Part shown: positions 1-64,000 of the stretch, piece by piece
How the letters are laid out: every line of letters begins with the position of its first letter
Position numbering within the stretch: the first letter of the stretch is position 1
Assembly (NCBI GenBank): GCA_017848965.1
Contig: JAFIHA010000059.1
Location: forward strand, 62,001 to 126,000
DNA: 64,000 bases
Direction: 5' to 3'
Source of the DNA: Dechloromonas aromatica (nom. nud.)
GTDB lineage: Bacteria; Pseudomonadota; Gammaproteobacteria; Burkholderiales; Rhodocyclaceae
Notes under the pieces: generated by a model
Databases searched by the model: none
Told to the model about the DNA's origin: nothing
What the model saw: the letters and a program-made list of their open reading frames with translations, nothing else
Made by a program: the position numbers and the translations under genes

Positions 1-354
1 TCGGGCGCGTTCCGCCAGGGCCTTGATCGCCTCCACGCCGACGAGCGGGCCGAGCAATGCGGCGACGAGCAGGAAGGCGACGCTGTCGCGGGTCGCGGGC
101 GGCACGACGTCCGGTCGAAAGCGGCCGATCAGCGCCACGAGGATGAGCAGCACGAGCACACTGCGGCCGATGCGCGGCACCCACAGATTGGGCAAGGCAG
201 TCCAGAAATCGCCGCTGTTGTAGCGCCAGATGCCATCGCTCGCATAGAAGTGGCGGCTGACGGCGAGATCGATCTCGGGATGGGTGATGAACAGGATCGC
301 CAGCACAAGACCGACGCCGAGGATCAGGCGGTACTCAAGGCTTCTGGAAGTCAT
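1..354 (-). CDS. PAP2-family membrane phosphatase (partial, runs off the left edge)
   Basis: The reading frame starts at the ATG at 354 and continues past base 1, so only about 118 N-terminal residues are visible. They contain a first hydrophobic segment, a stretch reading HPEIDLAVSRHFY that is typical of the N-terminus of PAP2 lipid phosphatases, a second membrane segment, and finally K-x6-R at the very edge, which fits the start of the K-x6-RP signature motif of the family. Family members remove phosphate from undecaprenyl-PP, lipid A or phosphatidic acid; the substrate cannot be told here. The gene overlaps the end of the upstream glycosyltransferase by 20 bp, so it is the last visible gene of a minus-strand operon concerned with envelope glycans or lipids. 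Confidence 0.75.
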   Translation of the reverse strand, partial: MTSRSLEYRLILGVGLVLAILFITHPEIDLAVSRHFYASDGIWRYNSGDFWTALPNLWVPRIGRSVLVLLILVALIGRFRPDVVPPATRDSVAFLLVAALLGPLVGVEAIKALAERAR

Positions 355-1783
355 CGAGCAGGTATATCTCGAGCCGGCGCGTGGTCCCCGGTCCGCGCGA
401 ACCGGTCGCGAGACTGGCGAGGTGTTCGTGGCGGGCGAAGCGGCTGGCGATATCGGCAGGCAGGGCGGTGCTGGAGAGATAGAGCAGCGGTGCGCCGGGC
501 GGCAGCGTCAGCGACTGGGTCAGCTCGTAGTGGTCGCGCACGCTGCCATCGGGGTTCCAGCGGGCGACGGACAGTTGTCGATCGCGCAGTTCGTATTGCA
601 GGTGGGCGATCAGCGTGCGGTTGCCGGCGACCGGAATCGCTTGCGGGTAGGCGTCGAGCCAGGGTTCGAGTTGCTGCGCCAGGCGGTCCCAGCCGATGAC
701 CTGGGCGTAAGGGGTCGGCGGGTTGGCGCCGAAGGCGCGCAGTACCGCGCTGCCGTGATAGACGATGGCGCTGATCGCGATGTTGAGCACGATAGCGGCC
801 CATAGCCAGCGCTGACGGCCGCTGTCGCGCAACCAGAGGACGGCGAGGATGCTTGCCGGGACGAAGGCCGGTGCGGCCCAGTTGGCGTTGGCCTTGCCGG
901 CGTAGGCCTGGGCGCTGGCAAGCAACCACAAGGGGAGGGCGAAACAGAGCAGCAGCCGGGCGAAGTCGCCGGCCGGCGTGCGCTGGCGAGCCGACGGCAG
1001 GGCGGCGAAGAAGGCGGCGCCAAGCAGCGGGCCGAAGCAGCCCCATTGGCTGGCGACGAATTCGAGCAACGCGAGCGGGCCGCCGCCGTCGCGTTCGACG
1101 GTGATCTTTGCCGTGTGGCGCAGGGTCGGGAAATCGTGCTGGATGTTCCACCAGAGATTCGGCGCCAGGCACAGCAGCGCGAGACCGGCGGCCAGCCAGG
1201 GGCCGGGCCGGGCCAGTCGCTGGCGTTCGCAGAGCAGCAGATGGAGCAGTGCCGAGAGCAGGCCGGCCAGCATCGTGTACTTGCTCAGTAGGCCGGCGCC
1301 GCAGACCAGACCGAGCAGCAGCCAGCGCCAGAGCCGGTCGTCGCGCAGGGCATCGACGTAGAGGCGCAGCATCGCGCTCCAGGCCAGGACGAGCAGCGCG
1401 TCGGTGGTGACGGCGAGGCCCAGCCAGGCGAAGATCGGCAGGCTCAGGACGGCCAGCGCGCACCACCAGGCGGCGCGCGCGTCGCGGGCATCGCGGACCA
1501 ACCCGTAGGCGAGCAGCGCGCTCAAGGGGTAGCAGAGCATGGCAAGCGCCTTGCTGCCCAGTACGCCATCGCCGAACAGCGCGGTCGACGCGGCGATCAA
1601 GGCCGCAATGCCGGGCGGTTTGGAAAAGTAGCCCCAGCTCAGGTGCTGCGCCCAGCCCCAGTATTGAGCCTCGTCGACGTGCAGGGTGATGCCCGCCGTG
1701 CCTATCGTCAGCACCCGCCAGACCAGGAACAGCGCGGCGACGGCGAGCAGCGACGGCCAGCGGAAAAGGCGTTCAGAGGACAT
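335..1783 (-). CDS. GT39-family (ArnT/PMT-like) glycosyltransferase
   Basis: The protein is an integral membrane protein of 482 residues with many hydrophobic helices. Near the N-terminus is the motif HVDEAQYWGWAQHLSWGYFS, with the acidic residue and the downstream KPP characteristic of the PMT_2/ArnT superfamily. These enzymes move a sugar from a polyprenyl-phosphate carrier to lipid A, protein or another acceptor on the periplasmic side. The start lies 11 bp inside the end of the GT2 gene upstream, suggesting translational coupling; the GT2 product could supply the polyprenyl-phosphate sugar. The acceptor is unknown: nothing else from an aminoarabinose pathway (arnA, arnB, arnD) is present, so arnT is not assigned. 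Confidence 0.85.
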   Translation of the reverse strand: MSSERLFRWPSLLAVAALFLVWRVLTIGTAGITLHVDEAQYWGWAQHLSWGYFSKPPGIAALIAASTALFGDGVLGSKALAMLCYPLSALLAYGLVRDARDARAAWWCALAVLSLPIFAWLGLAVTTDALLVLAWSAMLRLYVDALRDDRLWRWLLLGLVCGAGLLSKYTMLAGLLSALLHLLLCERQRLARPGPWLAAGLALLCLAPNLWWNIQHDFPTLRHTAKITVERDGGGPLALLEFVASQWGCFGPLLGAAFFAALPSARQRTPAGDFARLLLCFALPLWLLASAQAYAGKANANWAAPAFVPASILAVLWLRDSGRQRWLWAAIVLNIAISAIVYHGSAVLRAFGANPPTPYAQVIGWDRLAQQLEPWLDAYPQAIPVAGNRTLIAHLQYELRDRQLSVARWNPDGSVRDHYELTQSLTLPPGAPLLYLSSTALPADIASRFARHEHLASLATGSRGPGTTRRLEIYLLDDFQKP

Positions 1784-2825
1784 CGCTGGTCTCGCGGTGG
1801 CTTGCCACCCGCTGCGGGGCGGCAGGCTGGTGCCAGCGGAGGTCGGCGCCAGTGTCCGGGGCGTCGCGCAGGACGTAGGCGCGTCCCGCGTCGGCGCCGA
1901 AATAGATGCGCGACAGGGTTTCCGCGAGGACGCCGGTGAGCACGCACTGGATGCCGATCAGCAGGGCGAAGAAGCCGGTCATCAGCAGCGGTCGGGTGCC
2001 GATGCTCTCGCCGAGCAGCTTGAGCACCGCCATGTAAAGCAGGACCAGCGAACCCAGACCGGAAAGCGCCAGCCCGATGTTGCCGAAGAAGTGGCCGGGG
2101 CGGTCGCGGAAGCGCATGAAGAAATACACCGCCAGCAGATCGAGGATGACGCGGAAGGTGCGCGAAATGCCGTACTTGGATTCGCCCAGCCGTCGCGGGT
2201 GATGTTCGACCGCCATCTCGGCGATCCGTCGCGGCGTGGTCACGGTACTCAGCCAGGCCGGGATGAAGCGGTGCATCTCGCCGTACAGGCGGATGCGGCG
2301 CAGCACGCTGGCGCGGAAGGCTTTCAGGCTGCAGCCGTAGTCGTGCAGGCGGACGCCGGTGACGCGGCCGATCAGGCGGTTGGCGATGCGTGACGGAATC
2401 TTGCGCAGCCACAGCCCGTCCTGTCGGTTGCGCCGCCAGCCGGCGACCAGGTCGAGGTCTTCGCGGAGCAGCTTGGCGACGAGCGCGGGGATGTCGACCG
2501 GATCGTTCTGCAGATCGCCGTCCAGGGTGACGATGACATCGCCCGCCGCCTGGTCGATGCCGGCCTGCATGGCGGCCGTCTGGCGGAAGTTGCGCGCCAG
2601 TTCGACGCAGCGCACGTGCTCGCCCCAGCGCTGCCGGGCCTTGCCGATCTCGGCTACGGTGTCGTCGCTGCTGCCGTCGTCGACCAGCAGCACTTCCCAG
2701 CGCCACGGGTAATCGCCGAGGCAGGCATGGATGCGGTCGACCAGCGGGGCGACGCATTTTTCCTCGTTGTAGAGCGGAACCACCAGCGACAGGCTGTGGG
2801 CGGGGACGGAGCGGGGCGGAATCAC
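1773..2825 (-). CDS. GT2-family polyprenyl-phosphate glycosyltransferase (ArnC/DPM1-like)
   Basis: This is a 350-residue protein with an N-terminal GT-A domain: LSLVVPLYNEE at the start of the fold, VDDGSSDDT for nucleotide binding and LDGDLQNDP carrying the metal-binding acidic cluster. Two hydrophobic segments follow in the C-terminal third, the layout of ArnC/GtrB/DPM1 enzymes that load a sugar onto undecaprenyl phosphate at the cytoplasmic face. The start is GTG at 2825, overlapping the stop of the YbhN-like gene (GTGA), and its own end overlaps the GT39 gene. The three genes therefore read as one coupled unit. Which sugar is transferred is not visible. Confidence 0.85.
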   Translation of the reverse strand: MIPPRSVPAHSLSLVVPLYNEEKCVAPLVDRIHACLGDYPWRWEVLLVDDGSSDDTVAEIGKARQRWGEHVRCVELARNFRQTAAMQAGIDQAAGDVIVTLDGDLQNDPVDIPALVAKLLREDLDLVAGWRRNRQDGLWLRKIPSRIANRLIGRVTGVRLHDYGCSLKAFRASVLRRIRLYGEMHRFIPAWLSTVTTPRRIAEMAVEHHPRRLGESKYGISRTFRVILDLLAVYFFMRFRDRPGHFFGNIGLALSGLGSLVLLYMAVLKLLGESIGTRPLLMTGFFALLIGIQCVLTGVLAETLSRIYFGADAGRAYVLRDAPDTGADLRWHQPAAPQRVASHRETSDVL

Positions 2826-3841
2826 ACGCGGGCGGGGGGGGGGAGTTCACTGGCGGGACGGGCGACCCAGGCCAGGGCGCCGGCGACGAGGGCGATCGCG
2901 ATGGTGATCAGGTGCAAGGACAGCGCGGCAGCGAGCAGCGGCTGCCAGGGCAGGCCGAAACCGGCCAGCGGCAATGCGACGCCGGCTTCGTAGGTGCCGA
3001 AGCCGGCGATCCCCTGCACCGGCAGGATCGCCGACAGTTCGCCGCCAAGGACGCCGGGCACGGCGGTGGCGACGGGCAGGCCGGCGAGCGCGGCGAGCGC
3101 AAGGCTGAGGCCGCTCAGTTTGCTCAGCCAGTTGGCGACGGTCCACAGCCAACTGGCGCGCGAACCGTCGAACATCGGCCGCAGGCGCTGCAGGTGGCGG
3201 AACGGGAAGCCGCTGCACTGGTTGGCCTCGGCCGTCCGCGCCAGATGGCGGGTCAGCGGCCAGGCGGCGGCGAGCCCGAGCAGCGCGGCGCCGCGCAGCG
3301 CGAGCGGCAATCCAGGCCACAGTACGACGCCCAGTCCGGCGAGCACGACGACATCCTGGACGCGCAACCAGAGCAGGGTGGCCAGTGCCTCGGAGAGTTG
3401 CAGGCCGGCACGGTGCAGCATCGCCGGCAGCAGCAGTTCGCCGGCCCGGAACGGAATGACGTTGATGCCGAGGTTGTGCAGCAGCGTCATGCGCAGCGTG
3501 CTGCGCCAACCCAGCGCGAGGCGCGTCGCGAACTGCGTCGACAGGCGCGCCGCCCGACAGCCATAGGACAGGCATTGCAGCAGCACGAGCAGGCCGAGAA
3601 CGCCCGGCGCCAGCAGGCGGACGGCATCCCAGGCCGCCGCTGCCTGGCGGCTGCCGAGCAGCCAGAACAGCAAGGCGGCGCTGATCAGGAGGGAGACGGA
3701 CAGCCGGAGGATCAACGGATTGCCGTCCGCAGGCCCCGGGGGGCGTTGCCGCGAGCCGGCAGCGTCGGCGGCGAGCGGCGCATCGTCCTCCGGGCGGGCC
3801 ACCCGATCGCGGCGAGGCCGGACCGGAAAGGCCGCGGGCAT
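2822..3841 (-). CDS. YbhN/LPG-synthase transmembrane-domain protein (UPF0104)
   Basis: The product has 339 residues. A hydrophilic, Arg/Pro-rich N-terminus of about 45 residues precedes multiple membrane helices. The stretch around RMTLLHNLGINVIPFRAGELLLPAML matches the conserved core of the lysylphosphatidylglycerol synthase transmembrane family, and IAGFGTYEAGVALPL near the C-terminus matches its second conserved block. No aminoacyl-transferase domain is attached, so it is the membrane-only type often found next to glycosyltransferases, with a suspected role in lipid-linked substrate transport. The long charged N-terminus may mean that the true start lies downstream, near the first membrane helix. 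Confidence 0.75.
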   Translation of the reverse strand: MPAAFPVRPRRDRVARPEDDAPLAADAAGSRQRPPGPADGNPLILRLSVSLLISAALLFWLLGSRQAAAAWDAVRLLAPGVLGLLVLLQCLSYGCRAARLSTQFATRLALGWRSTLRMTLLHNLGINVIPFRAGELLLPAMLHRAGLQLSEALATLLWLRVQDVVVLAGLGVVLWPGLPLALRGAALLGLAAAWPLTRHLARTAEANQCSGFPFRHLQRLRPMFDGSRASWLWTVANWLSKLSGLSLALAALAGLPVATAVPGVLGGELSAILPVQGIAGFGTYEAGVALPLAGFGLPWQPLLAAALSLHLITIAIALVAGALAWVARPASELPPPARV

Positions 3842-4092
3842 TGCCCATCGGCGACGTGCCGGGGAATTGAGGCGGGCAGCAAGGTGGCGGACGCCAAGGC
3901 CGTGACGATTGGCTGGGCGGACAAGGAATGCTCCGGTGGATCGAGTCGCAGCAGACTAAGGCAAGGCCGTTAAGGCTTTGTGACGCCGCCGGGCGACGCT
4001 CATCAAACTGAAAAATAGCGCGCCTATCGTGCACCCGGCCGCGTCCTGGCGCGGCGGACAGGTTTTTCCGTGACTCGTTTGGGAGCGATCAA
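3842..4092. promoter_or_regulatory. Divergent intergenic region, YbhN-like gene / epimerase
   Basis: This gap of about 250 bp separates two divergent genes and must hold both promoters. No clear sigma-70 boxes, operator or small gene could be picked out. The last bases before the epimerase carry GGGAG six bases upstream of its TTG start. Confidence 0.4.
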
Positions 4093-5103
4093 TTGACAGT
4101 ACTCGTCACCGGCGCCGCCGGTTTCATTGGTTCGGCCGTCTCGCTGCGCCTGCTGGCGCGTGGTGACACCGTCATCGGGATCGACAATCACAACGACTAC
4201 TACGATCCGGCGCTGAAGGAAGCGCGTCTGGCCCGTCAGCTCGGGCATCCCAACTACACCCACCTGCGCATCGACCTGGCCGACCGTTCCGGCATGGCGG
4301 AACTGTTCAGGACCCACCAGCCCCGGCGCGTGGTCAACCTGGCCGCGCAGGCCGGGGTGCGCTACGCGATGGAGAACCCGCTGGCCTACATCGACAGCAA
4401 CCTCGTCGGTTTTGCCCATATCCTCGAAGGCTGCCGCCACAACGGCGTCGAACACCTGGTCTATGCCAGCAGTTCCAGCGTGTACGGGGCAAATACCGCG
4501 CTGCCGTTTTCGGTGCACGACAACGTCGACCATCCGCTCAGCCTGTACGCCGCGACCAAGAAGGCCAACGAGTTGATGGCCCATTCCTATAGCCACCTCT
4601 ACGGGCTGCCGACGACCGGGCTGCGCTTTTTCACCGTCTATGGTCCGTGGGATCGGCCGGACATGGCCTTGCAGAAGTTTGCCCGGGCCATCGTCAAGGG
4701 CGAGGCCGTCAATTTATTCAATCACGGCAGGCACCGCCGGGATTTCACCTACATCGACGACATCGTCGAAGGCGTGATCCGCGTCCTCGATCGCCCCGCG
4801 CCGCCCAACCCGGACTGGTCGGGCGAGCAGCCCGATCCGGGGACGAGTCGGGCGCCGTGGCGGGTCTACAACATCGGCAACAATCGCCCGGTCGACCTGA
4901 TGGCCTATGTCGGCGCGCTGGAAAATGCGCTGGGCCGGACCGCGGAAAAAGCCTTCCTGCCGCTTCAGCCGGGCGATGTGCCGGACACCTGGGCGAACGT
5001 GGACGATCTGGTCGAGCAGTTCGACTACCGGCCCGCAACGCCGGTCGACCAGGGCGTTGCCAACTTCGCGCGCTGGTTCAGCGATTTCTATCGGCTGGCT
5101 TGA
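4093..5103 (+). CDS. NAD-dependent epimerase, UDP-glucuronate 4-epimerase-like
   Basis: This 336-residue short-chain dehydrogenase/reductase has an N-terminal Rossmann motif, TGAAGFIG, at residues 6-13, the NHNDYYDPALKEARLA stretch typical of UDP-glucuronate 4-epimerases (CapI/LspL type), and the catalytic Y-x3-K in SLYAATKK. Ser residues in YASSSSVYG complete the triad. It should convert UDP-glucuronate to UDP-galacturonate for surface polysaccharide. The start is TTG at 4093, chosen because it directly precedes the Rossmann strand and has GGGAG upstream. It diverges from the glycosyltransferase block, so a shared role in envelope sugars is plausible but inferred. Confidence 0.85.
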   Translation: MTVLVTGAAGFIGSAVSLRLLARGDTVIGIDNHNDYYDPALKEARLARQLGHPNYTHLRIDLADRSGMAELFRTHQPRRVVNLAAQAGVRYAMENPLAYIDSNLVGFAHILEGCRHNGVEHLVYASSSSVYGANTALPFSVHDNVDHPLSLYAATKKANELMAHSYSHLYGLPTTGLRFFTVYGPWDRPDMALQKFARAIVKGEAVNLFNHGRHRRDFTYIDDIVEGVIRVLDRPAPPNPDWSGEQPDPGTSRAPWRVYNIGNNRPVDLMAYVGALENALGRTAEKAFLPLQPGDVPDTWANVDDLVEQFDYRPATPVDQGVANFARWFSDFYRLA

Positions 5104-5127
5104 CCGCCGGATCGGTGCATCCGGCGG
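5104..5127. terminator. Hairpin between convergent epimerase and pepN
   Basis: A perfect 9-bp inverted repeat, CCGCCGGAT at 5104-5112 and ATCCGGCGG at 5119-5127 with a 6-nt loop, begins at the first base after the epimerase stop and lies just downstream of the convergent pepN stop. There is no T-run, so termination is inferred from position and stem strength; it could serve both directions. Confidence 0.5.
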
Positions 5128-5137
5128 CAGCCAGCAG

Positions 5138-7738
5138 TCAGCCCAGCGCCCTTTCGACGACTTCCAGCACGTCGCGGACCAGACCGGGGTGGGCGCGGAT
5201 CTTTTCCAGCGCGGCACGGGCATGTGCCTGGCGGCCGGCGTCGAATTTCTTCCAGCGGTCGAAGCTGCGCGCCAGCCGCGAGGCAACCTGCGGATTCTTG
5301 TCGTGCAGCAGCAGGATGCGTTCGGCCATGAAGGCATAGCCGCTGCCGTCGGCGGCATGGAAGCGGACCAGGTTGGCACCGAAGGCGCGGATCAGCGCGT
5401 AGATCTTGTTCGGGTTGCCGGCGTCGAAGGCCGGGTGCTGCGTCAGTGCTTTCACCGTCGCCAGCGTTTCCGGACGGCGGCTTGTCGATTGCGCCTGCAG
5501 CCACTTGTCGACGACCAGCGCTTCGTCCTTCCAGCGCGCGTAGAACTCGGCCAGCGCCTGCTCGCGTTGCGGGCAGACGGCGGCGTTGACGTTGGCCAGC
5601 GCGGCGAGCGCGGCGAACTGGTCGGTCATGTTGTCGGCGTCGCGGAACTGCGCGTAGGCCAGCTGGCGGACGGCGTCGCTGTCGAGTTCGAGGAGGTAGG
5701 ACAGGCACAAGTTGCGCAGGGCGCGGCGGCCAGCCTGGTCGCTGTTCGGGGCGTAGGCTTCCTTGACGGTCAACGCCGCGTATAGGCCGGCAAACTCGCC
5801 TTCGAGCTGTTCGGCGAGGTAGCGGCGCAGGCCGTTGCGGGCGGCGTGCAGGGCGTCCGGATCGACGATCTCCAACTGTTCGGCGAGCGTCGTTTCGCCA
5901 GGCAGGGTGAGCGCTTCGGCGACGAAGGCGGCGCCGCGCTCACCCTGCGTCTGCAGCAGGCGGCGGCAGGCAGCGGTGAAGCTGTCCGGCCACTGCGGGG
6001 TGCGGCCGGCGGCGATTTCGGCGGCGGCGCCGAGGATCAGCGTCGATGCCAGGCGCTGGCCGGCTTCCCAGGCGTTGAACGGGTCGGTCTCGAAGGCCAG
6101 CAGCAGGGTCAGCTGTTCCGGCGTGTAGTCGAACTCGAGATTGACCGGCGCCGAGAAGTCGCGCAGCAGCGAGGGCACCGGCTCGTCGCCGATGTCGTTG
6201 AAGACGAAGGACTGGCTGTTGGCGGTCAGTTGCAGGGTGCGTTCGCTGCCGGCGATCAGTTCGCCGGCTTCGGTGAACAGCGCGACGCGGATCGGGATCA
6301 GCGCCGGCGCATCGTCGCTGGCGCGCGGGTTGCTCTGCGTGCAGGTCAGCGTGTAGCTGCGTTCAAGCGGATCGTAATGGCCGTCGACAACGACCTTCGG
6401 CGTGCCCGGCTGGTTGTACCAGCGCATGAACTGGGTGAAGTCGAAACCACTGGCGGCGGCCATCGCGGCGACGAAATCCTCGCAGGTCACCGCCTGCCCG
6501 TCGTGGCGGCGGAAGTACTCGTCCATGCCGGCGCGGAAGGCGTCGCGGCCGATCAGCGTCTGGATCATGCGGATGACTTCGGCGCCCTTTTCATAGACGG
6601 TGGCGGTGTAGAAGTTGTTGATCTCGACGAAGCTGGCCGGGCGGATCGGGTGCGCCATCGGCCCGGCGTCTTCCGGGAACTGCGCGGCGCGCAGGCCACG
6701 CACCTCGCGGATGCGGGCGGTCTGCCGGTTGTGCAGGTCGGCGCCGAATTCCTGGTCGCGGAACACGGTCAGGCCTTCCTTCAAGGAGAGCTGGAACCAG
6801 TCGCGGCAGGTGACGCGGTTGCCGGTCCAGTTGTGGAAGTATTCGTGCGCGACGACCCGGTCGATGTTCTCGAAATCCACGTCGGTCGCGACGTCCGGGC
6901 GAGCGAGCACATACTTCGTGTTGAAGATGTTGAGCCCCTTGTTCTCCATCGCGCCCATGTTGAAGTCGCCGACGGCGACGATCATGTAGTGGTCGAGGTC
7001 GCATTCGAGGCCGAAGCGTTCCTCGTCCCAACGCATCGATTTCTGCAGCGCCGCCATCGCGTGCGGGCACTGGTCGAGCTTGCCCGGTTCGACGTAGATG
7101 GCCAGTTGCACCTCGCGCCCGGAGGCGGTGCGGAAGCTGTCGCGCAGTACGTCGAGCTTGCCGGCAACGACGGCGAACAGGTAGGCCGGTTTCTTGAACG
7201 GATCGGCCCATTTCGCCCAGTGGCGGTCGTCGGCCTCGTCGCCGGCGGCGACCGGGTTGCCGTTGGCGAGCAGGACCGGGAAAGCCGCCTTGTCGGCGTG
7301 CAGGGTCACGGTATAGACCGACATCACGTCCGGCCGGTCGAGGAACCAGGTGATGCGCCGGAAACCCTGCGCCTCGCACTGCGTGAAGTAGCCGTCCTTG
7401 GAGCGGTAGAGGCCGGAGAGGCGGGTGTTCTTGTCGGGATCGATGCGCACGACGGTGGTCAGCGTGCAGGCGTCGGGCAGATCGTTCAGCGTCAGGCTGT
7501 TCGCCGTCGCGGTGTAGGACGCGGCGTTTCCATCCACGCTGACGCCGAGCGTTTCCAGTTCCTCGCCGTCGAGCACCAGCGGCTGCGCGGCGACGGCTGG
7601 GTTGCGGCGCAGCGCGAGGCGGGCGGTAACCGTGGTGGCGCCGGTTTCGATGACGAAATCGAGGTCGACGGTGTCGATCCACCAGGCCGGCGGGGTGTAG
7701 TCCTTGAGGAAAATGGTTTGGGGCGTTTCGCTATTCAT
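5138..7738 (-). CDS. pepN: Aminopeptidase N (M1 zinc metallopeptidase)
   Basis: The 866-residue length matches the usual E. coli-type PepN. The substrate-recognition motif GAMENKGLN and the zinc site HEYFHNWTGNRVT (HExxH followed by E further on) are both present, with the Ig-like DUF3458 and ARM-like C-terminal regions following. It removes N-terminal residues from peptides in the cytoplasm. The start is the ATG at 7738, giving MNSETPQTIFLKDYTPPAWW, the usual N-terminus of this family. The frame stays open upstream for another 640 codons through the antisense of the TonB receptor gene; that extension is not coding. Confidence 0.97.
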   Translation of the reverse strand: MNSETPQTIFLKDYTPPAWWIDTVDLDFVIETGATTVTARLALRRNPAVAAQPLVLDGEELETLGVSVDGNAASYTATANSLTLNDLPDACTLTTVVRIDPDKNTRLSGLYRSKDGYFTQCEAQGFRRITWFLDRPDVMSVYTVTLHADKAAFPVLLANGNPVAAGDEADDRHWAKWADPFKKPAYLFAVVAGKLDVLRDSFRTASGREVQLAIYVEPGKLDQCPHAMAALQKSMRWDEERFGLECDLDHYMIVAVGDFNMGAMENKGLNIFNTKYVLARPDVATDVDFENIDRVVAHEYFHNWTGNRVTCRDWFQLSLKEGLTVFRDQEFGADLHNRQTARIREVRGLRAAQFPEDAGPMAHPIRPASFVEINNFYTATVYEKGAEVIRMIQTLIGRDAFRAGMDEYFRRHDGQAVTCEDFVAAMAAASGFDFTQFMRWYNQPGTPKVVVDGHYDPLERSYTLTCTQSNPRASDDAPALIPIRVALFTEAGELIAGSERTLQLTANSQSFVFNDIGDEPVPSLLRDFSAPVNLEFDYTPEQLTLLLAFETDPFNAWEAGQRLASTLILGAAAEIAAGRTPQWPDSFTAACRRLLQTQGERGAAFVAEALTLPGETTLAEQLEIVDPDALHAARNGLRRYLAEQLEGEFAGLYAALTVKEAYAPNSDQAGRRALRNLCLSYLLELDSDAVRQLAYAQFRDADNMTDQFAALAALANVNAAVCPQREQALAEFYARWKDEALVVDKWLQAQSTSRRPETLATVKALTQHPAFDAGNPNKIYALIRAFGANLVRFHAADGSGYAFMAERILLLHDKNPQVASRLARSFDRWKKFDAGRQAHARAALEKIRAHPGLVRDVLEVVERALG

Positions 7739-7921
7739 CGTGTGCAGGTTCCGGAGAGAAGCCGGAAATGATACGTGAAGTGGATGCCCCACTGTCGCCG
7801 GCTTGCCCGGCGGGATGCGGCAATTTGCCACATTCCGGGGCGCCGGGGCGCTCCGTATAGTCCGCCCCTGCACGGCGGACGGCAGGGGAGCCGGCCGCTG
7901 AAGAATCTCAGGGGGAAAACC
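7739..7921. promoter_or_regulatory. Divergent region between pepN and TonB receptor
   Basis: The 183-bp spacer between divergent genes contains a stem CCCCTG...CAGGGG (about 7864-7888) in the leader of the receptor gene, followed closely by GGGGGAAAAC before the ATG. No Fur box or cobalamin-riboswitch core could be recognised with confidence. Confidence 0.35.
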
Positions 7922-9919
7922 ATGTTCCAGATGTCCGAGCCGGCCCGCCGCCTGCTGCTGGCCTGCGGCTGCCTTGCCGCGACCAATGTTGTTGCCGAAG
8001 ACGAACGCGGCCTCGCCCAGGTCGTGGTCACTGCAACCCGCACCGAGCAGTCGATCCGCGAGGTGCCGGCGGCGGTATCGGTGATCGACCGCGAGCGCAT
8101 CGAGGCCTCCGGCGCGACCACCGTCGACCAAGTGCTGCAGGGCGTACCGGGCGTCTACGCGGCGCGCATGGATGCCTCGTCGCCGAACCGCATCGCCCAG
8201 ACCTATACCCGCGGCCTGCCCGGCAACAGCCGGACCCTGGTGCTGCTCGACGGCATTCCGATGAACGTGCTCTACGACGGCCAGGTCGACTGGTCGCAAC
8301 TGAGCACCCAGGACGTCGAGCGCGTCGAAGTGGTGCGCGGCGCCAGTTCCGGGCTCTACGGCGCCAACGCGATGGGCGGCGTGATCAACGTGCTGTCGCG
8401 CGCGCCCGAGCCGGGAACGAAGACGCGGCTCGGTGCCGAGTACGGTAGCCTGAACAGCAAGCGCCTGCTGGTCTCGCATTCGCAGCGTTTCGGTGCCACA
8501 TCGGTACGGGTGTCGGCCAGCCACTTCACCAGCGACGGCTACGACATGTGGCGCCCGGATACCACCATCCCGGCCGCCAACCGCGACAAGATCGGTACGC
8601 TCAAGGACAACGCCGCAATCAAGCTGCTGCACGAGATCGATAGCCGTTCCTTCATCGAGGCCGGCGTCAGCTATCTCAAGGACGAGGCCACCGGTTTCTA
8701 CCGCCCGGGGGCGCCGGGTTACCAGCCGTCGAAACGCGAGCAATACGTGCCGACCGTGCGCTATGTCCGTGACGACGAGAGTTCGAATACCTCGGTCGCG
8801 CTTTACGGGCGTTTCGGCAAGCAGTGGGCGGACACGCTCAATCCGGTCACCTACCGGACGATTTCCGAGAAGGGCTTGTACGAGGATCGCAGCCTGGGTT
8901 TCAACGCCCAGCATTCGCACGCCCTGGGTTCCATCCACCGGGTTACGCTGGGCCTCGATTTTCTCGATGGCGACGTCGACAACCATTTCTCCTATCCGGG
9001 CAGCAGCCGCCTGCGCGACACGCGCGGCGACCTGCGCCGCTACGGCGTCTTCATCCAGGACGAGATGGCACTGACGGCGCGCTGGAAACTCAACCTCGCC
9101 GGTCGCTACGACCACTGGACCACCGGCGGCAACCAGGTGGATAGCGGCGTCGGCCAGCCCAGCACGAGCTACCGCGAGCGTTCCGCCGGCGATTTCTCGC
9201 CCAAGCTGGCGACCCTGTTCAAGGTCAACGATGCTTTCAACCTGCGCGCCAGCGCCGGCCGTGCCTTCAATCTGCCGGACATGTTCAACCTCTACGCCAA
9301 TACCCGGCGCGGCACGACGACCTACTGGGCGAACCCAGATCTCGATCCGGAAACCGTCAAGGCCTACGACCTCGGCGCCGACTATTATTTCGGCCGGCGT
9401 GGCTACGTCAAGGCGACGCTCTATTACAACGACGCCAAGGACTTCATCTATTCGGTCCGCCGCGACGCGACCAATGTCGACAAGATCAACGTCGGCGCCG
9501 TCACCACGCGCGGCCTGGAACTCGAAGCCGCCTACCGCCCGAGCGAGGCGCTGGCGCTGAGCGCGAGCTTCACCTACAACCGCTCGCGGATCGAGGAGAA
9601 CGCCAGCAACCCGGCGCTCGAAGGCAAGTCGCTGACCAGCGTGCCGCGCCGCCAGGGACAAGTGCGCGCCGATTACCGCTGGCCCGGCGGCGCCACCCTG
9701 TCCGCCGCCGTCAACCGGGTCGGCAAGCGCTACGCCGACGACATCAACAGCAAGTCCTACAAGGCTTACACGACGCTCGACCTGAGCGCCAGCTACCCGC
9801 TGGGCAAGACCTTCAGCGCCCGCCTGAACGTCGTCAATGTCGGCGACAAGGTCTACGACGGCATTGGCTACCTGGCGCCCGGACGCACGGTGACCGCCGG
9901 CCTCTACGCGAACTTCTGA
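7922..9919 (+). CDS. TonB-dependent outer-membrane receptor
   Basis: The protein has 665 residues. A short signal peptide ends near VVAED and a TonB box reads QVVVTATR. The plug domain contains RGLPGNSRTLVLLDGIPMN and VERVEVVRGASSGLYGANAMGGVINV. A 22-strand-type barrel follows, ending in GLYANF with the terminal Phe expected for outer-membrane insertion. It would take up an iron-siderophore or similar chelate, though the ligand cannot be read from sequence. The start ATG at 7922 is preceded by a purine-rich GGGGGAAAA. tonB, exbB and exbD follow on the same strand within 30 bp, so transport and energising genes form one unit. Confidence 0.93.
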   Translation: MFQMSEPARRLLLACGCLAATNVVAEDERGLAQVVVTATRTEQSIREVPAAVSVIDRERIEASGATTVDQVLQGVPGVYAARMDASSPNRIAQTYTRGLPGNSRTLVLLDGIPMNVLYDGQVDWSQLSTQDVERVEVVRGASSGLYGANAMGGVINVLSRAPEPGTKTRLGAEYGSLNSKRLLVSHSQRFGATSVRVSASHFTSDGYDMWRPDTTIPAANRDKIGTLKDNAAIKLLHEIDSRSFIEAGVSYLKDEATGFYRPGAPGYQPSKREQYVPTVRYVRDDESSNTSVALYGRFGKQWADTLNPVTYRTISEKGLYEDRSLGFNAQHSHALGSIHRVTLGLDFLDGDVDNHFSYPGSSRLRDTRGDLRRYGVFIQDEMALTARWKLNLAGRYDHWTTGGNQVDSGVGQPSTSYRERSAGDFSPKLATLFKVNDAFNLRASAGRAFNLPDMFNLYANTRRGTTTYWANPDLDPETVKAYDLGADYYFGRRGYVKATLYYNDAKDFIYSVRRDATNVDKINVGAVTTRGLELEAAYRPSEALALSASFTYNRSRIEENASNPALEGKSLTSVPRRQGQVRADYRWPGGATLSAAVNRVGKRYADDINSKSYKAYTTLDLSASYPLGKTFSARLNVVNVGDKVYDGIGYLAPGRTVTAGLYANF

Positions 9920-9944
9920 AAGGGCGCTGGCAAGCGGCGGGCGG

Positions 9945-10658
9945 ATGCCAGCGCGCTACTTCTTGCGTATCATCCCGAAGCTTCGCCACCGTCCGCCGCC
10001 CACCTTGCGCCCGTCGTCCCTTCCTCCCTCCTCGCCAGTGGCCACCCGCTGGCTGGGCATCGCCCTCGTCCTGGCGGTGCACGGCCTGGCGTTGTGGGTC
10101 TTGCTGGCGCAGCGGCTGCTGCCGCTGCCGGAGGAAGCGACGACGCTGATGGTCAATTTCATCGCCCCGCCGGCGCCGCAGCAGACGGCACCCAAGCCGG
10201 CACCGCGACCGCCCGAGCCGAAGCCCTTGCCCAAGCCGGCGCCGCGTCAACTGGTCGCCGAAGCGCCGGTGCTCAGTCCGGCCGAGCCGGTGGCCCCGCC
10301 ACCACCGCCGGCCCCGCCGGTCGAGGTGGCGCCGCCGGCACCGCCCCTGCCCTTGCCGCAGGGCCCGGTGGCGCTGGGCGGCGAGCTGTCGGTGGTCTGC
10401 CCGGAGCGGCAGGCGCCGGCCTACCCGCCGATGTCGCGCCGGCTTGGCGAGACCGGCAAGGTGGTGCTGCGGGTGACGCTCGACGAGCGCGGCAGCGTCG
10501 CCCGGGCGAATGTCGAGCGCAGCAGCGGCTATCCGCGGCTCGACGAAGCGGCGCTCGGCGCCGTGCGCGGCTGGCGCTGCACGCCGGCCCGGCGCAACGG
10601 CCAGGCGGTCGAGGCAACGGCCTTGCAACCCTTTAATTTCGTGCTGGAAGGAAACTGA
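9945..10658 (+). CDS. tonB: Energy transducer TonB
   Basis: This 237-residue protein has a short cytoplasmic N-terminus, one membrane helix (WLGIALVLAVHGLALWVLLAQ), a long Pro-rich and Pro-Lys/Pro-Glu periplasmic spacer at about residues 60-135, and a C-terminal TonB fold ending YPRLDEAALGAVRGWRCTPARRNGQAVEATALQPFNFVLE. It links the ExbBD motor to the receptor encoded 25 bp upstream. Two cysteines in the C-terminal domain (VVCPERQ and WRCTP) resemble those of TonB proteins from other betaproteobacteria. The N-terminal 25 residues before the membrane helix are basic; a later start is possible. Confidence 0.9.
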   Translation: MPARYFLRIIPKLRHRPPPTLRPSSLPPSSPVATRWLGIALVLAVHGLALWVLLAQRLLPLPEEATTLMVNFIAPPAPQQTAPKPAPRPPEPKPLPKPAPRQLVAEAPVLSPAEPVAPPPPPAPPVEVAPPAPPLPLPQGPVALGGELSVVCPERQAPAYPPMSRRLGETGKVVLRVTLDERGSVARANVERSSGYPRLDEAALGAVRGWRCTPARRNGQAVEATALQPFNFVLEGN

Positions 10659-10661
10659 TCG

Positions 10662-11372
10662 ATGCAACCCGCAGTTGTCGAAGGCCTGGGCTTCGCCCAT
10701 TTTCTTGCCCAGGCGGATGGCGTCGGGCGCATCGTGCTCGGCCTGCTGCTGCTGCTGTCGGTGGCGAGCTGGTACCTGATCATCACCAAGTGGCTCGCCA
10801 ACTATCTGGCGCAGCGCCAGGCGGCGGCCTTCCTCGCCCGCTTCTGGCAGGGCGGCTCGCGCAGCGGCCTCGGCCAGCGCCTGCGCGCCGAGAAGATCGA
10901 CAATGCCTTCGCCCGCCTGGCGTTGAACGCCATCGAGGCGGCCGAGGCAGCGGCGGCCGGCGACGACAAGCTGGCGACCGCCGGCGGTCTCGCCGAATAC
11001 CTGACGCGGACGCTGAACAACACCATCGACCAGGAAGCCGCCGCCGCCGAACACGGCCTCACCGTGCTCGCCTCGGCCGGCTCGGCGGCGCCCTACATCG
11101 GCCTCTTCGGCACAGTCTGGGGCATCTACCACGCGCTGGTGCAGATCGGCCTGTCCGGCCAGGGGACGCTCGACAAGGTCGCCGGGCCGGTCGGCGAGGC
11201 GCTGATCATGACCGCACTCGGCCTCGCCGTGGCGATTCCGGCGGTCCTCGCCTACAACGCCTTCAGCCGGCGCAACCGCTTGTGGCTGGCGCGTCTGGAA
11301 GGGTTTGCGCATGACCTCTACGTGCTGCTGACGGTGAAGAACGAAACCGCCGGCGGCGCCCGGGGCGGCTGA
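10662..11372 (+). CDS. exbB: ExbB (MotA/TolQ/ExbB proton-channel family)
   Basis: The 236-residue inner-membrane protein has three membrane helices: the first at about residues 25-45, then two after a long cytoplasmic loop, with the family signature SAAPYIGLFGTVWGIYHAL and the final helix GEALIMTALGLAVAIPAVLAYN. With ExbD it forms the proton-driven motor that energises TonB. It begins 3 bp after tonB and its stop overlaps the start of exbD (TGATG), so the three are co-translated. Confidence 0.95.
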   Translation: MQPAVVEGLGFAHFLAQADGVGRIVLGLLLLLSVASWYLIITKWLANYLAQRQAAAFLARFWQGGSRSGLGQRLRAEKIDNAFARLALNAIEAAEAAAAGDDKLATAGGLAEYLTRTLNNTIDQEAAAAEHGLTVLASAGSAAPYIGLFGTVWGIYHALVQIGLSGQGTLDKVAGPVGEALIMTALGLAVAIPAVLAYNAFSRRNRLWLARLEGFAHDLYVLLTVKNETAGGARGG

Positions 11373-11797
11373 TGGCGGCCGGCGACTTCCGCCGCTACCG
11401 CGGCCGGGCCGACGGCCCGAAGGCCGAGATGAACGTCGTCCCGCTGGTCGACGTGATGCTGGTGCTGCTGGTCATCTTCATCGTCACCGCGCCGCTGCTC
11501 ACGCACGCGGTCAAGATCGACCTGCCGAAGGCGGCGAGCGCGGTGAACCTGACCAAGCCCGAGCACATCGAATTCGGACTGCGCGAGAGCGGCGAGATGT
11601 TCTGGAACGGCGAGCCGGTGACGCTCGAAGAACTGTCCGCGCGCTGCGCCACCGCCGCCGCGCAGTCGCCGCCGCCGGAACTGCATATCCGCGCCGACCG
11701 CCTGGTGCCCTACGAAAAGGTGGCGCAGGTGATGGCGGTCGCGGCGCGCAACGGCCTGGCCAGGATCGGCTTCGTCAGCGACCCGGCGGCGCCGTAG
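11372..11797 (+). CDS. exbD: ExbD biopolymer transport protein
   Basis: The 141-residue protein has an N-terminal cytoplasmic segment, a single membrane helix carrying the essential aspartate (EMNVVPLVDVMLVLLVIFIVTAPL), and a periplasmic domain ending YEKVAQVMAVAARNGLARIGFVSDP. It is the partner of ExbB in the TonB motor. The start overlaps the exbB stop by one base. The C-terminus PAAP is short and ends the tonB-exbB-exbD cluster. Confidence 0.95.
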   Translation: MAAGDFRRYRGRADGPKAEMNVVPLVDVMLVLLVIFIVTAPLLTHAVKIDLPKAASAVNLTKPEHIEFGLRESGEMFWNGEPVTLEELSARCATAAAQSPPPELHIRADRLVPYEKVAQVMAVAARNGLARIGFVSDPAAP

Positions 11798-11822
11798 CGG
11801 CAATCGGCCGGGGGCGGGATTT

Positions 11823-11841
11823 CCCGGCTTGCTTCGCCGGG
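11823..11841 (+). terminator. Possible terminator after exbD
   Basis: CCCGGC at 11823-11828 pairs with GCCGGG at 11836-11841 around a 7-nt loop, 25 bp after the exbD stop, followed by a short GTTTG. It lacks a proper T-run, so it is a weak candidate. It separates exbD from the histidine kinase. Confidence 0.35.
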
Positions 11842-11894
11842 GTTTGCGCGCATAATTGCCAAAATTGCAATCATTGGCAGGGGGCGCGACCGGG

Positions 11895-14515
<2,621 letters not shown>

Positions 14516-14519
<4 letters not shown>

Positions 14520-15118
14520 CGCCGGCGCCAGACCTGCCAGCGTTCGCGGCCGGCGAAGACCGGGATCGAGTCGGCGGCTTCCCGGTCCTCGATGCACTCG
14601 AACGCCGGTTCGAGCAGCGCATCGAGCTGTTCGCGCCGGATGCCGAAGGGCGGCCCCTTGAGCTGCTCGCAGACGAAGAAATAGCCGGCGAGCAGGGCGC
14701 CAGTCGGCAGCAGCGCGGCGACCTGGCGGCCCCAGTCGTCCCACAGCTTGCGCGGCAAGGCACAGAGGAAGGCGCGTTCGTAGATCAGTTCGAGGGGCCG
14801 TGGTGGCTGGTAGGCGAAGAAATCGCCGCAGACCAGGTCGACCGCCGCCGTGCCGAGCACGGCACGCGCCTTGTCCACTGCCACCGGCGAGAAATCGAGC
14901 GCCGTCACCGGCCAGCCGGCGCCGGCCAGGAAAGCCGCTTCCCAGCCGCTGCCGCAACCCGGAACCAGGGTTTCGAGCGGCGCCCGGGCGGCGACGAAGG
15001 CGGCGAAGTCGGCGGGAACGCCCCCGGCATCCCAGGGGATGGCGCCGGCGCCGAAGCGGCTGCACCAGAAATCCGGGTGTTCCGGACGTTGCGTGGTCGG
15101 TTTGACGATGTCGTTCAT
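14516..15118 (-). CDS. TPMT-family SAM-dependent methyltransferase
   Basis: The 200-residue protein has the SAM-binding fold of the thiopurine S-methyltransferase family: LVPGCGSGWEAAFLAGAGWPVTALDFSP covers motif I and the acidic loop, and ERAFLCALPRKLWDDWGRQV matches the family core. Bacterial members methylate thiols, selenium or tellurium compounds; the substrate here is unknown. The start is the ATG at 15118, overlapping the stop of the thioredoxin-like gene (ATGA), so the two are coupled. Its TAA at 14516-14518 shares two bases with the TAA of the convergent histidine kinase gene. Confidence 0.85.
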
Positions 15119-15603
15119 GGCTTCTTCAGGGCGAGCGCCGACTGTTCGACGGCGTCCTCGAGGTAACTCTGGTAGAAATCCGGCAGCCGGGCGCCGACGA
15201 TCGGCGGGTGCAGGCGACGCCCGCCCGGTCCGTAAAAGGCGACCACCGGCACCAGCTTGATCTTCTCGGCAGCGGCGAAGGCGGCGTGGGTCGTCGGCCG
15301 GCCGGCGAAATCGCGCAGCGCGGCGTCGCTGTCCTGGCGGACTTCGCGAATCACGACGCGCTTGCCGTAGCGCGGGTCGGCGGCCAGCGGCTGCAGATAG
15401 TCGCGCTTCACCGCCTGGCAGAAGCTGCAGTCGGCGCGGCTGAAAATGACGATCAGCGGGCCGCCGGCGCGGGCCGCGGCAGCGGCTTCGGCATCCAGCG
15501 CGGCGGCCGCCGGCAGCGCTTCGGTGGCCGGGGAGGCCAGGGGGAGGCATGCTAGAATCAGGGCCCCGATCAGCCTGACCCCGTCATTCCAGGATTGCCT
15601 CAT
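15115..15603 (-). CDS. Periplasmic thioredoxin-fold protein (CSFC)
   Basis: The 162-residue protein has a signal peptide ([19 protein letters not shown]) and then a thioredoxin fold with [10 protein letters not shown] at C59-C62 and a cis-proline-like VPVVAFYG segment. This resembles SoxW/thiol-disulfide thioredoxin-like proteins. The role is presumably periplasmic disulfide handling. The start ATG is at 15603-15601 and its GAGGAG ribosome-binding site lies inside the coding region of the divergent hemC, whose own ATG is at 15602-15604: both starts share the tetramer CATG. It is coupled to the downstream methyltransferase gene. Confidence 0.82.
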
Positions 15604-16534
15604 GTCCGCTCCTCAGAAAATCGTCATCGCCACCCGTGAATCCCGTCTCGCCATGTGGCAGGCAGTCCATGTCCAGGGTCGTCTGGCGAGTTTAAATCCG
15701 GCCTCGGAAGTTGTCATTCTCGGCATGACCACGCGCGGCGACCAGATCCTCGACCGCCCGCTCGCCGAAATCGGCGGCAAGGGCCTCTTCATCAAGGAAC
15801 TGGAAGTGGCGATGCAGGCCGGTCAGGCGCACCTCGCCGTGCATTCGATGAAGGACGTGCCGATGACGATGCCGGAAGGCTTCGTCCTGGCTGCCATCTC
15901 GGCGCGCGAGAATCCGCTCGACGCCTTCGTCTCGAACAAGTACGCCGGCCTCGACGAACTGCCGGCCGGTGCCGTCGTCGGCACCTCCAGCCTGCGCCGC
16001 GAGGCGACCCTGCGCGCCCGCTATCCGCAGCTGACAATCAAGAGCCTGCGCGGCAACCTCGACACCCGGCTGAAGAAGCTCGACGCCGGCGAGTACGACG
16101 CGATCATCCTGGCCGCCGCCGGCCTGATCCGTCTCGGCCTGGCCGACCGGGTCAAGGCGGTGCTCAGCGCCGAACAGTCGCTGCCGGCGCCCGGTCAGGG
16201 CGCGCTCGGCATCGAACTGCTGGCCGGCGATGCCGCCATGGCTGCCGTCGTCGCCCCACTGAACGATCCGGAAACCGCCCACTGCGTCAAGGCCGAACGC
16301 GCGCTGTCGCGGGCCCTCGGCGGTTCCTGCCAGGTGCCGCTGGGCGGCTACGCGATCATCGACAACGGCGAACTCTGGCTGCGCGGTTTCGTCGCCAGCG
16401 TCGACGGCCAGCAGATGGTCAGCGGCGAAGTGCGCGGTGCGCCGGCCGCCGACGAGGCGCTCGGCCGCCAGCTCGCCGAGATGCTGCGGGCGCAGGGGGC
16501 GGACGCCATCCTCGCCGGGCTGGCCTGCCACTGA
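15602..16534 (+). CDS. hemC: Hydroxymethylbilane synthase (porphobilinogen deaminase)
   Basis: The 310-residue enzyme polymerises four porphobilinogen units to hydroxymethylbilane. Recognisable blocks are [13 protein letters not shown] at the N-terminus, [28 protein letters not shown] and the cofactor-attachment cysteine in [10 protein letters not shown]. The start at 15602 has AGGA ten bases upstream and gives the usual family N-terminus. It heads hemC-hemD-hemX-hemY and its start codon overlaps that of the divergent thioredoxin-like gene. Confidence 0.97.
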
Positions 16535-16539
16535 AGACG

Positions 16540-17319
16540 ATGGATTCCGGCGCGCTGGCCGGTCGCCGCATCGTCGTCACCCGGCCGCGCGACCAGGCGG
16601 CGCCGTTGGCCCGGCTGATCGCCGCCGCCGGGGGCGATGCCCTTCTCTTTCCGTTGCTGGAAATTGCCCCGGCCGATGACCGCCGGCCGCTCGAGGCGCT
16701 CGCCCGCCAACTCGCCGACTATCGGCTGGCCGTCTTCGTCAGCCCCAACGCCGTCGCCCATGCCCTGCCGACCCTGCTCGCCGCCGGCGACTGGCCGGCA
16801 TCGCTGATCCCGGCCGCGGTCGGCCCGGGCACGGTGCGGGCGCTCGAAGAAGCCGGCATCGCTGGCTGCATCGCGCCGCGCGAGCGCTTCGACTCGGAAG
16901 GCCTGCTCGCCTTGCCGGAACTGGCGCCGGTCGCCGTCGCCGGTTGCCGCGTCGCCATCCTGCGTGGTGACGGCGGCCGCGAACTGCTCGCCGACACCTT
17001 GCGCCAGCGCGGGGCGAGCGTCGATGCCGTCACCTGCTACCAACGCAGCGGCCCAGCCGGCGGCTTCGCCAGCCTGGTCGACGCCTGGCGCGAGGCACGC
17101 CTCGACGCCATCGTCGTCTCCAGCAGCGAGGCGCTGCGCTATCTGGTCGACGGCCTGCCCCCCGAGGGGCGGGCATATTTGCAGCAAACCCCGCTCTTCG
17201 TGCCGCACGCCCGGATCGCCGAAAGCGCCCGCGCCCTCGGTCTCGAGCACGTGGTGCTGACCGAAGGCGCCGACAGCGGTCTGATCCGCGGATTACTTGC
17301 TTATAATTGGTGCGCATGA
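16540..17319 (+). CDS. hemD: Uroporphyrinogen-III synthase
   Basis: The 259-residue protein closes and isomerises hydroxymethylbilane to uroporphyrinogen III, the last intermediate common to heme, siroheme and heme d1. It contains RRIVVTRPRDQAAPLARLIAAAGG at the N-terminus, FVSPNAVAHAL, AVGPGTVRALEEAGI and VVSSSEALRYLVDGL in the expected order. It begins 5 bp after hemC and ends overlapping the hemX start (ATGA). In this organism it also feeds NirE, encoded at 54.7 kb. Confidence 0.95.
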   Translation: MDSGALAGRRIVVTRPRDQAAPLARLIAAAGGDALLFPLLEIAPADDRRPLEALARQLADYRLAVFVSPNAVAHALPTLLAAGDWPASLIPAAVGPGTVRALEEAGIAGCIAPRERFDSEGLLALPELAPVAVAGCRVAILRGDGGRELLADTLRQRGASVDAVTCYQRSGPAGGFASLVDAWREARLDAIVVSSSEALRYLVDGLPPEGRAYLQQTPLFVPHARIAESARALGLEHVVLTEGADSGLIRGLLAYNWCA

Positions 17320-18347
17320 ACGCAGAACAATCTTCTACTCCCGCCGTCGAGCCGGAAGCGCCCCGCGTGACGCCCCGCCGCCGCGGCGCTCAGGGGGCGC
17401 TGTGGCTGGTTCCGGCGCTGCTGCTCGGTGGTGTGCTGGCCTGGCACGTGGTCGATAGCCGGCGTGAAATCGACAGCCTGCGCAGCGAGATCAACCGCCG
17501 TTTCGCCGATCTCGACAGTCCGGCGCACAAGGAAATGCTGGCCGGCCTGGGTGAGCGCATCGCCGCCCTCGAAGCGCGCCAGGAAGCCAGTCGCGACCAG
17601 GAAGCGGCACTGCAGGCGCTGTTCCAGGACGTCGCCAGCGGCCGCGAGGCGGCCGACCTGCTCGAAATCGAGCGCGACGTGACGCTGGCCGCGCAACAAC
17701 TGCAACTGGCCGGCGACGTGCCGGTCGCGCTACTTGCCCTGCGCGCCGCCGACGCCCAGCTCGCCCGCCTCGACAAGGCCAGCCTGCTGCCGTTGCGCAA
17801 GGCGCTGGCCGCCGATATCGCCCGTCTCGACGGCCTGCCGCGTGTCGACCTCGCCGGCACCAGCCTGCGTCTCGAGGAAGTCTTGCGCGGCATCGACAAG
17901 TTCCCCTTCGCCGCGCATGCCCGGCCGCACGAGGAGGCGCCGGTCGCGGCAGCGGACGAAACGCCGCCGGCCTTGCCCTGGTGGCGCCTGGCGCTGGCCG
18001 ATGCCTGGCAGGAAGTGCGCAACCTGATCCGCATCCAGCGTTTCGACCGCGCCGAAGCGCCGCTGCTGGCGCCTGAGCAGGGTTTCTTCCTGCGCGAAAC
18101 CCTCAAGCTGCGCCTGCTCAGCGCCCGTCTCGCGCTGTTCGCCCGCGACGAGGCGAGTTTCCGTAACGAGCTGAAGGAAGCGCAGGCCTGGCTGGGCCGT
18201 TACTTCGCCGGCGATGACCGCGCGGTGGCGGCGGCCCAGGCGCAGTTGAAGGAACTCGCCGCCGCCGACATCGTCCTCGAACTGCCCGATCTGCGGGCCA
18301 GCCAGCAGGCGCTGGCGGCCTTGCGCGAAGCCGGGGAAAAACAGTGA
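17316..18347 (+). CDS. hemX: HemX-like membrane protein
   Basis: The 343-residue protein has a Pro/Arg-rich cytoplasmic N-terminus, one membrane helix (ALWLVPALLLGGVLAWHVV), a coiled-coil segment (about residues 50-100, heptads such as IDSLRSEINRRFADL) and an alpha-helical C-terminal domain of the HemX/DUF513 family. It is associated with heme biosynthesis genes in proteobacteria, but its biochemical role is not settled. The ATG at 17316 overlaps the hemD stop; in-frame TTG and GTG codons lie six to nine bases upstream. Its stop overlaps the GTG start of hemY. Confidence 0.88.
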   Translation: MNAEQSSTPAVEPEAPRVTPRRRGAQGALWLVPALLLGGVLAWHVVDSRREIDSLRSEINRRFADLDSPAHKEMLAGLGERIAALEARQEASRDQEAALQALFQDVASGREAADLLEIERDVTLAAQQLQLAGDVPVALLALRAADAQLARLDKASLLPLRKALAADIARLDGLPRVDLAGTSLRLEEVLRGIDKFPFAAHARPHEEAPVAAADETPPALPWWRLALADAWQEVRNLIRIQRFDRAEAPLLAPEQGFFLRETLKLRLLSARLALFARDEASFRNELKEAQAWLGRYFAGDDRAVAAAQAQLKELAAADIVLELPDLRASQQALAALREAGEKQ

Positions 18348-19531
18348 AGGGCTTGTTCTGGCTGCTCCTGCTGTTCGCCCTGGCGGTGGTCGTCGCGCTT
18401 GCCGCCAGCCTCAATGCCGGTTACGTGCTGCTCGTCGTGCCGCCCTGGCGCGTCGAGGTGTCGCTCAACTTCTTCGTGCTGGCGTTGTTGATTGGCTTCT
18501 TCGTCGCCTACGCCGCCCTGCGCGCCGTCTCGCTGACCCTGGGCATGCCGGCGCAGGTCGGTGCCTATCGCCGGCGCCAGTTGCGCGAGAAGTCCGGGCA
18601 GATGTTCCAGGATGCCGTGCGCCATCTCTTCGAAGGCCGTTTCGGCCAGGCCCTGAAGCGCGCCGGCGAAGCCTACGATGCCGGCCGGGCGCCGGCGCTG
18701 GCGGCGCTGATCGCCGCCCGTGCGGCGCAGCGCCTGGGCGAGCCGGGGCGCCAGCAGGAATGGCTGGAAAAGGCCAAGCAGCAGGATGCGCGCAACGAAG
18801 CGGCGACGCTGATGCTGGAAGCCGAGATGTACAACGAGGAGCGCCGTTTCGATGAAGCGCTGGCCGCGCTGCAACGCCTGCAGGGCAAGCAGGGCCGGCA
18901 CATCGCCGCGCTGCGCCTGGAATTGCGGGCGCGCCAGGGGCTCGGCGACTGGGACGGCGTGCTCAAGCTGCTGCGCCAGTTGGCCAAGCGCGACGCGTTG
19001 GCGCCGGAACTGGTCAGCGCGCTGTCGAGCAAGGCGCATCTGGCCAATCTTGCCCGTTGCGGCGCCGACCGCGAGGCGCTGGTCGCCTACCTGCGCAAGC
19101 TGCCGGAGGCGGAGCGCAGCCTCAAGGTCGTCCTCGCCGCGGTGCGCGGCCTGGCGGCGGCGGGAGCAGACGCCGACGCGCAGAAGCTGATCGAGGAACA
19201 ACTGGAAGGTAACGACGACGAGTCCTGGCAGAGCGAACTGCCAGCCATCTACGGCAGCCTCGCCGGCGGCGACCAGTTGTCGCGTATCGCCCGCGGCGAA
19301 GCTTGGTTGCGGCAGCGGCCGGCGCACGCCGCGCTGCTCCTGGCGCTGGGCCGGATGTGCGCGCGCCAGCGGCTGTGGGGCAAGGCGCAGAGTTTCCTGG
19401 AGGCGTCGCTGGCGGTCGAGGATACGCAAGCCGGCCACCTCGAACTGGCCCGTCTCGACGACCAGCTCGAGCGTGTCGACGACGCCAACCGCCACTACCG
19501 CGCGGCGGTCGCCCCGAACACGCTGAAGTGA
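18344..19531 (+). CDS. hemY: HemY-like TPR membrane protein
   Basis: The 395-residue protein has two N-terminal membrane helices (LFWLLLLFALAVVVALAASL and FFVLALLIGFFVAYAAL) followed by helical TPR-like repeats. This is the proteobacterial HemY of the hemCDXY operon, not the protoporphyrinogen oxidase that carries the same name in Bacillus. A scaffold role in tetrapyrrole synthesis is proposed in the literature. The start is GTG at 18344, overlapping hemX. Its TGA is the first base triplet of a palindrome shared with the stop of hemF. Confidence 0.88.
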   Translation: MKGLFWLLLLFALAVVVALAASLNAGYVLLVVPPWRVEVSLNFFVLALLIGFFVAYAALRAVSLTLGMPAQVGAYRRRQLREKSGQMFQDAVRHLFEGRFGQALKRAGEAYDAGRAPALAALIAARAAQRLGEPGRQQEWLEKAKQQDARNEAATLMLEAEMYNEERRFDEALAALQRLQGKQGRHIAALRLELRARQGLGDWDGVLKLLRQLAKRDALAPELVSALSSKAHLANLARCGADREALVAYLRKLPEAERSLKVVLAAVRGLAAAGADADAQKLIEEQLEGNDDESWQSELPAIYGSLAGGDQLSRIARGEAWLRQRPAHAALLLALGRMCARQRLWGKAQSFLEASLAVEDTQAGHLELARLDDQLERVDDANRHYRAAVAPNTLK

Positions 19532-19552
19532 GCCGGCCGCTGTGCCGGCTCA
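19529..19552. terminator. Bidirectional hairpin containing both convergent stop codons
   Basis: TGAGCCGGC at 19529-19537 and GCCGGCTCA at 19544-19552 form a perfect 9-bp inverted repeat with a 6-nt loop. Its left end is the TGA of hemY and its right end is the TGA (read on the minus strand) of hemF. No T-run is present. Confidence 0.55.
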
Positions 19553-20494
19553 GACCCAGTCCTGCGGCTTGAGGAAGACCTCGTAGAGTTCCGCTTCCGG
19601 GGTGCCCGGCGCCGGCTGCCAGTCGTAGCGCCATTTGACGATAGGCGGCAGCGACATCAGGATCGCCTCGGTGCGGCCGCCCGACTGCAGGCCGAACAAG
19701 GTGCCGCGGTCCCAGACTAGATTGAACTCGACGTAGCGGCCGCGCCGGTAGGCCTGGAAATCGCGTTCGCGCTCACCGTAGGGCGTGGCGCGGCGCTTCG
19801 CCAGCACCGGCAGGTAGGCGCGGGTGAACGCCTGGCCGACCGCCTGGGTCAGTGCGAAGCAGCGCTCGAACCCGCCCTCGTTGAGATCGTCGAAAAAGAC
19901 GCCGCCGACGCCGCGCGGCTCGTTGCGGTGCTTGAGGAAGAAATACTCGTCGCACCACTGCTTGTACTTCGCGTAGACGTCGTCGCCGAAGGGCGCCAGC
20001 GCGTCGCGGCAGCTACGGTGGAAATGCGCGACGTCCTCGCGCTGCCCGTAATAGGGCGTCATGTCCATGCCGCCGCCGAACCACCAGACATCGTCCTCGC
20101 CTTCCTTGCTGGCGACGAAGCAGCGCACGTTCATGTGCGCCGTCGGGCAGTAGGGATTGCGCGGATGCAGCACCAGCGAGACGCCCATCGCCTCCCAGGC
20201 GCGGCCGGCCAGTTGCGGGCGGACGGCGGTGGCGGAAGCGGGCAGCGCGTGGCCGGTGACGTGCGAGAAATTGACCCCGCCGCGCTCGAAGAAGTCGCCC
20301 TCCTCGATCAGCCGGGAAATTCCGCCGCCGCCTTCGGGGCGCTGCCAGGTATCGGTCAGGAAGGGTTTGCCGTCGAAGGCTTCGAGTTCGGCGACGATGC
20401 TCGACTGCAGCGAGGTGAAGAATTCTTTCAGTTGCGGACTGGACATGGGTTTCTGGAGATGTTCGGGAAACGACTTGGGGTGCCGGATCGCCAT
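19550..20494 (-). CDS. hemF: Oxygen-dependent coproporphyrinogen-III oxidase
   Basis: The protein decarboxylates coproporphyrinogen III to protoporphyrinogen IX using O2. The family signature [11 protein letters not shown] and the blocks [56 protein letters not shown] and [13 protein letters not shown] are all present. The longest start (20494) gives 314 residues and has GGGAA upstream. An internal ATG at 20446 gives [10 protein letters not shown], which matches the usual family N-terminus better but has no obvious ribosome-binding site. It lies 16 bp downstream of the permease gene on the same strand. An O2-dependent enzyme in a denitrifier suggests that an anaerobic counterpart exists elsewhere. 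Confidence 0.95.
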
Positions 20495-20510
20495 TCGGTT
20501 CCCGAGTTTT

Positions 20511-21767
20511 TTACAGACTCAGCCAGATCCAGGCGATCGCCAGCGTCAGCGCCGTCACCGGCAGGCCGATGCGCAGGTGCTGGCGCCAGTCGATGGCGAT
20601 CCCCTGCTTGCGGGCGAGGTCGACGACGATCAGGTTGGCGATCGAGCCGACCAGCAGCAGGTTGCCGGCCAGCGTGCTGACCAGCGCCAGGGTGAGTCCG
20701 GCGTCGGTGCTTTTCAGGTGCGGCAGCAGCAGCATGACCGCCGGCACGTTCGACACCAGGTTGGAGAGGCCGACGCCGACCGCGAACAGCGGGCCGGCGT
20801 CGCCCAGGTGGATGCCGTGGCCGGCCAGCCAGGCGACGGCGATGGCGGCCAGGCCGGTGCTGTCGAAAGCCTGATTGACGACGAACAGGCCGACGAAGAG
20901 CACCAGCAGTTCCCAATCGACGAAGCCCATCACGTGCGATGAGTGAAAACGCCGCGACAGCAGCAGCACGCCGGCGCCGACCAGGGCGGCGACTTCGCGC
21001 GGCCAGTCGGTGCCCAGGAAGACGACCAGCAGCACGACGGCGACGGCAAGACCCTTGGCGGTCTGCAAGCGGTCGAACTCGGGCAGCGCCTCGGTGGCCG
21101 GGGCGGCGGCCGGCGGCAGGGTGGCGCGGCGCGGTGCGAAGACCAGCCAGGCCCACAGGGCGAACAGGCCGAGGACGACCGGCGGCAGTGCCCGCCACAG
21201 GTAGTCGGCGAAATGCAGTTGCAGCACCGAGCCGATCAGCATGTTCTGCGGGTTGCCGATCAAGGTCGCCGCCGAGCCGATGTTGGCGGCGCAGGCGAGG
21301 CCGACCAGGAAGGGCACCGGGTCGAGCCGGCGCTCGATGCACAGGCGGGCGACCACCGGCGTCATCGCCAGGCAGACGATGTCGTTGGAGAACACCGCCG
21401 ACAGCGCGCCGGCAACGAAGATCAGGGCGCCGAGCAGCCACGGTTCGGCGAGCGGCAGCGCGGCGACGCGGCGGGTGACTTCGGTGTAGAAGCCGCCCAG
21501 GCGCATCTGCGCCGAAACCACCATGAAGGCAAACAACAGCAGGACCGTCGGCAGATGCACGGCGCGCGCCGCTTCTTCGGTCGTCATCGCGCCGATGCCG
21601 ACGACGGCGATGCCGCCGAGCAGCGCGACACCGCTGCGGTCGAGTTTCAGCTTCGGCAGGCCGCCGAGGAACATGCCAAGGTAGACGACGGCGAAGACGG
21701 CGACGATGGCCGTCTGCAGCGGGTGCGTCTCGATGGCGATGAGCGGTGCAGCGAGTTCCGGGCTCAT
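20511..21767 (-). CDS. ArsB/NhaD/SLC13-type anion permease
   Basis: The 418-residue protein has about 11-12 membrane helices. Duplicated hairpin-loop motifs are recognisable: [17 protein letters not shown] with [17 protein letters not shown] in the first half and [19 protein letters not shown] in the second. This is the ion transporter superfamily that includes arsenite (ArsB), Na+/H+ (NhaD) and dicarboxylate carriers, and the substrate cannot be assigned. No arsenic genes are near. The ATG at 21767 overlaps the stop of the muramidase gene (ATGA). Confidence 0.82.
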
Positions 21768-22984
21768 CGATAGAGCAGGAAAGCCTCGCGTCTGGCAACC
21801 CACAGGCTTTCGTCGGCGAGCACGGCGCGCTCCAGGTCGGCCGGGGTGGCGGCCGGGTCGTCCACCCATTGGCGCAGCAGCGGCGAACCGTTGATCAGGT
21901 CGATCGCCAGGCGATCGAATTCGTACTCGTAGCCGAAATCGCGCCAGATCGGGTAATCCGGGTAAAGGCGGCGGATCGCCTTGAAGGCCAGCGCCTGCAG
22001 GCGCCAGGGCGTGAACGCGGCATGATCGTAGTAGGGGCCTTCGCTGTGTATCTGCAGCGCCTGGCAGAGCTGGCCCTGGAACTTGTGGAAGGTCGGCTCG
22101 AACCAGCAGACGCGCAGCTTGCAGCCGGCCAGCCAGTGCGGCGCCAGCGCCTGCATTTCCTTGAGTACCTTGGCGGCGTCGATGTCCGGCGCGCCGAACA
22201 GGAATTCCAGCGGCCGCGTCGTGCCGCGCCCTTCGCTCAGGGTCGTGCCTTCGAGCAGCACGGTGCCGGCGTAGGCGCGCGCCATCGACAGGTTGGGCGC
22301 GTTCGGGCTGGGATTGATCCAGGTCCGCTCGCCCAGCGGCCAGCCGTAACCGGGCGCCGCGTGGGGCTGCCAGCCTTGCATGGTGACGACCTGGTAATCG
22401 ACGTCGAGTTTCAGTTGGGCAATGAACCAGTGGCCGAGTTCGCCCATCGTCAGGCCGTGCCGCATCGGCATCGGGCCGGCGCCGACGAAGCTTTCCCAAC
22501 CGGCGCGCAGGGTGAAGCCTTCGACCGGCCGGCCCGCCGGGTTCGGGCGGTCGAGCACCCAGACGCTCTTGCCGTGCGCAGCGGCGGCTTCGAGCACGTA
22601 GCGCAGCGTGGTGATGAAGGTGTAGATGCGGCAGCCGAGGTCCTGCAGGTCGACCAGCAGCACGTCGAAAGTGTTCAGCATCGCCGCCGTCGGTCGTCTT
22701 ACCTCGCCGTACAGGCTGAAGATCGGAATGCAGTGCTGCGGATCGATGAAATCCGCCGATTCGACCATGTTGTCCTGCTGGTCGCCCTTGCTCCCGTGCT
22801 GCGGCCCGAAGGCGGCGCGGAGCTGTAGGGCGGGCAGGGCGGCGAGGGCATCGAGGCTGTGCGTCAGGTCGGCGGTCACCGACGCCGGGTGGGCGAGCAG
22901 GGCGAGGCGGCGGCCGGCGAGCGGGCGGCGCAGCTCGGGGTCGGCAAGCAGGCGGTCGATGCCGAACAGGAGTTTTTGCGTCAT
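21764..22984 (-). CDS. DUF1343 / NamZ-like exo-beta-N-acetylmuramidase
   Basis: The 406-residue protein matches the DUF1343 family throughout: LLAHPASVTADLTHSLDAL, FGPQHGSKGDQQDNM, PIFSLYGEVRRPTAAML, LLVDLQDLGCRIYTFITTL, LDRPNPAGRP and WINPSPNAPNLSMARAYAGT. A characterised family member, NamZ of Bacillus subtilis, removes N-acetylmuramic acid from glycan ends. There is no signal peptide at the annotated start, so the site of action is unclear; cytoplasmic cell-wall recycling is possible. It is flanked by 4-bp overlaps on both sides. Confidence 0.85.
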   Translation of the reverse strand: MTQKLLFGIDRLLADPELRRPLAGRRLALLAHPASVTADLTHSLDALAALPALQLRAAFGPQHGSKGDQQDNMVESADFIDPQHCIPIFSLYGEVRRPTAAMLNTFDVLLVDLQDLGCRIYTFITTLRYVLEAAAAHGKSVWVLDRPNPAGRPVEGFTLRAGWESFVGAGPMPMRHGLTMGELGHWFIAQLKLDVDYQVVTMQGWQPHAAPGYGWPLGERTWINPSPNAPNLSMARAYAGTVLLEGTTLSEGRGTTRPLEFLFGAPDIDAAKVLKEMQALAPHWLAGCKLRVCWFEPTFHKFQGQLCQALQIHSEGPYYDHAAFTPWRLQALAFKAIRRLYPDYPIWRDFGYEYEFDRLAIDLINGSPLLRQWVDDPAATPADLERAVLADESLWVARREAFLLYR

Positions 22985-23517
22985 GGCAGGGGCAGCATGA
23001 AGCTGGCGGCGAGATGGAAATCGGGCTGGTCGGCGGCGTGCGCCAGCGCCCAGTAGCTCTTGTCGCCAGCGGGCGTGGCGGCGACGACGCTGAGGCCGAG
23101 GCGGGCGGCACCGCTCGGCAGCAGCATGGCGGGGATTTCAGCGCTGAGCAACAGCGCGTCGCTGTCGATCCGGCAGGCGATGCGCGGCGCGTCCGGCGGC
23201 TGCCAGCGCTCGTTGCGCAGGCGATAGCCGGCGAAGTCGTAGATCGCCCACTGGCCGGACGGCGCGAAGTTGAATTCGCGGTAGGCCGGGCCTGCGGCCG
23301 GTACGACGAAGGCTTCGCAGCAGGTCTGTTGCCATAGCCCGTCGGCCGGGCCGGGAACGGCCGGCGGCGGCAGCGCGAGGGCGGCGACGCCATGCAGCCG
23401 GTAGTCGAGCAGCAGCTCGCCAGCGGCTCCACGCCGGGCCGCGACGGCGATCGCCAGGCCGGACGGTGGCTTGCCGGTGGCATGACAGGACAGGGGCTGG
23501 AAGTTGATGGTCGGCAC
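22981..23517 (-). CDS. DOMON-like domain protein
   Basis: The 178-residue protein has the pattern of small bacterial DOMON-like proteins: a beta-rich core with DGLWQQTCCEAFVVP, REFNFAPSGQWAIYDFAGYR and a C-terminal KSYWALAHAADQPDFH before a final strand. The fold binds heme or sugars in some families, and the function here is unknown. No signal peptide is evident. It is the first gene of a minus-strand set with the NamZ-like and permease genes, overlapping by 4 bp. Confidence 0.75.
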   Translation of the reverse strand: MPTINFQPLSCHATGKPPSGLAIAVAARRGAAGELLLDYRLHGVAALALPPPAVPGPADGLWQQTCCEAFVVPAAGPAYREFNFAPSGQWAIYDFAGYRLRNERWQPPDAPRIACRIDSDALLLSAEIPAMLLPSGAARLGLSVVAATPAGDKSYWALAHAADQPDFHLAASFMLPLP

Positions 23518-23641
23518 CAGTTTGCGGGTGGAATTCAGGCGCTACTTTACCCCGGATCGGACGGCCGCGCCCTTGGTCCGGGCGGGGTTTTGGAGTAATT
23601 TACCGGCTTTGCGGCGCAGGCCGCAGGGAGAGAGAAAAAAC

Positions 23642-25006
23642 ATGACACCGTTGCGCATCAACCTCGAACAAGAAGAAATCCCCACCCACTGGTACAACGT
23701 CGTCGCCGACATGCCCAACCCGCCGGCGCCGCCGCTCGGGCCGGACGGCAAGCCGGTGCCGCCGGAAGCGATGGGGGCGATCTTCCCCGACCCGATTCTC
23801 GAACAGGAAATGAGCGCCGAGCGCTGGATTCCGATTCCCGAGGAAGTGCGCCAGATCTACGCCCAATGGCGGCCGGCGCCGCTGTGTCGGGCGCTTCGCC
23901 TGGAGCAGGCACTAGGTACGCCGGCCAAGATCTTCTTCAAGTACGAGGGCGTTTCGCCGGCCGGTTCGCACAAGCCGAACTCCGCCGTGCCGCAGGCCTA
24001 TTTCAACAAGCTGGCAGGCACCAAGAAGCTGACCACCGAGACCGGCGCCGGCCAGTGGGGCTCGTCGATCGCCTACGCCGGCCAGATGTTCGGCCTGCCG
24101 GTGCGCGTCTTCATGGTCAACGTCAGCTATCAGCAGAAGCCTTTCCGCCGCTCGATGATGCAGACCTGGGGCGCCGAAGTTTTCGCCAGCCCGACCAATC
24201 TGACCAACGCCGGCCGTGCCGCGCTGGCTGCCGACCCGGAATGCCAAGGCTCGCTCGGCCTGGCCATCTCGGAAGCGGTCGAGGAAGCCGCCGCTGATCC
24301 CAACACCTGCTACACCCTCGGTTCGGTGCTCAACCATGTGCTCCTGCACCAGACCGTGATCGGCCTCGAAGCGAAGAAGCAGTTCGCCAAGATCGGCCTC
24401 TACCCGGACGTGATCTTCGGGCCCTGTGGCGGCGGCTCCAGCTTCGGCGGCATTGCCTTCCCCTTCCTCGCCGACAAGGCGGCCGGCGACCCGCGCGCCA
24501 GGAACCTGCGCTGCGTCGCCGTCGAGCCGACCTCCTGCCCGACGCTGACCAAGGGCGCCTACACCTACGACTACGGCGACGCCTCCGGCTACACGCCGAT
24601 CATGAAGATGTACACGCTCGGCCACGACTTCATGCCGCCCGGTATCCACGCCGGCGGCCTGCGCTATCACGGCGCCTCGCCGCTCCTCTCGCAGCTCTTC
24701 CACGAGAAGCTGCTGGAAGCGGTGGCGGTGCCGCAGGTCGGCACCTTCGAGGCCGGCGTCCAGTTCGCCCGCGCCGAAGGCATCATCCCGGCGCCGGAAT
24801 CCTGCCACGGCATCCGTGCCGCGATCGACGAAGCCCTGCGCTGCAAGGCGACCGGCGAAGCCAAGACGATCCTCTTCTGCCTGACCGGCCACGGCCACTT
24901 CGACATGGCCTCCTACGACAAGTATTTCGCCGGCAAGCTGGAGGATTACGAGTACCCGGCCGAAGCCATCGTCGAATCGCTGAAGCACCTGCCCCAGGTC
25001 GGCTGA
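23642..25006 (+). CDS. trpB: Tryptophan synthase beta-like protein, TrpB2 type
   Basis: The 454-residue PLP enzyme has KYEGVSPAGSHKPNSAVPQAYFN containing the PLP lysine, TETGAGQWGSSIAYAG, and FGPCGGGSSFGG for phosphate binding. The long N-terminal extension (HWYNVVADMPNPPAPPLGPDGKPVPP) and its length mark it as TrpB2 rather than the canonical subunit that pairs with TrpA. It makes tryptophan from indole and serine and may salvage indole. No trpA is adjacent. The start at 23642 has AGGGAGAGA upstream. Confidence 0.92.
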   Translation: MTPLRINLEQEEIPTHWYNVVADMPNPPAPPLGPDGKPVPPEAMGAIFPDPILEQEMSAERWIPIPEEVRQIYAQWRPAPLCRALRLEQALGTPAKIFFKYEGVSPAGSHKPNSAVPQAYFNKLAGTKKLTTETGAGQWGSSIAYAGQMFGLPVRVFMVNVSYQQKPFRRSMMQTWGAEVFASPTNLTNAGRAALAADPECQGSLGLAISEAVEEAAADPNTCYTLGSVLNHVLLHQTVIGLEAKKQFAKIGLYPDVIFGPCGGGSSFGGIAFPFLADKAAGDPRARNLRCVAVEPTSCPTLTKGAYTYDYGDASGYTPIMKMYTLGHDFMPPGIHAGGLRYHGASPLLSQLFHEKLLEAVAVPQVGTFEAGVQFARAEGIIPAPESCHGIRAAIDEALRCKATGEAKTILFCLTGHGHFDMASYDKYFAGKLEDYEYPAEAIVESLKHLPQVG

Positions 25007-25010
25007 GATC

Positions 25011-25916
25011 GTGAAGTTCATCGTCTTCCTGCTCGTCCTCGGCAACCTGCTGTTCTACGCCTTCAGCCAGGGCCTGATCGGTCCGTCCGACGTCGGTGAA
25101 AGCGTGCGCATCACGCAGCAGATCAAGCCGGAAAGCATCCGCATCGTCGCCCGCGGCGAGGCGCCACCGCTGCCGCAGCCGGCTCCGGCGCTGGAAGCCG
25201 AAGCGCCGGAGCCGGAGGAGGTGCCAGCGGAAAAACCGGCGCTGACGGCCAAGGAAGCGGCCAAGGCGGCCAAGGAAGCGGCAGCGAAGGAAGCCGCGGC
25301 CAAAGAGGCTACGGCCAAGAAGGAAGCTGCGGCAAAGGAAGCTGCGGCAAAGGAAGCTGCGGCAAAGGAAGCGGCAGCAGCCAAGGAGGCAGCAGCCAAG
25401 GAGACAGCAGCCAAGGAGACAGCAGCCAAGGAATCCGCCAAAGCCCAGGCGTCGGGCGCCGTTTGCCTGAGTTGGGAAGGGCTGAGCCAGGTCGAGGGCG
25501 ACCGGGTGCGGCGGGTCCTGGCCGGGGGCTTCGACGAGTTCACCTGGCGTGAAACCAGCCTCGAGAACCGCGGCTGGTGGGTGTCGATCCCGCCGCAGGC
25601 GAACCGCGCGGCAGCCGAGAAGAAGGCGGCCGAGCTGAAGGCGATCGGCATCACCGACTACTTCATCATCCAGGAGGGCGGTCAGCGTCACGCCATCTCG
25701 CTCGGCATCTTCAGCAGCGAGAAAGGCGCCAGCGACCACCTGGCCAGCCTGCAGGACAAGGGCGTCCGTTCGGCGCGGGTCAGCCAGCGCCCGGACAAGG
25801 AAGGCAAGGAAAGCAAACCGCGCCTCGAAGTCCGCGGCCCGGCCGCCCGTGCCGACGCCCTGCGCGCAGCGCTTGCCCAGGCATTGCCGAAGAACGCGCC
25901 GAAGCGCTGTCCGTGA
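25011..25916 (+). CDS. SPOR-domain protein with Lys-Glu-Ala repeat linker
   Basis: The 301-residue protein has a signal-anchor helix (FIVFLLVLGNLLFYAFS), a Pro/Glu-rich segment, a repetitive KEAAAKEAAAK linker (about residues 80-145) and a C-terminal domain of about 70 residues (GGWWVSIPPQ...GITDYFIIQ...ISLGIFSSEKGA) that reads as a SPOR peptidoglycan-binding fold. The linker should form a long charged alpha helix spanning the periplasm. The start is GTG four bases after trpB, and the stop overlaps the GTG of coaE. A cell-division or cell-wall role fits the nearby zapD but is inferred. Confidence 0.75.
   Translation: MKFIVFLLVLGNLLFYAFSQGLIGPSDVGESVRITQQIKPESIRIVARGEAPPLPQPAPALEAEAPEPEEVPAEKPALTAKEAAKAAKEAAAKEAAAKEATAKKEAAAKEAAAKEAAAKEAAAAKEAAAKETAAKETAAKESAKAQASGAVCLSWEGLSQVEGDRVRRVLAGGFDEFTWRETSLENRGWWVSIPPQANRAAAEKKAAELKAIGITDYFIIQEGGQRHAISLGIFSSEKGASDHLASLQDKGVRSARVSQRPDKEGKESKPRLEVRGPAARADALRAALAQALPKNAPKRCP
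25326..25430 (+). repeat. 15-bp tandem repeats inside the SPOR gene
   Basis: GCTGCGGCAAAGGAA is repeated three times exactly at 25326-25370, followed by a second run of near-identical 15-bp units of the type GCAGCCAAGGAGACA up to about 25430. All are in frame and encode the Ala-Lys-Glu helix linker. Such exact repeats can expand or contract by recombination or slippage without breaking the frame. Confidence 0.85.
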
Positions 25917-26521
25917 GCGATTTCGTCGTTGGCCTGACGGGCGGCATCGGTAGCGGCAAGAGCACGGTCGCCGATGCCTTCGTCGAACTCGGCGCGGCGC
26001 TGGTCGATACCGACGCCATCGCCCACGAACTGACGGCGGCCGGTGGCGCCGCGATGCCGGCGCTGATCGCCGCCTTCGGGCCAGCGATCGCCGATCCGGC
26101 AGGCGCCCTCGACCGCGCCGCGATGCGCCGTCTGGCCTTCGCCGACCCCGGCGTGCGCCAGCGCCTGGAAGGCATCCTCCATCCGCTGATCCGCGAGTTG
26201 TCCGCCGCCCGCTGCCGGGCGGCGAGCGCGCCCTACGTGATCCTCGCCGTGCCGCTGCTGGTCGAATCCGGCAGCTACCGCGAGCGTTGCCAGCGCATCC
26301 TGGTCGTCGATTGCCCGGAAAGCCTGCAGATCGCCCGCGTCATGGCGCGCAACGGCATCAGCGAAGCCGAGGTGCGCGCCATCCTCGCCGCCCAGGCCAG
26401 CCGTGAGGCAAGGCTGGCGATTGCCGACGACATCGTGGTCAATGACGGCGAGCGCACAATTCTTTACCGGGCGGTTGCCGAGCTGCATGCAAAATATCTT
26501 CATCTTGCCGGCAGAACTTAA
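25913..26521 (+). CDS. coaE: Dephospho-CoA kinase
   Basis: The 202-residue enzyme catalyses the last step of CoA synthesis. It has a P-loop GGIGSGKST near residue 10, DTDAIAHEL, LAFADPGVRQRLEGILHPLIR and VPLLVESGSY, all in the family order. The GTG start at 25913 overlaps the SPOR gene stop. It is followed by zapD and yacG, the same order as in many proteobacteria. Confidence 0.96.
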   Translation: MSDFVVGLTGGIGSGKSTVADAFVELGAALVDTDAIAHELTAAGGAAMPALIAAFGPAIADPAGALDRAAMRRLAFADPGVRQRLEGILHPLIRELSAARCRAASAPYVILAVPLLVESGSYRERCQRILVVDCPESLQIARVMARNGISEAEVRAILAAQASREARLAIADDIVVNDGERTILYRAVAELHAKYLHLAGRT

Positions 26522-26594
26522 AGCTGGCTGTTGAGATTTGCTCGCAAATGCCTCAGAATTCAGCAAATTTTTCCGATTTCCGGAACCCGGCCGA

Positions 26595-27353
26595 GTGATC
26601 ACCTACGAATACCCGTTCAACGAGCGCATCCGCACGCTGTTGCGTCTCGAAGATCTTTTCGAGAAGACGGCGTATTTCGCTCGTGCCGACGGTCAGCACG
26701 AACATCACGTAGCCCTCGTCACGCTGTTTGAAATCCTCGAAGCCGCCGGTCGTGCCGACCTCAAGATGGACCTGATCCAGGAGCTCGAACGGCAGCGCCA
26801 GACCTTGCTCGCCTTCCGAAACAACCCGGACATTTCCGAAGAGGCGCTGTCCGGCGCGCTCTACGAGATCGAGCAGTCGTCGGCCTCGCTGCTGGCGATG
26901 AGCGGCAAGATCGGCCAGTATCTGCGCGACAACGACTGGCTGATGAGCATCAAGAGCCGGGCGGCAATTCCCGGCGGCGTCTGCGAATTCGACCTGCCGT
27001 CCTACCACTGGTGGCTGCACCGCACGCCGGACGCCCGGCGCAATGCGCTGGAGGCCTGGAGCAAGCCGCTGTTCGCGCTGCGCGACGCATCGGCGATCGT
27101 TCTCCGCCTGCTGCGTTCGAGCGGCCGGCCGAAGCACCACGTCGCCAGCAACGGCCAGTTCCAGCTCAACCTCGGCGGCACCTCGGCGCAGATGGTGCGC
27201 GTCGAGCTGGCGGCGGAAGAAGCCGCGGTGCCCGAAGTCAGCGCCAACAAGTACTTCCTCAACATCCGCTTCACCAAGCCGCCGCTCAACGAGCTGAAGG
27301 CCCGCGGTTGCGAGCGCGACGTCCAGTTCGCACTGACCTTCTGCAACCTGTGA
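26595..27353 (+). CDS. zapD: Cell division protein ZapD
   Basis: The 252-residue protein begins [19 protein letters not shown], the conserved N-terminus of ZapD, and continues with the helical bundle and the C-terminal beta domain containing YHWWLHRTP, matching the family. ZapD cross-links FtsZ protofilaments at the division site. GTG at 26595 was chosen because it lies immediately before the conserved N-terminus; a TTG at 26538 would add 19 residues without family support. It overlaps yacG by 4 bp (GTGA). Confidence 0.92.
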
Positions 27354-27556
27354 AACCGCCCCGTCTCGTGCGCTGCCCGCAGTGCGGCAAGGAATCCCCG
27401 TGGTCGCCGGAAAACCGCTGGCGGCCCTTCTGCTCCGAGCGCTGCAAGCAGATCGATCTCGGCGCCTGGGCGAGCGAGAGCTACACCATCCCCGGCGCGC
27501 CGACCGACGAGGAAACCGCGGCGCCGGGCATCGACTTCAGCAGCACGCCGCGCTGA
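27350..27556 (+). CDS. yacG: DNA gyrase inhibitor / zinc-finger protein YacG
   Basis: The 68-residue protein has a treble-clef zinc site CPQCG...[15 protein letters not shown], the diagnostic YacG sequence, with a flexible acidic tail. E. coli YacG binds GyrB and inhibits it. The start is GTG at 27350, overlapping the zapD stop. It ends the coaE-zapD-yacG run and faces the Nudix gene. Confidence 0.95.
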
Positions 27557-27577
27557 ACGGCGCGCCGCTTCTTCTTT

Positions 27578-28534
27578 CTACCAGCCGCGCATCAGCGCAA
27601 TGCCGTGGGCGCCGTGCAGGCAGGCGCTGTCGCGCAGCGTCTCGCGCATGCCGCCCAGCGCAAACAGCGGCAGCGTGTTGCCGGCGCCGCGGCGGGCGAA
27701 TTCCGCCCAGCCCAGTCCCGGGTGTTCGGGGTGGGTCGGCGTCGCCATGACCGGGCCGAGCAGCGCGTAATCGAGTTCCAGCTCGCCGGCGCGGGCGATT
27801 TCCGCCGCCGTGTGGCAAGAGGCGCCGACCCAGGCGAAAACAGGGCGCTCCTCGCAGGCGGCAAGTGCCGCCGCGGAAAGGTGCACGCCGTCGGCGCCGC
27901 AGGCGGCAGCCAGCGCCGGGTCGTCGTTGATCACCACCGGCGCGTCGTAGCGGTGCGCCAGTTCGACCACGGCAGCGGCAAAGGCGGCGCGCTCGGTTGC
28001 CGGCAGCGTCTTGTCGCGAACCTGGACGAGCGGCGGCAGGACGTCGCCGGAACTCTGCAGGCGGCGTTCCAGGCGTGCCAGCCAGGCCGCCGGCGACGTT
28101 TCGTCGAGCGACGAGATGAGCATCGTCTCGGGTAGCGCCAGGCCTTTCAGGATCGGCCCGTTGGCCGGCAGGATGGGGGCGACGGTGGCGGCGGCGCCGC
28201 GCCGCTGCCAGTCCACCGCGCTGTGTTCGAGCGGCGCGGTGATGCCGATTTCGCCCTGCCAGGCAGTGACCCGCCAGAAATTGAGGCGCACCGTGGCGTG
28301 CGGATAGACATGCTGGCGGGTCAGCCAGGGATGGCAGGCGGTGACGGTGATCCCCAGCTCTTCCTGCAGTTCGCGCACCAGCGCGTCGCGCACGCTTTCG
28401 CCGGGTTCGACCTTGCCGCCGGGAAACTCCCAGTAACCGGCGTAAACCTTGCCCACCGGGCGCTGGGCGAGCAGGAACTCGCTGCCGCCGGCGCGCAGCA
28501 TCACCGCCGCTGCGACTTCGACGATGCCGCTCAC
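27578..28534 (-). CDS. Nudix hydrolase (MutT-like) fused to a ThiE/TenI-like domain
   Basis: The 318-residue protein has an N-terminal MutT domain (residues 1 to about 130) with an intact Nudix box, GKVEPGESVRDALVRELQEELG, and a C-terminal TIM-barrel domain like thiamine-phosphate synthase (VINDDPALAAACGADGVHLS, WVGASCHTAAEI, LLGPVMATPTHPEHPGLGW). This fusion is common in betaproteobacteria. The first domain should hydrolyse 8-oxo-dGTP; the second lacks an obvious reason to make thiamine phosphate here. The start is GTG at 28534, overlapping the DUF815 ATPase stop. Confidence 0.9.
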   Translation of the reverse strand: MSGIVEVAAAVMLRAGGSEFLLAQRPVGKVYAGYWEFPGGKVEPGESVRDALVRELQEELGITVTACHPWLTRQHVYPHATVRLNFWRVTAWQGEIGITAPLEHSAVDWQRRGAAATVAPILPANGPILKGLALPETMLISSLDETSPAAWLARLERRLQSSGDVLPPLVQVRDKTLPATERAAFAAAVVELAHRYDAPVVINDDPALAAACGADGVHLSAAALAACEERPVFAWVGASCHTAAEIARAGELELDYALLGPVMATPTHPEHPGLGWAEFARRGAGNTLPLFALGGMRETLRDSACLHGAHGIALMRGW

Positions 28535-29412
28535 GCGCTGGCCCCCGGCTGGCGGCCGGCGAGGTCGCGGGCGAACTGCCAGGCCACCCGGCCCGAGCGC
28601 GAACCGCGCGACAGCGCCCAGTTCAGCGCCTCGCGCTCGCTGCCGGCGATCACCGTCTCGGCGATGCCGAACTGCCGCGCCCAGTGCGCGAAGACCGCCA
28701 GGTAATCGTCCTGCGAGAAAGGATAGAAGGAAATCCACAGGCCGAAGCGCTCGGACAGCGAGACCTTTTCCTCGACCGCCTCGCCGGGATGGATTTCGTC
28801 GCCGACGCGCTGCACTTCGAGGTTTTCCGCCATGTATTCGGGCATCAGGTGGCGGCGGTTGGAGGTGGCGTAGATCAGCACGTTGGCCGGCGGCGCCGCG
28901 ACCGAACCGTCGAGCACCGACTTCAGCGCCTTGTAGGCGGTTTCGCCGGCCTCGAACGAGAGATCGTCGCAGAAGATGATGAACTTCTCCGAGCGCCCGT
29001 CGACCAGGTCGACGATGTCCGGCAGGTCGACCAGGTCGTGCTTGTCGACCTCGATCAGGCGCAGGCCGTCGGCCGAAAACTCATTGAGCACCGCCTTCAC
29101 CAGCGACGACTTGCCGCAGCCGCGGGCGCCGGTCAGCAGCACGTTGTTGGCGCCGTGGCCGGCGACGAACTGGCGGGTGTTGGCGACGATGCGCGCCTTC
29201 TGGTCGTCGACCGTTTCGATGTCGGCGAGGCGGATCGGGTGCGGATGGGCCACCCCTTGCAGCCAGCCGCGACCGCCACTCTTGCGCCAGCGGAAAGCCA
29301 CCGCGCCGGACCAGTCGGGCTGCGCCGGAGGCGGCGGCAGGATGCCTTCGAGGCGGGACAGGACGTGCTCGGCGCGGTTCAGCAAACGTTCGAGTTGGGC
29401 GGGATCGATCAT
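28531..29412 (-). CDS. DUF815-family AAA+ ATPase
   Basis: The protein of 293 residues has Walker A in LTGARGCGKSSLVKA, Walker B in KFIIFCDDLSFE, and the DUF815 core YKALKSVLDGSV...IYATSNRRHLMPE. Function is not established for the family. The ATG at 29412 was chosen; a GTG two codons upstream (29418) is equally possible since neither has a clear ribosome-binding site. It is coupled to the Nudix gene and diverges from mltA, 45 bp away. Confidence 0.88.
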   Translation of the reverse strand: MIDPAQLERLLNRAEHVLSRLEGILPPPPAQPDWSGAVAFRWRKSGGRGWLQGVAHPHPIRLADIETVDDQKARIVANTRQFVAGHGANNVLLTGARGCGKSSLVKAVLNEFSADGLRLIEVDKHDLVDLPDIVDLVDGRSEKFIIFCDDLSFEAGETAYKALKSVLDGSVAAPPANVLIYATSNRRHLMPEYMAENLEVQRVGDEIHPGEAVEEKVSLSERFGLWISFYPFSQDDYLAVFAHWARQFGIAETVIAGSEREALNWALSRGSRSGRVAWQFARDLAGRQPGASA

Positions 29413-29457
29413 CGTCACAGGTATACTCGGGAAAAGTCGATCACTCTAACCAAAGCC

Positions 29458-30672
29458 ATGTCAAAACTCCAAACCGCCATCCTCGCCGCCACCCTGGCGC
29501 TGGCCGCCTGCGCCGTGCCGCCGCGTACCGTTTCGCCGGAAGGCGCGGCCAAGGCGCCGGACTGTCCGCCCTGCGCCGAGGCCGCCGCGGAAAAGCCGGC
29601 CGCCCCGGCGTTCAGCCGGGTGTTCACGCTGGCCGCCTGGAGCGAGCTGCCGGGCTGGCAGGAGGACGACCTGAGCGCCGCCTGGCAACCCTTCCTGAAA
29701 AGCTGCCAGGCGCTGCGCAGCCGCGCCGGCGGCGCCCCCTGGCAGCAGGCCTGCGCCCACGCCGCCGAGGTCGACGCCCGGTCCGCCGAAGCGATCCGCC
29801 GCTACTTCGAGAACGTCATGCAGCCTTACACGGTATCGACCGACGACCGCGGCGCCGTCGAAGGCATGATCACCGGCTACTACGAACCGTTGCTGCAGGG
29901 CAGCCGTCAGCGCGACAAGCGCAACCTCTACCCGGTGCATGGCGTGCCGGACAACCTGCTGACCATCGAACTCGGCGACCTCTTCCCGGAACTCAAGGGC
30001 AAGCGCGTGCGCGGCCGGATCGAGGGCAACAAGGTCGTTCCCTACTGGTCGCGCGGCGAGATCGCCGCCCAGGGCAAGCGTCTGCCGGCCAAGACGCTGG
30101 CCTGGGTCGATGACGCGGTCGAGCTTTTCTTCCTGCAGATCCAGGGCTCCGGCCGCATCCGCCTGCCCGATGGCAGCCTGATGCGGGTCAACTACGCCGA
30201 CCAGAACGGCCATCCCTACCGCTCGATTGGCCGCCTGCTCGTCGACCGCGGCGACCTCAAGCTGGAAGAAGCCTCGATGCAGGGCATCCAGGCCTGGGCG
30301 CGGGCCAACCCGGCGCGCCTCGACGAACTGCTCAACGCCAACCCCAGCTACGTCTTCTTCCGCGAAATGCCGGCCAGTGACGACGGCCCGCTCGGCGCAC
30401 TGGGCGTGCCGCTCACCGCCGAACGCAGCATCGCCATCGACCCGCGTTCGATCCCGCTCGGCGCGCCGGTCTTCCTTGCCACCACCCGGCCCAATTCGGC
30501 GCAGCCGCTGAACCGCCTGATGCTCGCCCAGGACACCGGCGGTGCCATCCGCGGTGCGGTGCGTGCCGACTTCTTCTGGGGCTTCGGCAAGGAAGCCGGC
30601 AACCTCGCCGGGCGCATGAAACAGCGCGGCCGCATGTGGGTGCTGCTGCCGCGCGGCTACCCGCTGGACTGA
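29458..30672 (+). CDS. mltA: Membrane-bound lytic murein transglycosylase A
   Basis: The 404-residue lipoprotein has a lipobox LAAC with the lipidated C18. It has the MltA core (GMITGYYEPLLQGSR, LFFLQIQGSGRIRLPDG) and the 3D domain with AIDPRSIPLGAPVFL and the aspartate in LAQDTGGAIRGAVRADFFWG. It cleaves the MurNAc-GlcNAc bond to 1,6-anhydro products at the outer membrane. The start ATG is at 29458. It is followed by a hairpin and then the amt promoter region. Confidence 0.95.
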   Translation: MSKLQTAILAATLALAACAVPPRTVSPEGAAKAPDCPPCAEAAAEKPAAPAFSRVFTLAAWSELPGWQEDDLSAAWQPFLKSCQALRSRAGGAPWQQACAHAAEVDARSAEAIRRYFENVMQPYTVSTDDRGAVEGMITGYYEPLLQGSRQRDKRNLYPVHGVPDNLLTIELGDLFPELKGKRVRGRIEGNKVVPYWSRGEIAAQGKRLPAKTLAWVDDAVELFFLQIQGSGRIRLPDGSLMRVNYADQNGHPYRSIGRLLVDRGDLKLEEASMQGIQAWARANPARLDELLNANPSYVFFREMPASDDGPLGALGVPLTAERSIAIDPRSIPLGAPVFLATTRPNSAQPLNRLMLAQDTGGAIRGAVRADFFWGFGKEAGNLAGRMKQRGRMWVLLPRGYPLD

Positions 30673-30683
30673 GGCGATGCACG

Positions 30684-30709
30684 ATTGCGGGGCGCGAGCG
30701 CCCTGCAAT
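30684..30709 (+). terminator. Hairpin after mltA
   Basis: ATTGCGGGGCGC at 30684-30695 pairs with GCGCCCTGCAAT at 30698-30709 over 12 bp with one G-T wobble and a 2-nt turn. It begins 11 bp after the mltA stop. There is no T-run; the structure may be a terminator or simply be part of the nitrogen-control region, whose first NtrC-like site begins at its last base. Confidence 0.4.
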
Positions 30710-30725
30710 GCACGATAGAGGTGCG
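30709..30725 (+). promoter_or_regulatory. NtrC-like binding site upstream of amt
   Basis: TGCACGATAGAGGTGCG matches the 17-bp enteric NtrC site (TGCAC-N7-GTGCA) in 9 of 10 conserved positions. It lies about 90 bp upstream of the predicted sigma-54 start site. Confidence 0.55.
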
Positions 30726-30774
30726 CTTTTCAACTTGGTGCAAAATTCAACGCCCTGATTTGAAAAGAAAATAA

Positions 30775-30795
30775 TGCACTGGAATGGTGCTTGCT
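30775..30795 (+). promoter_or_regulatory. Sigma-54 promoter of amt overlapping a second NtrC-like site
   Basis: TGGAATGGTGCTTGCT at 30780-30795 keeps the GG-N10-GC spacing of the -24/-12 elements. TGCACTGGAATGGTGCT at 30775-30791 is a second NtrC-like dyad with 9 of 10 conserved positions. A start near 30807 would leave a leader of about 20 nt with GGAGG at 30816-30820 before the ATG. Confidence 0.5.
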
Positions 30796-30825
30796 TTCCA
30801 CGCCGGATTCGTTCTGGAGGTTTTC

Positions 30826-32028
30826 ATGGATAGCTTTCATTCCGGCAGTAATGTTCTTTTCATCCTGCTCGGCGGCATCATGGTGCTCGCCATGCACGCA
30901 GGCTTCGCCTTTCTTGAGGTCGGCACCGTCCGCAAGAAGAACCAGGTCAACGCGCTGGTCAAGATCCTGACCGACTTCGCGATCTCGACCATCGCCTACT
31001 TCTTCGTCGGCTACGGCATCGCCTACGGCATCCACTTCTTCAGCGGCGTCGACACGCTGATGGAGAAGAACGGCTACGAGCTGACCAAGTTCTTCTTCCT
31101 GCTCACCTTCGCCGCCGCCATCCCGGCCATCATCTCCGGCGGCATCGCCGAGCGCGCCCGCTTCTACCCGCAACTGGCCGCCACCTTCCTGCTCGTCGGC
31201 TTCGTCTATCCCTTCTTCGAGGGCATCGCCTGGAACAAGATGTTCGGCATCCAGGACTGGCTGACGACCACTTTTGGTGCGCCCTTCCACGATTTCGCCG
31301 GCTCCGTCGTGGTGCATGCCATGGGCGGCTGGATCGCGCTGCCCGCCGTGCTCCTCCTCGGCGCCCGCTACGGCCGCTACACCAAGGACGGCCGGATGTC
31401 GGCGCACCCGCCCTCGTCGATTCCCTTCCTCGCCCTCGGCGCCTGGATTCTCACCGTCGGCTGGTTCGGCTTCAACGTGATGAGCGCGCAGACCATCGAG
31501 AACATCTCCGGCCTGGTCGCCATCAACTCGCTGATGGCCATGGTCGGCGGCATCCTCGCCGCGCTGGTGCTCGGCAAGAACGACCCCGGCTTCGTCCATA
31601 ACGGCCCGCTCGCCGGCCTGGTCGCCGTCTGCGCCGGTTCCGACCTGATGCACCCGATGGGCGCGCTGGTCGTCGGCCTGGTCGCCGGCGCCCTGTTCGT
31701 CGTCATGTTCACGCTGACCCAGAACCGCTGGAAGATCGACGACGTCCTCGGCGTCTGGCCGCTGCACGGCCTGTGCGGCGCCTGGGGCGGCATCGCCGCC
31801 GGCATCTTCGGCAGCAAGGCCCTGGGCGGCGCCGGCGGCGTCGCCTTCATGCCGCAACTGCTGATGACCCTGCTCGCCATCGCCATCGCCCTGGCCGGCG
31901 GCTTCGCCGTCTATGGCCTGCTGAAGAAGGTCTTCGGCCTGCGCCTCGACCAGGAAGAAGAATACGAAGGCGCCGACCTCAGCATCCACAAGATCACCGC
32001 AACGCCGGAACGTGAGGCGAGCTGGTGA
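30826..32028 (+). CDS. amt: Ammonium transporter (Amt family)
   Basis: The 400-residue membrane channel has about 11 helices. It starts with FILLGGIMVLAMHAGFAFLEVGTVRKKN, has DFAGSVVVHAMGGWIALP with the conserved Asp and pore His, and GPLHGLCGAWGG-type residues (WPLHGLCGAWGGIAAGIFG) with the second pore His. It conducts ammonium/ammonia into the cell. No glnK precedes it, although an NtrC/sigma-54 promoter is predicted. The start at 30826 has GGAGG five bases upstream. A strong terminator follows. Confidence 0.96.
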   Translation: MDSFHSGSNVLFILLGGIMVLAMHAGFAFLEVGTVRKKNQVNALVKILTDFAISTIAYFFVGYGIAYGIHFFSGVDTLMEKNGYELTKFFFLLTFAAAIPAIISGGIAERARFYPQLAATFLLVGFVYPFFEGIAWNKMFGIQDWLTTTFGAPFHDFAGSVVVHAMGGWIALPAVLLLGARYGRYTKDGRMSAHPPSSIPFLALGAWILTVGWFGFNVMSAQTIENISGLVAINSLMAMVGGILAALVLGKNDPGFVHNGPLAGLVAVCAGSDLMHPMGALVVGLVAGALFVVMFTLTQNRWKIDDVLGVWPLHGLCGAWGGIAAGIFGSKALGGAGGVAFMPQLLMTLLAIAIALAGGFAVYGLLKKVFGLRLDQEEEYEGADLSIHKITATPEREASW

Positions 32029-32422
32029 GGCGGTTCTGAAGGCGGAAAATCAAGTCCGTTGCAGAAAATGATTTCCGTCGGAAACTGAAACCCACCAAGG
32101 CCTGCCTGAAAAGCAGGCCTTGTTTCATTATGCAGTCAGTTCCGAACTGGGGGACTCAAGCAAACCCTTGGCAAGTCCTCGGTCTGAGCAGACCTTGAGC
32201 CTCCGTCCTAGATATGACTGCAATTCGCCGGTTAGCAGCCGATTAACTCAAAGATACCACCAACGGTAGTATTTCTATCCAGCGAATGCGATTAACTACT
32301 CAAAATAAAAACTAGAGCACTCTCCACACGAATGACCGTTCGTTGCTGTCATTTGAGTGTGGGTTGTGCGCACTAAGAAAACACGAAATTCAAAACATGG
32401 GAAATTAATATTGTCATCACAG
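32029..32422. other. Intergenic: amt terminator, then AT-rich island edge
   Basis: This stretch of about 390 bp has no gene. The first 100 bases hold the amt terminator; after about 32130 base composition drops sharply and stays low until about 35.6 kb. A short dyad, AATGAC...GTCATT, lies around 32332-32354, downstream of the NACHT gene, and may be a weak terminator. No integrase, tRNA gene or direct-repeat attachment site was found. Confidence 0.5.
32097..32121 (+). terminator. Rho-independent-type terminator after amt
   Basis: AAGGCCTGC at 32097-32105 and GCAGGCCTT at 32113-32121 form a perfect 9-bp stem with a 7-nt loop, followed by GTTTCATT. It ends the high-GC amt transcription unit just before the AT-rich island. 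Confidence 0.8.
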
Positions 32423-34705
32423 TCAACGTCTTAAGTCTTCAATGAAGTCATCAAACTTTCCTTGGGATTTCTCAAGGGCCGCTCCCAGCTCCGACATTGG
32501 CTTCATGAGCTTATAACGCTTTTGTACCCCTTGACCTCGCCAAGGAGCTTCTTCGAGAATTCCTTCACTCAACAAAGTGCCAAGAATCTCGTCATAGAAA
32601 AGCGAAGTGTAAGCTTTTCCTAGACGAGTGCGAATTCCTTCGTCATCAATGTGGCTATGTCGCAAGAATGAACGCAGGACTCGCTCGACTATTTTTGTCC
32701 TTTCATCTGCTTCTTTGATCGATGATACATCCATTTCAATTTTACCAATGGTTGCTCCAATGTTTTTTAGCAGCGTCTCGATTAAGCTGGGGTCATAGAC
32801 GTATTCTTCATCAGGCTGGATCACAAGAGAATCAACCTTGCAGTCGATAAATCCACACCCCAATGATTTGTCTCTGCTGTCAATTTCAAGGCGTTCGAAT
32901 TCGCATTTAATGAATTTAACAGTATCAAAGCTACTATTATTTATTAGAGTTGGTTGGAAGTGGCATTCGCAGAATTCAATATTCCGCAAAGTGCGTCCAG
33001 CAAGAATGCTCGCGGGGAAGAACATATTATCTAGCCGGGTCGGATTCGATTCGACTTGAATGTATTCAGCTAGACGGATAGCCAAAGATCCGCAATTTTC
33101 CTTACAGAAAGAGTAACCTGTCTCAGAAAAATTGATGGAGATCACCTTGTTTATTGCATCAAGAGCATTAGTATGGTGCCTATTCAGAAACTGTACCGCC
33201 TGCTCAATCGTTGCTAGCGGGACAATATTTACCGACAAAAATGCATGAAGTTCGGTGCGGGTGCCTTTGATAAGTAGTATTCCAAGACCTTCACCTAAAT
33301 AAAAGTTCTGGAAATCTTCGTGGTCGAACCCAAGGCCCTGACCTCTTGACGTGTCTGTAGTTAACAGTGAATGCTGTTTTATTCTCTCTTTGACCTGCCG
33401 AGTGGCGACAGCCCCCTTCCTTTGAGTCTCACAAAAGAGGTCAACTATTACATCAAGCACGTCATATCGGAGGGACGTTGTAGATGACTGCCACATTTCC
33501 AATGCAATTTGCGACAAAAGCTGGTGATGTTCTCCAACCTCAAGCAAAGGCTCCATCACGTCGCCAGATATCCTCGACAGCCACTTTTCTGAAGCCTCCC
33601 GCTTTACTATCGCATCAACAAATGTGAAGAAATAATCATGGGGATTAGCACCCAACAAATCGGCCAACTCTGAACGATCAACCCCTTCTAAAACATCAAA
33701 AAGACGCCGTACCAATACTGCGCGTGTTAATAGGGGATGCCCCTTACCAAGCCTCGCGGAAACAATGTCGTAAACTTCTTCGGGCGCCTTTGCAGACCGT
33801 AGCTTGCCATAGTCGCAGAACTGATCACGGTTCCAACGAGACAGTGCAAGTCGTGAAAAAGCTGCAGATCGGTCTCCCAAGGCATCAAAAAGTCTAGCTT
33901 GAGTTCTAAAGCTAAGGTATTCAAAAAACGCCTTTCGGGCTGCCACGAATATCGTCCCTGACGAATCTAACCGCTGGACCAAGTTTCCAAGAGCTGAAAC
34001 TGCTTCTCCCTTCGATCCTTCGACAAGCATTTCCTCGTATCCATCAAAAGCGGGAACAATAGCCCCCATACGGACTAGCTCAATGAATGCGTCGAAATAT
34101 AGGTAATTGAACCGTAGTTTATTTACTAGAGCAGCAACAACTGCGTCATCGAATGTCAAGAACGATCTTCCGCTCAAGGGGATTGGAACTATTAAGCTAT
34201 GAGCTTGCTTTTGTTTGTAAAGCTCAGCCTGATGGCGGGCTGCTCTGTTTATAACCGTTGTTTTTCCCTCCCCCGCATCTGATGTGAGGTATAAAACGGA
34301 CGTAGCACCAGGTAAAGGACTGGATGCTTTAGCGAGCATTGTCTGAACTACATCTTGTGTCGGCTCATCAGAATCTATCCCATTAGATATGTCTGACGAG
34401 ATGAAGCCGGTAGGAGTGATAAAGGGAGACACAGTACCGCTTTTAGTCCCAGAAATTGCTGAGCTAATTATTCGATCAGCAAGTTGAGGAAGTCGGGCTA
34501 TCCTATTTACTAACCACGTTCGAGCAGCGTATTCCTGATCGTTCTCAACAATGCGCAACTGCCTATCCTCCCCGATGGAATAGGCTATTGCTGCATCAAT
34601 TACTTCATCTCGGACTTGTGCAACGACTTTCCCCGCGCGAATGTCCACATCAGATGGTTCATCGGCAAAAGCCGTAAGAATTCTCTTAAAATCAATAATA
34701 TCCAT
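32423..34705 (-). CDS. NACHT/STAND-family NTPase with C-terminal pentapeptide-like repeats (candidate defence protein)
   Basis: The 760-residue protein opens with a segment of about 135 residues of unknown fold. The NTPase follows: Walker A TSDAGEGKTT at 141-150, Walker B IVPAFDGYEEML with D221-G222 and E224-E225 in the NACHT pattern, and a sensor-like arginine (R257) in TIFVAAR. FDHEDFQNFYLGEG at about 460-473 matches the winged-helix end of NACHT modules. Residues about 560-635 look like degenerate pentapeptide repeats (LRNIEFCECHF, FDTVKFIKCEFERL), and a winged-helix-like tail follows. Bacterial NACHT proteins are known anti-phage NLR relatives, often with an attached effector; none is evident here, but the NYN gene lies 11 bp upstream. 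Base composition is far lower in GC than its neighbours, which suggests transfer. Confidence 0.75.
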   Translation of the reverse strand: MDIIDFKRILTAFADEPSDVDIRAGKVVAQVRDEVIDAAIAYSIGEDRQLRIVENDQEYAARTWLVNRIARLPQLADRIISSAISGTKSGTVSPFITPTGFISSDISNGIDSDEPTQDVVQTMLAKASSPLPGATSVLYLTSDAGEGKTTVINRAARHQAELYKQKQAHSLIVPIPLSGRSFLTFDDAVVAALVNKLRFNYLYFDAFIELVRMGAIVPAFDGYEEMLVEGSKGEAVSALGNLVQRLDSSGTIFVAARKAFFEYLSFRTQARLFDALGDRSAAFSRLALSRWNRDQFCDYGKLRSAKAPEEVYDIVSARLGKGHPLLTRAVLVRRLFDVLEGVDRSELADLLGANPHDYFFTFVDAIVKREASEKWLSRISGDVMEPLLEVGEHHQLLSQIALEMWQSSTTSLRYDVLDVIVDLFCETQRKGAVATRQVKERIKQHSLLTTDTSRGQGLGFDHEDFQNFYLGEGLGILLIKGTRTELHAFLSVNIVPLATIEQAVQFLNRHHTNALDAINKVISINFSETGYSFCKENCGSLAIRLAEYIQVESNPTRLDNMFFPASILAGRTLRNIEFCECHFQPTLINNSSFDTVKFIKCEFERLEIDSRDKSLGCGFIDCKVDSLVIQPDEEYVYDPSLIETLLKNIGATIGKIEMDVSSIKEADERTKIVERVLRSFLRHSHIDDEGIRTRLGKAYTSLFYDEILGTLLSEGILEEAPWRGQGVQKRYKLMKPMSELGAALEKSQGKFDDFIEDLRR

Positions 34706-34716
34706 ACCGTATAGTC

Positions 34717-35454
34717 CTAGATGCTAGTCTGTTGGTAACACCGCGATGTTTGGACATTAAGCGTCCGAATGAGATGTCTTTGGGTTCGCCATCCTTGTTT
34801 GGAGTGAATATGGATAACATTGCAACCAGCCTGGACTGCCAGTAATAATCCTGGCCACATATCGATGTCAGATGAAACCACAACGACATCGTTTGCGCGT
34901 TGCACAAATGCCTGATGGGCTATGTCCGCCACCAACAGCGTATCGACCATCTTCTGTTCGTCGCGTACAAATATGTCACTAAGGCGAGTTCCACATCCAG
35001 AAGAAGTACAAGAGGTATTGTGAGTTAATCCCGCAATATGCGCAAAGCCGCAAGAACCATTTGGGCTGGCACATTCATTCCAAGGAGAAGTGCGTGCACG
35101 AAATCTTCGGAGATTGCGATCTCTGACTAGAGTTTCCTCAAGTACCACTGAAGTTCCTATCGGACCTTCGGCAAGCTCTACCACTAATCGCAACGCTTGG
35201 TGCGATGTTGAAGTTGGCGTGTAAATTATTGTTGGAGACCCCGATCGAATGTCTGGGATCAAGCGTTGAGCCGACACAGTAAGGTTCCCCTGGACCCTCC
35301 AACCGCCATAAAGGCGAGCTTTAATAGTGTCATATTGACCTAAAACGCCGGCTGGTATGTTGGTCGCAAGTACTTTAGCAAGGTTAATTGGTCCAGCTCT
35401 CGTCAGATTTGGATCGACGTTATCGTAGTCAACTAGCATTGTCAGGGTTGGCAC
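34717..35454 (-). CDS. NYN/PIN-like nuclease domain protein with Cys-rich insert
   Basis: The 245-residue protein has the acidic pattern of the NYN (LabA/DUF88, limkain-like) nuclease fold: MLVDYDNVD with D9 and D11 at the first strand, KMVDTLLVADI with D171 and D177, and VVVVSSDIDMWPGLLLAVQAG with D196 and D198. Between strands lies a Cys/His-rich stretch (C128, C135, H139, H145, C149, C154) that could bind zinc. NYN proteins cleave RNA in the cases studied. The start is GTG at 35454 with GGAGG seven bases upstream; a longer frame to 35568 has no such signal. It is the first gene of a two-gene unit with the NACHT NTPase and shares its low GC. Substrate and role are inferred. Confidence 0.7.
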   Translation of the reverse strand: MPTLTMLVDYDNVDPNLTRAGPINLAKVLATNIPAGVLGQYDTIKARLYGGWRVQGNLTVSAQRLIPDIRSGSPTIIYTPTSTSHQALRLVVELAEGPIGTSVVLEETLVRDRNLRRFRARTSPWNECASPNGSCGFAHIAGLTHNTSCTSSGCGTRLSDIFVRDEQKMVDTLLVADIAHQAFVQRANDVVVVSSDIDMWPGLLLAVQAGCNVIHIHSKQGWRTQRHLIRTLNVQTSRCYQQTSI

Positions 35455-35866
35455 AGCATCTCCTCCGAAGGCCTTTAAAGGATAACACCAGATGCTGGAA
35501 GCATCCGCCAATCGTATGACTTGGCGCCATTTGCATCCAGGATATTCGTGAGCGACGTGGCTGGGCATCCATTCAAATTTGCTCAGTTTATGGAGGACGA
35601 CTCAGAACGACAGGTAGCGATATTTTGCAGTCTGATTCAGGGGAAAAGCCCAACGACAGCTTCGGCCGAGCAACCGACAGCCATCAACAAATGGCAAACA
35701 TCACAACATCCGTTGCCGTTCCCGCCTGCACACTTCACCTCCTGTCAAGCGCTCACACCCCCGCCAGCCGGCCGTTTCCGCCGGATTTTCGTTCTTGATG
35801 TACATCATGGATGGCCCGCCGGGCTGACGCGGACAATGCGCTCCACACCATGCACAGGAGCGCACG
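35455..35866. other. Intergenic between NYN gene and norC
   Basis: The 412-bp divergent region holds the NYN promoter side (with a GATGCT-GGA-AGCATC dyad at 35491-35505, a possible operator) and the norC promoter side with a Dnr/Fnr box. Base composition returns to the genome norm from about 35.7 kb. No convincing small gene was seen. Confidence 0.5.
35795..35808 (+). promoter_or_regulatory. Dnr/Fnr-type box upstream of norC
   Basis: TTGATGTACATCAT matches the Fnr/Dnr consensus TTGAT-N4-ATCAA with one mismatch in the last base. It lies 59 bp upstream of the norC start, a usual position for activation. The Crp/Fnr regulator at 42.4 kb is the likely ligand. Confidence 0.8.
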
Positions 35867-37706
<1,840 letters not shown>

Positions 37707-37731
37707 CAAGCGAGTGGATAGTGGTGTTTTC

Positions 37732-37757
37732 GGGGCGGCGCGAGCCGCCCCTTTTTT
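37732..37757 (+). terminator. Rho-independent terminator after norCB
   Basis: GGGGCGGC at 37732-37739 and GCCGCCCC at 37744-37751 form a perfect 8-bp stem with a GCGA tetraloop and are followed by six T residues (37752-37757). It separates norCB from the accessory genes, so norEFQD probably have their own promoter. Confidence 0.92.
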
Positions 37758-37833
37758 GTCCACCTTGGTTGCGGCCGGACGAATTTAGCACGCATCAAAG
37801 CCCCGCCCGGAGGCGGCGCCTAGACTGCGCGGC

Positions 37834-38415
37834 ATGCAAGTCGATCTTTCCCTGCCGCCGCCGCGTCACCTGGCCGGCGACCTCGCCATCTGGATCTTCA
37901 TCCTCGCCGAGCTGCTCGCCTTCGGCGTCTTCTTTGCCGCCTACGCCTTCACCCGGGCCCGCCATCCGGCGCTGTTCGAAGCCGGCCAGCAACTGCTCGA
38001 CCGCAACGCCGGCGCCATCAACACCCTGTTGCTGCTGAGCGCCAGCGCCCTGGTCGTCCGCGCCGTGCAGGGCGCGGCGCGTGGCGACGGCGCCCGGGCG
38101 GCGCCCTGGCTGCTCGGCGCCATCGTCTGCGGTTTTGCCTTCCTCGGCGTCAAGGGCCACGAATACGCGCTCGCCTTCGCCGCCGGCGTCAATCTGTCGG
38201 GTGGGCCGTTCCAGATGTTCTACCTGTCGCTGACCTTCTTCCATTTCATGCACGTGATCCTCGGCCTGGTCATCCTCGCCGTGCTCTGGCACGGCCTGCG
38301 CCGCGGCCACTACGGCCCGGGCGCGATGAACGGCCTGGAAAGCGGCGCCGCCTACTGGCACATGGTCGATCTGGTCTGGCTGATCCTCTTCCCGCTCGTC
38401 TATGTCATCCATTGA
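37834..38415 (+). CDS. norE: NorE-like cytochrome c oxidase subunit III family protein
   Basis: The 193-residue protein has five membrane helices and the COX3-family pattern GDLAIWIFILAELLAFGVFF...FLGVKGHEYA...MFYLSLTFFHFMHVILGLVIL...YWHMVDLVWLILFPLVY. In nor clusters this is NorE, an accessory protein needed for full NO reductase activity. No catalytic oxidase subunit is adjacent. A half-site CATCAA lies near 37794-37799 but the other half is poor. norF overlaps by 14 bp. Confidence 0.88.
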   Translation: MQVDLSLPPPRHLAGDLAIWIFILAELLAFGVFFAAYAFTRARHPALFEAGQQLLDRNAGAINTLLLLSASALVVRAVQGAARGDGARAAPWLLGAIVCGFAFLGVKGHEYALAFAAGVNLSGGPFQMFYLSLTFFHFMHVILGLVILAVLWHGLRRGHYGPGAMNGLESGAAYWHMVDLVWLILFPLVYVIH

Positions 38416-38698
38416 TCCGTCTTCCGCTGGCCCGCACGGCACGCCGGCGCGCACCGCGCTGCTCTGGCTGCTGCTGGTCCTCGCCACGCTGCTCACCTGG
38501 GCGCTCGGCGAAGGGCAGGGCGGCCCGGCGCTGACCGCCGTCCTGCTGCTGCTCGCCATCGCCAAGGGCAGCGTCGTCGCCCTCGAATTCATGGCGCTGC
38601 GCCGCGCGCCGCTGCTCTGGCCGGCGCTGATCGTCGGCTGGCTGCTGCTGGTCGGCGTCGTCATCGCCCTCGCTTACTGGAAAGGAATGTCCGCATGA
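38402..38698 (+). CDS. norF: NorF-like membrane protein (COX4-like)
   Basis: The 98-residue protein has three membrane helices (ALLWLLLVLATLLTWAL, LTAVLLLLAIAKGSVVALEFMAL, LLWPALIVGWLLLVGVVIALAYW), matching the cytochrome c oxidase subunit IV-like NorF. It starts inside the end of norE and overlaps norQ by 4 bp, so the three are translationally coupled. Confidence 0.8.
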   Translation: MSSIDPSSAGPHGTPARTALLWLLLVLATLLTWALGEGQGGPALTAVLLLLAIAKGSVVALEFMALRRAPLLWPALIVGWLLLVGVVIALAYWKGMSA

Positions 38699-39495
38699 AC
38701 GCCGCCGCCTCCGCCGACCTCACGCCCTTCTACGAACCCTGCGCCGACGAGGCGACGGTCTTCGAATCGGCCTGGAAGAACCGCCTGCCGCTCTTGATCA
38801 AGGGGCCGACCGGCTGCGGCAAGACGCGCTTCGTCGCCCACATGGCGGCGAAGCTGGGGCTGCCGCTGTTCACCGTCGCCTGTCACGACGACCTCACCGC
38901 CGCCGACCTGGTCGGCCGCCACCTGATCGGCGACGGCCAGACCGTCTGGTGCGACGGCCCGCTGACCCGGGCGGTGCGCGCCGGCGGCATCTGTTACCTG
39001 GACGAGGTGGTCGAGGCGCGCAAGGACACCACGGTGGTCCTCCACCCGCTGGCCGACGACCGCCGCCTGCTGCCCATCGACCGCACCGGCGAACTGCTGG
39101 CGGCGCCACCGTCGTTCATGCTGGTGGTGTCGTACAACCCCGGCTACCAGAACCTGCTCAAGGGGATGAAGCCATCGACCCGGCAGCGCTTCGTCAGCCT
39201 GCGCTTCGACTTCCCGACGCCGGAGCGCGAGGCCGCCATCCTGCGCCGCGAAACCGGCTGCGACGCCGACCTCGCCCGCCGCCTCGCCGGCATTGCCGCC
39301 GCCCTGCGCCAGTTGCGCGACCACGACCTGGAGGAAGTGGCGAGCACCCGCCTGCTGGTGTACGCGGCGCTCCTCGTCGGCGACGGCATGGACCCGGTGC
39401 TGGCCTGCCGCAGCGCCATCGTCGAAAGCCTGACCGACGATCCGGAAGTCGCCGAAGCGCTGATGGAGGTGGTTTCCGCCACCTTCGGCCGCTGA
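38695..39495 (+). CDS. norQ: NorQ/NirQ-type MoxR AAA+ ATPase
   Basis: The 266-residue protein has Walker A GPTGCGKTRF near residues 38-47, a DLTAADLVGRHLI segment, Walker B GGICYLDEV and the CbbQ/NorQ signature VSYNPGYQNLLKGMKPSTRQRF. It works with the VWA protein NorD as a chaperone pair that activates NorCB, by analogy with CbbQO and the known nor systems. AAGGA lies upstream of the start. Confidence 0.94.
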   Translation: MNAAASADLTPFYEPCADEATVFESAWKNRLPLLIKGPTGCGKTRFVAHMAAKLGLPLFTVACHDDLTAADLVGRHLIGDGQTVWCDGPLTRAVRAGGICYLDEVVEARKDTTVVLHPLADDRRLLPIDRTGELLAAPPSFMLVVSYNPGYQNLLKGMKPSTRQRFVSLRFDFPTPEREAAILRRETGCDADLARRLAGIAAALRQLRDHDLEEVASTRLLVYAALLVGDGMDPVLACRSAIVESLTDDPEVAEALMEVVSATFGR

Positions 39496-39508
39496 CCGGG
39501 GCGGGACG

Positions 39509-40525
39509 ATGAACGGGGCAGAGGGCGCCGCCCGCCGGGTCATCCCGATCCGCAACGCCGGTGCGCCGGCGGGACTGCAGCGGCGGCGGCTGGCCTGGCA
39601 GGCGGGCTTCTTCGTCCTCTTCGTGCTGGCGCCGGTGTTCGACCTCTTCCGCTACGACCTCAACGCCGGCCACGCCTGGCTGCTCGGCATGGAATGGCGG
39701 CTCGGTCTCGACGACTTCATCGCCGGCCGCATCGGCGCCGGTGAGGCCGCCGGCAACGTGCTGCTGCGCCTGTTCCTGCCGCTCCTGGCCGGCGCCGCGC
39801 TGTTCCTCGGCGTCGCCCGGCGCTGGGGGCGGCTCTACTGCGGCTGGCTGTGCCCGCATTTTTCCGTGGTCGAAACCATCAACACGCTGATGCTGCGCGC
39901 CTCCGGCAAGCCCAGCCTGTGGGAAAAGGAAACCCTGCCGCCGTGGCAGCCGGACGGCCGGCCGCGCCGCACCGACCGCCGCTGGTGGCTCTTGGTGGTG
40001 CCGGCGGCGGTGGCCTTCGCGCTGTGCTGGGCGGTGGTGTTGCTCACCTACCTGCTGCCGCCGGCCGAGGTCTACGGCAACCTGTGGCGCGCCGCGCCGA
40101 CGCGCAACCAGGCGCTGTTAATCGGCGCCGCCACCGTCGTCCTCAGCCTGGAATTCCTCTTTGCCCGCCACCTGTTCTGCCGCTACGCCTGCGCCGTCGG
40201 CCTCTTTCAGTCGCTGATCTGGATCGGCAACCGCGACGCCATGGTGGTCGGCTTCCAGCGCGCTCGCGGCGCCGCCTGCAACGACTGCCTGCCGGACCGC
40301 CAGGCCGCCTGCGACATGGTCTGCCCAATGCGCCTCAACCCGCGCAACATCAAGCGCCACATGTTCACCTGCACCCAGTGCGGCCAATGCCTCAGCGCCT
40401 GCGCCGAGAGCCAGGCGGCCAACCCGGACGGCCCGCTGCTGCACTGGGTGGCGGCGGCCGCGGCGCGCCGCAACGAGGCCGGCTTCCGCCCGGGCAACCG
40501 CCTCGCCGACGAGAGAGATGATTAA
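39509..40525 (+). CDS. Membrane-bound 4Fe-4S protein of the NosR/NapH/CcoG type
   Basis: The 338-residue protein has about five membrane helices. CGWLCPH after the third and CRYACAVG after a later helix are the paired membrane-edge cysteine motifs of NosR/NapH proteins. The C-terminal half has two ferredoxin-like groups: CNDCLPDRQAACDMVCPMR and CTQCGQCLSAC. It lacks the periplasmic FMN domain of NosR. It lies between norQ and norD (gap of 13 bp before and none after), so a role in electron delivery to, or maturation of, the NO reductase is inferred; such a gene is not part of the classical norCBQDEF set. Symbol withheld. Confidence 0.82.
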   Translation: MNGAEGAARRVIPIRNAGAPAGLQRRRLAWQAGFFVLFVLAPVFDLFRYDLNAGHAWLLGMEWRLGLDDFIAGRIGAGEAAGNVLLRLFLPLLAGAALFLGVARRWGRLYCGWLCPHFSVVETINTLMLRASGKPSLWEKETLPPWQPDGRPRRTDRRWWLLVVPAAVAFALCWAVVLLTYLLPPAEVYGNLWRAAPTRNQALLIGAATVVLSLEFLFARHLFCRYACAVGLFQSLIWIGNRDAMVVGFQRARGAACNDCLPDRQAACDMVCPMRLNPRNIKRHMFTCTQCGQCLSACAESQAANPDGPLLHWVAAAAARRNEAGFRPGNRLADERDD

Positions 40526-42370
40526 ATGGAAGAATGGGTTGGCAAGCTCTGGCATCGCTGGGTGACGCGCGCCGCCGGCGCCGAGTATCCGGCGGCGGTC
40601 GTCGAGTTGAAGGCGATGCAGCGCCCGCTCGGCATCTATTTCCGCGCCCTCGGCGGCGACCCCGGCCTGCGTCTGGCCGCCGCCACCAATGACGCCCACG
40701 GCGCCCGCCGTTCCTGGCTGGCGCGTGTCGCTGGCAGCGGCGAGCGGCAGGCGCAGGCCCGCATCGACCTCGCCAGCCTGCGCCTGCCGGCGCGCCTGGC
40801 GGTGTTTCCGGAGCGTGCGCTGAACCGCGATCTCTATTACTGGCTGGCGGCGCAGGCGGCCTGCCTGCATCGGCTGCCGGCGGCGCTCGCCGGGGCCGAC
40901 CCGGCGACCCGCAACCAGGCGGCGACGGTTGCCGCGCTCGCCGACTTCCCCGGTCTGGCGACGCGTTACCGGCGCCTGGTCGCTGCCTACCTGCCGCTGC
41001 GCCTGGCGCCGGCACAACTGCCACCAGCCGAGGCGGCGCTGGAAAGCGCGCTGCGCCAGGCGTTGCTGGAACCGGGCAGCGTCAGCGCCTGGCCGCAACT
41101 GCCGGCCGATGCCGCACCGGCCGCGCCGGTGTTGCTCTGGTGCGAGGCCGGTGCCGCCGGCGCGCCGAACAAGACCGGCGACGGCGGCGCCGCGGCCGCC
41201 GGTGCGGTGCAGGACGGCGGCGCCCAGGCGCACCGCGCCGAGCGCGTGGATGCCGGGCCGCAGCGCGACGGCATCATGATGTACTTCCGCGCCGAAAGCC
41301 TGCTCTCGGTGGCCGAGTTCATCCGCGTCAATCGCGGCGTCGACGACGATCCCGATGCCAACGCCGCCGAGGTCGCCGCCGACCTCGACCGCCTGTCGCT
41401 GACCGAAGCGGCGCCCGGCGAGCGGGTCGCCTCGCGGGTGCGCTTCGACCTCGACCTGCCGTCGGCGGCCGAGGACGACATCGTGCTCGGCCCCGGGCTG
41501 CGCCTGCCGGAATGGGATTACCGCAAGAGCCGCCTGCTCGACGACCACGTCTGCCTGCAGGAGCTGGCCTCCCGCCATGCTGTGCCGACGCCGCTACCGC
41601 CGCGCCTGCGCCGCACCGCGCGCCGTCTGCACCAGCAGTTCGCCGCCCTGCAGCCCGGCCGGCGCTGGCTCAAGGGGCAGCCCGACGGCAGCGAGGCCGA
41701 CCTCGACGCCGTCGTCCGCGCCTGCACCGACCGCGCCTGCGGTCGCCATCCCGGCGAGCAGCTCTACCTGTCGCTGGAACGGCGCGAACGCGACCTCGCC
41801 TGCCTGGTGCTCGCCGACCTCTCGTTGTCCACCGACGCCTGGGTGTCGAGCGAGGCGCGCGTCATCGACGTCATCCGCGACGCCCTGCTGCTGTTCGGCG
41901 AAGCACTCGCCGCCACCGGCGACGCCTTCGCGCTGTGCGGCTTTTCCTCGGTACGCCGGCAGCAGGTCCGCTTCCATCGCCTGAAGGATTTCGGTGATCC
42001 CTTCGACGACCGCATCCGCGGCCGCGTCCAGGCCATCCGCCCCGGCTACTACACCCGGCTCGGCGCCGCCATCCGCCGCGCCAGCCAGCTGCTCGACGCG
42101 CAGGCAGCGAGCCGGCGCATCCTGCTCATCCTGTCCGACGGCAAGCCCAACGACCTCGACCTCTACGACAGCCGCTACGGCATCGAGGACACCCGGGCGG
42201 CAGTGCTCGAAGCGCGCCGCCTCGGCCTGCTGCCCTTCTGCCTGACGATCGACCGCGAAGGCGCCGGCTACCTGCCCCACCTGTTCGGGCCGCAGGGCTA
42301 CGCCGTGCTGCGCAAGCCGGAGGAACTGCCGCTCCATCTTCCCCTGTTCTACGCCCAACTGACGAGGTGA
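40526..42370 (+). CDS. norD: NorD, VWA-domain activation protein
   Basis: The 614-residue protein has a C-terminal von Willebrand A domain with the metal site: LVLADLSLSTDAW (D-x-S-x-S), then a Thr region and ILLILSDGKPNDLDLY. The N-terminal 380 residues are helical and Ala/Arg rich with a Gly/Ala-rich linker (AGAPNKTGDGGAAAAGAVQDGG). It pairs with NorQ to activate NorCB. The start directly follows the stop of the 4Fe-4S gene, with GAGAGAG upstream. Confidence 0.92.
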   Translation: MEEWVGKLWHRWVTRAAGAEYPAAVVELKAMQRPLGIYFRALGGDPGLRLAAATNDAHGARRSWLARVAGSGERQAQARIDLASLRLPARLAVFPERALNRDLYYWLAAQAACLHRLPAALAGADPATRNQAATVAALADFPGLATRYRRLVAAYLPLRLAPAQLPPAEAALESALRQALLEPGSVSAWPQLPADAAPAAPVLLWCEAGAAGAPNKTGDGGAAAAGAVQDGGAQAHRAERVDAGPQRDGIMMYFRAESLLSVAEFIRVNRGVDDDPDANAAEVAADLDRLSLTEAAPGERVASRVRFDLDLPSAAEDDIVLGPGLRLPEWDYRKSRLLDDHVCLQELASRHAVPTPLPPRLRRTARRLHQQFAALQPGRRWLKGQPDGSEADLDAVVRACTDRACGRHPGEQLYLSLERRERDLACLVLADLSLSTDAWVSSEARVIDVIRDALLLFGEALAATGDAFALCGFSSVRRQQVRFHRLKDFGDPFDDRIRGRVQAIRPGYYTRLGAAIRRASQLLDAQAASRRILLILSDGKPNDLDLYDSRYGIEDTRAAVLEARRLGLLPFCLTIDREGAGYLPHLFGPQGYAVLRKPEELPLHLPLFYAQLTR

Positions 42371-42374
42371 AGCC

Positions 42375-43118
42375 ATGATGACCTGCATTCCCCGGCCCGA
42401 TTTCGACGACCACGCCGCCAGCGACCCGGCGCTGCTCGAAGTGGCGCGCATCCTGGCCGGTACGCCGCTGTTCTCCGGGCTGCGCCCCGACGACCTGCTG
42501 CGCCTCGCCGCCGGTTGCCGGCGCGAGCACTACGACAAGGGCAACATCCTGTTCCACAAGGGCGACCCCTGCCACGGCTTCTACCTGGCGCTGGAAGGCC
42601 AGATCAAGCTCGCCTTCATCTCCCAGGACGGCAACCAGAAAGTGGTCGAGATCATCCGCCCCGGCCAGACCTTCGGCGAGGCGGTGATGTTCATGGAGCG
42701 CCCCTACATGCTGATGGCGCAGGCGCTGACCGACTGCCGCCTGCTGCACATCGCCAAGGACGCGGTGTTCGCCGAACTGGCGCGCGACCCGCAGATGTGC
42801 CGCAAGCTGATCGCCGGCCTGTCGATGCGCCTGCACCACCTGATCGGTGACCTCGAAGCGCACTCGCTGCGTTCCGGCCGCGAGCGCATCATCGGCTACC
42901 TGCTGCGCGAGGAAGAAATGGCCGGCCCGGTCGCCACCGCCGGCGCGGTGACGATCCGCCTGCCGACGCACAAGGGCACCATCGCCTCGCGCCTCAACCT
43001 GACCCAGGAACACTTCTCGCGCATCCTTCACGAACTGGTCGACGAAGGCCTGGTCGTCGTCCAGGGCCGCCTCATCCACGTCCCCGACATCGGCCGCCTG
43101 CGCGCCGGCCTCGTCTGA
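42375..43118 (+). CDS. dnr: Crp/Fnr-family regulator, Dnr/NnrR type
   Basis: The 247-residue protein has an N-terminal cyclic-nucleotide-binding-like beta roll (GNILFHKGDPCHGFYLALEGQIKL, GQTFGEAVMFMERPYMLMAQAL) and a C-terminal HTH_Crp domain with recognition helix SRLNLTQEHFSRILHEL. It lacks the N-terminal four-cysteine cluster of Fnr, which fits the NO-sensing Dnr/NnrR branch. The recognition helix (E-x2-S-R) fits TTGAT half-sites, as found upstream of norC. It lies four bases after norD. Confidence 0.85.
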   Translation: MMTCIPRPDFDDHAASDPALLEVARILAGTPLFSGLRPDDLLRLAAGCRREHYDKGNILFHKGDPCHGFYLALEGQIKLAFISQDGNQKVVEIIRPGQTFGEAVMFMERPYMLMAQALTDCRLLHIAKDAVFAELARDPQMCRKLIAGLSMRLHHLIGDLEAHSLRSGRERIIGYLLREEEMAGPVATAGAVTIRLPTHKGTIASRLNLTQEHFSRILHELVDEGLVVVQGRLIHVPDIGRLRAGLV

Positions 43119-43138
43119 CTTCGTCCAAGGAACCCGCC

Positions 43139-43747
43139 ATGTCCTTCCCTGAATTCTACGAACACGTTCCCCGCCTGCGCCTGCGCGATCCGCTGGCCGG
43201 GCTGCTCGGCGCCAGCGCCGACGGCATCCTCGACTACGGCTACGCCGACGCCGTCCGCCTGGCCGGCCATTCCTGTCCCACCGTCGCCGCCGCCTACTGG
43301 CTGACCTGGCGGGCGCTGGCGCTGCTCTACGGCACGGCGCTGCCGGTGCGCGGCGAAATCCGCGTCAGCTTCCGCCAGCCGCGCGACGAAGGCGTCACCG
43401 GCGTCACCGCCGCCGTCGTCGGCCTCCTTACCGGCGCCGCCGGCAGCGAAGGCTTCAAGGGCCTGGGCGGCCGTTACGCCCGGCGCGGCCTGCTCAACTT
43501 CTCGGCGGCCATCCCGCTCGACCTGCGCTTCGAACGCCTCGACACCGGCGCCCGCGTCGACGCCGCCGCCCACCCGCAACAGCTGCCCGCCGACCCGGCG
43601 TTCTCCGACCTGCTCGCCGCCGTTACCTTCGGCACCGCCGATGCCGCCGCCCGGCAGCGCTTCGGCGAAATCTGGCAGGACCGCGTCGCCCGCCTGCTCA
43701 CCGAACACCGCGATGATCCGGCGGTGTTTGATCTGCGAGTTGCGTGA
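43139..43747 (+). CDS. FmdE-like domain protein in the nor cluster
   Basis: The 202-residue protein has the stretch AVRLAGHSCPTVAAAYWLTWRALALLYG, similar to the H-x-CP-x-G core of FmdE-family proteins, and a C-terminal helical region. FmdE proteins bind metals in several pathways, but no function is known for this branch. AAGGAAC lies upstream, and it follows dnr by 20 bp, so it is probably the last gene of the norEFQ-D-dnr unit. The core histidine, cysteine and proline are kept; the C-terminal zinc-finger found in some homologues is absent. Confidence 0.6.
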   Translation: MSFPEFYEHVPRLRLRDPLAGLLGASADGILDYGYADAVRLAGHSCPTVAAAYWLTWRALALLYGTALPVRGEIRVSFRQPRDEGVTGVTAAVVGLLTGAAGSEGFKGLGGRYARRGLLNFSAAIPLDLRFERLDTGARVDAAAHPQQLPADPAFSDLLAAVTFGTADAAARQRFGEIWQDRVARLLTEHRDDPAVFDLRVA

Positions 43748-43781
43748 GGGGGCGAGTTCCGGGTTTTGCCGAGTCCGGCCC

Positions 43782-44858
43782 TCAAGCCGGCACGGTGGTC
43801 GCTTGTGTCAGCCGATTCAGGGCAATGCCCAGCGCCCGGTCGTCGAACAGGCGTTCCTTGCGCGCCGCCGCATCGGGACCGCCGCGCCAGCGACGCAGCC
43901 CAGCGCGCAAGGCAGGAACGTTGGGGGCGACGCCTTCGCGGGCAAGCAGCCAGTCCACGGTAGCCAGCAATTCCATGCCAAAGGGGGATTCGAAGCCATC
44001 GATCAGTGCGGCAGTGGATTCCAGCGCTTGCGTGTAGGCTTTTGCCTCGCTCTTGAGATAGGTCTGTACGAAAGCCTTGCGCTCATCGTCGAACCAGATC
44101 ACGTCCAGCGGATCGGCATCGCTGATACGTTTTTCGGAGTGCAGGTAGCTGCCGTCGAGATTGTTCAGCAGATGGTCAAGTCGGTTGGCGTAGGGGCCGT
44201 ACTTGTGCGGCGCGAACTGCAGGTTCAGCGGGTTGTCGCCGGGGTTGTGACGCTCGATGGCGCGCTCCAGGAACCACGCCAGCTTCTGTATCTCCAGCAG
44301 GCTGCATTCCATGCCCAGCACCCAGTAGCGGCGCACCAGTTCGGCAATCAGTGCGCGGGCCGGGGAGAGCTTCTCGACGCCGCTGCGCTTGGCTACGTTC
44401 TGATACTGTCTGGTGGGCTCGAACACCAGGATGTCGATATCCAGGTCGCCCAGTGCCTGCTCAATCTGTTCGCGTACCTCGACCCATTCCAGCCCGCCAT
44501 TGCCCGCACCCAGTGGCGGAATGGCAATGGACTTGACCTGCTGCTCAATCAAGAAGCGCTTCAGGTCCTGCAGCCCTTCAACAATCCACTCCATGCGCGA
44601 GGGCGCCCGCCAGTGCTGCTTGGTGGGGAAGTTGACGATCCACCGCGGGCCATCCAACTCGTGTACCTGCGTCACGAACATCTTGCCGGTTTGCACTTCC
44701 TTGGCTTTGCAGGCTGCAGCGTAACGTCGGAAGTTCTCGTCGAAACGCTCCTTGAACATCAGCGCGATGCCCTTGCCCATCACCCCGACGGTGTTGACCG
44801 TGTTGACCAGCGCCTCCGCGCGGGCCGCCAGCAGATTGCCTTGAGTGAATGTGATCAT
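43782..44858 (-). CDS. darG: DarG-type macrodomain antitoxin
   Basis: The 358-residue protein has an N-terminal macrodomain (residues 1 to about 155): [35 protein letters not shown] and [13 protein letters not shown] are the ADP-ribose-binding loops. The C-terminal part ([19 protein letters not shown]...[22 protein letters not shown]) is the DarG C-terminal domain, related to Panacea/SocA-like antitoxin folds. DarG removes ADP-ribose from DNA thymidine and binds the toxin. The ATG at 44858 overlaps the TGA of darT by one base. A longer upstream frame has no support. Confidence 0.9.
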
Positions 44859-45502
44859 CAGAAGTACCACCCTGTTCTGGCATGAACCGGCAGGTTCAGA
44901 TTTCTGGCCTGTATTTCCGGTTCGATACGTTGTTTCAATGCTTCCGTGTAGCACACGATGCCGCGAAGTCCGCACACCGGCAAGTGCTGATGAACCAGCG
45001 CTTCAGCCTGATAGCGCTCGAATTTGGCGGGGTCTTCCGGGTCCCGCTTGAAGTCCCGCCTTTGCAGCAGGGGCCAGTCGATCTTGTCCAGATCGGCAAG
45101 GTCAGCGTAAAAGTTTGCCCACTGGTAGTAGGCGTGGCTATCGGTAAATAAAAACCGCAAGCCCAGTCCGGCAATGTGATGCAGGCTGGAGACCAGAATC
45201 ACGATTTCCTCATTCGGCCGTTTCGGTATACCGCCCCAACCGGTGTGGATGTTGCGCAGCATGGGCGAAAACGGCGTGAAGTAGAACGGCACATAGTCGT
45301 TCAACAAACCTCCGGGCGGCAAAGGGACCGGGTGATTGGCCCGCTTGTCGATCAGTTCCGGGTTGCCGATATTTACCCAGGCTGGCGCCTTCAGCGCACT
45401 GTTGCCGCAGTGGAGGCCGTTGTCCAGAATCCACGGCAGGTTGTCGCGATGGACAATGCGCCAGATCAGCGCCTTCTCGGGATTAAGGTTGGGGTAAATC
45501 AT
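44858..45502 (-). CDS. darT: DarT-type DNA ADP-ribosyltransferase toxin
   Basis: The 214-residue DUF4433-family protein begins [23 protein letters not shown], with the NAD-binding His and Arg. It has [15 protein letters not shown] and the C-terminal block with the catalytic glutamate region ([15 protein letters not shown]). It modifies thymidine in single-stranded DNA. The ATG at 45502 follows a TTG codon; either could start. The order darT-darG with overlapping stop and start is the standard toxin-antitoxin arrangement. It sits between the nir and nor blocks. Confidence 0.92.
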
Positions 45503-45580
45503 CAAGGCTCAATCGCCGTGGCATCGTGCGTACCTGAGGGGCGAATACCGACTATGCAACGCTTCATGGCGAATGAATTG

Positions 45581-45603
45581 GAACGCCCAAAAAATCGGCG
45601 TTC
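45581..45603. promoter_or_regulatory. Inverted repeat upstream of darT
   Basis: GAACGCC at 45581-45587 and GGCGTTC at 45597-45603 are perfect inverted repeats around a 9-nt A/T-rich centre, about 80 bp upstream of the darT start and downstream of the last nir gene. It could be an operator for darTG or a terminator for the nir unit. Confidence 0.4.
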
Positions 45604-45681
45604 ATTGTATCAGTCCGACTCAGGCATGACGAGACGCCGGGAGGGACGTCAAACTGTTCTATTCCACTGGCCGCAATTCGC

Positions 45682-46161
45682 TCAACCCCAGCCATGCGCC
45701 CCGGCCACCGCGAAGCCGGTGGTGAGCAGGCTGAGGGTGAGCAGCAGCCAGTGCAGGCGGCCGAGGAGGCGCAGCGGCAGGGCTGGGTCGCGTTGCGCGA
45801 GGTGGCGCAGCAGGCGGTGGAAGAAGAGCGGTTCGATGACGAAGAGGAGCAGCGTGAAGAGCAGGTAGATGGCCAGCATCGCGTGCATCCAGAAGGCGTC
45901 GGGGGTGGCGAAGCGGAACCAGAGGTCGAGTTTCCAGATCATGAACAGGCCGCTGCCGCCGACCAGTTGCGTGGTCCAGCGCGCCTGGCGGCCGAAGCCG
46001 CGTTCGTAGCGTTCGAATTCGGCGAGCTGGGCGGCGACCGGGAAGTCGCGGCGGATCGCCGGCAGCAGCGCGGTGGTGACGAAGGCGACGCCGCCGATCC
46101 ATAGCAGGACGCCGATCACGTGCGCGGCGCGGGCCAGCCAGAGGGCGCTGAAGTCGTCCAT
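45682..46161 (-). CDS. CopD-like membrane protein at the end of the nir operon
   Basis: The 159-residue protein has four membrane helices (ALWLARAAHVIGVLLWIGGVAFVTTALL, WMHAMLAIYLLFTLLLFVIEPLFF and two more) with conserved His in the first helix (AAHVIGVLLWIGG), typical of CopD/YebZ-like proteins. Function is unknown; heme or copper ligation is possible. Its start overlaps the nirN stop (ATGA), which places it in the nir operon, an association seen in related denitrifiers but not in the classical Pseudomonas cluster. Confidence 0.7.
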   Translation of the reverse strand: MDDFSALWLARAAHVIGVLLWIGGVAFVTTALLPAIRRDFPVAAQLAEFERYERGFGRQARWTTQLVGGSGLFMIWKLDLWFRFATPDAFWMHAMLAIYLLFTLLLFVIEPLFFHRLLRHLAQRDPALPLRLLGRLHWLLLTLSLLTTGFAVAGAHGWG

Positions 46162-47702
46162 CAGTGGCTGGTTCCTTCGTCCTTGCGCGTCTTGTTCCAG
46201 ACGTTGTACTTGCCGACCGGCTTCTTCATCGGCAGGCGCTTCACTTCCTGCAGCGTCTGCATGTCGTAGACGACCAGCGCGCCGTCCATTTCCCACAGGC
46301 TGGCGAGCGCGTAGCGGCCGTCGCGGGTGAATTCGACGTGGGCCAGCGTCTGGCCGGGCGGGGCGGTGAATTCGCGCACCACCTCGAGGCTTTCCTTGTC
46401 GATCAGTTGCAGGTGGTTGCGGCCTTCGCGGCTCATCATCGAGTCGACGAAGGCGTAGCGCGACTGGCTGTGGCTGCGCAGGAAGAAGCCGGGGCCGCGG
46501 GTCGGGATGGTCTTGACCAGCTGCCAGTCGCTCATGCCGATGACGCTGACTTCGCCGGTCTTCAGGTTGGTCGAGGCCATCACCGGCTTGCCCTGCCAGG
46601 TGAAGGTGATGCCGGAGCCGAGGTGGGGCATGCCGGGCAGCGCCAGGTCGGCGACCTTGCGCCGGATGTCGAGGTTGACTACCTGGCCCTTGCCGTCGCG
46701 GCTGGCGCCCATGACGTGGGTGTAGCTTTGGTCGAAGAAGAAATCGTCGAGCACGGTGTCGAGCGGCGTCCGCCGCGGATGCAGGTAGCCGGGGCGGGCG
46801 ATCGCCTCGCCCATCCGGTAGTCGTGCACCAGGCCGTCGTGGATCGGCGCCGCCTGCTCGTCGTAGCTGATTTCCCAGACTTCCGGCAGGTCCTTCAGTG
46901 CGGCGATGAAGCTCTTGCGTGGCGATGCGTCATACACCGCCGAGACGCGCGAGCTCTGGCGGCCGTCCAGGCTGGTGGCGGCGATCGTCTTGACCAGGCG
47001 CAGCTCGCTGTCGAAGACCACCAGGTTGCCGGGCAGGGTGTTGGCGACGATGACCAGGCGACCGTCGCTGGAGACGGCGGCATTGCGCGTGTTGAGGCCG
47101 GCGCGGACTTCGGCGACGGTGGTCAGGTTCCACAGGTCGAACTTGCTCAGCCAGCCGTCGCGCGAGGCGAAATAGACGTAGCGGCCGTCCGGCGAGAATT
47201 TGGGGCCGCCGTGCAGGGCGTAGCGCGAGGCGAAGCGGTGGATCGGTTCGAGGCGGTCGCCGTCGAGGATGCTGACGTGGTGGTCGCCGCTTTCGACGAC
47301 GACGAAGAGGTTGAGCGGGTCGGCGCTGAACAGCGGATGGTCGGCGAGCGTCGCCGGATCGACGTGCGCGATGCGCGAGGCGCGGATGTCGGCCTCGCTC
47401 CAGGCCGGTGCCGGTGTCACCGGCTGGTAGAGGTAGTCGGTCAGCGCCTTGACCTGGGCGTCGTCGAAGCTGGTGGCGAAGGCAGGCATCTGGGTGGCGA
47501 TGCGGCCGTCGCGGATGGTCTTTTCGGCTTCCGGGCGGCGCAGGCGTTCGAGGCTTTGCGGCAGCAGCGCCGGGCCGATGCCGCCGAGGCGGTCGGCGCC
47601 GTGGCAGGAAGCGCAGTGCTGGCGGTAGAGGGCGGCGGGTTCGGCGGCGCTGGCGAAAAGCGGCCAGACGATGGCGAGGCAGAGCAGGAGGCGGGCGGTC
47701 AT
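46161..47702 (-). CDS. nirN: NirN: cytochrome c / heme d1-binding dehydrogenase
   Basis: The 513-residue periplasmic protein has a signal peptide, a cytochrome c domain with CASCH (C30, C33, H34) and Met in ATQMPAF, and a C-terminal eight-bladed d1-type propeller (FVVVESGDHHVSILDGD, KFSPDGRYVYFASRDGWLSKFDLWNL). The length and the order cytochrome c then propeller distinguish it from NirF and NirS. In Pseudomonas aeruginosa NirN introduces the last double bond of heme d1. Its start is the ATG at 47702, overlapping nirJ by 4 bp. Confidence 0.93.
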   Translation of the reverse strand: MTARLLLCLAIVWPLFASAAEPAALYRQHCASCHGADRLGGIGPALLPQSLERLRRPEAEKTIRDGRIATQMPAFATSFDDAQVKALTDYLYQPVTPAPAWSEADIRASRIAHVDPATLADHPLFSADPLNLFVVVESGDHHVSILDGDRLEPIHRFASRYALHGGPKFSPDGRYVYFASRDGWLSKFDLWNLTTVAEVRAGLNTRNAAVSSDGRLVIVANTLPGNLVVFDSELRLVKTIAATSLDGRQSSRVSAVYDASPRKSFIAALKDLPEVWEISYDEQAAPIHDGLVHDYRMGEAIARPGYLHPRRTPLDTVLDDFFFDQSYTHVMGASRDGKGQVVNLDIRRKVADLALPGMPHLGSGITFTWQGKPVMASTNLKTGEVSVIGMSDWQLVKTIPTRGPGFFLRSHSQSRYAFVDSMMSREGRNHLQLIDKESLEVVREFTAPPGQTLAHVEFTRDGRYALASLWEMDGALVVYDMQTLQEVKRLPMKKPVGKYNVWNKTRKDEGTSH

Positions 47703-48892
47703 GCGACTTTCTCCAGGCGGGTCCACGGCGTGGTGCGGATGCGTTCGCTGGCGGCGCCGCCGATCTCGGCGTCGTCGAGGTAGCAGCCGGGGTCTTCGGC
47801 CCATGGGTTGGCGGTGACCTGCTCGGCGCGCACGCGCGAACTGCCGTTGCAGATGGCGAGGTAGCGGCAGCCGGCGCAGCGCCCTTCGAGGCGGCGCGGG
47901 TGTTCGCGCAGGCGCTCGAGCAGCGGGTTGGCCGGGTCGCTCCAGATGGCGGAGAAGGGCCGCTCGCGGACGTTGCCCAGGGTCTGGTGCCACCACATGG
48001 TGTCCGGGTGCACGTTGCCCAGGTTGTCGATGTTGGCGACGTTGACGCCGCTGGCGTTGCCGCCCCACTGGCGCAGCTTGGCCAGCAGCTGGGGCAGGCT
48101 CTGCGGGCAGCGGCGGGCCGCCCAGTGCAGCAGGTAGACGCCGTCGGCGTCGTTGTTGCCGGTGACGAATTCCTTGTCCTCGCCGCGCCGCAGGCTGTCC
48201 AGGCAGGTGTCGAACAGGAGGTCCATGGCGGCGCGCGTGCTGGCGTGGCGGGCGTCGTCGGCGCGGTGCTTGTTGCCGCGGCCGGCATAGTTGAGGTGCG
48301 AGAAGTAGAACTTGTCGATGCCCTCGTCGGCGACCAGACGCAGCAGCGCCGGCAGGTCGTGGGCGTTGTCCTCGGTCATCGTGTAGCGGACGCCGACCTT
48401 GATGCGCCGTTCGCGGCACAGCCGCAGCGCCGCCAGCGAGGCGGCGAAGGCGCCTTCCTGGCGGCGGAAGCGGTCGTGCGTGGCGGCCATGCCGTCGAGG
48501 CTGATGCCGACGTAGTCGAAGGCGATGGCGTCGATCAGGTCGATGTTGTCGCGGTCGATCAGGGTGCCGTTGGTCGACAGCGCGACGTAGAAGCCGAGGC
48601 GCTTGGCGCGGCTGGCGATGCTGTAGATGTCCGGGTGCAGCAGCGGCTCGCCGCCGGAAAGGATCAGCACCGGCACGCGGAAGGCGCGCAGGTCGTCCAT
48701 CACGGTGTCGATTTCGTCCGTGCTCAGCTCGCCGGGGAAGTGCTTGTCGGCGGAGATCGAGTAGCAGTGCTTGCAGGTCAGGTTGCAGCGACGCAGCAGG
48801 TTCCAGATCACCACCGGGCCGGGCGGGTGGCGGCGCGGACCGGCCGGCGTCGGCTGATCGATTTCCCTGAGGAACTGGCTGATGCGGAACAT
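47699..48892 (-). CDS. nirJ: NirJ, radical SAM heme d1 biosynthesis protein
   Basis: The 397-residue radical SAM enzyme has CNLTCKHC for the first 4Fe-4S cluster, LSGGEPLLHPD, and a C-terminal SPASM-like cluster region (CAGCRYLAICNGSSRVRAEQ...DPGC). It removes the propionate side chains and inserts the oxo groups on the path to heme d1. It overlaps nirN by 4 bp and lies 3 bp after nirH. Confidence 0.95.
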   Translation of the reverse strand: MFRISQFLREIDQPTPAGPRRHPPGPVVIWNLLRRCNLTCKHCYSISADKHFPGELSTDEIDTVMDDLRAFRVPVLILSGGEPLLHPDIYSIASRAKRLGFYVALSTNGTLIDRDNIDLIDAIAFDYVGISLDGMAATHDRFRRQEGAFAASLAALRLCRERRIKVGVRYTMTEDNAHDLPALLRLVADEGIDKFYFSHLNYAGRGNKHRADDARHASTRAAMDLLFDTCLDSLRRGEDKEFVTGNNDADGVYLLHWAARRCPQSLPQLLAKLRQWGGNASGVNVANIDNLGNVHPDTMWWHQTLGNVRERPFSAIWSDPANPLLERLREHPRRLEGRCAGCRYLAICNGSSRVRAEQVTANPWAEDPGCYLDDAEIGGAASERIRTTPWTRLEKVA

Positions 48893-48895
48893 GGT

Positions 48896-49414
48896 TCAGG
48901 TCTCCCGGGGGCCGGCGCCAAGGCGCAGGCCGGTTTTCTTGAGGATGCGGCTGGAAAACAGGATGTCGCGCGCGCGCACCACGGCGCCGCATTCGCGCTC
49001 GACCAGCGCGGCCAGCGCCGCCAGTTGGGCGTCCACTTCGGCGCGCTGGCGACCGTGCAGCATGGCGAACAGGTTGTACGGCCAGTCCGGCAGGCGGCGC
49101 GGCCGGCGGTAGCAGTGGCTGACCGCCGCCTGCCGGCCGAGCAGTTCGCCGACCCGGTCGACGGCGGCGTCGTCGATGTCCCAGACGCTCATGCCGTTGG
49201 CCGTGTAGCCGATGGCGTAATGGTTGGGCACGGCGCCGATGCGGCGGATGGCGCCGCGTTCGAGCATCGCCTGCAGGCGCTCGATGACCTGCGCCTCGCT
49301 GACGCCGAGGACGGCGGCGATGCTGGCGTAAGGGCGCGGCACCAGCGGCAGGCCTTCCTGAGTGACGCGCACCAGGCGGCGTTCGAAGGCATCGGGGGCG
49401 GTGGGCGCGTTCAT
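48896..49414 (-). CDS. nirH: NirH siroheme decarboxylase subunit
   Basis: The 172-residue AsnC/Lrp-like protein has an N-terminal winged helix (RLVRVTQEGLPLVPRPYASIAAVLGVSEAQVIERLQAML) and a C-terminal RAM-like domain with SHCYRRPRRLPDWPYNLFAMLHG, the NirH/NirL pattern. With NirD, NirG and NirL it decarboxylates siroheme to didecarboxysiroheme. The start is the ATG at 49414, overlapping the nirG stop by 4 bp. Confidence 0.92.
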   Translation of the reverse strand: MNAPTAPDAFERRLVRVTQEGLPLVPRPYASIAAVLGVSEAQVIERLQAMLERGAIRRIGAVPNHYAIGYTANGMSVWDIDDAAVDRVGELLGRQAAVSHCYRRPRRLPDWPYNLFAMLHGRQRAEVDAQLAALAALVERECGAVVRARDILFSSRILKKTGLRLGAGPRET

Positions 49415-49863
49415 GCCTGCAACCTCAGGTCGACGAAGTATTCCCTGTCCTTGGGAAAGGGCAGCACCGGCAAGCCGCTCGCCGCCTCGATGGCGGCGCA
49501 GGTGGCGGCGATCTCCGCCGGCGTCTCGGTGGCGAGCACGAACCACATGTTGAGGCGGTGGTCGCGCCGGTAGTTGTGGGCGACTTCGGCAAAGCCGTTG
49601 ACGATACCGGCGACCCGCTCGAAGTCCGCTTCCGGCACCGCCATCGCCGCCAGGCAGAAGGCGCCGCCGAGGCGTTCGATCTGGTAGAGCGGGCCGAAGC
49701 GGCTCAGGGTGCCGGCGTCGCGCAGGGCGCGCAGGCGTTCGAGCAGTTCGCCCTCGCTCAGCCCGAGCGGCGCCGCGGCGGCGGCGAAGGGCGCCGGGCA
49801 GAGCGGGAAATCGCCCTGCAGGGCGTTGATGATGGCGCGGTCGATGGTATCGAGCTCAGTCAT
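49411..49863 (-). CDS. nirG: NirG siroheme decarboxylase subunit
   Basis: The 150-residue protein of the same AsnC/Lrp-like family has IDRAIINALQGDFPLCPAPFAAAA and VAHNYRRDHRLNMWFVLATE, the NirD/NirG pattern with the conserved His-Asn-Tyr. Position between nirDL and nirH supports NirG. It overlaps nirDL by 8 bp. Confidence 0.92.
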   Translation of the reverse strand: MTELDTIDRAIINALQGDFPLCPAPFAAAAAPLGLSEGELLERLRALRDAGTLSRFGPLYQIERLGGAFCLAAMAVPEADFERVAGIVNGFAEVAHNYRRDHRLNMWFVLATETPAEIAATCAAIEAASGLPVLPFPKDREYFVDLRLQA

Positions 49864-50866
49864 GGCAGGCTCCGGCGGAAAGTTGGTAGCGGGCGCCGCA
49901 CTGCTTGAAGCGGCGGCGGCTGAACAGCACCTGGCTGGGGTGGCGGTCGAGCCCGGTGCGCCCGGCCAGCGCGTCGCGCAGTTGCAGTACGCCCTCGCGG
50001 CTGCGGCCGTGGATCATGCAGTAGAGGTTGTACGGCCAGTCCGGCATCTGCCGGCGCCGGCGATAGCACAGGGTGACGCCGGGTTCGCGCGCGAGTTCGC
50101 GGCCGAGCGCGTCGATGCGCTCTTCCGGGACGTTCCAGACGCACATCGCGTTGGCCACGTAGCCGAGTTCATGGTGCCGGACGACGACGCCGAAGCGCTT
50201 GAGCAGGCCGCTGTTCAGCCATTCGGCGAGGCGCGACAGCAGCCAGGCCTCGCTCACCCCGGCGGCGGCGGCGACCGGCGCGTAGGGGCGTTCGCACAGC
50301 GGCAGGCCGTCGGCCAGGGCGCCGAGCAGGGCGCGGTCGATGCCGTCCAGGGCGCAGGCCGGGGCGCCGCCCGTCGCCGGCGCCGGGGCGGCCGGCCGGT
50401 GGCCGGGCGGAGCGGCGAGGTCGAAGCCGAGGTCGATGTGGTAGGCGGTCTGCAGCGGCAGTTCGAGTAGCGGGCAGTCAGTTTCGGCGGCGATCCGGGC
50501 GAGGACGCCGGCGAGGTGGGCGGCGTCCGGGGCGGTGGCGACGAACCACAGGTTCCAGCGGTGTTCGCGCTCGTAGTTGTGGTTGACCTCGGCGTAGGCG
50601 CTGACCTGCGCGGCGACCGCGTCGAGGCGCTCGTCCGGTACCGCCAGCGCGGCCAGCGTGCTGGTCCCGGCGCGGTGCGGCGCGATCACCGGGCCGATGC
50701 GGGTGAACAGGCCGTCGGCCTGCCAGCGCCGGTAGAGGTCGAGCACCGCCGCCGGCGTCAGGCCGTGCGCTGTGCCGATCGCCGCGAAGGGCTCGGGGCA
50801 CAGCGGGAAGCGCTGCTGGTAGTCGTTGAGCAGCGGCAGGTGGGCGGCGAGGCTGTCGGCAGGCAT
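49856..50866 (-). CDS. nirDL: NirDL fusion, siroheme decarboxylase
   Basis: The 336-residue protein contains two AsnC/Lrp-like units. Residues 1 to about 155 (YQQRFPLCPEPFAAIG, VNHNYEREHRWNLWFVAT) are NirD-like. Residues about 175-336 (IDRALLGALADGLPLCERPYAPVA, TLCYRRRRQMPDWPYNLYCMIHG) are NirL-like. The Pro/Ala-rich linker (GHRPAAPAPATGGAPA) joins them. Separate in Pseudomonas, the fusion is known from some other denitrifiers. It lies 1 bp downstream of nirF. Confidence 0.92.
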   Translation of the reverse strand: MPADSLAAHLPLLNDYQQRFPLCPEPFAAIGTAHGLTPAAVLDLYRRWQADGLFTRIGPVIAPHRAGTSTLAALAVPDERLDAVAAQVSAYAEVNHNYEREHRWNLWFVATAPDAAHLAGVLARIAAETDCPLLELPLQTAYHIDLGFDLAAPPGHRPAAPAPATGGAPACALDGIDRALLGALADGLPLCERPYAPVAAAAGVSEAWLLSRLAEWLNSGLLKRFGVVVRHHELGYVANAMCVWNVPEERIDALGRELAREPGVTLCYRRRRQMPDWPYNLYCMIHGRSREGVLQLRDALAGRTGLDRHPSQVLFSRRRFKQCGARYQLSAGACHD

Positions 50867-50867
50867 C

Positions 50868-52079
50868 TCAGAACCCCATGCGGAAGGCGCGCTGGGTGAA
50901 GAAGATGCCGCTCGGGCTGCGCGCCGGCAGCGTCTGCAGCAGGCGCTGGCTGGCAGTGTCGAAGACCAGCACGGCGTTGTCGTCGCGCGCCGAGACCCAG
51001 ACCTGCTCCCCCTTGGCCGAGAATTCGAGGTGCAGGATCGCCCGTCCGGGCTGTAGCGTGGCGCTCACCTGCTGGCGCAGCGGGTCGATGAGCTGCAGCC
51101 AGCCGTTGTCGGGGAAGGCGAAATTGACCCAGATCTGGCGCCCGTCCGGCCGCGCCATGACGAAGACCGGCTGGCTCTTGACCGGAATGCGGCCGACTTC
51201 CTGCCAGCTCGCGGTGTCGACCACCAGCACCTCGTGGCGGCCGATCGCCGGCAGGTAGGCGCGGCCGCCGGCGATCGCCCAGCCGCGCAGGTGCGGCATC
51301 TTGTACACCGGCAGCGGCGCTTCGCCGCGGCCGTAGCCGGCGAGGATGCGGCGGGTGCCGAGTTCCGGCTGCCAGGTGTCGAGCAGGGCGAGGCCGTCCT
51401 CGCCGAACAGGCCGGCGATGTAGTAGCGGCCATCCGGCGTCACCAGCGCGTCGTAGGGCTGCTTGCCGGCGGGAAAGCGCTGGGTGCGCGGCTGTTTCGG
51501 GTCGGACAGGTCGGTGATGCGGATTTCGCCGGCGTCGAACAGCGCGTAGGCGAAGCGGTTGCCGCTCAGGTCGGCGAGGCCGACCACCTTGGAGCGCTGG
51601 CTGTCGCCGTAGTCGGCCGGGACGTCGGCAAGCAGTTCGAGGGTTTCGGCGTCGAAGGCCTTGATGCCGCCGGGTTCGTAGTTCTGGGCGACGACCAGGC
51701 GGCCGTCCTGCGAGATGGCGCCGCCGATGCTGTTGCCGGCCTGGACGATGCGCCGCTCGACGCGTGCCTGCAGCAGGTCGACCTTGCTCAGTCCGCCGTC
51801 GCGGCCGAAGACATAGGCGTAGCGGCCGTCGCGCGAGAAGACGACGGAGGCGTGCGAGAGGTCGCCGAGGCCGGCGACGCTGGCCAGGCTGCGGCGGGCG
51901 AGGTGATCGACGATCTGCACCTGACCGTCGGCGCGTTCGATGACAACGCCGAGGCCACCGCTGCCGCGCAGCGGTGCCTGGCTGGCGCAGGCGGCGAGGA
52001 AGAGGAAGGGCAGGCCGGCGAGCAGCCTGCGGCAGCGGGCGAGGGCGGGGATGGCTGGCATGGCGGGAGTCCGTTTCAT
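50868..52079 (-). CDS. nirF: NirF, heme d1 biosynthesis lipoprotein
   Basis: The 403-residue d1-type propeller protein has an N-terminal lipobox LAAC (C31), so it is anchored in the periplasm. Propeller repeats are visible (ASVVFSRDGRYAYVFGRDGGLSKVD, AISQDGRLVVAQNYEPGGIKAFD, ALVTPDGRYYIAGLFGEDG). NirF acts in the late steps of heme d1 synthesis and interacts with NirN and NirS. The ATG at 52079 overlaps nirC by 4 bp; an internal ATG six codons on is also possible. Confidence 0.93.
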   Translation of the reverse strand: MKRTPAMPAIPALARCRRLLAGLPFLFLAACASQAPLRGSGGLGVVIERADGQVQIVDHLARRSLASVAGLGDLSHASVVFSRDGRYAYVFGRDGGLSKVDLLQARVERRIVQAGNSIGGAISQDGRLVVAQNYEPGGIKAFDAETLELLADVPADYGDSQRSKVVGLADLSGNRFAYALFDAGEIRITDLSDPKQPRTQRFPAGKQPYDALVTPDGRYYIAGLFGEDGLALLDTWQPELGTRRILAGYGRGEAPLPVYKMPHLRGWAIAGGRAYLPAIGRHEVLVVDTASWQEVGRIPVKSQPVFVMARPDGRQIWVNFAFPDNGWLQLIDPLRQQVSATLQPGRAILHLEFSAKGEQVWVSARDDNAVLVFDTASQRLLQTLPARSPSGIFFTQRAFRMGF

Positions 52080-52390
52080 TCGGCCGGGAAGCCGCGCTGC
52101 AGGCGGTCGACGATCCATGCTGCTTCGGTTTCGTCGAGCAGGCCGCGGAAGGGCGGCATCGGGGTGGCGGGGCGGCCGTGCAGGATGGTCTGGGCGAGAC
52201 CGTCGGCCGGCTTGTCGGCGAGGGCGGCCGGGGTCAGCGGCGGGCCGAGGCCGCCCTTGAGGGTGAGGCCGTGGCAGGAGCCGCAATCCTGGCGCACCAG
52301 GTGCACCAGCCGGCGTTCGGCGGCGGCGTCCGGGGCCGCCGCCGCGCCTAGGCAGGCGGGCAGCAGCAAAAGGGCGAGGCGGGGGCGCAT
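52076..52390 (-). CDS. nirC: NirC-like cytochrome c
   Basis: The 104-residue periplasmic c-type cytochrome has a signal peptide (MRPRLALLLLPACLGAAAA), CGSCH (C36, C39, H40) and a probable axial Met in ATPMPPF. Small size and position between nirM and nirF suggest NirC, an electron donor or acceptor used in heme d1 maturation. The start is the ATG at 52390, 14 bp after nirM. Confidence 0.85.
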   Translation of the reverse strand: MRPRLALLLLPACLGAAAAPDAAAERRLVHLVRQDCGSCHGLTLKGGLGPPLTPAALADKPADGLAQTILHGRPATPMPPFRGLLDETEAAWIVDRLQRGFPAE

Positions 52391-52404
52391 GGCGCGGCCG
52401 GCGC

Positions 52405-52725
52405 TCAGACGCCGCCTTTCAGGATCCAGGCGACGACGGCCTTGAGGTCGGCATCGCCGATCCTGGCCGCCGGGTTCGGCGGCATCGGGATCGCCCCCCA
52501 GACGCCCTTGCCGCCCTGGCGCACCTTGTCGGCGAGCTTGGCCGGCGCGCCGGCATCGCCCTGGTACTTGGCGGCGATGTCCTTGAACGCAGGGCCGACC
52601 AGTTTCTTGTCCTTGGCGTGACAGGCCAGGCAGCCAGCCTGCTTGGCAATCGCCTCGGACGCCATGGCGGTCAGCGGCAGGCTGGCGCCGAGGGCGAGGA
52701 CGACGGGAAGCATCAGGAATTTCAT
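52405..52725 (-). CDS. nirM: Cytochrome c-551 (NirM)
   Basis: The 106-residue protein has a signal peptide ending at AMAS, CLACH (C32, C35, H36), the class I c-551 sequence KKLVGPAFKDIAAKYQGD, and the axial Met in IPMPPNP. It donates electrons to NirS. GGAGGAG lies before the start and it is 52 bp downstream of nirS. Confidence 0.95.
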   Translation of the reverse strand: MKFLMLPVVLALGASLPLTAMASEAIAKQAGCLACHAKDKKLVGPAFKDIAAKYQGDAGAPAKLADKVRQGGKGVWGAIPMPPNPAARIGDADLKAVVAWILKGGV

Positions 52726-52777
52726 GGTTTTCTCCTCCGGAAGCGGAACCGGCCGGGCCGGTTCCGCACGGCACGGG

Positions 52778-55475
<2,698 letters not shown>

Positions 55476-55492
55476 GCGGGGGCGGCGTCAGC

Positions 55493-57091
55493 TCAGCGGC
55501 GGGCGCCGCTCTTCAGCGTCTCGAAATCGAGCGCGAAACGGGCGAGGTATTTGCGCAGGCGGTCGGCGTCGTTGCTCTGTTTCTTCCCGGCGCGGGAAAT
55601 CGCGAACAGGCGGCGGCCGGCCTCGGAAAGGCTGGGGCTGTTGCGGCAGGTGTCGATCACGGTGTTCAACTGGCAGCGCTCGAAGAGGTCGAGCTGCTCG
55701 GCAAGCTCGCCGAGTACCTGGGCGCTGGCGTCCGCCACCGGGGCATCGGCCCAGGCGGCGGTGAGGCGGGCGATTTCGTCGGCGACGTCGCTTTCCGTGA
55801 TGCGTCCGGCGCTGGCCAGCGTGGCGAGGCGGGTGAGGGAAGCGCCGAGTTCGCGGAAGTTGCCGTGCCAACGTGCGGCCTGTGAGGTGGCGAAAGCCAG
55901 GTAGCGGCGCCGCGCTTCGACGTTGAAACGCACCTGCTGGCCGTGTTCGGCGGCGAAACGTTCCAGCTCATAGTCGAGGTTGGGTTCGATGTCTTCCGGG
56001 CGGCCGGCGAGGCCGGGCAGGTCGAAGGTCCACAGGTTGATGCGGGCGTAGAGGTCTTCGCGGAACTTGCCTTGCCGTACCCACTGGCGCAGGTCGCGGT
56101 GGGTGCCGGCGATGAGCTGGAAGTCGCTGCTCGCTTCCTGGTCGCTGCCGAAGGGGAAGAAGCGTTTTTCCTCGATGGCTTTGAGCAGCATGGCCTGCTC
56201 GTCGAGACCGAGTTCGCCGATTTCGTCGAGAAAGAGCAGGCCGCCGTCGGCGGAACGCAGCAGCCCCGGCCGTTCCTGCTGGGCGCCGGTGAAAGCCCCC
56301 TTGCTGTGGCCGAAGAGCGTGGACATCGCCGAATCGCCGCGCAGCGTGGCGCAGTTCACTTCGATGAAGCGGCCTTTCAGTTGCTGGCGCTGGCGTTTCA
56401 GTTCGAAGACGCGGCGGGCGAGGAAGGACTTGCCGGCGCCGGTCGGGCCGACCAGCAGCATCGGTGCGCGCGAGCGGCCGGCGACCTGTTCGATCTGCTC
56501 GATCATCCGGTTGAACGCCGGGTTGCGCGTGGCGATGCCGGATTTGAGGAAGGACAGGTTGTCGTCGCGTTCCCGGGCGAAACGCTGGGCGATGCGGTCG
56601 TAGCGTGAGAGGTCGAGGTCGATGATCTCGTAGCTGCCGACCGAATTGGCGATCTCCTTCTTGCGCGGCGGCGAGGTCTGCAACAGGCGCGCCGGCAGGT
56701 AGTGCGCCTCGGCGAGCAGGAACCAGCAGATCTGTGCGACGTGCGTGCCGGTGGTGATGTGGATCAGGTAATCCTCGTTTTCCGTATCGAAGGGATAGCT
56801 GCGCGCCAGATCATGCAGGGCGGTGTACACCTCCTCGAAATCCCACGGGTCGCGCAGTTCCATCTCCACGCGCTTGAACTCGGTTTCCGGCGAGATGCGG
56901 GCGACGTCGTTGCCGATGCGCTCGGCCAGGCCGCGGTTGCGCAGGTCGTGGATCAGTTCCAGACGATGCACGACCAGGTCTTCCTGCTGGCACAGGGCGA
57001 CTGTCGGCCGCCACTTGTCCCAGCGCGGGCTGCCCTTGCCGGCGTAGTCGAGCTGGGTGCCGAGAAAGCCGATGACGATGGTTTTTTTCAT
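55493..57091 (-). CDS. rtcR: RtcR, sigma-54-dependent activator of RNA repair
   Basis: The 532-residue protein has an N-terminal CARF-like sensor domain (residues 1 to about 180, starting TIVIGFLGTQLDYAGKG), a central AAA+ domain with Walker A GPTGAGKS (215-222), the sigma-54 contact loop GAFTGA (265-270) and LLFLDEIGE, and a C-terminal HTH of the RtcR type. In Salmonella RtcR is switched on by tRNA fragments bearing 2',3'-cyclic phosphate. It diverges from the slipin-rtcB-rtcA operon and should activate its -24/-12 promoter at 57241. Confidence 0.96.
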   Translation of the reverse strand: MKKTIVIGFLGTQLDYAGKGSPRWDKWRPTVALCQQEDLVVHRLELIHDLRNRGLAERIGNDVARISPETEFKRVEMELRDPWDFEEVYTALHDLARSYPFDTENEDYLIHITTGTHVAQICWFLLAEAHYLPARLLQTSPPRKKEIANSVGSYEIIDLDLSRYDRIAQRFARERDDNLSFLKSGIATRNPAFNRMIEQIEQVAGRSRAPMLLVGPTGAGKSFLARRVFELKRQRQQLKGRFIEVNCATLRGDSAMSTLFGHSKGAFTGAQQERPGLLRSADGGLLFLDEIGELGLDEQAMLLKAIEEKRFFPFGSDQEASSDFQLIAGTHRDLRQWVRQGKFREDLYARINLWTFDLPGLAGRPEDIEPNLDYELERFAAEHGQQVRFNVEARRRYLAFATSQAARWHGNFRELGASLTRLATLASAGRITESDVADEIARLTAAWADAPVADASAQVLGELAEQLDLFERCQLNTVIDTCRNSPSLSEAGRRLFAISRAGKKQSNDADRLRKYLARFALDFETLKSGARR

Positions 57092-57240
57092 GGTGACGGG
57101 GAATCTGGCGGTGCGGCCCGCCTGAAGACTGGAAAAATTTATAAATCACTATAGCAAAATATCGCGAAATAAGGATTTGTGATCGCCGTGATTTTCATCA
57201 ATCCGATGAAAATCAATGGCTTGCCGATTTTCTGCTGCCC
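57092..57240. promoter_or_regulatory. RtcR upstream region
   Basis: Between rtcR and the sigma-54 promoter, this AT-richer stretch has CAATCCGATGAAAATCAATGG near 57200 and runs of A and T. RtcR enhancer sites are expected here but no dyad could be fixed by eye. Confidence 0.35.
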
Positions 57241-57257
57241 TGGCACGACTCTGGCAA
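57241..57257 (+). promoter_or_regulatory. Sigma-54 promoter of the RNA-repair operon
   Basis: TGGCACGACTCTGGCAA matches the -24/-12 consensus TGGCAC-N5-TTGCA with one substitution and exact spacing. Transcription would begin near 57268, giving a leader of about 520 nt before slipin. The adjacent divergent RtcR is a sigma-54 activator, which supports the call. Confidence 0.85.
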
Positions 57258-57381
57258 TAGGGAAGTCATCGCCGACTTGCGGCAAGGCCGACGGGTTAGG
57301 GGTTGTGACCCCGCCGGTGCGGTGGAATCAGGAGGTTTCCGGTCATTCCGCCGTATGCCGCCGTCGCGGGAAAGCGATATT

Positions 57382-57427
57382 GGGGTGCCTGGTGGCGCGT
57401 TCGGGTTCGATTCCCGGTCATCCCCCA
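57382..57427 (+). ncRNA. Mini-tRNA-like module without anticodon arm
   Basis: GGGGTG at 57382-57387 pairs with CATCCC at 57419-57424 (one G-T wobble). A short GCC-TGGT-GGC arm lies at the position of a D arm. A T-arm follows (TCGGG, loop TTCGATT, CCCGG at 57401-57417), and CCA ends the element at 57425-57427. There is no anticodon arm. This resembles the tRNA-mimic part of bacterial Y RNAs. Confidence 0.6.
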
Positions 57428-57498
57428 CTGGATAGCTCAGTTTGGTAGAGCAACCGTCTCATCAACGGTCTGTCGCGGGTTCGACTCCCGCTCCAAAA
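57426..57498 (+). ncRNA. tRNA-like element with CAT anticodon
   Basis: The D arm (GCTC 57435-57438 with GAGC 57448-57451, loop containing GGTA), anticodon stem ACCGT/ACGGT with a 7-nt loop and CAT at 57460-57462, variable loop of 5, and T-arm GCGGG/CCCGC with TTCGACT are all canonical. The acceptor pairs only over 4 bp (57429-57432 with 57492-57495); the three outer pairs mismatch (C-A, A-A, C-A). No CCA follows in the normal place, and position 37 is C rather than a purine. It is therefore a tRNA mimic or decayed tRNA-Met rather than a working tRNA gene. Confidence 0.65.
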
Positions 57499-57790
57499 CT
57501 GTCCTTCCACGACAGTGGTTAAAGCAGTACCCGCCGGCTGCGGTATGCGCAAGCACCCGCCGCCGGTCCGGCCCGGTGCTTCGCTCCGCTTGCGCGGCAG
57601 GGCATCCGCTGTCGGGCGGCAGGGGCCGCGTGGCCTGGGCGATTGGCCCGGGTCGCTGCCAGCCCCGGTTGTCCGCAGCGGCTGCCTCCCCGCGGAAGCC
57701 AGGCGAAGCGCCCGCTGGACCGGCGTGAGCCGGCAAGTTTGAGCAGTGATTGTTGACGACGATGTTTGAAGACGAAGAGGGAGTAGAAAA

Positions 57791-58927
57791 ATGTTGAAGC
57801 GTTTCATCGTGAAAAAGAACGAACGGGCCGCCCTGCTGCGCAACGGCGATTTCCAGCGCATCCTGAATCCGGGCCGCCACTATTTCTTCGACCCGCTCAA
57901 CGAGTTGTCGCTGACCGTGTGGCATACCGATACGCCGATGCTCGATAGCGAACTCGTCGATTACCTGCGCCAGAACGAGCCCGCCGAGGCGGAGCGCCAT
58001 TTCGTCTGCATGGAACTGAGCGAGGACGAGGTCGGGCTGCGCTATGAAAACGAGGTTCTGGTCGAAGTGCTGCCGCCAGCGGCGCGCCGTTTCTTCTGGC
58101 GCGGTCTGCTCGCGCAGCGGCTGGAAAAGCTTGACCTGCGCGCCGGCGCCGCCTTGCCGGCGGAGATGGTGAAACGCCTGCTGCAACCGTCCTTGCGCGG
58201 TCGCCCGGTGCTGGGGTTGAACGGCGTTTTCGTCGTCCAGGTGCCGGCCGCGCACGTCGGCCTGCTGCGTATCGACGGCGTGCAACAGCCCTTGCTGGCG
58301 CCGGGCGTCACCGCCTACTGGCGCTTCAACCGCGATCTGCAACTGGAACTGGTCGATATGCGCTGGCAGACCATGGAAGTGACGGGCCAGGAAATCCTCA
58401 CCCGCGACAAGGTCGGGCTGCGCCTCAACCTCGCCGCCACCTGGCGTTTTGACGACGTGAGCACGGCTTTCTCCAAGCTCGCCAAGCCGGCCGAACACCT
58501 TTACCGCGAGCTGCAATTCGGCCTGCGGGCGGCGGTCGGCACGCGCAACCTCGACGAACTGCTGGAGAACAAGCAGTTGATCGACGAGGTGGTGAGCGGC
58601 CATGTCGCCAGAAAACTGGCCGGTTTCGGCCTCGAAATCGGCGGTGTCGGCGTCAAGGACATCGTGCTGCCGGGCGAGATGAAGACCATCCTGGCGCAGG
58701 TGGTGGAAGCGGGTAAAGCCGCCGAAGCCAACGTGATCCGCCGGCGCGAGGAAACGGCGGCGACCCGTTCGCTGCTCAACACCGCCAAGGTCATGGAAGA
58801 CAACCCGGTCGCCCTGCGCCTGAAGGAACTGGAAACGCTGGAACGGGTCGCCGAACGGATCGACCGCATCTCGGTCTTCGGCGGCCTCGATCAGGTGCTG
58901 AACGGGCTGGTGACGCTGGCGAAGTAA
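57791..58927 (+). CDS. Slipin-type SPFH/band 7 protein of the RNA-repair operon
   Basis: The 378-residue SPFH protein begins MLKRFIVKKNERAALLRNGDFQRILNPG and has VRLNLAATWRF-like and ELLENKQLIDEVVSGHV blocks of slipins (GLRLNLAATWRFDDV, LQFGLRAAVGTRNLDELLENK). It lacks an obvious N-terminal membrane helix. Slipins often accompany RtcB in bacterial RNA-repair operons; a scaffold or membrane-targeting role is proposed, not proven. It is the first protein-coding gene after the structured leader, with GAGGGAG upstream. Confidence 0.85.
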   Translation: MLKRFIVKKNERAALLRNGDFQRILNPGRHYFFDPLNELSLTVWHTDTPMLDSELVDYLRQNEPAEAERHFVCMELSEDEVGLRYENEVLVEVLPPAARRFFWRGLLAQRLEKLDLRAGAALPAEMVKRLLQPSLRGRPVLGLNGVFVVQVPAAHVGLLRIDGVQQPLLAPGVTAYWRFNRDLQLELVDMRWQTMEVTGQEILTRDKVGLRLNLAATWRFDDVSTAFSKLAKPAEHLYRELQFGLRAAVGTRNLDELLENKQLIDEVVSGHVARKLAGFGLEIGGVGVKDIVLPGEMKTILAQVVEAGKAAEANVIRRREETAATRSLLNTAKVMEDNPVALRLKELETLERVAERIDRISVFGGLDQVLNGLVTLAK

Positions 58928-59047
58928 GGATTCCAGCGCCGTCCAGGATTTCCGGGTGAGTTGGCGATGGCGCGCACTTTGGCAGCCCTGCGACGGATGC
59001 AAATGAAATAAAGCCGCTACCATGGCGGCAAAAAGAATGAGGAAAAC

Positions 59048-60268
59048 ATGAGCTATCAAGTACAAGACGTGACCGCAGGCAAGCCGATCAAGCTGTGGAC
59101 CGAAGGCGTGCCGGTCGAGGACGATGCCCGCAAGCAGCTGATGAACACGGCGCAGATGCCCTTCATCTTCCGCCACCTGGCGGTGATGCCGGATGTGCAT
59201 CTGGGCAAGGGTTCGACCATCGGCAGCGTGATCCCGACGCAAGGGGCGATCATCCCGGCGGCGGTCGGCGTCGATATCGGCTGCGGGATGATGGCGGCGC
59301 GCACCACGCTGACCGCCGCCGATCTGCCGGACAACCTGCACGGCCTGCGCTCGGCGATCGAGGCGGCAGTCCCGCACGGCCGCACGCCGCCGCGCCAGAG
59401 CCGCCGCGACAAGGGCGCCTGGGAAAACCCGCCGGAAGCTGTCGATGCCATGTGGGCCTCGTTGCTGCCGGGCTTCGCGCGCATTACCGAAAAATATCCG
59501 CGCCTGAAGAACACCAACAACCACAAGCATCTGGGAACGCTGGGCACCGGCAACCACTTCATCGAAGTCTGCCTCGACGAGGCCGATCATGTGTGGTTCA
59601 TGCTGCACTCCGGTTCGCGCGGGGTGGGGAACGCCATCGGCAACCTGTTCATCGAACTGGCTCAAGCCGACATGCGTCAGCACATCGCCAACCTGCCGGA
59701 CAAGGATCTCGCCTACTTCGAGGAAGGTTCCGAGCACTTCGCCGATTACGTGGAAGCCGTCGGTTGGGCGCAGGATTACGCGCGCCGTAACCGCGACGTG
59801 ATGATGGTGAACGTGGTTGCCGCCGCGCGTCAGGTGATCGCCAAGCCGTTCACGGCTGACGTCGAAGCGGTGAACTGCCACCACAACTACGTGCAGCGCG
59901 AAACCCACTTCGGAAGCGAGGTGCTGGTTACGCGTAAAGGCGCGGTGTCGGCCAGGAAGGGCGAACTCGGGATCATTCCGGGGTCGATGGGGGCCCGCAG
60001 CTACATCGTGCGCGGCCTCGGCAACGAAGAAGCTTTCTGCTCGTGCAGCCACGGCGCCGGCCGTACGATGAGCCGCAACGAAGCCAAGCGCCGCTTCACC
60101 GTGGACGACCAGATCAAGGCCACCGCCCACGTCGAATGCCGCAAGGACAGCGAAGTCATCGACGAAATCCCGATGGCCTACAAGGACATCGACGCCGTGA
60201 TGCACTCCCAGCGCGAGCTGGTGGAGGTGGTGCATACGCTGCGCCAGGTGGTTTGTGTGAAGGGATAG
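59048..60268 (+). CDS. rtcB: RNA ligase RtcB
   Basis: The 406-residue ligase joins 2',3'-cyclic-phosphate and 5'-OH RNA ends using GTP. Metal and active-site motifs are complete: MPDVHLGKGSTIGSVIPTQ, VDIGCGMMA with the bridging cysteine, GTLGTGNHFIEV, MLHSGSRGVGN, and the guanylylated histidine in CSCSHGAGRTMSR. GGAAAAC precedes the ATG. It lies 120 bp after slipin and 3 bp before the nucleotidyltransferase gene. Confidence 0.98.
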   Translation: MSYQVQDVTAGKPIKLWTEGVPVEDDARKQLMNTAQMPFIFRHLAVMPDVHLGKGSTIGSVIPTQGAIIPAAVGVDIGCGMMAARTTLTAADLPDNLHGLRSAIEAAVPHGRTPPRQSRRDKGAWENPPEAVDAMWASLLPGFARITEKYPRLKNTNNHKHLGTLGTGNHFIEVCLDEADHVWFMLHSGSRGVGNAIGNLFIELAQADMRQHIANLPDKDLAYFEEGSEHFADYVEAVGWAQDYARRNRDVMMVNVVAAARQVIAKPFTADVEAVNCHHNYVQRETHFGSEVLVTRKGAVSARKGELGIIPGSMGARSYIVRGLGNEEAFCSCSHGAGRTMSRNEAKRRFTVDDQIKATAHVECRKDSEVIDEIPMAYKDIDAVMHSQRELVEVVHTLRQVVCVKG

Positions 60269-60271
60269 GAA

Positions 60272-61090
60272 ATGTCCGAATTGATGGAAGCCGGCAAGGT
60301 GCGCAGCGCCCACCCCATCGCCCCGGAAGTTCGCCAACGGGTCATGCAGGCGCTCGCCGACATCGAGGCCGAACACGATGTCACGGTGCTCTACGCCTGC
60401 GAATCCGGCAGTCGGGGCTGGGGCTTTGCGTCGCCGGACAGCGATTACGACGTGCGTTTCCTCTACGTCCATCGCCTGCCCTGGTATCTCGCCGTCGAGC
60501 CGCAGCACGACGTGATCGAATTGCCGATCAGCGACGAGCTGGACGTCGGCGGCTGGGAGTTGCGCAAGGCGCTGCGCCTGTTGCGGCGGGCCAATCCGGT
60601 GCTGCTCGAATGGCTCGATTCGCCGGTGGTTTACCGGGAAGACACGGCCTTGACCGCAGGCATCCGCGGGTTGGCGACGCACTGGTTTTCGCCGCTGCGC
60701 GGGCGCTATCACTACCTGGCGATGGCGCGGCGCAATTTCCGCGAGCACCTGCAAGGCGACAGCGTGCGCCTGAAAAAGTACCTCTACGTGCTGCGTCCGC
60801 TGCTGGCGGTGCAGTGGATCGAACACGGCCTCGGCCAGCCGCCGATGCGCTTTGCCGATCTGGCCGAGCGCATGGTGACGGATGCGGCCTTGCTCGACGA
60901 AATCAACGCGCTATTGGCAATCAAGATGCGCGCCGGCGAGGCCGAACACAGCCCGCGCTGGCCGCGCATCCACGCCTTCATCGAAGGCGAGCTGGCGCGG
61001 ACCGTGGTCGATGCGAATTACAAGAAACCGGAAGGCGATGCCGGCGAACTCGATGCCTTCCTGATGCGGACGGTGCTGGCGGTTTCCTGA
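60272..61090 (+). CDS. Predicted nucleotidyltransferase (COG3541-like) in the RNA-repair operon
   Basis: The 272-residue protein has a pol-beta nucleotidyltransferase core: ACESGSRGWGFASPDSDYDVRFLYV gives the GS motif and D-x-D (metal ligands). The C-terminal helical part (RYHYLAMARRNFREHL...KKYLYVLRPLLAVQWIE) is typical of this family. It lies between rtcB and rtcA with short gaps, so addition of nucleotides to RNA ends, such as CCA repair, is a reasonable guess that the sequence alone does not prove. Confidence 0.82.
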   Translation: MSELMEAGKVRSAHPIAPEVRQRVMQALADIEAEHDVTVLYACESGSRGWGFASPDSDYDVRFLYVHRLPWYLAVEPQHDVIELPISDELDVGGWELRKALRLLRRANPVLLEWLDSPVVYREDTALTAGIRGLATHWFSPLRGRYHYLAMARRNFREHLQGDSVRLKKYLYVLRPLLAVQWIEHGLGQPPMRFADLAERMVTDAALLDEINALLAIKMRAGEAEHSPRWPRIHAFIEGELARTVVDANYKKPEGDAGELDAFLMRTVLAVS

Positions 61091-61111
61091 AAGACAGATA
61101 ACGAGAACAAC

Positions 61112-62125
61112 ATGGAATGGATAGAACTCGACGGTTCCCGCGGTGAGGGCGGGGGCCAGATTTTGCGGACGGCCTTGAGCCTGTCGATGATCACCGGCAT
61201 CCCCTTTGCCATCGAGCGCATTCGCGCCGGGCGCAAGAAGCCGGGGCTGCTGCGCCAGCATCTGACGGCCGTGCAGGCGGCGGCCGCGGTGTGCGGGGCG
61301 CAGGTGGAAGGGGCGGCGCCCGGCTCGCAACGCTTGCGCTTCCAGCCGGGGCCGATCCGGGGCGGCGATTACGCTTTCGCCATCGGTTCCGCCGGCAGCT
61401 CCACCCTGGTGCTGCAGACGGTGTTGCCGGCGCTGTGGTTCGCCGATGGGCCGAGCACGCTGCGGGTCAGCGGCGGCACCCACAACCCGGCGGCGCCGCC
61501 GGCCGACTTCCTGATCCGCTGCTGGCAGCCGCTGCTGCGGCGCATGGGCGTGACGCTGGACATCCAGTTGCTGCGGCACGGCTTTTACCCGGCGGGCGGC
61601 GGCGAGGTACTGGCTTCGACGGTACCGGTCACGGCCTGGCAGCCCTTGCAACTGGAGGCGCGTGGTGAGTTGCGCCGCCAGTCGGCTATCGGCATCGTGG
61701 CCGGCGTACCGGTCGACGTCGCGAAGCGCGAGATGCAGCGGGCAGCCAGCCAGCTTGGTGTGCTCGACGAGGAGTTGCGCGTGCTGCCGAGCAACGAGGG
61801 GCCGGGCAATGTGCTGATGGTCGTGCAGGAGTACGCGAATATCACCGAGGTCTTCTGTGCTTTCGGTGAGCGCGGCGTGCCGTCCGAGACAGTGGCCGAC
61901 CGCGCCGCGCGCGAGGCTCGCCTGTTCCGGGACAGCGGCGCAACAGTCGGTGAATATCTGGCCGACCAGTTGCTGCTGCCGATGGCCCTGGCAGGCCAGG
62001 GCAGTTTCACAACCCCGGCGCTTTCCTTGCACCTCGGGACCAATTGCCTGGTCATCGAGAAGTTTCTGTCGGTACGCCACGTTTTTGAAGAGAGCGACGG
62101 GGTTGTGCGGGTAAGTCTGGCGTAA
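61112..62125 (+). CDS. rtcA: RNA 3'-terminal phosphate cyclase
   Basis: The 337-residue enzyme converts 3'-phosphate RNA ends to 2',3'-cyclic phosphate. It starts IELDGSRGEGGGQILRTALSLS, has AGSSTLVLQTVLPAL and GGTHNPAAPPADFL, and the catalytic histidine near the end (SLHLGTNCLV). It is the last gene of the operon and converges on the DUF3817 gene 12 bp away. Confidence 0.97.
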   Translation: MEWIELDGSRGEGGGQILRTALSLSMITGIPFAIERIRAGRKKPGLLRQHLTAVQAAAAVCGAQVEGAAPGSQRLRFQPGPIRGGDYAFAIGSAGSSTLVLQTVLPALWFADGPSTLRVSGGTHNPAAPPADFLIRCWQPLLRRMGVTLDIQLLRHGFYPAGGGEVLASTVPVTAWQPLQLEARGELRRQSAIGIVAGVPVDVAKREMQRAASQLGVLDEELRVLPSNEGPGNVLMVVQEYANITEVFCAFGERGVPSETVADRAAREARLFRDSGATVGEYLADQLLLPMALAGQGSFTTPALSLHLGTNCLVIEKFLSVRHVFEESDGVVRVSLA

Positions 62126-62137
62126 TGGCGTCCCCGA

Positions 62138-62440
62138 CTAAGCGGCGAGTTCCGGATAGGCCTGGCGCAGGCGGTAATCGGCATAGAACGCGCCGAGCGG
62201 CAGCAGGGCGCCGACGAAAAGCAGGGCGGCCAGACCGGGGCGTAGCGCCCCGCGGCTGACGGCGCTCAGGCTGGCGATCATCAGCGACAGGAAGAGGGTG
62301 CCGTGGATCGGTCCGAGGATCTTCACGCCGAGCGGCAGGTCGAGCAGGTACTTGACCGGTACGGCGATGAAGACCAGGAGCAGCAGGGCGATGCCGTCGA
62401 GGAAGGCGAGTCGGTAAATGAGCTTGCGGTGCGTTTGCAT
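62138..62440 (-). CDS. DUF3817 membrane protein
   Basis: The 100-residue protein has three membrane helices and the DUF3817 pattern: RLAFLDGIALLLLVFIAVPVKY...PIHGTLFLSLMIA. Function is unknown. It is a stand-alone gene downstream of ahpC, separated by a GC-rich hairpin. Confidence 0.8.
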   Translation of the reverse strand: MQTHRKLIYRLAFLDGIALLLLVFIAVPVKYLLDLPLGVKILGPIHGTLFLSLMIASLSAVSRGALRPGLAALLFVGALLPLGAFYADYRLRQAYPELAA

Positions 62441-62467
62441 TGGGTTTCCGGGTGGCGTGGGGAAGGC

Positions 62468-62503
62468 CCGCCCGTCCCGGGTGTGGCAGGTCGGGGCGGG
62501 CGG
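62468..62503 (-). terminator. Hairpin downstream of the peroxiredoxin gene
   Basis: CCGCCCG at 62468-62474 and CGGGCGG at 62497-62503 form a perfect 7-bp stem around a 22-nt loop, 21 bp after the peroxiredoxin stop. No T-run follows on the minus strand. Confidence 0.4.
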
Positions 62504-62524
62504 TGATGCTGGAGGTCGTCAGCT

Positions 62525-63139
62525 TCAGCTCATGATCTCTTCGATCGTGATGTAGTCGCCGACGCGACCGGTCATCTTTTCCGCGTCGGTGTTCACCGGC
62601 AGCGTTTTCTTGCCCGGACGCCAGCCGGCCGGGCAGACTTCGCCGGTCTTCGTGGCGTGCTGCCAGGCTTCGACCTGGCGGATGAACTCATGGACGTTGC
62701 GGCCGACTGAATCCGCCTGCACTTCCTGGGCGACGCAGATGCCGTCCGGGTTGAACAGGAAGCGGCCGCGCAGGGCGACGCCTTCTTCCTCGATCAGGAC
62801 GCCGAACATGGCGCTGACTTCCTGCGTGGTGTCGGCGCCGATGGTCAACTGGAGGCCCTTGAGGATGGGCTCGGTTTCGACGAAGCGCTTGTGCGAGAAC
62901 TTGGAATCGACGGAAACCGCGAGGATTTCGACGCCCATCTTCTGGAACTCGTCGTACTTGGCGTTCATGGCGGCGATTTCGGTCGGGCAGACGAAGGTGA
63001 AGTCGGCCGGGTAGAAGCAGACGACGGCCCACTTGCCCTTGTAGTCGGCGCTGGACACTTTGGTGAAGTGGCCGGCCTTGGCATCGTAGGCTTCCATGGT
63101 GAATTCGGGCATTTCACGGCGGACCATAGTGGAACTCAT
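62525..63139 (-). CDS. ahpC: 2-Cys peroxiredoxin (AhpC type)
   Basis: The 204-residue peroxidase has the peroxidatic cysteine in FYPADFTFVCPTE and a resolving cysteine in TGEVCPAGW, in the typical 2-Cys arrangement. It reduces hydrogen peroxide and alkyl hydroperoxides. The ATG at 63139 has CAGGAG upstream and gives the usual N-terminus. A second in-frame ATG at 63226, with its own AAGGAG, would add 29 residues (beginning MSCDTGIKPRK) across a run of eight C residues on the coding strand. No ahpF is adjacent. Confidence 0.93.
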   Translation of the reverse strand: MSSTMVRREMPEFTMEAYDAKAGHFTKVSSADYKGKWAVVCFYPADFTFVCPTEIAAMNAKYDEFQKMGVEILAVSVDSKFSHKRFVETEPILKGLQLTIGADTTQEVSAMFGVLIEEEGVALRGRFLFNPDGICVAQEVQADSVGRNVHEFIRQVEAWQHATKTGEVCPAGWRPGKKTLPVNTDAEKMTGRVGDYITIEEIMS

Positions 63140-63226
63140 GGTTTTTTTCTCCTGAACGGTTTCGGATGAAGGGGGGGGATTGTTTTTGATGGTCTTGCGC
63201 GGTTTGATACCGGTATCACAACTCAT

Positions 63227-63874
63227 GACATCTCCTTGCGAACTGGAAGCTCCCGCGTGCGGCGGGAGATTCCGGGGTGAGACAAACACCGGGGAAAACC
63301 GGATCGAAGCCAGGTCGGATTGCTCCGATCGCGACATTCCGGGGTTTCTGCGATTGACATCGTCAATCAGCGTTTGCTTATTTTCGTCGCCGGCCAGTTA
63401 TTGGGCCAATCGTTATTCCGTATGCCGGCGATTGTTCTTGGCTATGGTTATCTCTTGCCTACTGTGCTGAGATCGACGCGCGCCGGGCAAGCACAGCTTC
63501 GCAAGAGCCATACCACGCCATCAAGGGCGCTTCGGCCAGACAAAACGGGCCTTTGCCGGTGCCGTTTGTCTTCGCTGGCTGACATTTCTGGCATTCGCTG
63601 TCCATTCTGACGTTCCCCCCGGGGCGCGGCGAATGGTGATGTCCTGGGCACGGAAAAGCTTGGCCGGTCATCGGGGACGATAGAAATTTCAAATATCGTT
63701 TGCCGTGGGGATCAATGGCGCGTATTGTGCACCGCAGCGATTTCTAGTTGTGTTGTTATTTTGTTGGTCTAGTACCCGCAGTTCTGCGGCGCCATTCCCC
63801 CACTGTCACCTCGCCCCCTTGATCTCGCCCCTACCAGGGGCTTTCGGCCCCGTCAATTTTCGGAGATTCAAGAT
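63227..63874. other. Intergenic between peroxiredoxin and cold-shock gene
   Basis: About 650 bp hold no convincing gene; short frames here lack family resemblance and clear starts. A perfect dyad GATTGAC-ATC-GTCAATC lies at 63352-63368. Upstream of the cold-shock gene, CCCCT-ACC-AGGGG (about 63820-63842) is a small hairpin in the leader, as leaders of cold-shock genes are often structured. Confidence 0.5.
63352..63368. promoter_or_regulatory. Palindrome upstream of the peroxiredoxin gene
   Basis: GATTGACATCGTCAATC is a perfect 7-bp inverted repeat with a 3-nt centre, 126 bp upstream of the distal peroxiredoxin start. It contains TTGACA and could be a promoter element or the operator of a dimeric regulator. 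It does not match the OxyR pattern. Confidence 0.45.
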
Positions 63875-64000
63875 ATGGCAACAGGCAGCGTCAAGTGGTT
63901 TAACGATTCCAAGGGTTTTGGCTTCATCACGCCGGAAGGCGGCGGCGAAGATCTCTTCGCGCACTTTTCGGCAATTCAATCCCCCGGTTTCAAGACCCTG
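63875..64000 (+). CDS. Cold-shock protein CspA family (partial, runs off the right edge)
   Basis: The 42 visible residues begin [20 protein letters not shown] and include the RNP1-like KGFGFI and the RNP2-like DLFAHFSAI, diagnostic of bacterial cold-shock OB-fold proteins. The usual length is about 67-70 residues, so about 25 are missing beyond the window. CGGAGA lies upstream of the ATG. It acts as an RNA chaperone. Confidence 0.95.

Follow-up and report, generated by a model that had tools for sequence, protein, structure and literature searches.

RNA-repair modules in which an SPFH/Band-7 protein has a cognate novel tRNA-like molecule were reportedly predicted by Burroughs and Aravind in 2016 (NAR). 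To our knowledge, why some rtc operons have a stomatin-like protein, and how bacterial RtcB finds its targets, are open questions. According to the available part of one report (PMC7790460), rtc operons may carry YrlA, a non-coding RNA with a T-arm followed by a D-arm, and the Salmonella operon is induced on accumulation of tRNA fragments, with YrlA fragments undetected under the conditions used. In Anabaena, a trn operon with its tRNA array, rtcB and a slipin gene are all raised in a trcR mutant, and trn and rtcB are tied to translational stress (accessible text of PMC10272220). The rtcB/rtcA operon of P. aeruginosa PAK rose nearly 80-fold relative to other host genes upon infection with phage PAK_P3, and deletion of rtcB had no effect on plating (PMC4933390, in the sections available). 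Furthermore, in strain PA14 the SPFH gene PaFlo8 lies within the rtc locus; its deletion was without effect in the assays described, and the accessible text of that study does not mention tRNA (PMC13086221).

The slipin-rtcB locus and its leader

The locus described here lies in the window, i.e., the whole 64-kb stretch of DNA that was analysed, and by its domain matches has the layout rtcR // slipin-rtcB-RlaP-rtcA. An RtcR gene, a sigma-54-type promoter, rtcB and rtcA are all present, as predicted for an RtcR-controlled rtc operon, and a tRNA-like RNA adjoins the SPFH gene of this RNA-repair operon. The features are the following.

55493-57091, minus strand: rtcR, sigma-54 activator, divergent (PF06956, PF00158)
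57189-57215: perfect 11-bp inverted repeat TGATTTTCATC-N5-GATGAAAATCA, 5′ of the promoter, a candidate RtcR site
57241-57256, plus strand: sigma-54 type -24/-12 promoter TGGCACG-N4-TGGCA, from the sequence
57268-57790, strand of slipin and rtcB: region studied, flanked by the divergent rtcR and the slipin gene
57284-57367, plus strand: 5′ domain, with stem-loop A (57298-57312) and stem-loop B (57313-57362), ending in ATGCCGCCG (covariation, model R1)
57380-57424, plus strand: unit 1, a truncated tRNA-like module with its T-arm at 57401-57417 (Rfam, comparative group folds)
57426-57499, plus strand: unit 2, a tRNA-like cloverleaf with D-arm 57435-57451, anticodon arm 57453-57469 and T-arm 57475-57491 (ARAGORN, Rfam tRNA, covariation)
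57498-57516, plus strand: hairpin C, ACTGTC/GACAGT, 3′ of unit 2, from the sequence
57526-57734, plus strand: 3′ domain, AGTACCCGCCGG, with closing helix 57533-57539/57728-57734, hairpin D (57540-57560) and long arm E (57561-57603/57684-57725) (per-group consensus folds, covariation)
57791-58927, plus strand: slipin, SPFH/Band-7 protein, first gene 3′ of the RNA (PF01145)
59048-60268, plus strand: rtcB, RNA ligase (PF01139)
60272-61090, plus strand: RlaP nucleotidyltransferase (PF10127)
61112-62125, plus strand: rtcA, RNA 3′-phosphate cyclase (RTC cyclase, PF01137)

From the position of the promoter, transcription would start near 57267. The slipin profile matched stomatin chains in the PDB, best over profile positions 187-363, and a membrane hairpin is doubtful because the maximum 19-residue hydropathy of the protein is just 1.58. 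None of the four operon proteins had a PADLOC match at 1e-5. The phages searched with the window's slipin gave no match, and 61 plasmid records matched it, including 9 with a coverage of at least 80%; the leader of P. aeruginosa PA7 (L060), which has the RNA, found no match in the plasmid collection.

The RNA shares with the SPFH-associated RNA that Burroughs and Aravind are said to have described its place beside the SPFH/Band-7 gene of an RNA-repair operon. It differs from what the abstract of that work reportedly contains in its tandem units, one of them truncated, in the covarying 5′/3′ frame of about 450 nt, in the tetraloop anticodon arms, and in the existence of tRNA-less and RtcR-less forms. 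The likeness to Anabaena lies in the shared rise of tRNA array, rtcB and slipin gene, whereas there the loci are separate, the regulator is the repressor TrcR, RtcR is lacking and a tRNA-like RNA is not mentioned in the accessible text (PMC10272220). In the partly available literature on RtcB with slipin, SPFH/band-7, tRNA-like RNA, YrlA or tRNA arrays, we found no description of the RNA.

The two Rfam models put forward for comparison in the preliminary description behaved differently. The tRNA model matched 57426-57499 with 46 bits (cut-off 29), whereas YrlA (RF02553) reached only 28.1 bits at 57372-57481, against a gathering cut-off of 69, and an identity with YrlA was thus ruled out; in the 20 sources searched there were 0 YrlA matches at gathering level. 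The sub-threshold match spans the T-arm of unit 1 and the D-arm of unit 2, and the T-arm-then-D-arm order of the window, unlike that of YrlA, is made up by two neighbouring units. T-box, GOLLD, ROOL and other large RNAs of this sort were weighed as alternatives and had no Rfam match; in the searches made against Rfam 15, nothing except tRNA reached its cut-off. The Ro60/TROVE domain (PF05731) had no match in 19/19 slipin genomes, with 1 match in a 14-genome control, in agreement with the earlier remark that no Ro60 gene is seen in the operon.

Fold and tRNA likeness of the RNA

The RNA is a multi-domain structure of about 450 nt, made up of 5′ stem-loops, unit 1, unit 2, a hairpin and a 3′ domain. 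As proposed in the preliminary description, a structured RNA lies between the promoter and the first gene, on the rtcB strand and with two tRNA-like modules, and this observation is confirmed. Two details had to be amended. The structured leader had been put at about 520 nt, and the conserved structure stops near 57734, i.e., about 56 nt 5′ of the slipin start. Likewise, the cloverleaf of unit 2 stood, but unit 1 is only part of a tRNA, its D and anticodon arms being replaced by a short hairpin. ARAGORN found one tRNA-like gene in the entire 64-kb window, at 57426-57499, with anticodon CAT.

The strand of the RNA folds with a z-score of -5.07, and 0/100 shuffles were as good. The single-sequence minimum-energy fold lacks the cloverleaf, and in it part of the tail ahead of slipin is paired, whereas the comparative folds show the cloverleaf; in the consensus for the window's group the last ~56 nt are unpaired, together with the likely ribosome-binding region, and the group folds of Burkholderia and of the tRNA-less Pseudomonas pair part of the tail adjoining the slipin start. 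When 89 leaders were aligned globally with MAFFT, the consensus was weak (1255 columns), and separate group alignments were used instead.

Covariation was counted against shuffles without correction for relatedness. The 5′ domain was aligned from 58 of the 75 loci with the 5′ pattern (94 tried; mainly near-duplicates were thinned, and the ends of some sequences were adjusted by hand). For its 19 pairs, 94.2% of cells retain pairing, compared with 76.5% in shuffles and at most 50.3% with slid partners, and changes on both sides occur in 13 pairs (shuffled mean 10.8, with 22/500 shuffles reaching 13) and in 197 cells, compared with 57.9 in shuffles, 0/500 of which were as high; kinship is uncorrected in this count. 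For unit 2, 62 of the 88 loci that matched its pattern were aligned (94 tried), some of the matches being another or a degenerate unit (L016, L018, L020, L024, L084) and L042 being left out for its longer anticodon arm. For the 21 cloverleaf pairs, pairing is retained in 90.3% of cells, against 75.8% after shuffling and at most 42.1% after sliding, with both-side changes in 15 pairs, including all 5 of the anticodon stem and all 7 of the acceptor. The D-stem is invariant and the anticodon arm variable, and 73.1% of the cells of the acceptor helix are paired. Over the whole leader, 72 loci were placed in six hand-made groups, the structures being derived from the same alignments. In the groups of 16, 15 and 8 loci there were 165, 37 and 79 both-side-change cells (top of 200 shuffles 72, 14 and 45), and in those of 5, 19 and 9 loci 27, 227 and 67 (top of 200 shuffles 18, 86 and 37). 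The per-group folds are largely concordant on the helices, the exceptions being the tRNA units, which the tRNA-less group lacks, and differences in some outer helices. Covariation is thus seen in the 5′ domain, in unit 2 and in the leader within groups, and the lack of conservation and covariation that had been named beforehand as grounds for giving up the RNA was not what we found.

The T-arm is among the most constant elements, as are, in unit 2, the D-stem and the elbow bases. Features needed for decoding are less well kept. The 7-bp acceptor stem of a functional tRNA is absent in the window, where it has 4 bp, and 8/62 relatives reach 7 bp when contiguous pairs are counted starting at the inner end. 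Anticodon loops of 7 nt occur in 39/62 aligned relatives and loops of another length in 23/62; U33 is present in 30 of the 39 seven-nt loops, which carry 16 different anticodons. The window's own loop, CTCATCA, is 7 nt long and has U33, whereas Burkholderia sequences have GCAA, GAAA or similar (GNRA-like) loops in this arm and some Pseudomonas a UUCG-like loop. The arm is kept as a structure, because its stem still covaries. With a 4-bp acceptor, replaced loops and drifting anticodons, the units look unable to serve as decoding tRNAs, and ARAGORN calls the tRNA part as tRNA genes with scattered anticodons.

Linkage of the RNA to slipin genes

Slipin was found in 18/200 genomes of the order, 23/369 of the class and 16/299 of the phylum, and the contigs of named genomes were scanned for the best 80 of 570 relatives. 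The layout recurs as 5′ stem-loops, a truncated or complete unit 1, unit 2, a hairpin, and a 3′ domain that reaches up to slipin; many relatives have a hairpin of other sequence at the position of hairpin C, and a box resembling GTACCCGCCGG often stands between the hairpin and the 3′ domain. T-arms were counted within 700 nt upstream of slipin in four overlapping samples (order, class, phylum and the best 80 of 570 relatives), from which 2/18, 3/23, 0/16 and 4/80 loci were left out because the upstream DNA was short or the slipin match partial. A same-strand T-arm preceded slipin in 16/16, 19/20, 16/16 and 71/76 usable loci, i.e., in 115/121 usable loci of the union (114/120 distinct sequences), and these loci include another class of the phylum. 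On the opposite strand of the same 700 nt, 0 loci of the four samples had a T-arm. The pattern is loose, in that the first 700 nt of the slipin gene matched in 5/16, 2/20, 1/16 and 28/76 loci. ARAGORN called a tRNA upstream on the slipin strand in 13/16, 14/20, 13/16 and 52/76 loci, with 0 on the opposite strand upstream and 0 in the first 700 nt of slipin in the four samples.

The six loci without a T-arm are L113 and the Pseudomonas loci L067, L074, L081, L090 and L091. In these five the 5′ domains fit the 5′ pattern and a similar 3′ domain follows, and no tRNA-like unit was found. The E. coli and Citrobacter versions have one T-arm and 0 ARAGORN hits, and Citrobacter has rtcR divergent to slipin. 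The tRNA mimicry is therefore dispensable in some lineages, as seen from the tRNA-less Pseudomonas loci, L113 and these reduced forms. At the other extreme, ARAGORN called three tandem tRNA-like units, not two, in L124 and L125 (the slipin match of L125 is partial). L021 has a slipin relative with two internal stops, one TGA and one TAG, and its RNA keeps units 1 and 2.

Model R1, run on 19 slipin genomes, gave 12 matches with E<1e-3, one per genome and all a few hundred nt 5′ of slipin; 7 of the 12 loci (L009, L010, L012, L014, L015, L020, L021) are in the model and 5 are outside it. Ten weaker matches in these genomes lay away from slipin (E 0.011-0.74). At class scope a single genome of 369 matched, that of the window itself, though 23/369 had slipin; at this scope only 12 candidates per genome were scored, and many of the slipins there are divergent. 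Weak matches at the expected place were also obtained in more distant loci, such as L141 of Citrobacter (E 0.0067) and L140 of E. coli (E 0.045), and others fell at unexpected places (L129 2112-2164, L142 33-93, L132 3740-3798).

The preliminary description had set the RNA in a sigma-54-driven operon, and a specific tie to sigma-54/RtcR operons did not survive the census. Among the matches listed, 78 contig loci could be placed: 52 with an RtcR match, 14 without and 12 undecided, absence being scored only where at least 2.5 kb of upstream DNA was present, which the 12 lacked. A sigma-54-like site was seen in 44 of the 52 and, among the matches listed, in 0 of the 14 RtcR-less loci; in all 14 the RNA is still 5′ of slipin. 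In addition, sequence of rtcB or rtcA lies 5′ of the T-arm-bearing stretch in several loci: RtcB-like sequence read by eye in L023 and L024, a tblastn match to rtcB in L110, L112 and L126, and one to rtcA in L119; L096 and L106 have an RtcB match upstream as well. Since the RNA accompanies slipin in loci that lack an RtcR match and in those that have rtcB or rtcA sequence upstream of the RNA, it is tied to slipin and not to RtcR. At least two tRNA genes lie upstream in 9 of the 14 RtcR-less loci, which suggests a wider tRNA-damage response unit. In these loci (L066, L069, L070, L073, L082, L083, L086, L100, L106) the tRNA genes look ordinary and share the strand of slipin, L069 having as many as 17, and a gene for an HNH-domain protein stands between the tRNA genes and the RNA in L106 and L086. 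The RtcB match downstream of slipin in L053, L063 and L079 is just 29-32% identical to the window's RtcB and seems to belong to another branch.

Possible roles of the RNA

Three computed observations have to be explained: the fold is conserved, many relatives have lost decoding features, and the RNA is linked to slipin. We favour, with a probability of about 0.5, the reading that the RNA is a trans-acting non-coding partner of slipin in RNA repair. As the same kind of RNA stands before the slipin gene in many bacteria, it is probably functional within the repair machinery. The structured RNA of about 450 nt would be made as the 5′ end of the repair operon transcript, if transcription runs as drawn above, and would present tRNA elbow elements (the T-arm of unit 1 and the D-arm and T-arm of unit 2) inside the frame of the 5′ and 3′ domains. 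It would then be released from the mRNA; its tRNA-like part may contact slipin and/or the repair enzymes, and the RNA may help to recognise or hold broken tRNAs. The putative pairing of RNA and slipin is modelled on that of YrlA and Ro60 in other rtc operons.

Strict cis linkage to slipin is equally expected of a cis-acting leader, in which tRNA mimics would titrate a tRNA-binding factor (RtcB, RNase P or a modifying enzyme), so that slipin-rtcB expression tracks the tRNA pool. The position of the RNA upstream of slipin and on its strand, in 115/121 usable loci, suits such a leader, and autoregulation through tRNA mimicry occurs elsewhere, in the thrS leader. Because some folds (the single-sequence fold and those of Burkholderia and the tRNA-less Pseudomonas) pair part of the tail before slipin, some weight was shifted slightly from the partner reading to this one; we nevertheless regard it as rather unlikely, since the window-group consensus leaves that tail and the likely ribosome-binding region free, and such a size with several domains is unusual for a leader. 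A lower likelihood still is given to the units being cut like tRNAs, whereupon RtcB and RtcA would repair them, or their fragments would act on the CARF domain of RtcR. The induction of the Salmonella operon by tRNA fragments agrees with this, as does the presence of the RNA on the rtcB strand in the window, but the 14 loci with at least 2.5 kb upstream and no RtcR match (among the matches listed) and the tetraloops that replace anticodon loops in Burkholderia and part of Pseudomonas argue against a substrate or feedback ligand, and in the available part of the Salmonella report no YrlA fragments were detected (PMC7790460).

A decoy that absorbs an anticodon-directed or elbow-directed nuclease might account for a D-stem that is invariant while the anticodon arm varies, and for the strand shared with the repair genes. 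The 5′ and 3′ domains would be superfluous for such a role, and the 23/62 relatives without a 7-nt anticodon loop speak against anticodon nucleases; because so many of these loops are replaced, baiting anticodon nucleases is unlikely to be its general function, and we consider a decoy of either kind quite improbable. Least credible, and disfavoured, is the view that integration or duplication left behind tRNA genes that are ordinary or in decay. Several RtcR-less loci do have ordinary-looking tRNA arrays upstream, and the window's unit 2 scores above the Rfam tRNA cut-off; yet the both-side changes throughout the anticodon and acceptor stems, the fixed place before slipin and the covarying flanking domains do not fit remnants.

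The partner reading can be taken further by analogy. The vault particle contains MVP, with an SPFH-like shoulder domain, and vault RNA, and the likeness would consist of a possible SPFH cage with a small structured RNA. A slipin free of a membrane anchor could form a soluble SPFH cage of which the RNA is a structural and guiding part, and such a vault-like RNP could gather broken tRNAs for RtcB, RtcA and RlaP; we offer this tentatively and think it unlikely in this specific form. If it were true, Ro60-YrlA would embody this principle in another form in other rtc operons.

A conserved tRNA-elbow RNA tied to slipin gives a testable handle on the role of slipin and on RtcB targeting. A reduced version of the RNA is found in E. 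coli, where 1620/5426 complete genomes (~30%) contain at least 80% of the leader-slipin query, which makes it amenable to ordinary genetics; in strain DH1Ec169 just the flank is present. The E. coli locus L140 (CP061233.1) has slipin and a nucleotidyltransferase gene near lysC, without an adjacent rtcR and with a sigma-54-like site, and is possibly a second RtcR target in this species.
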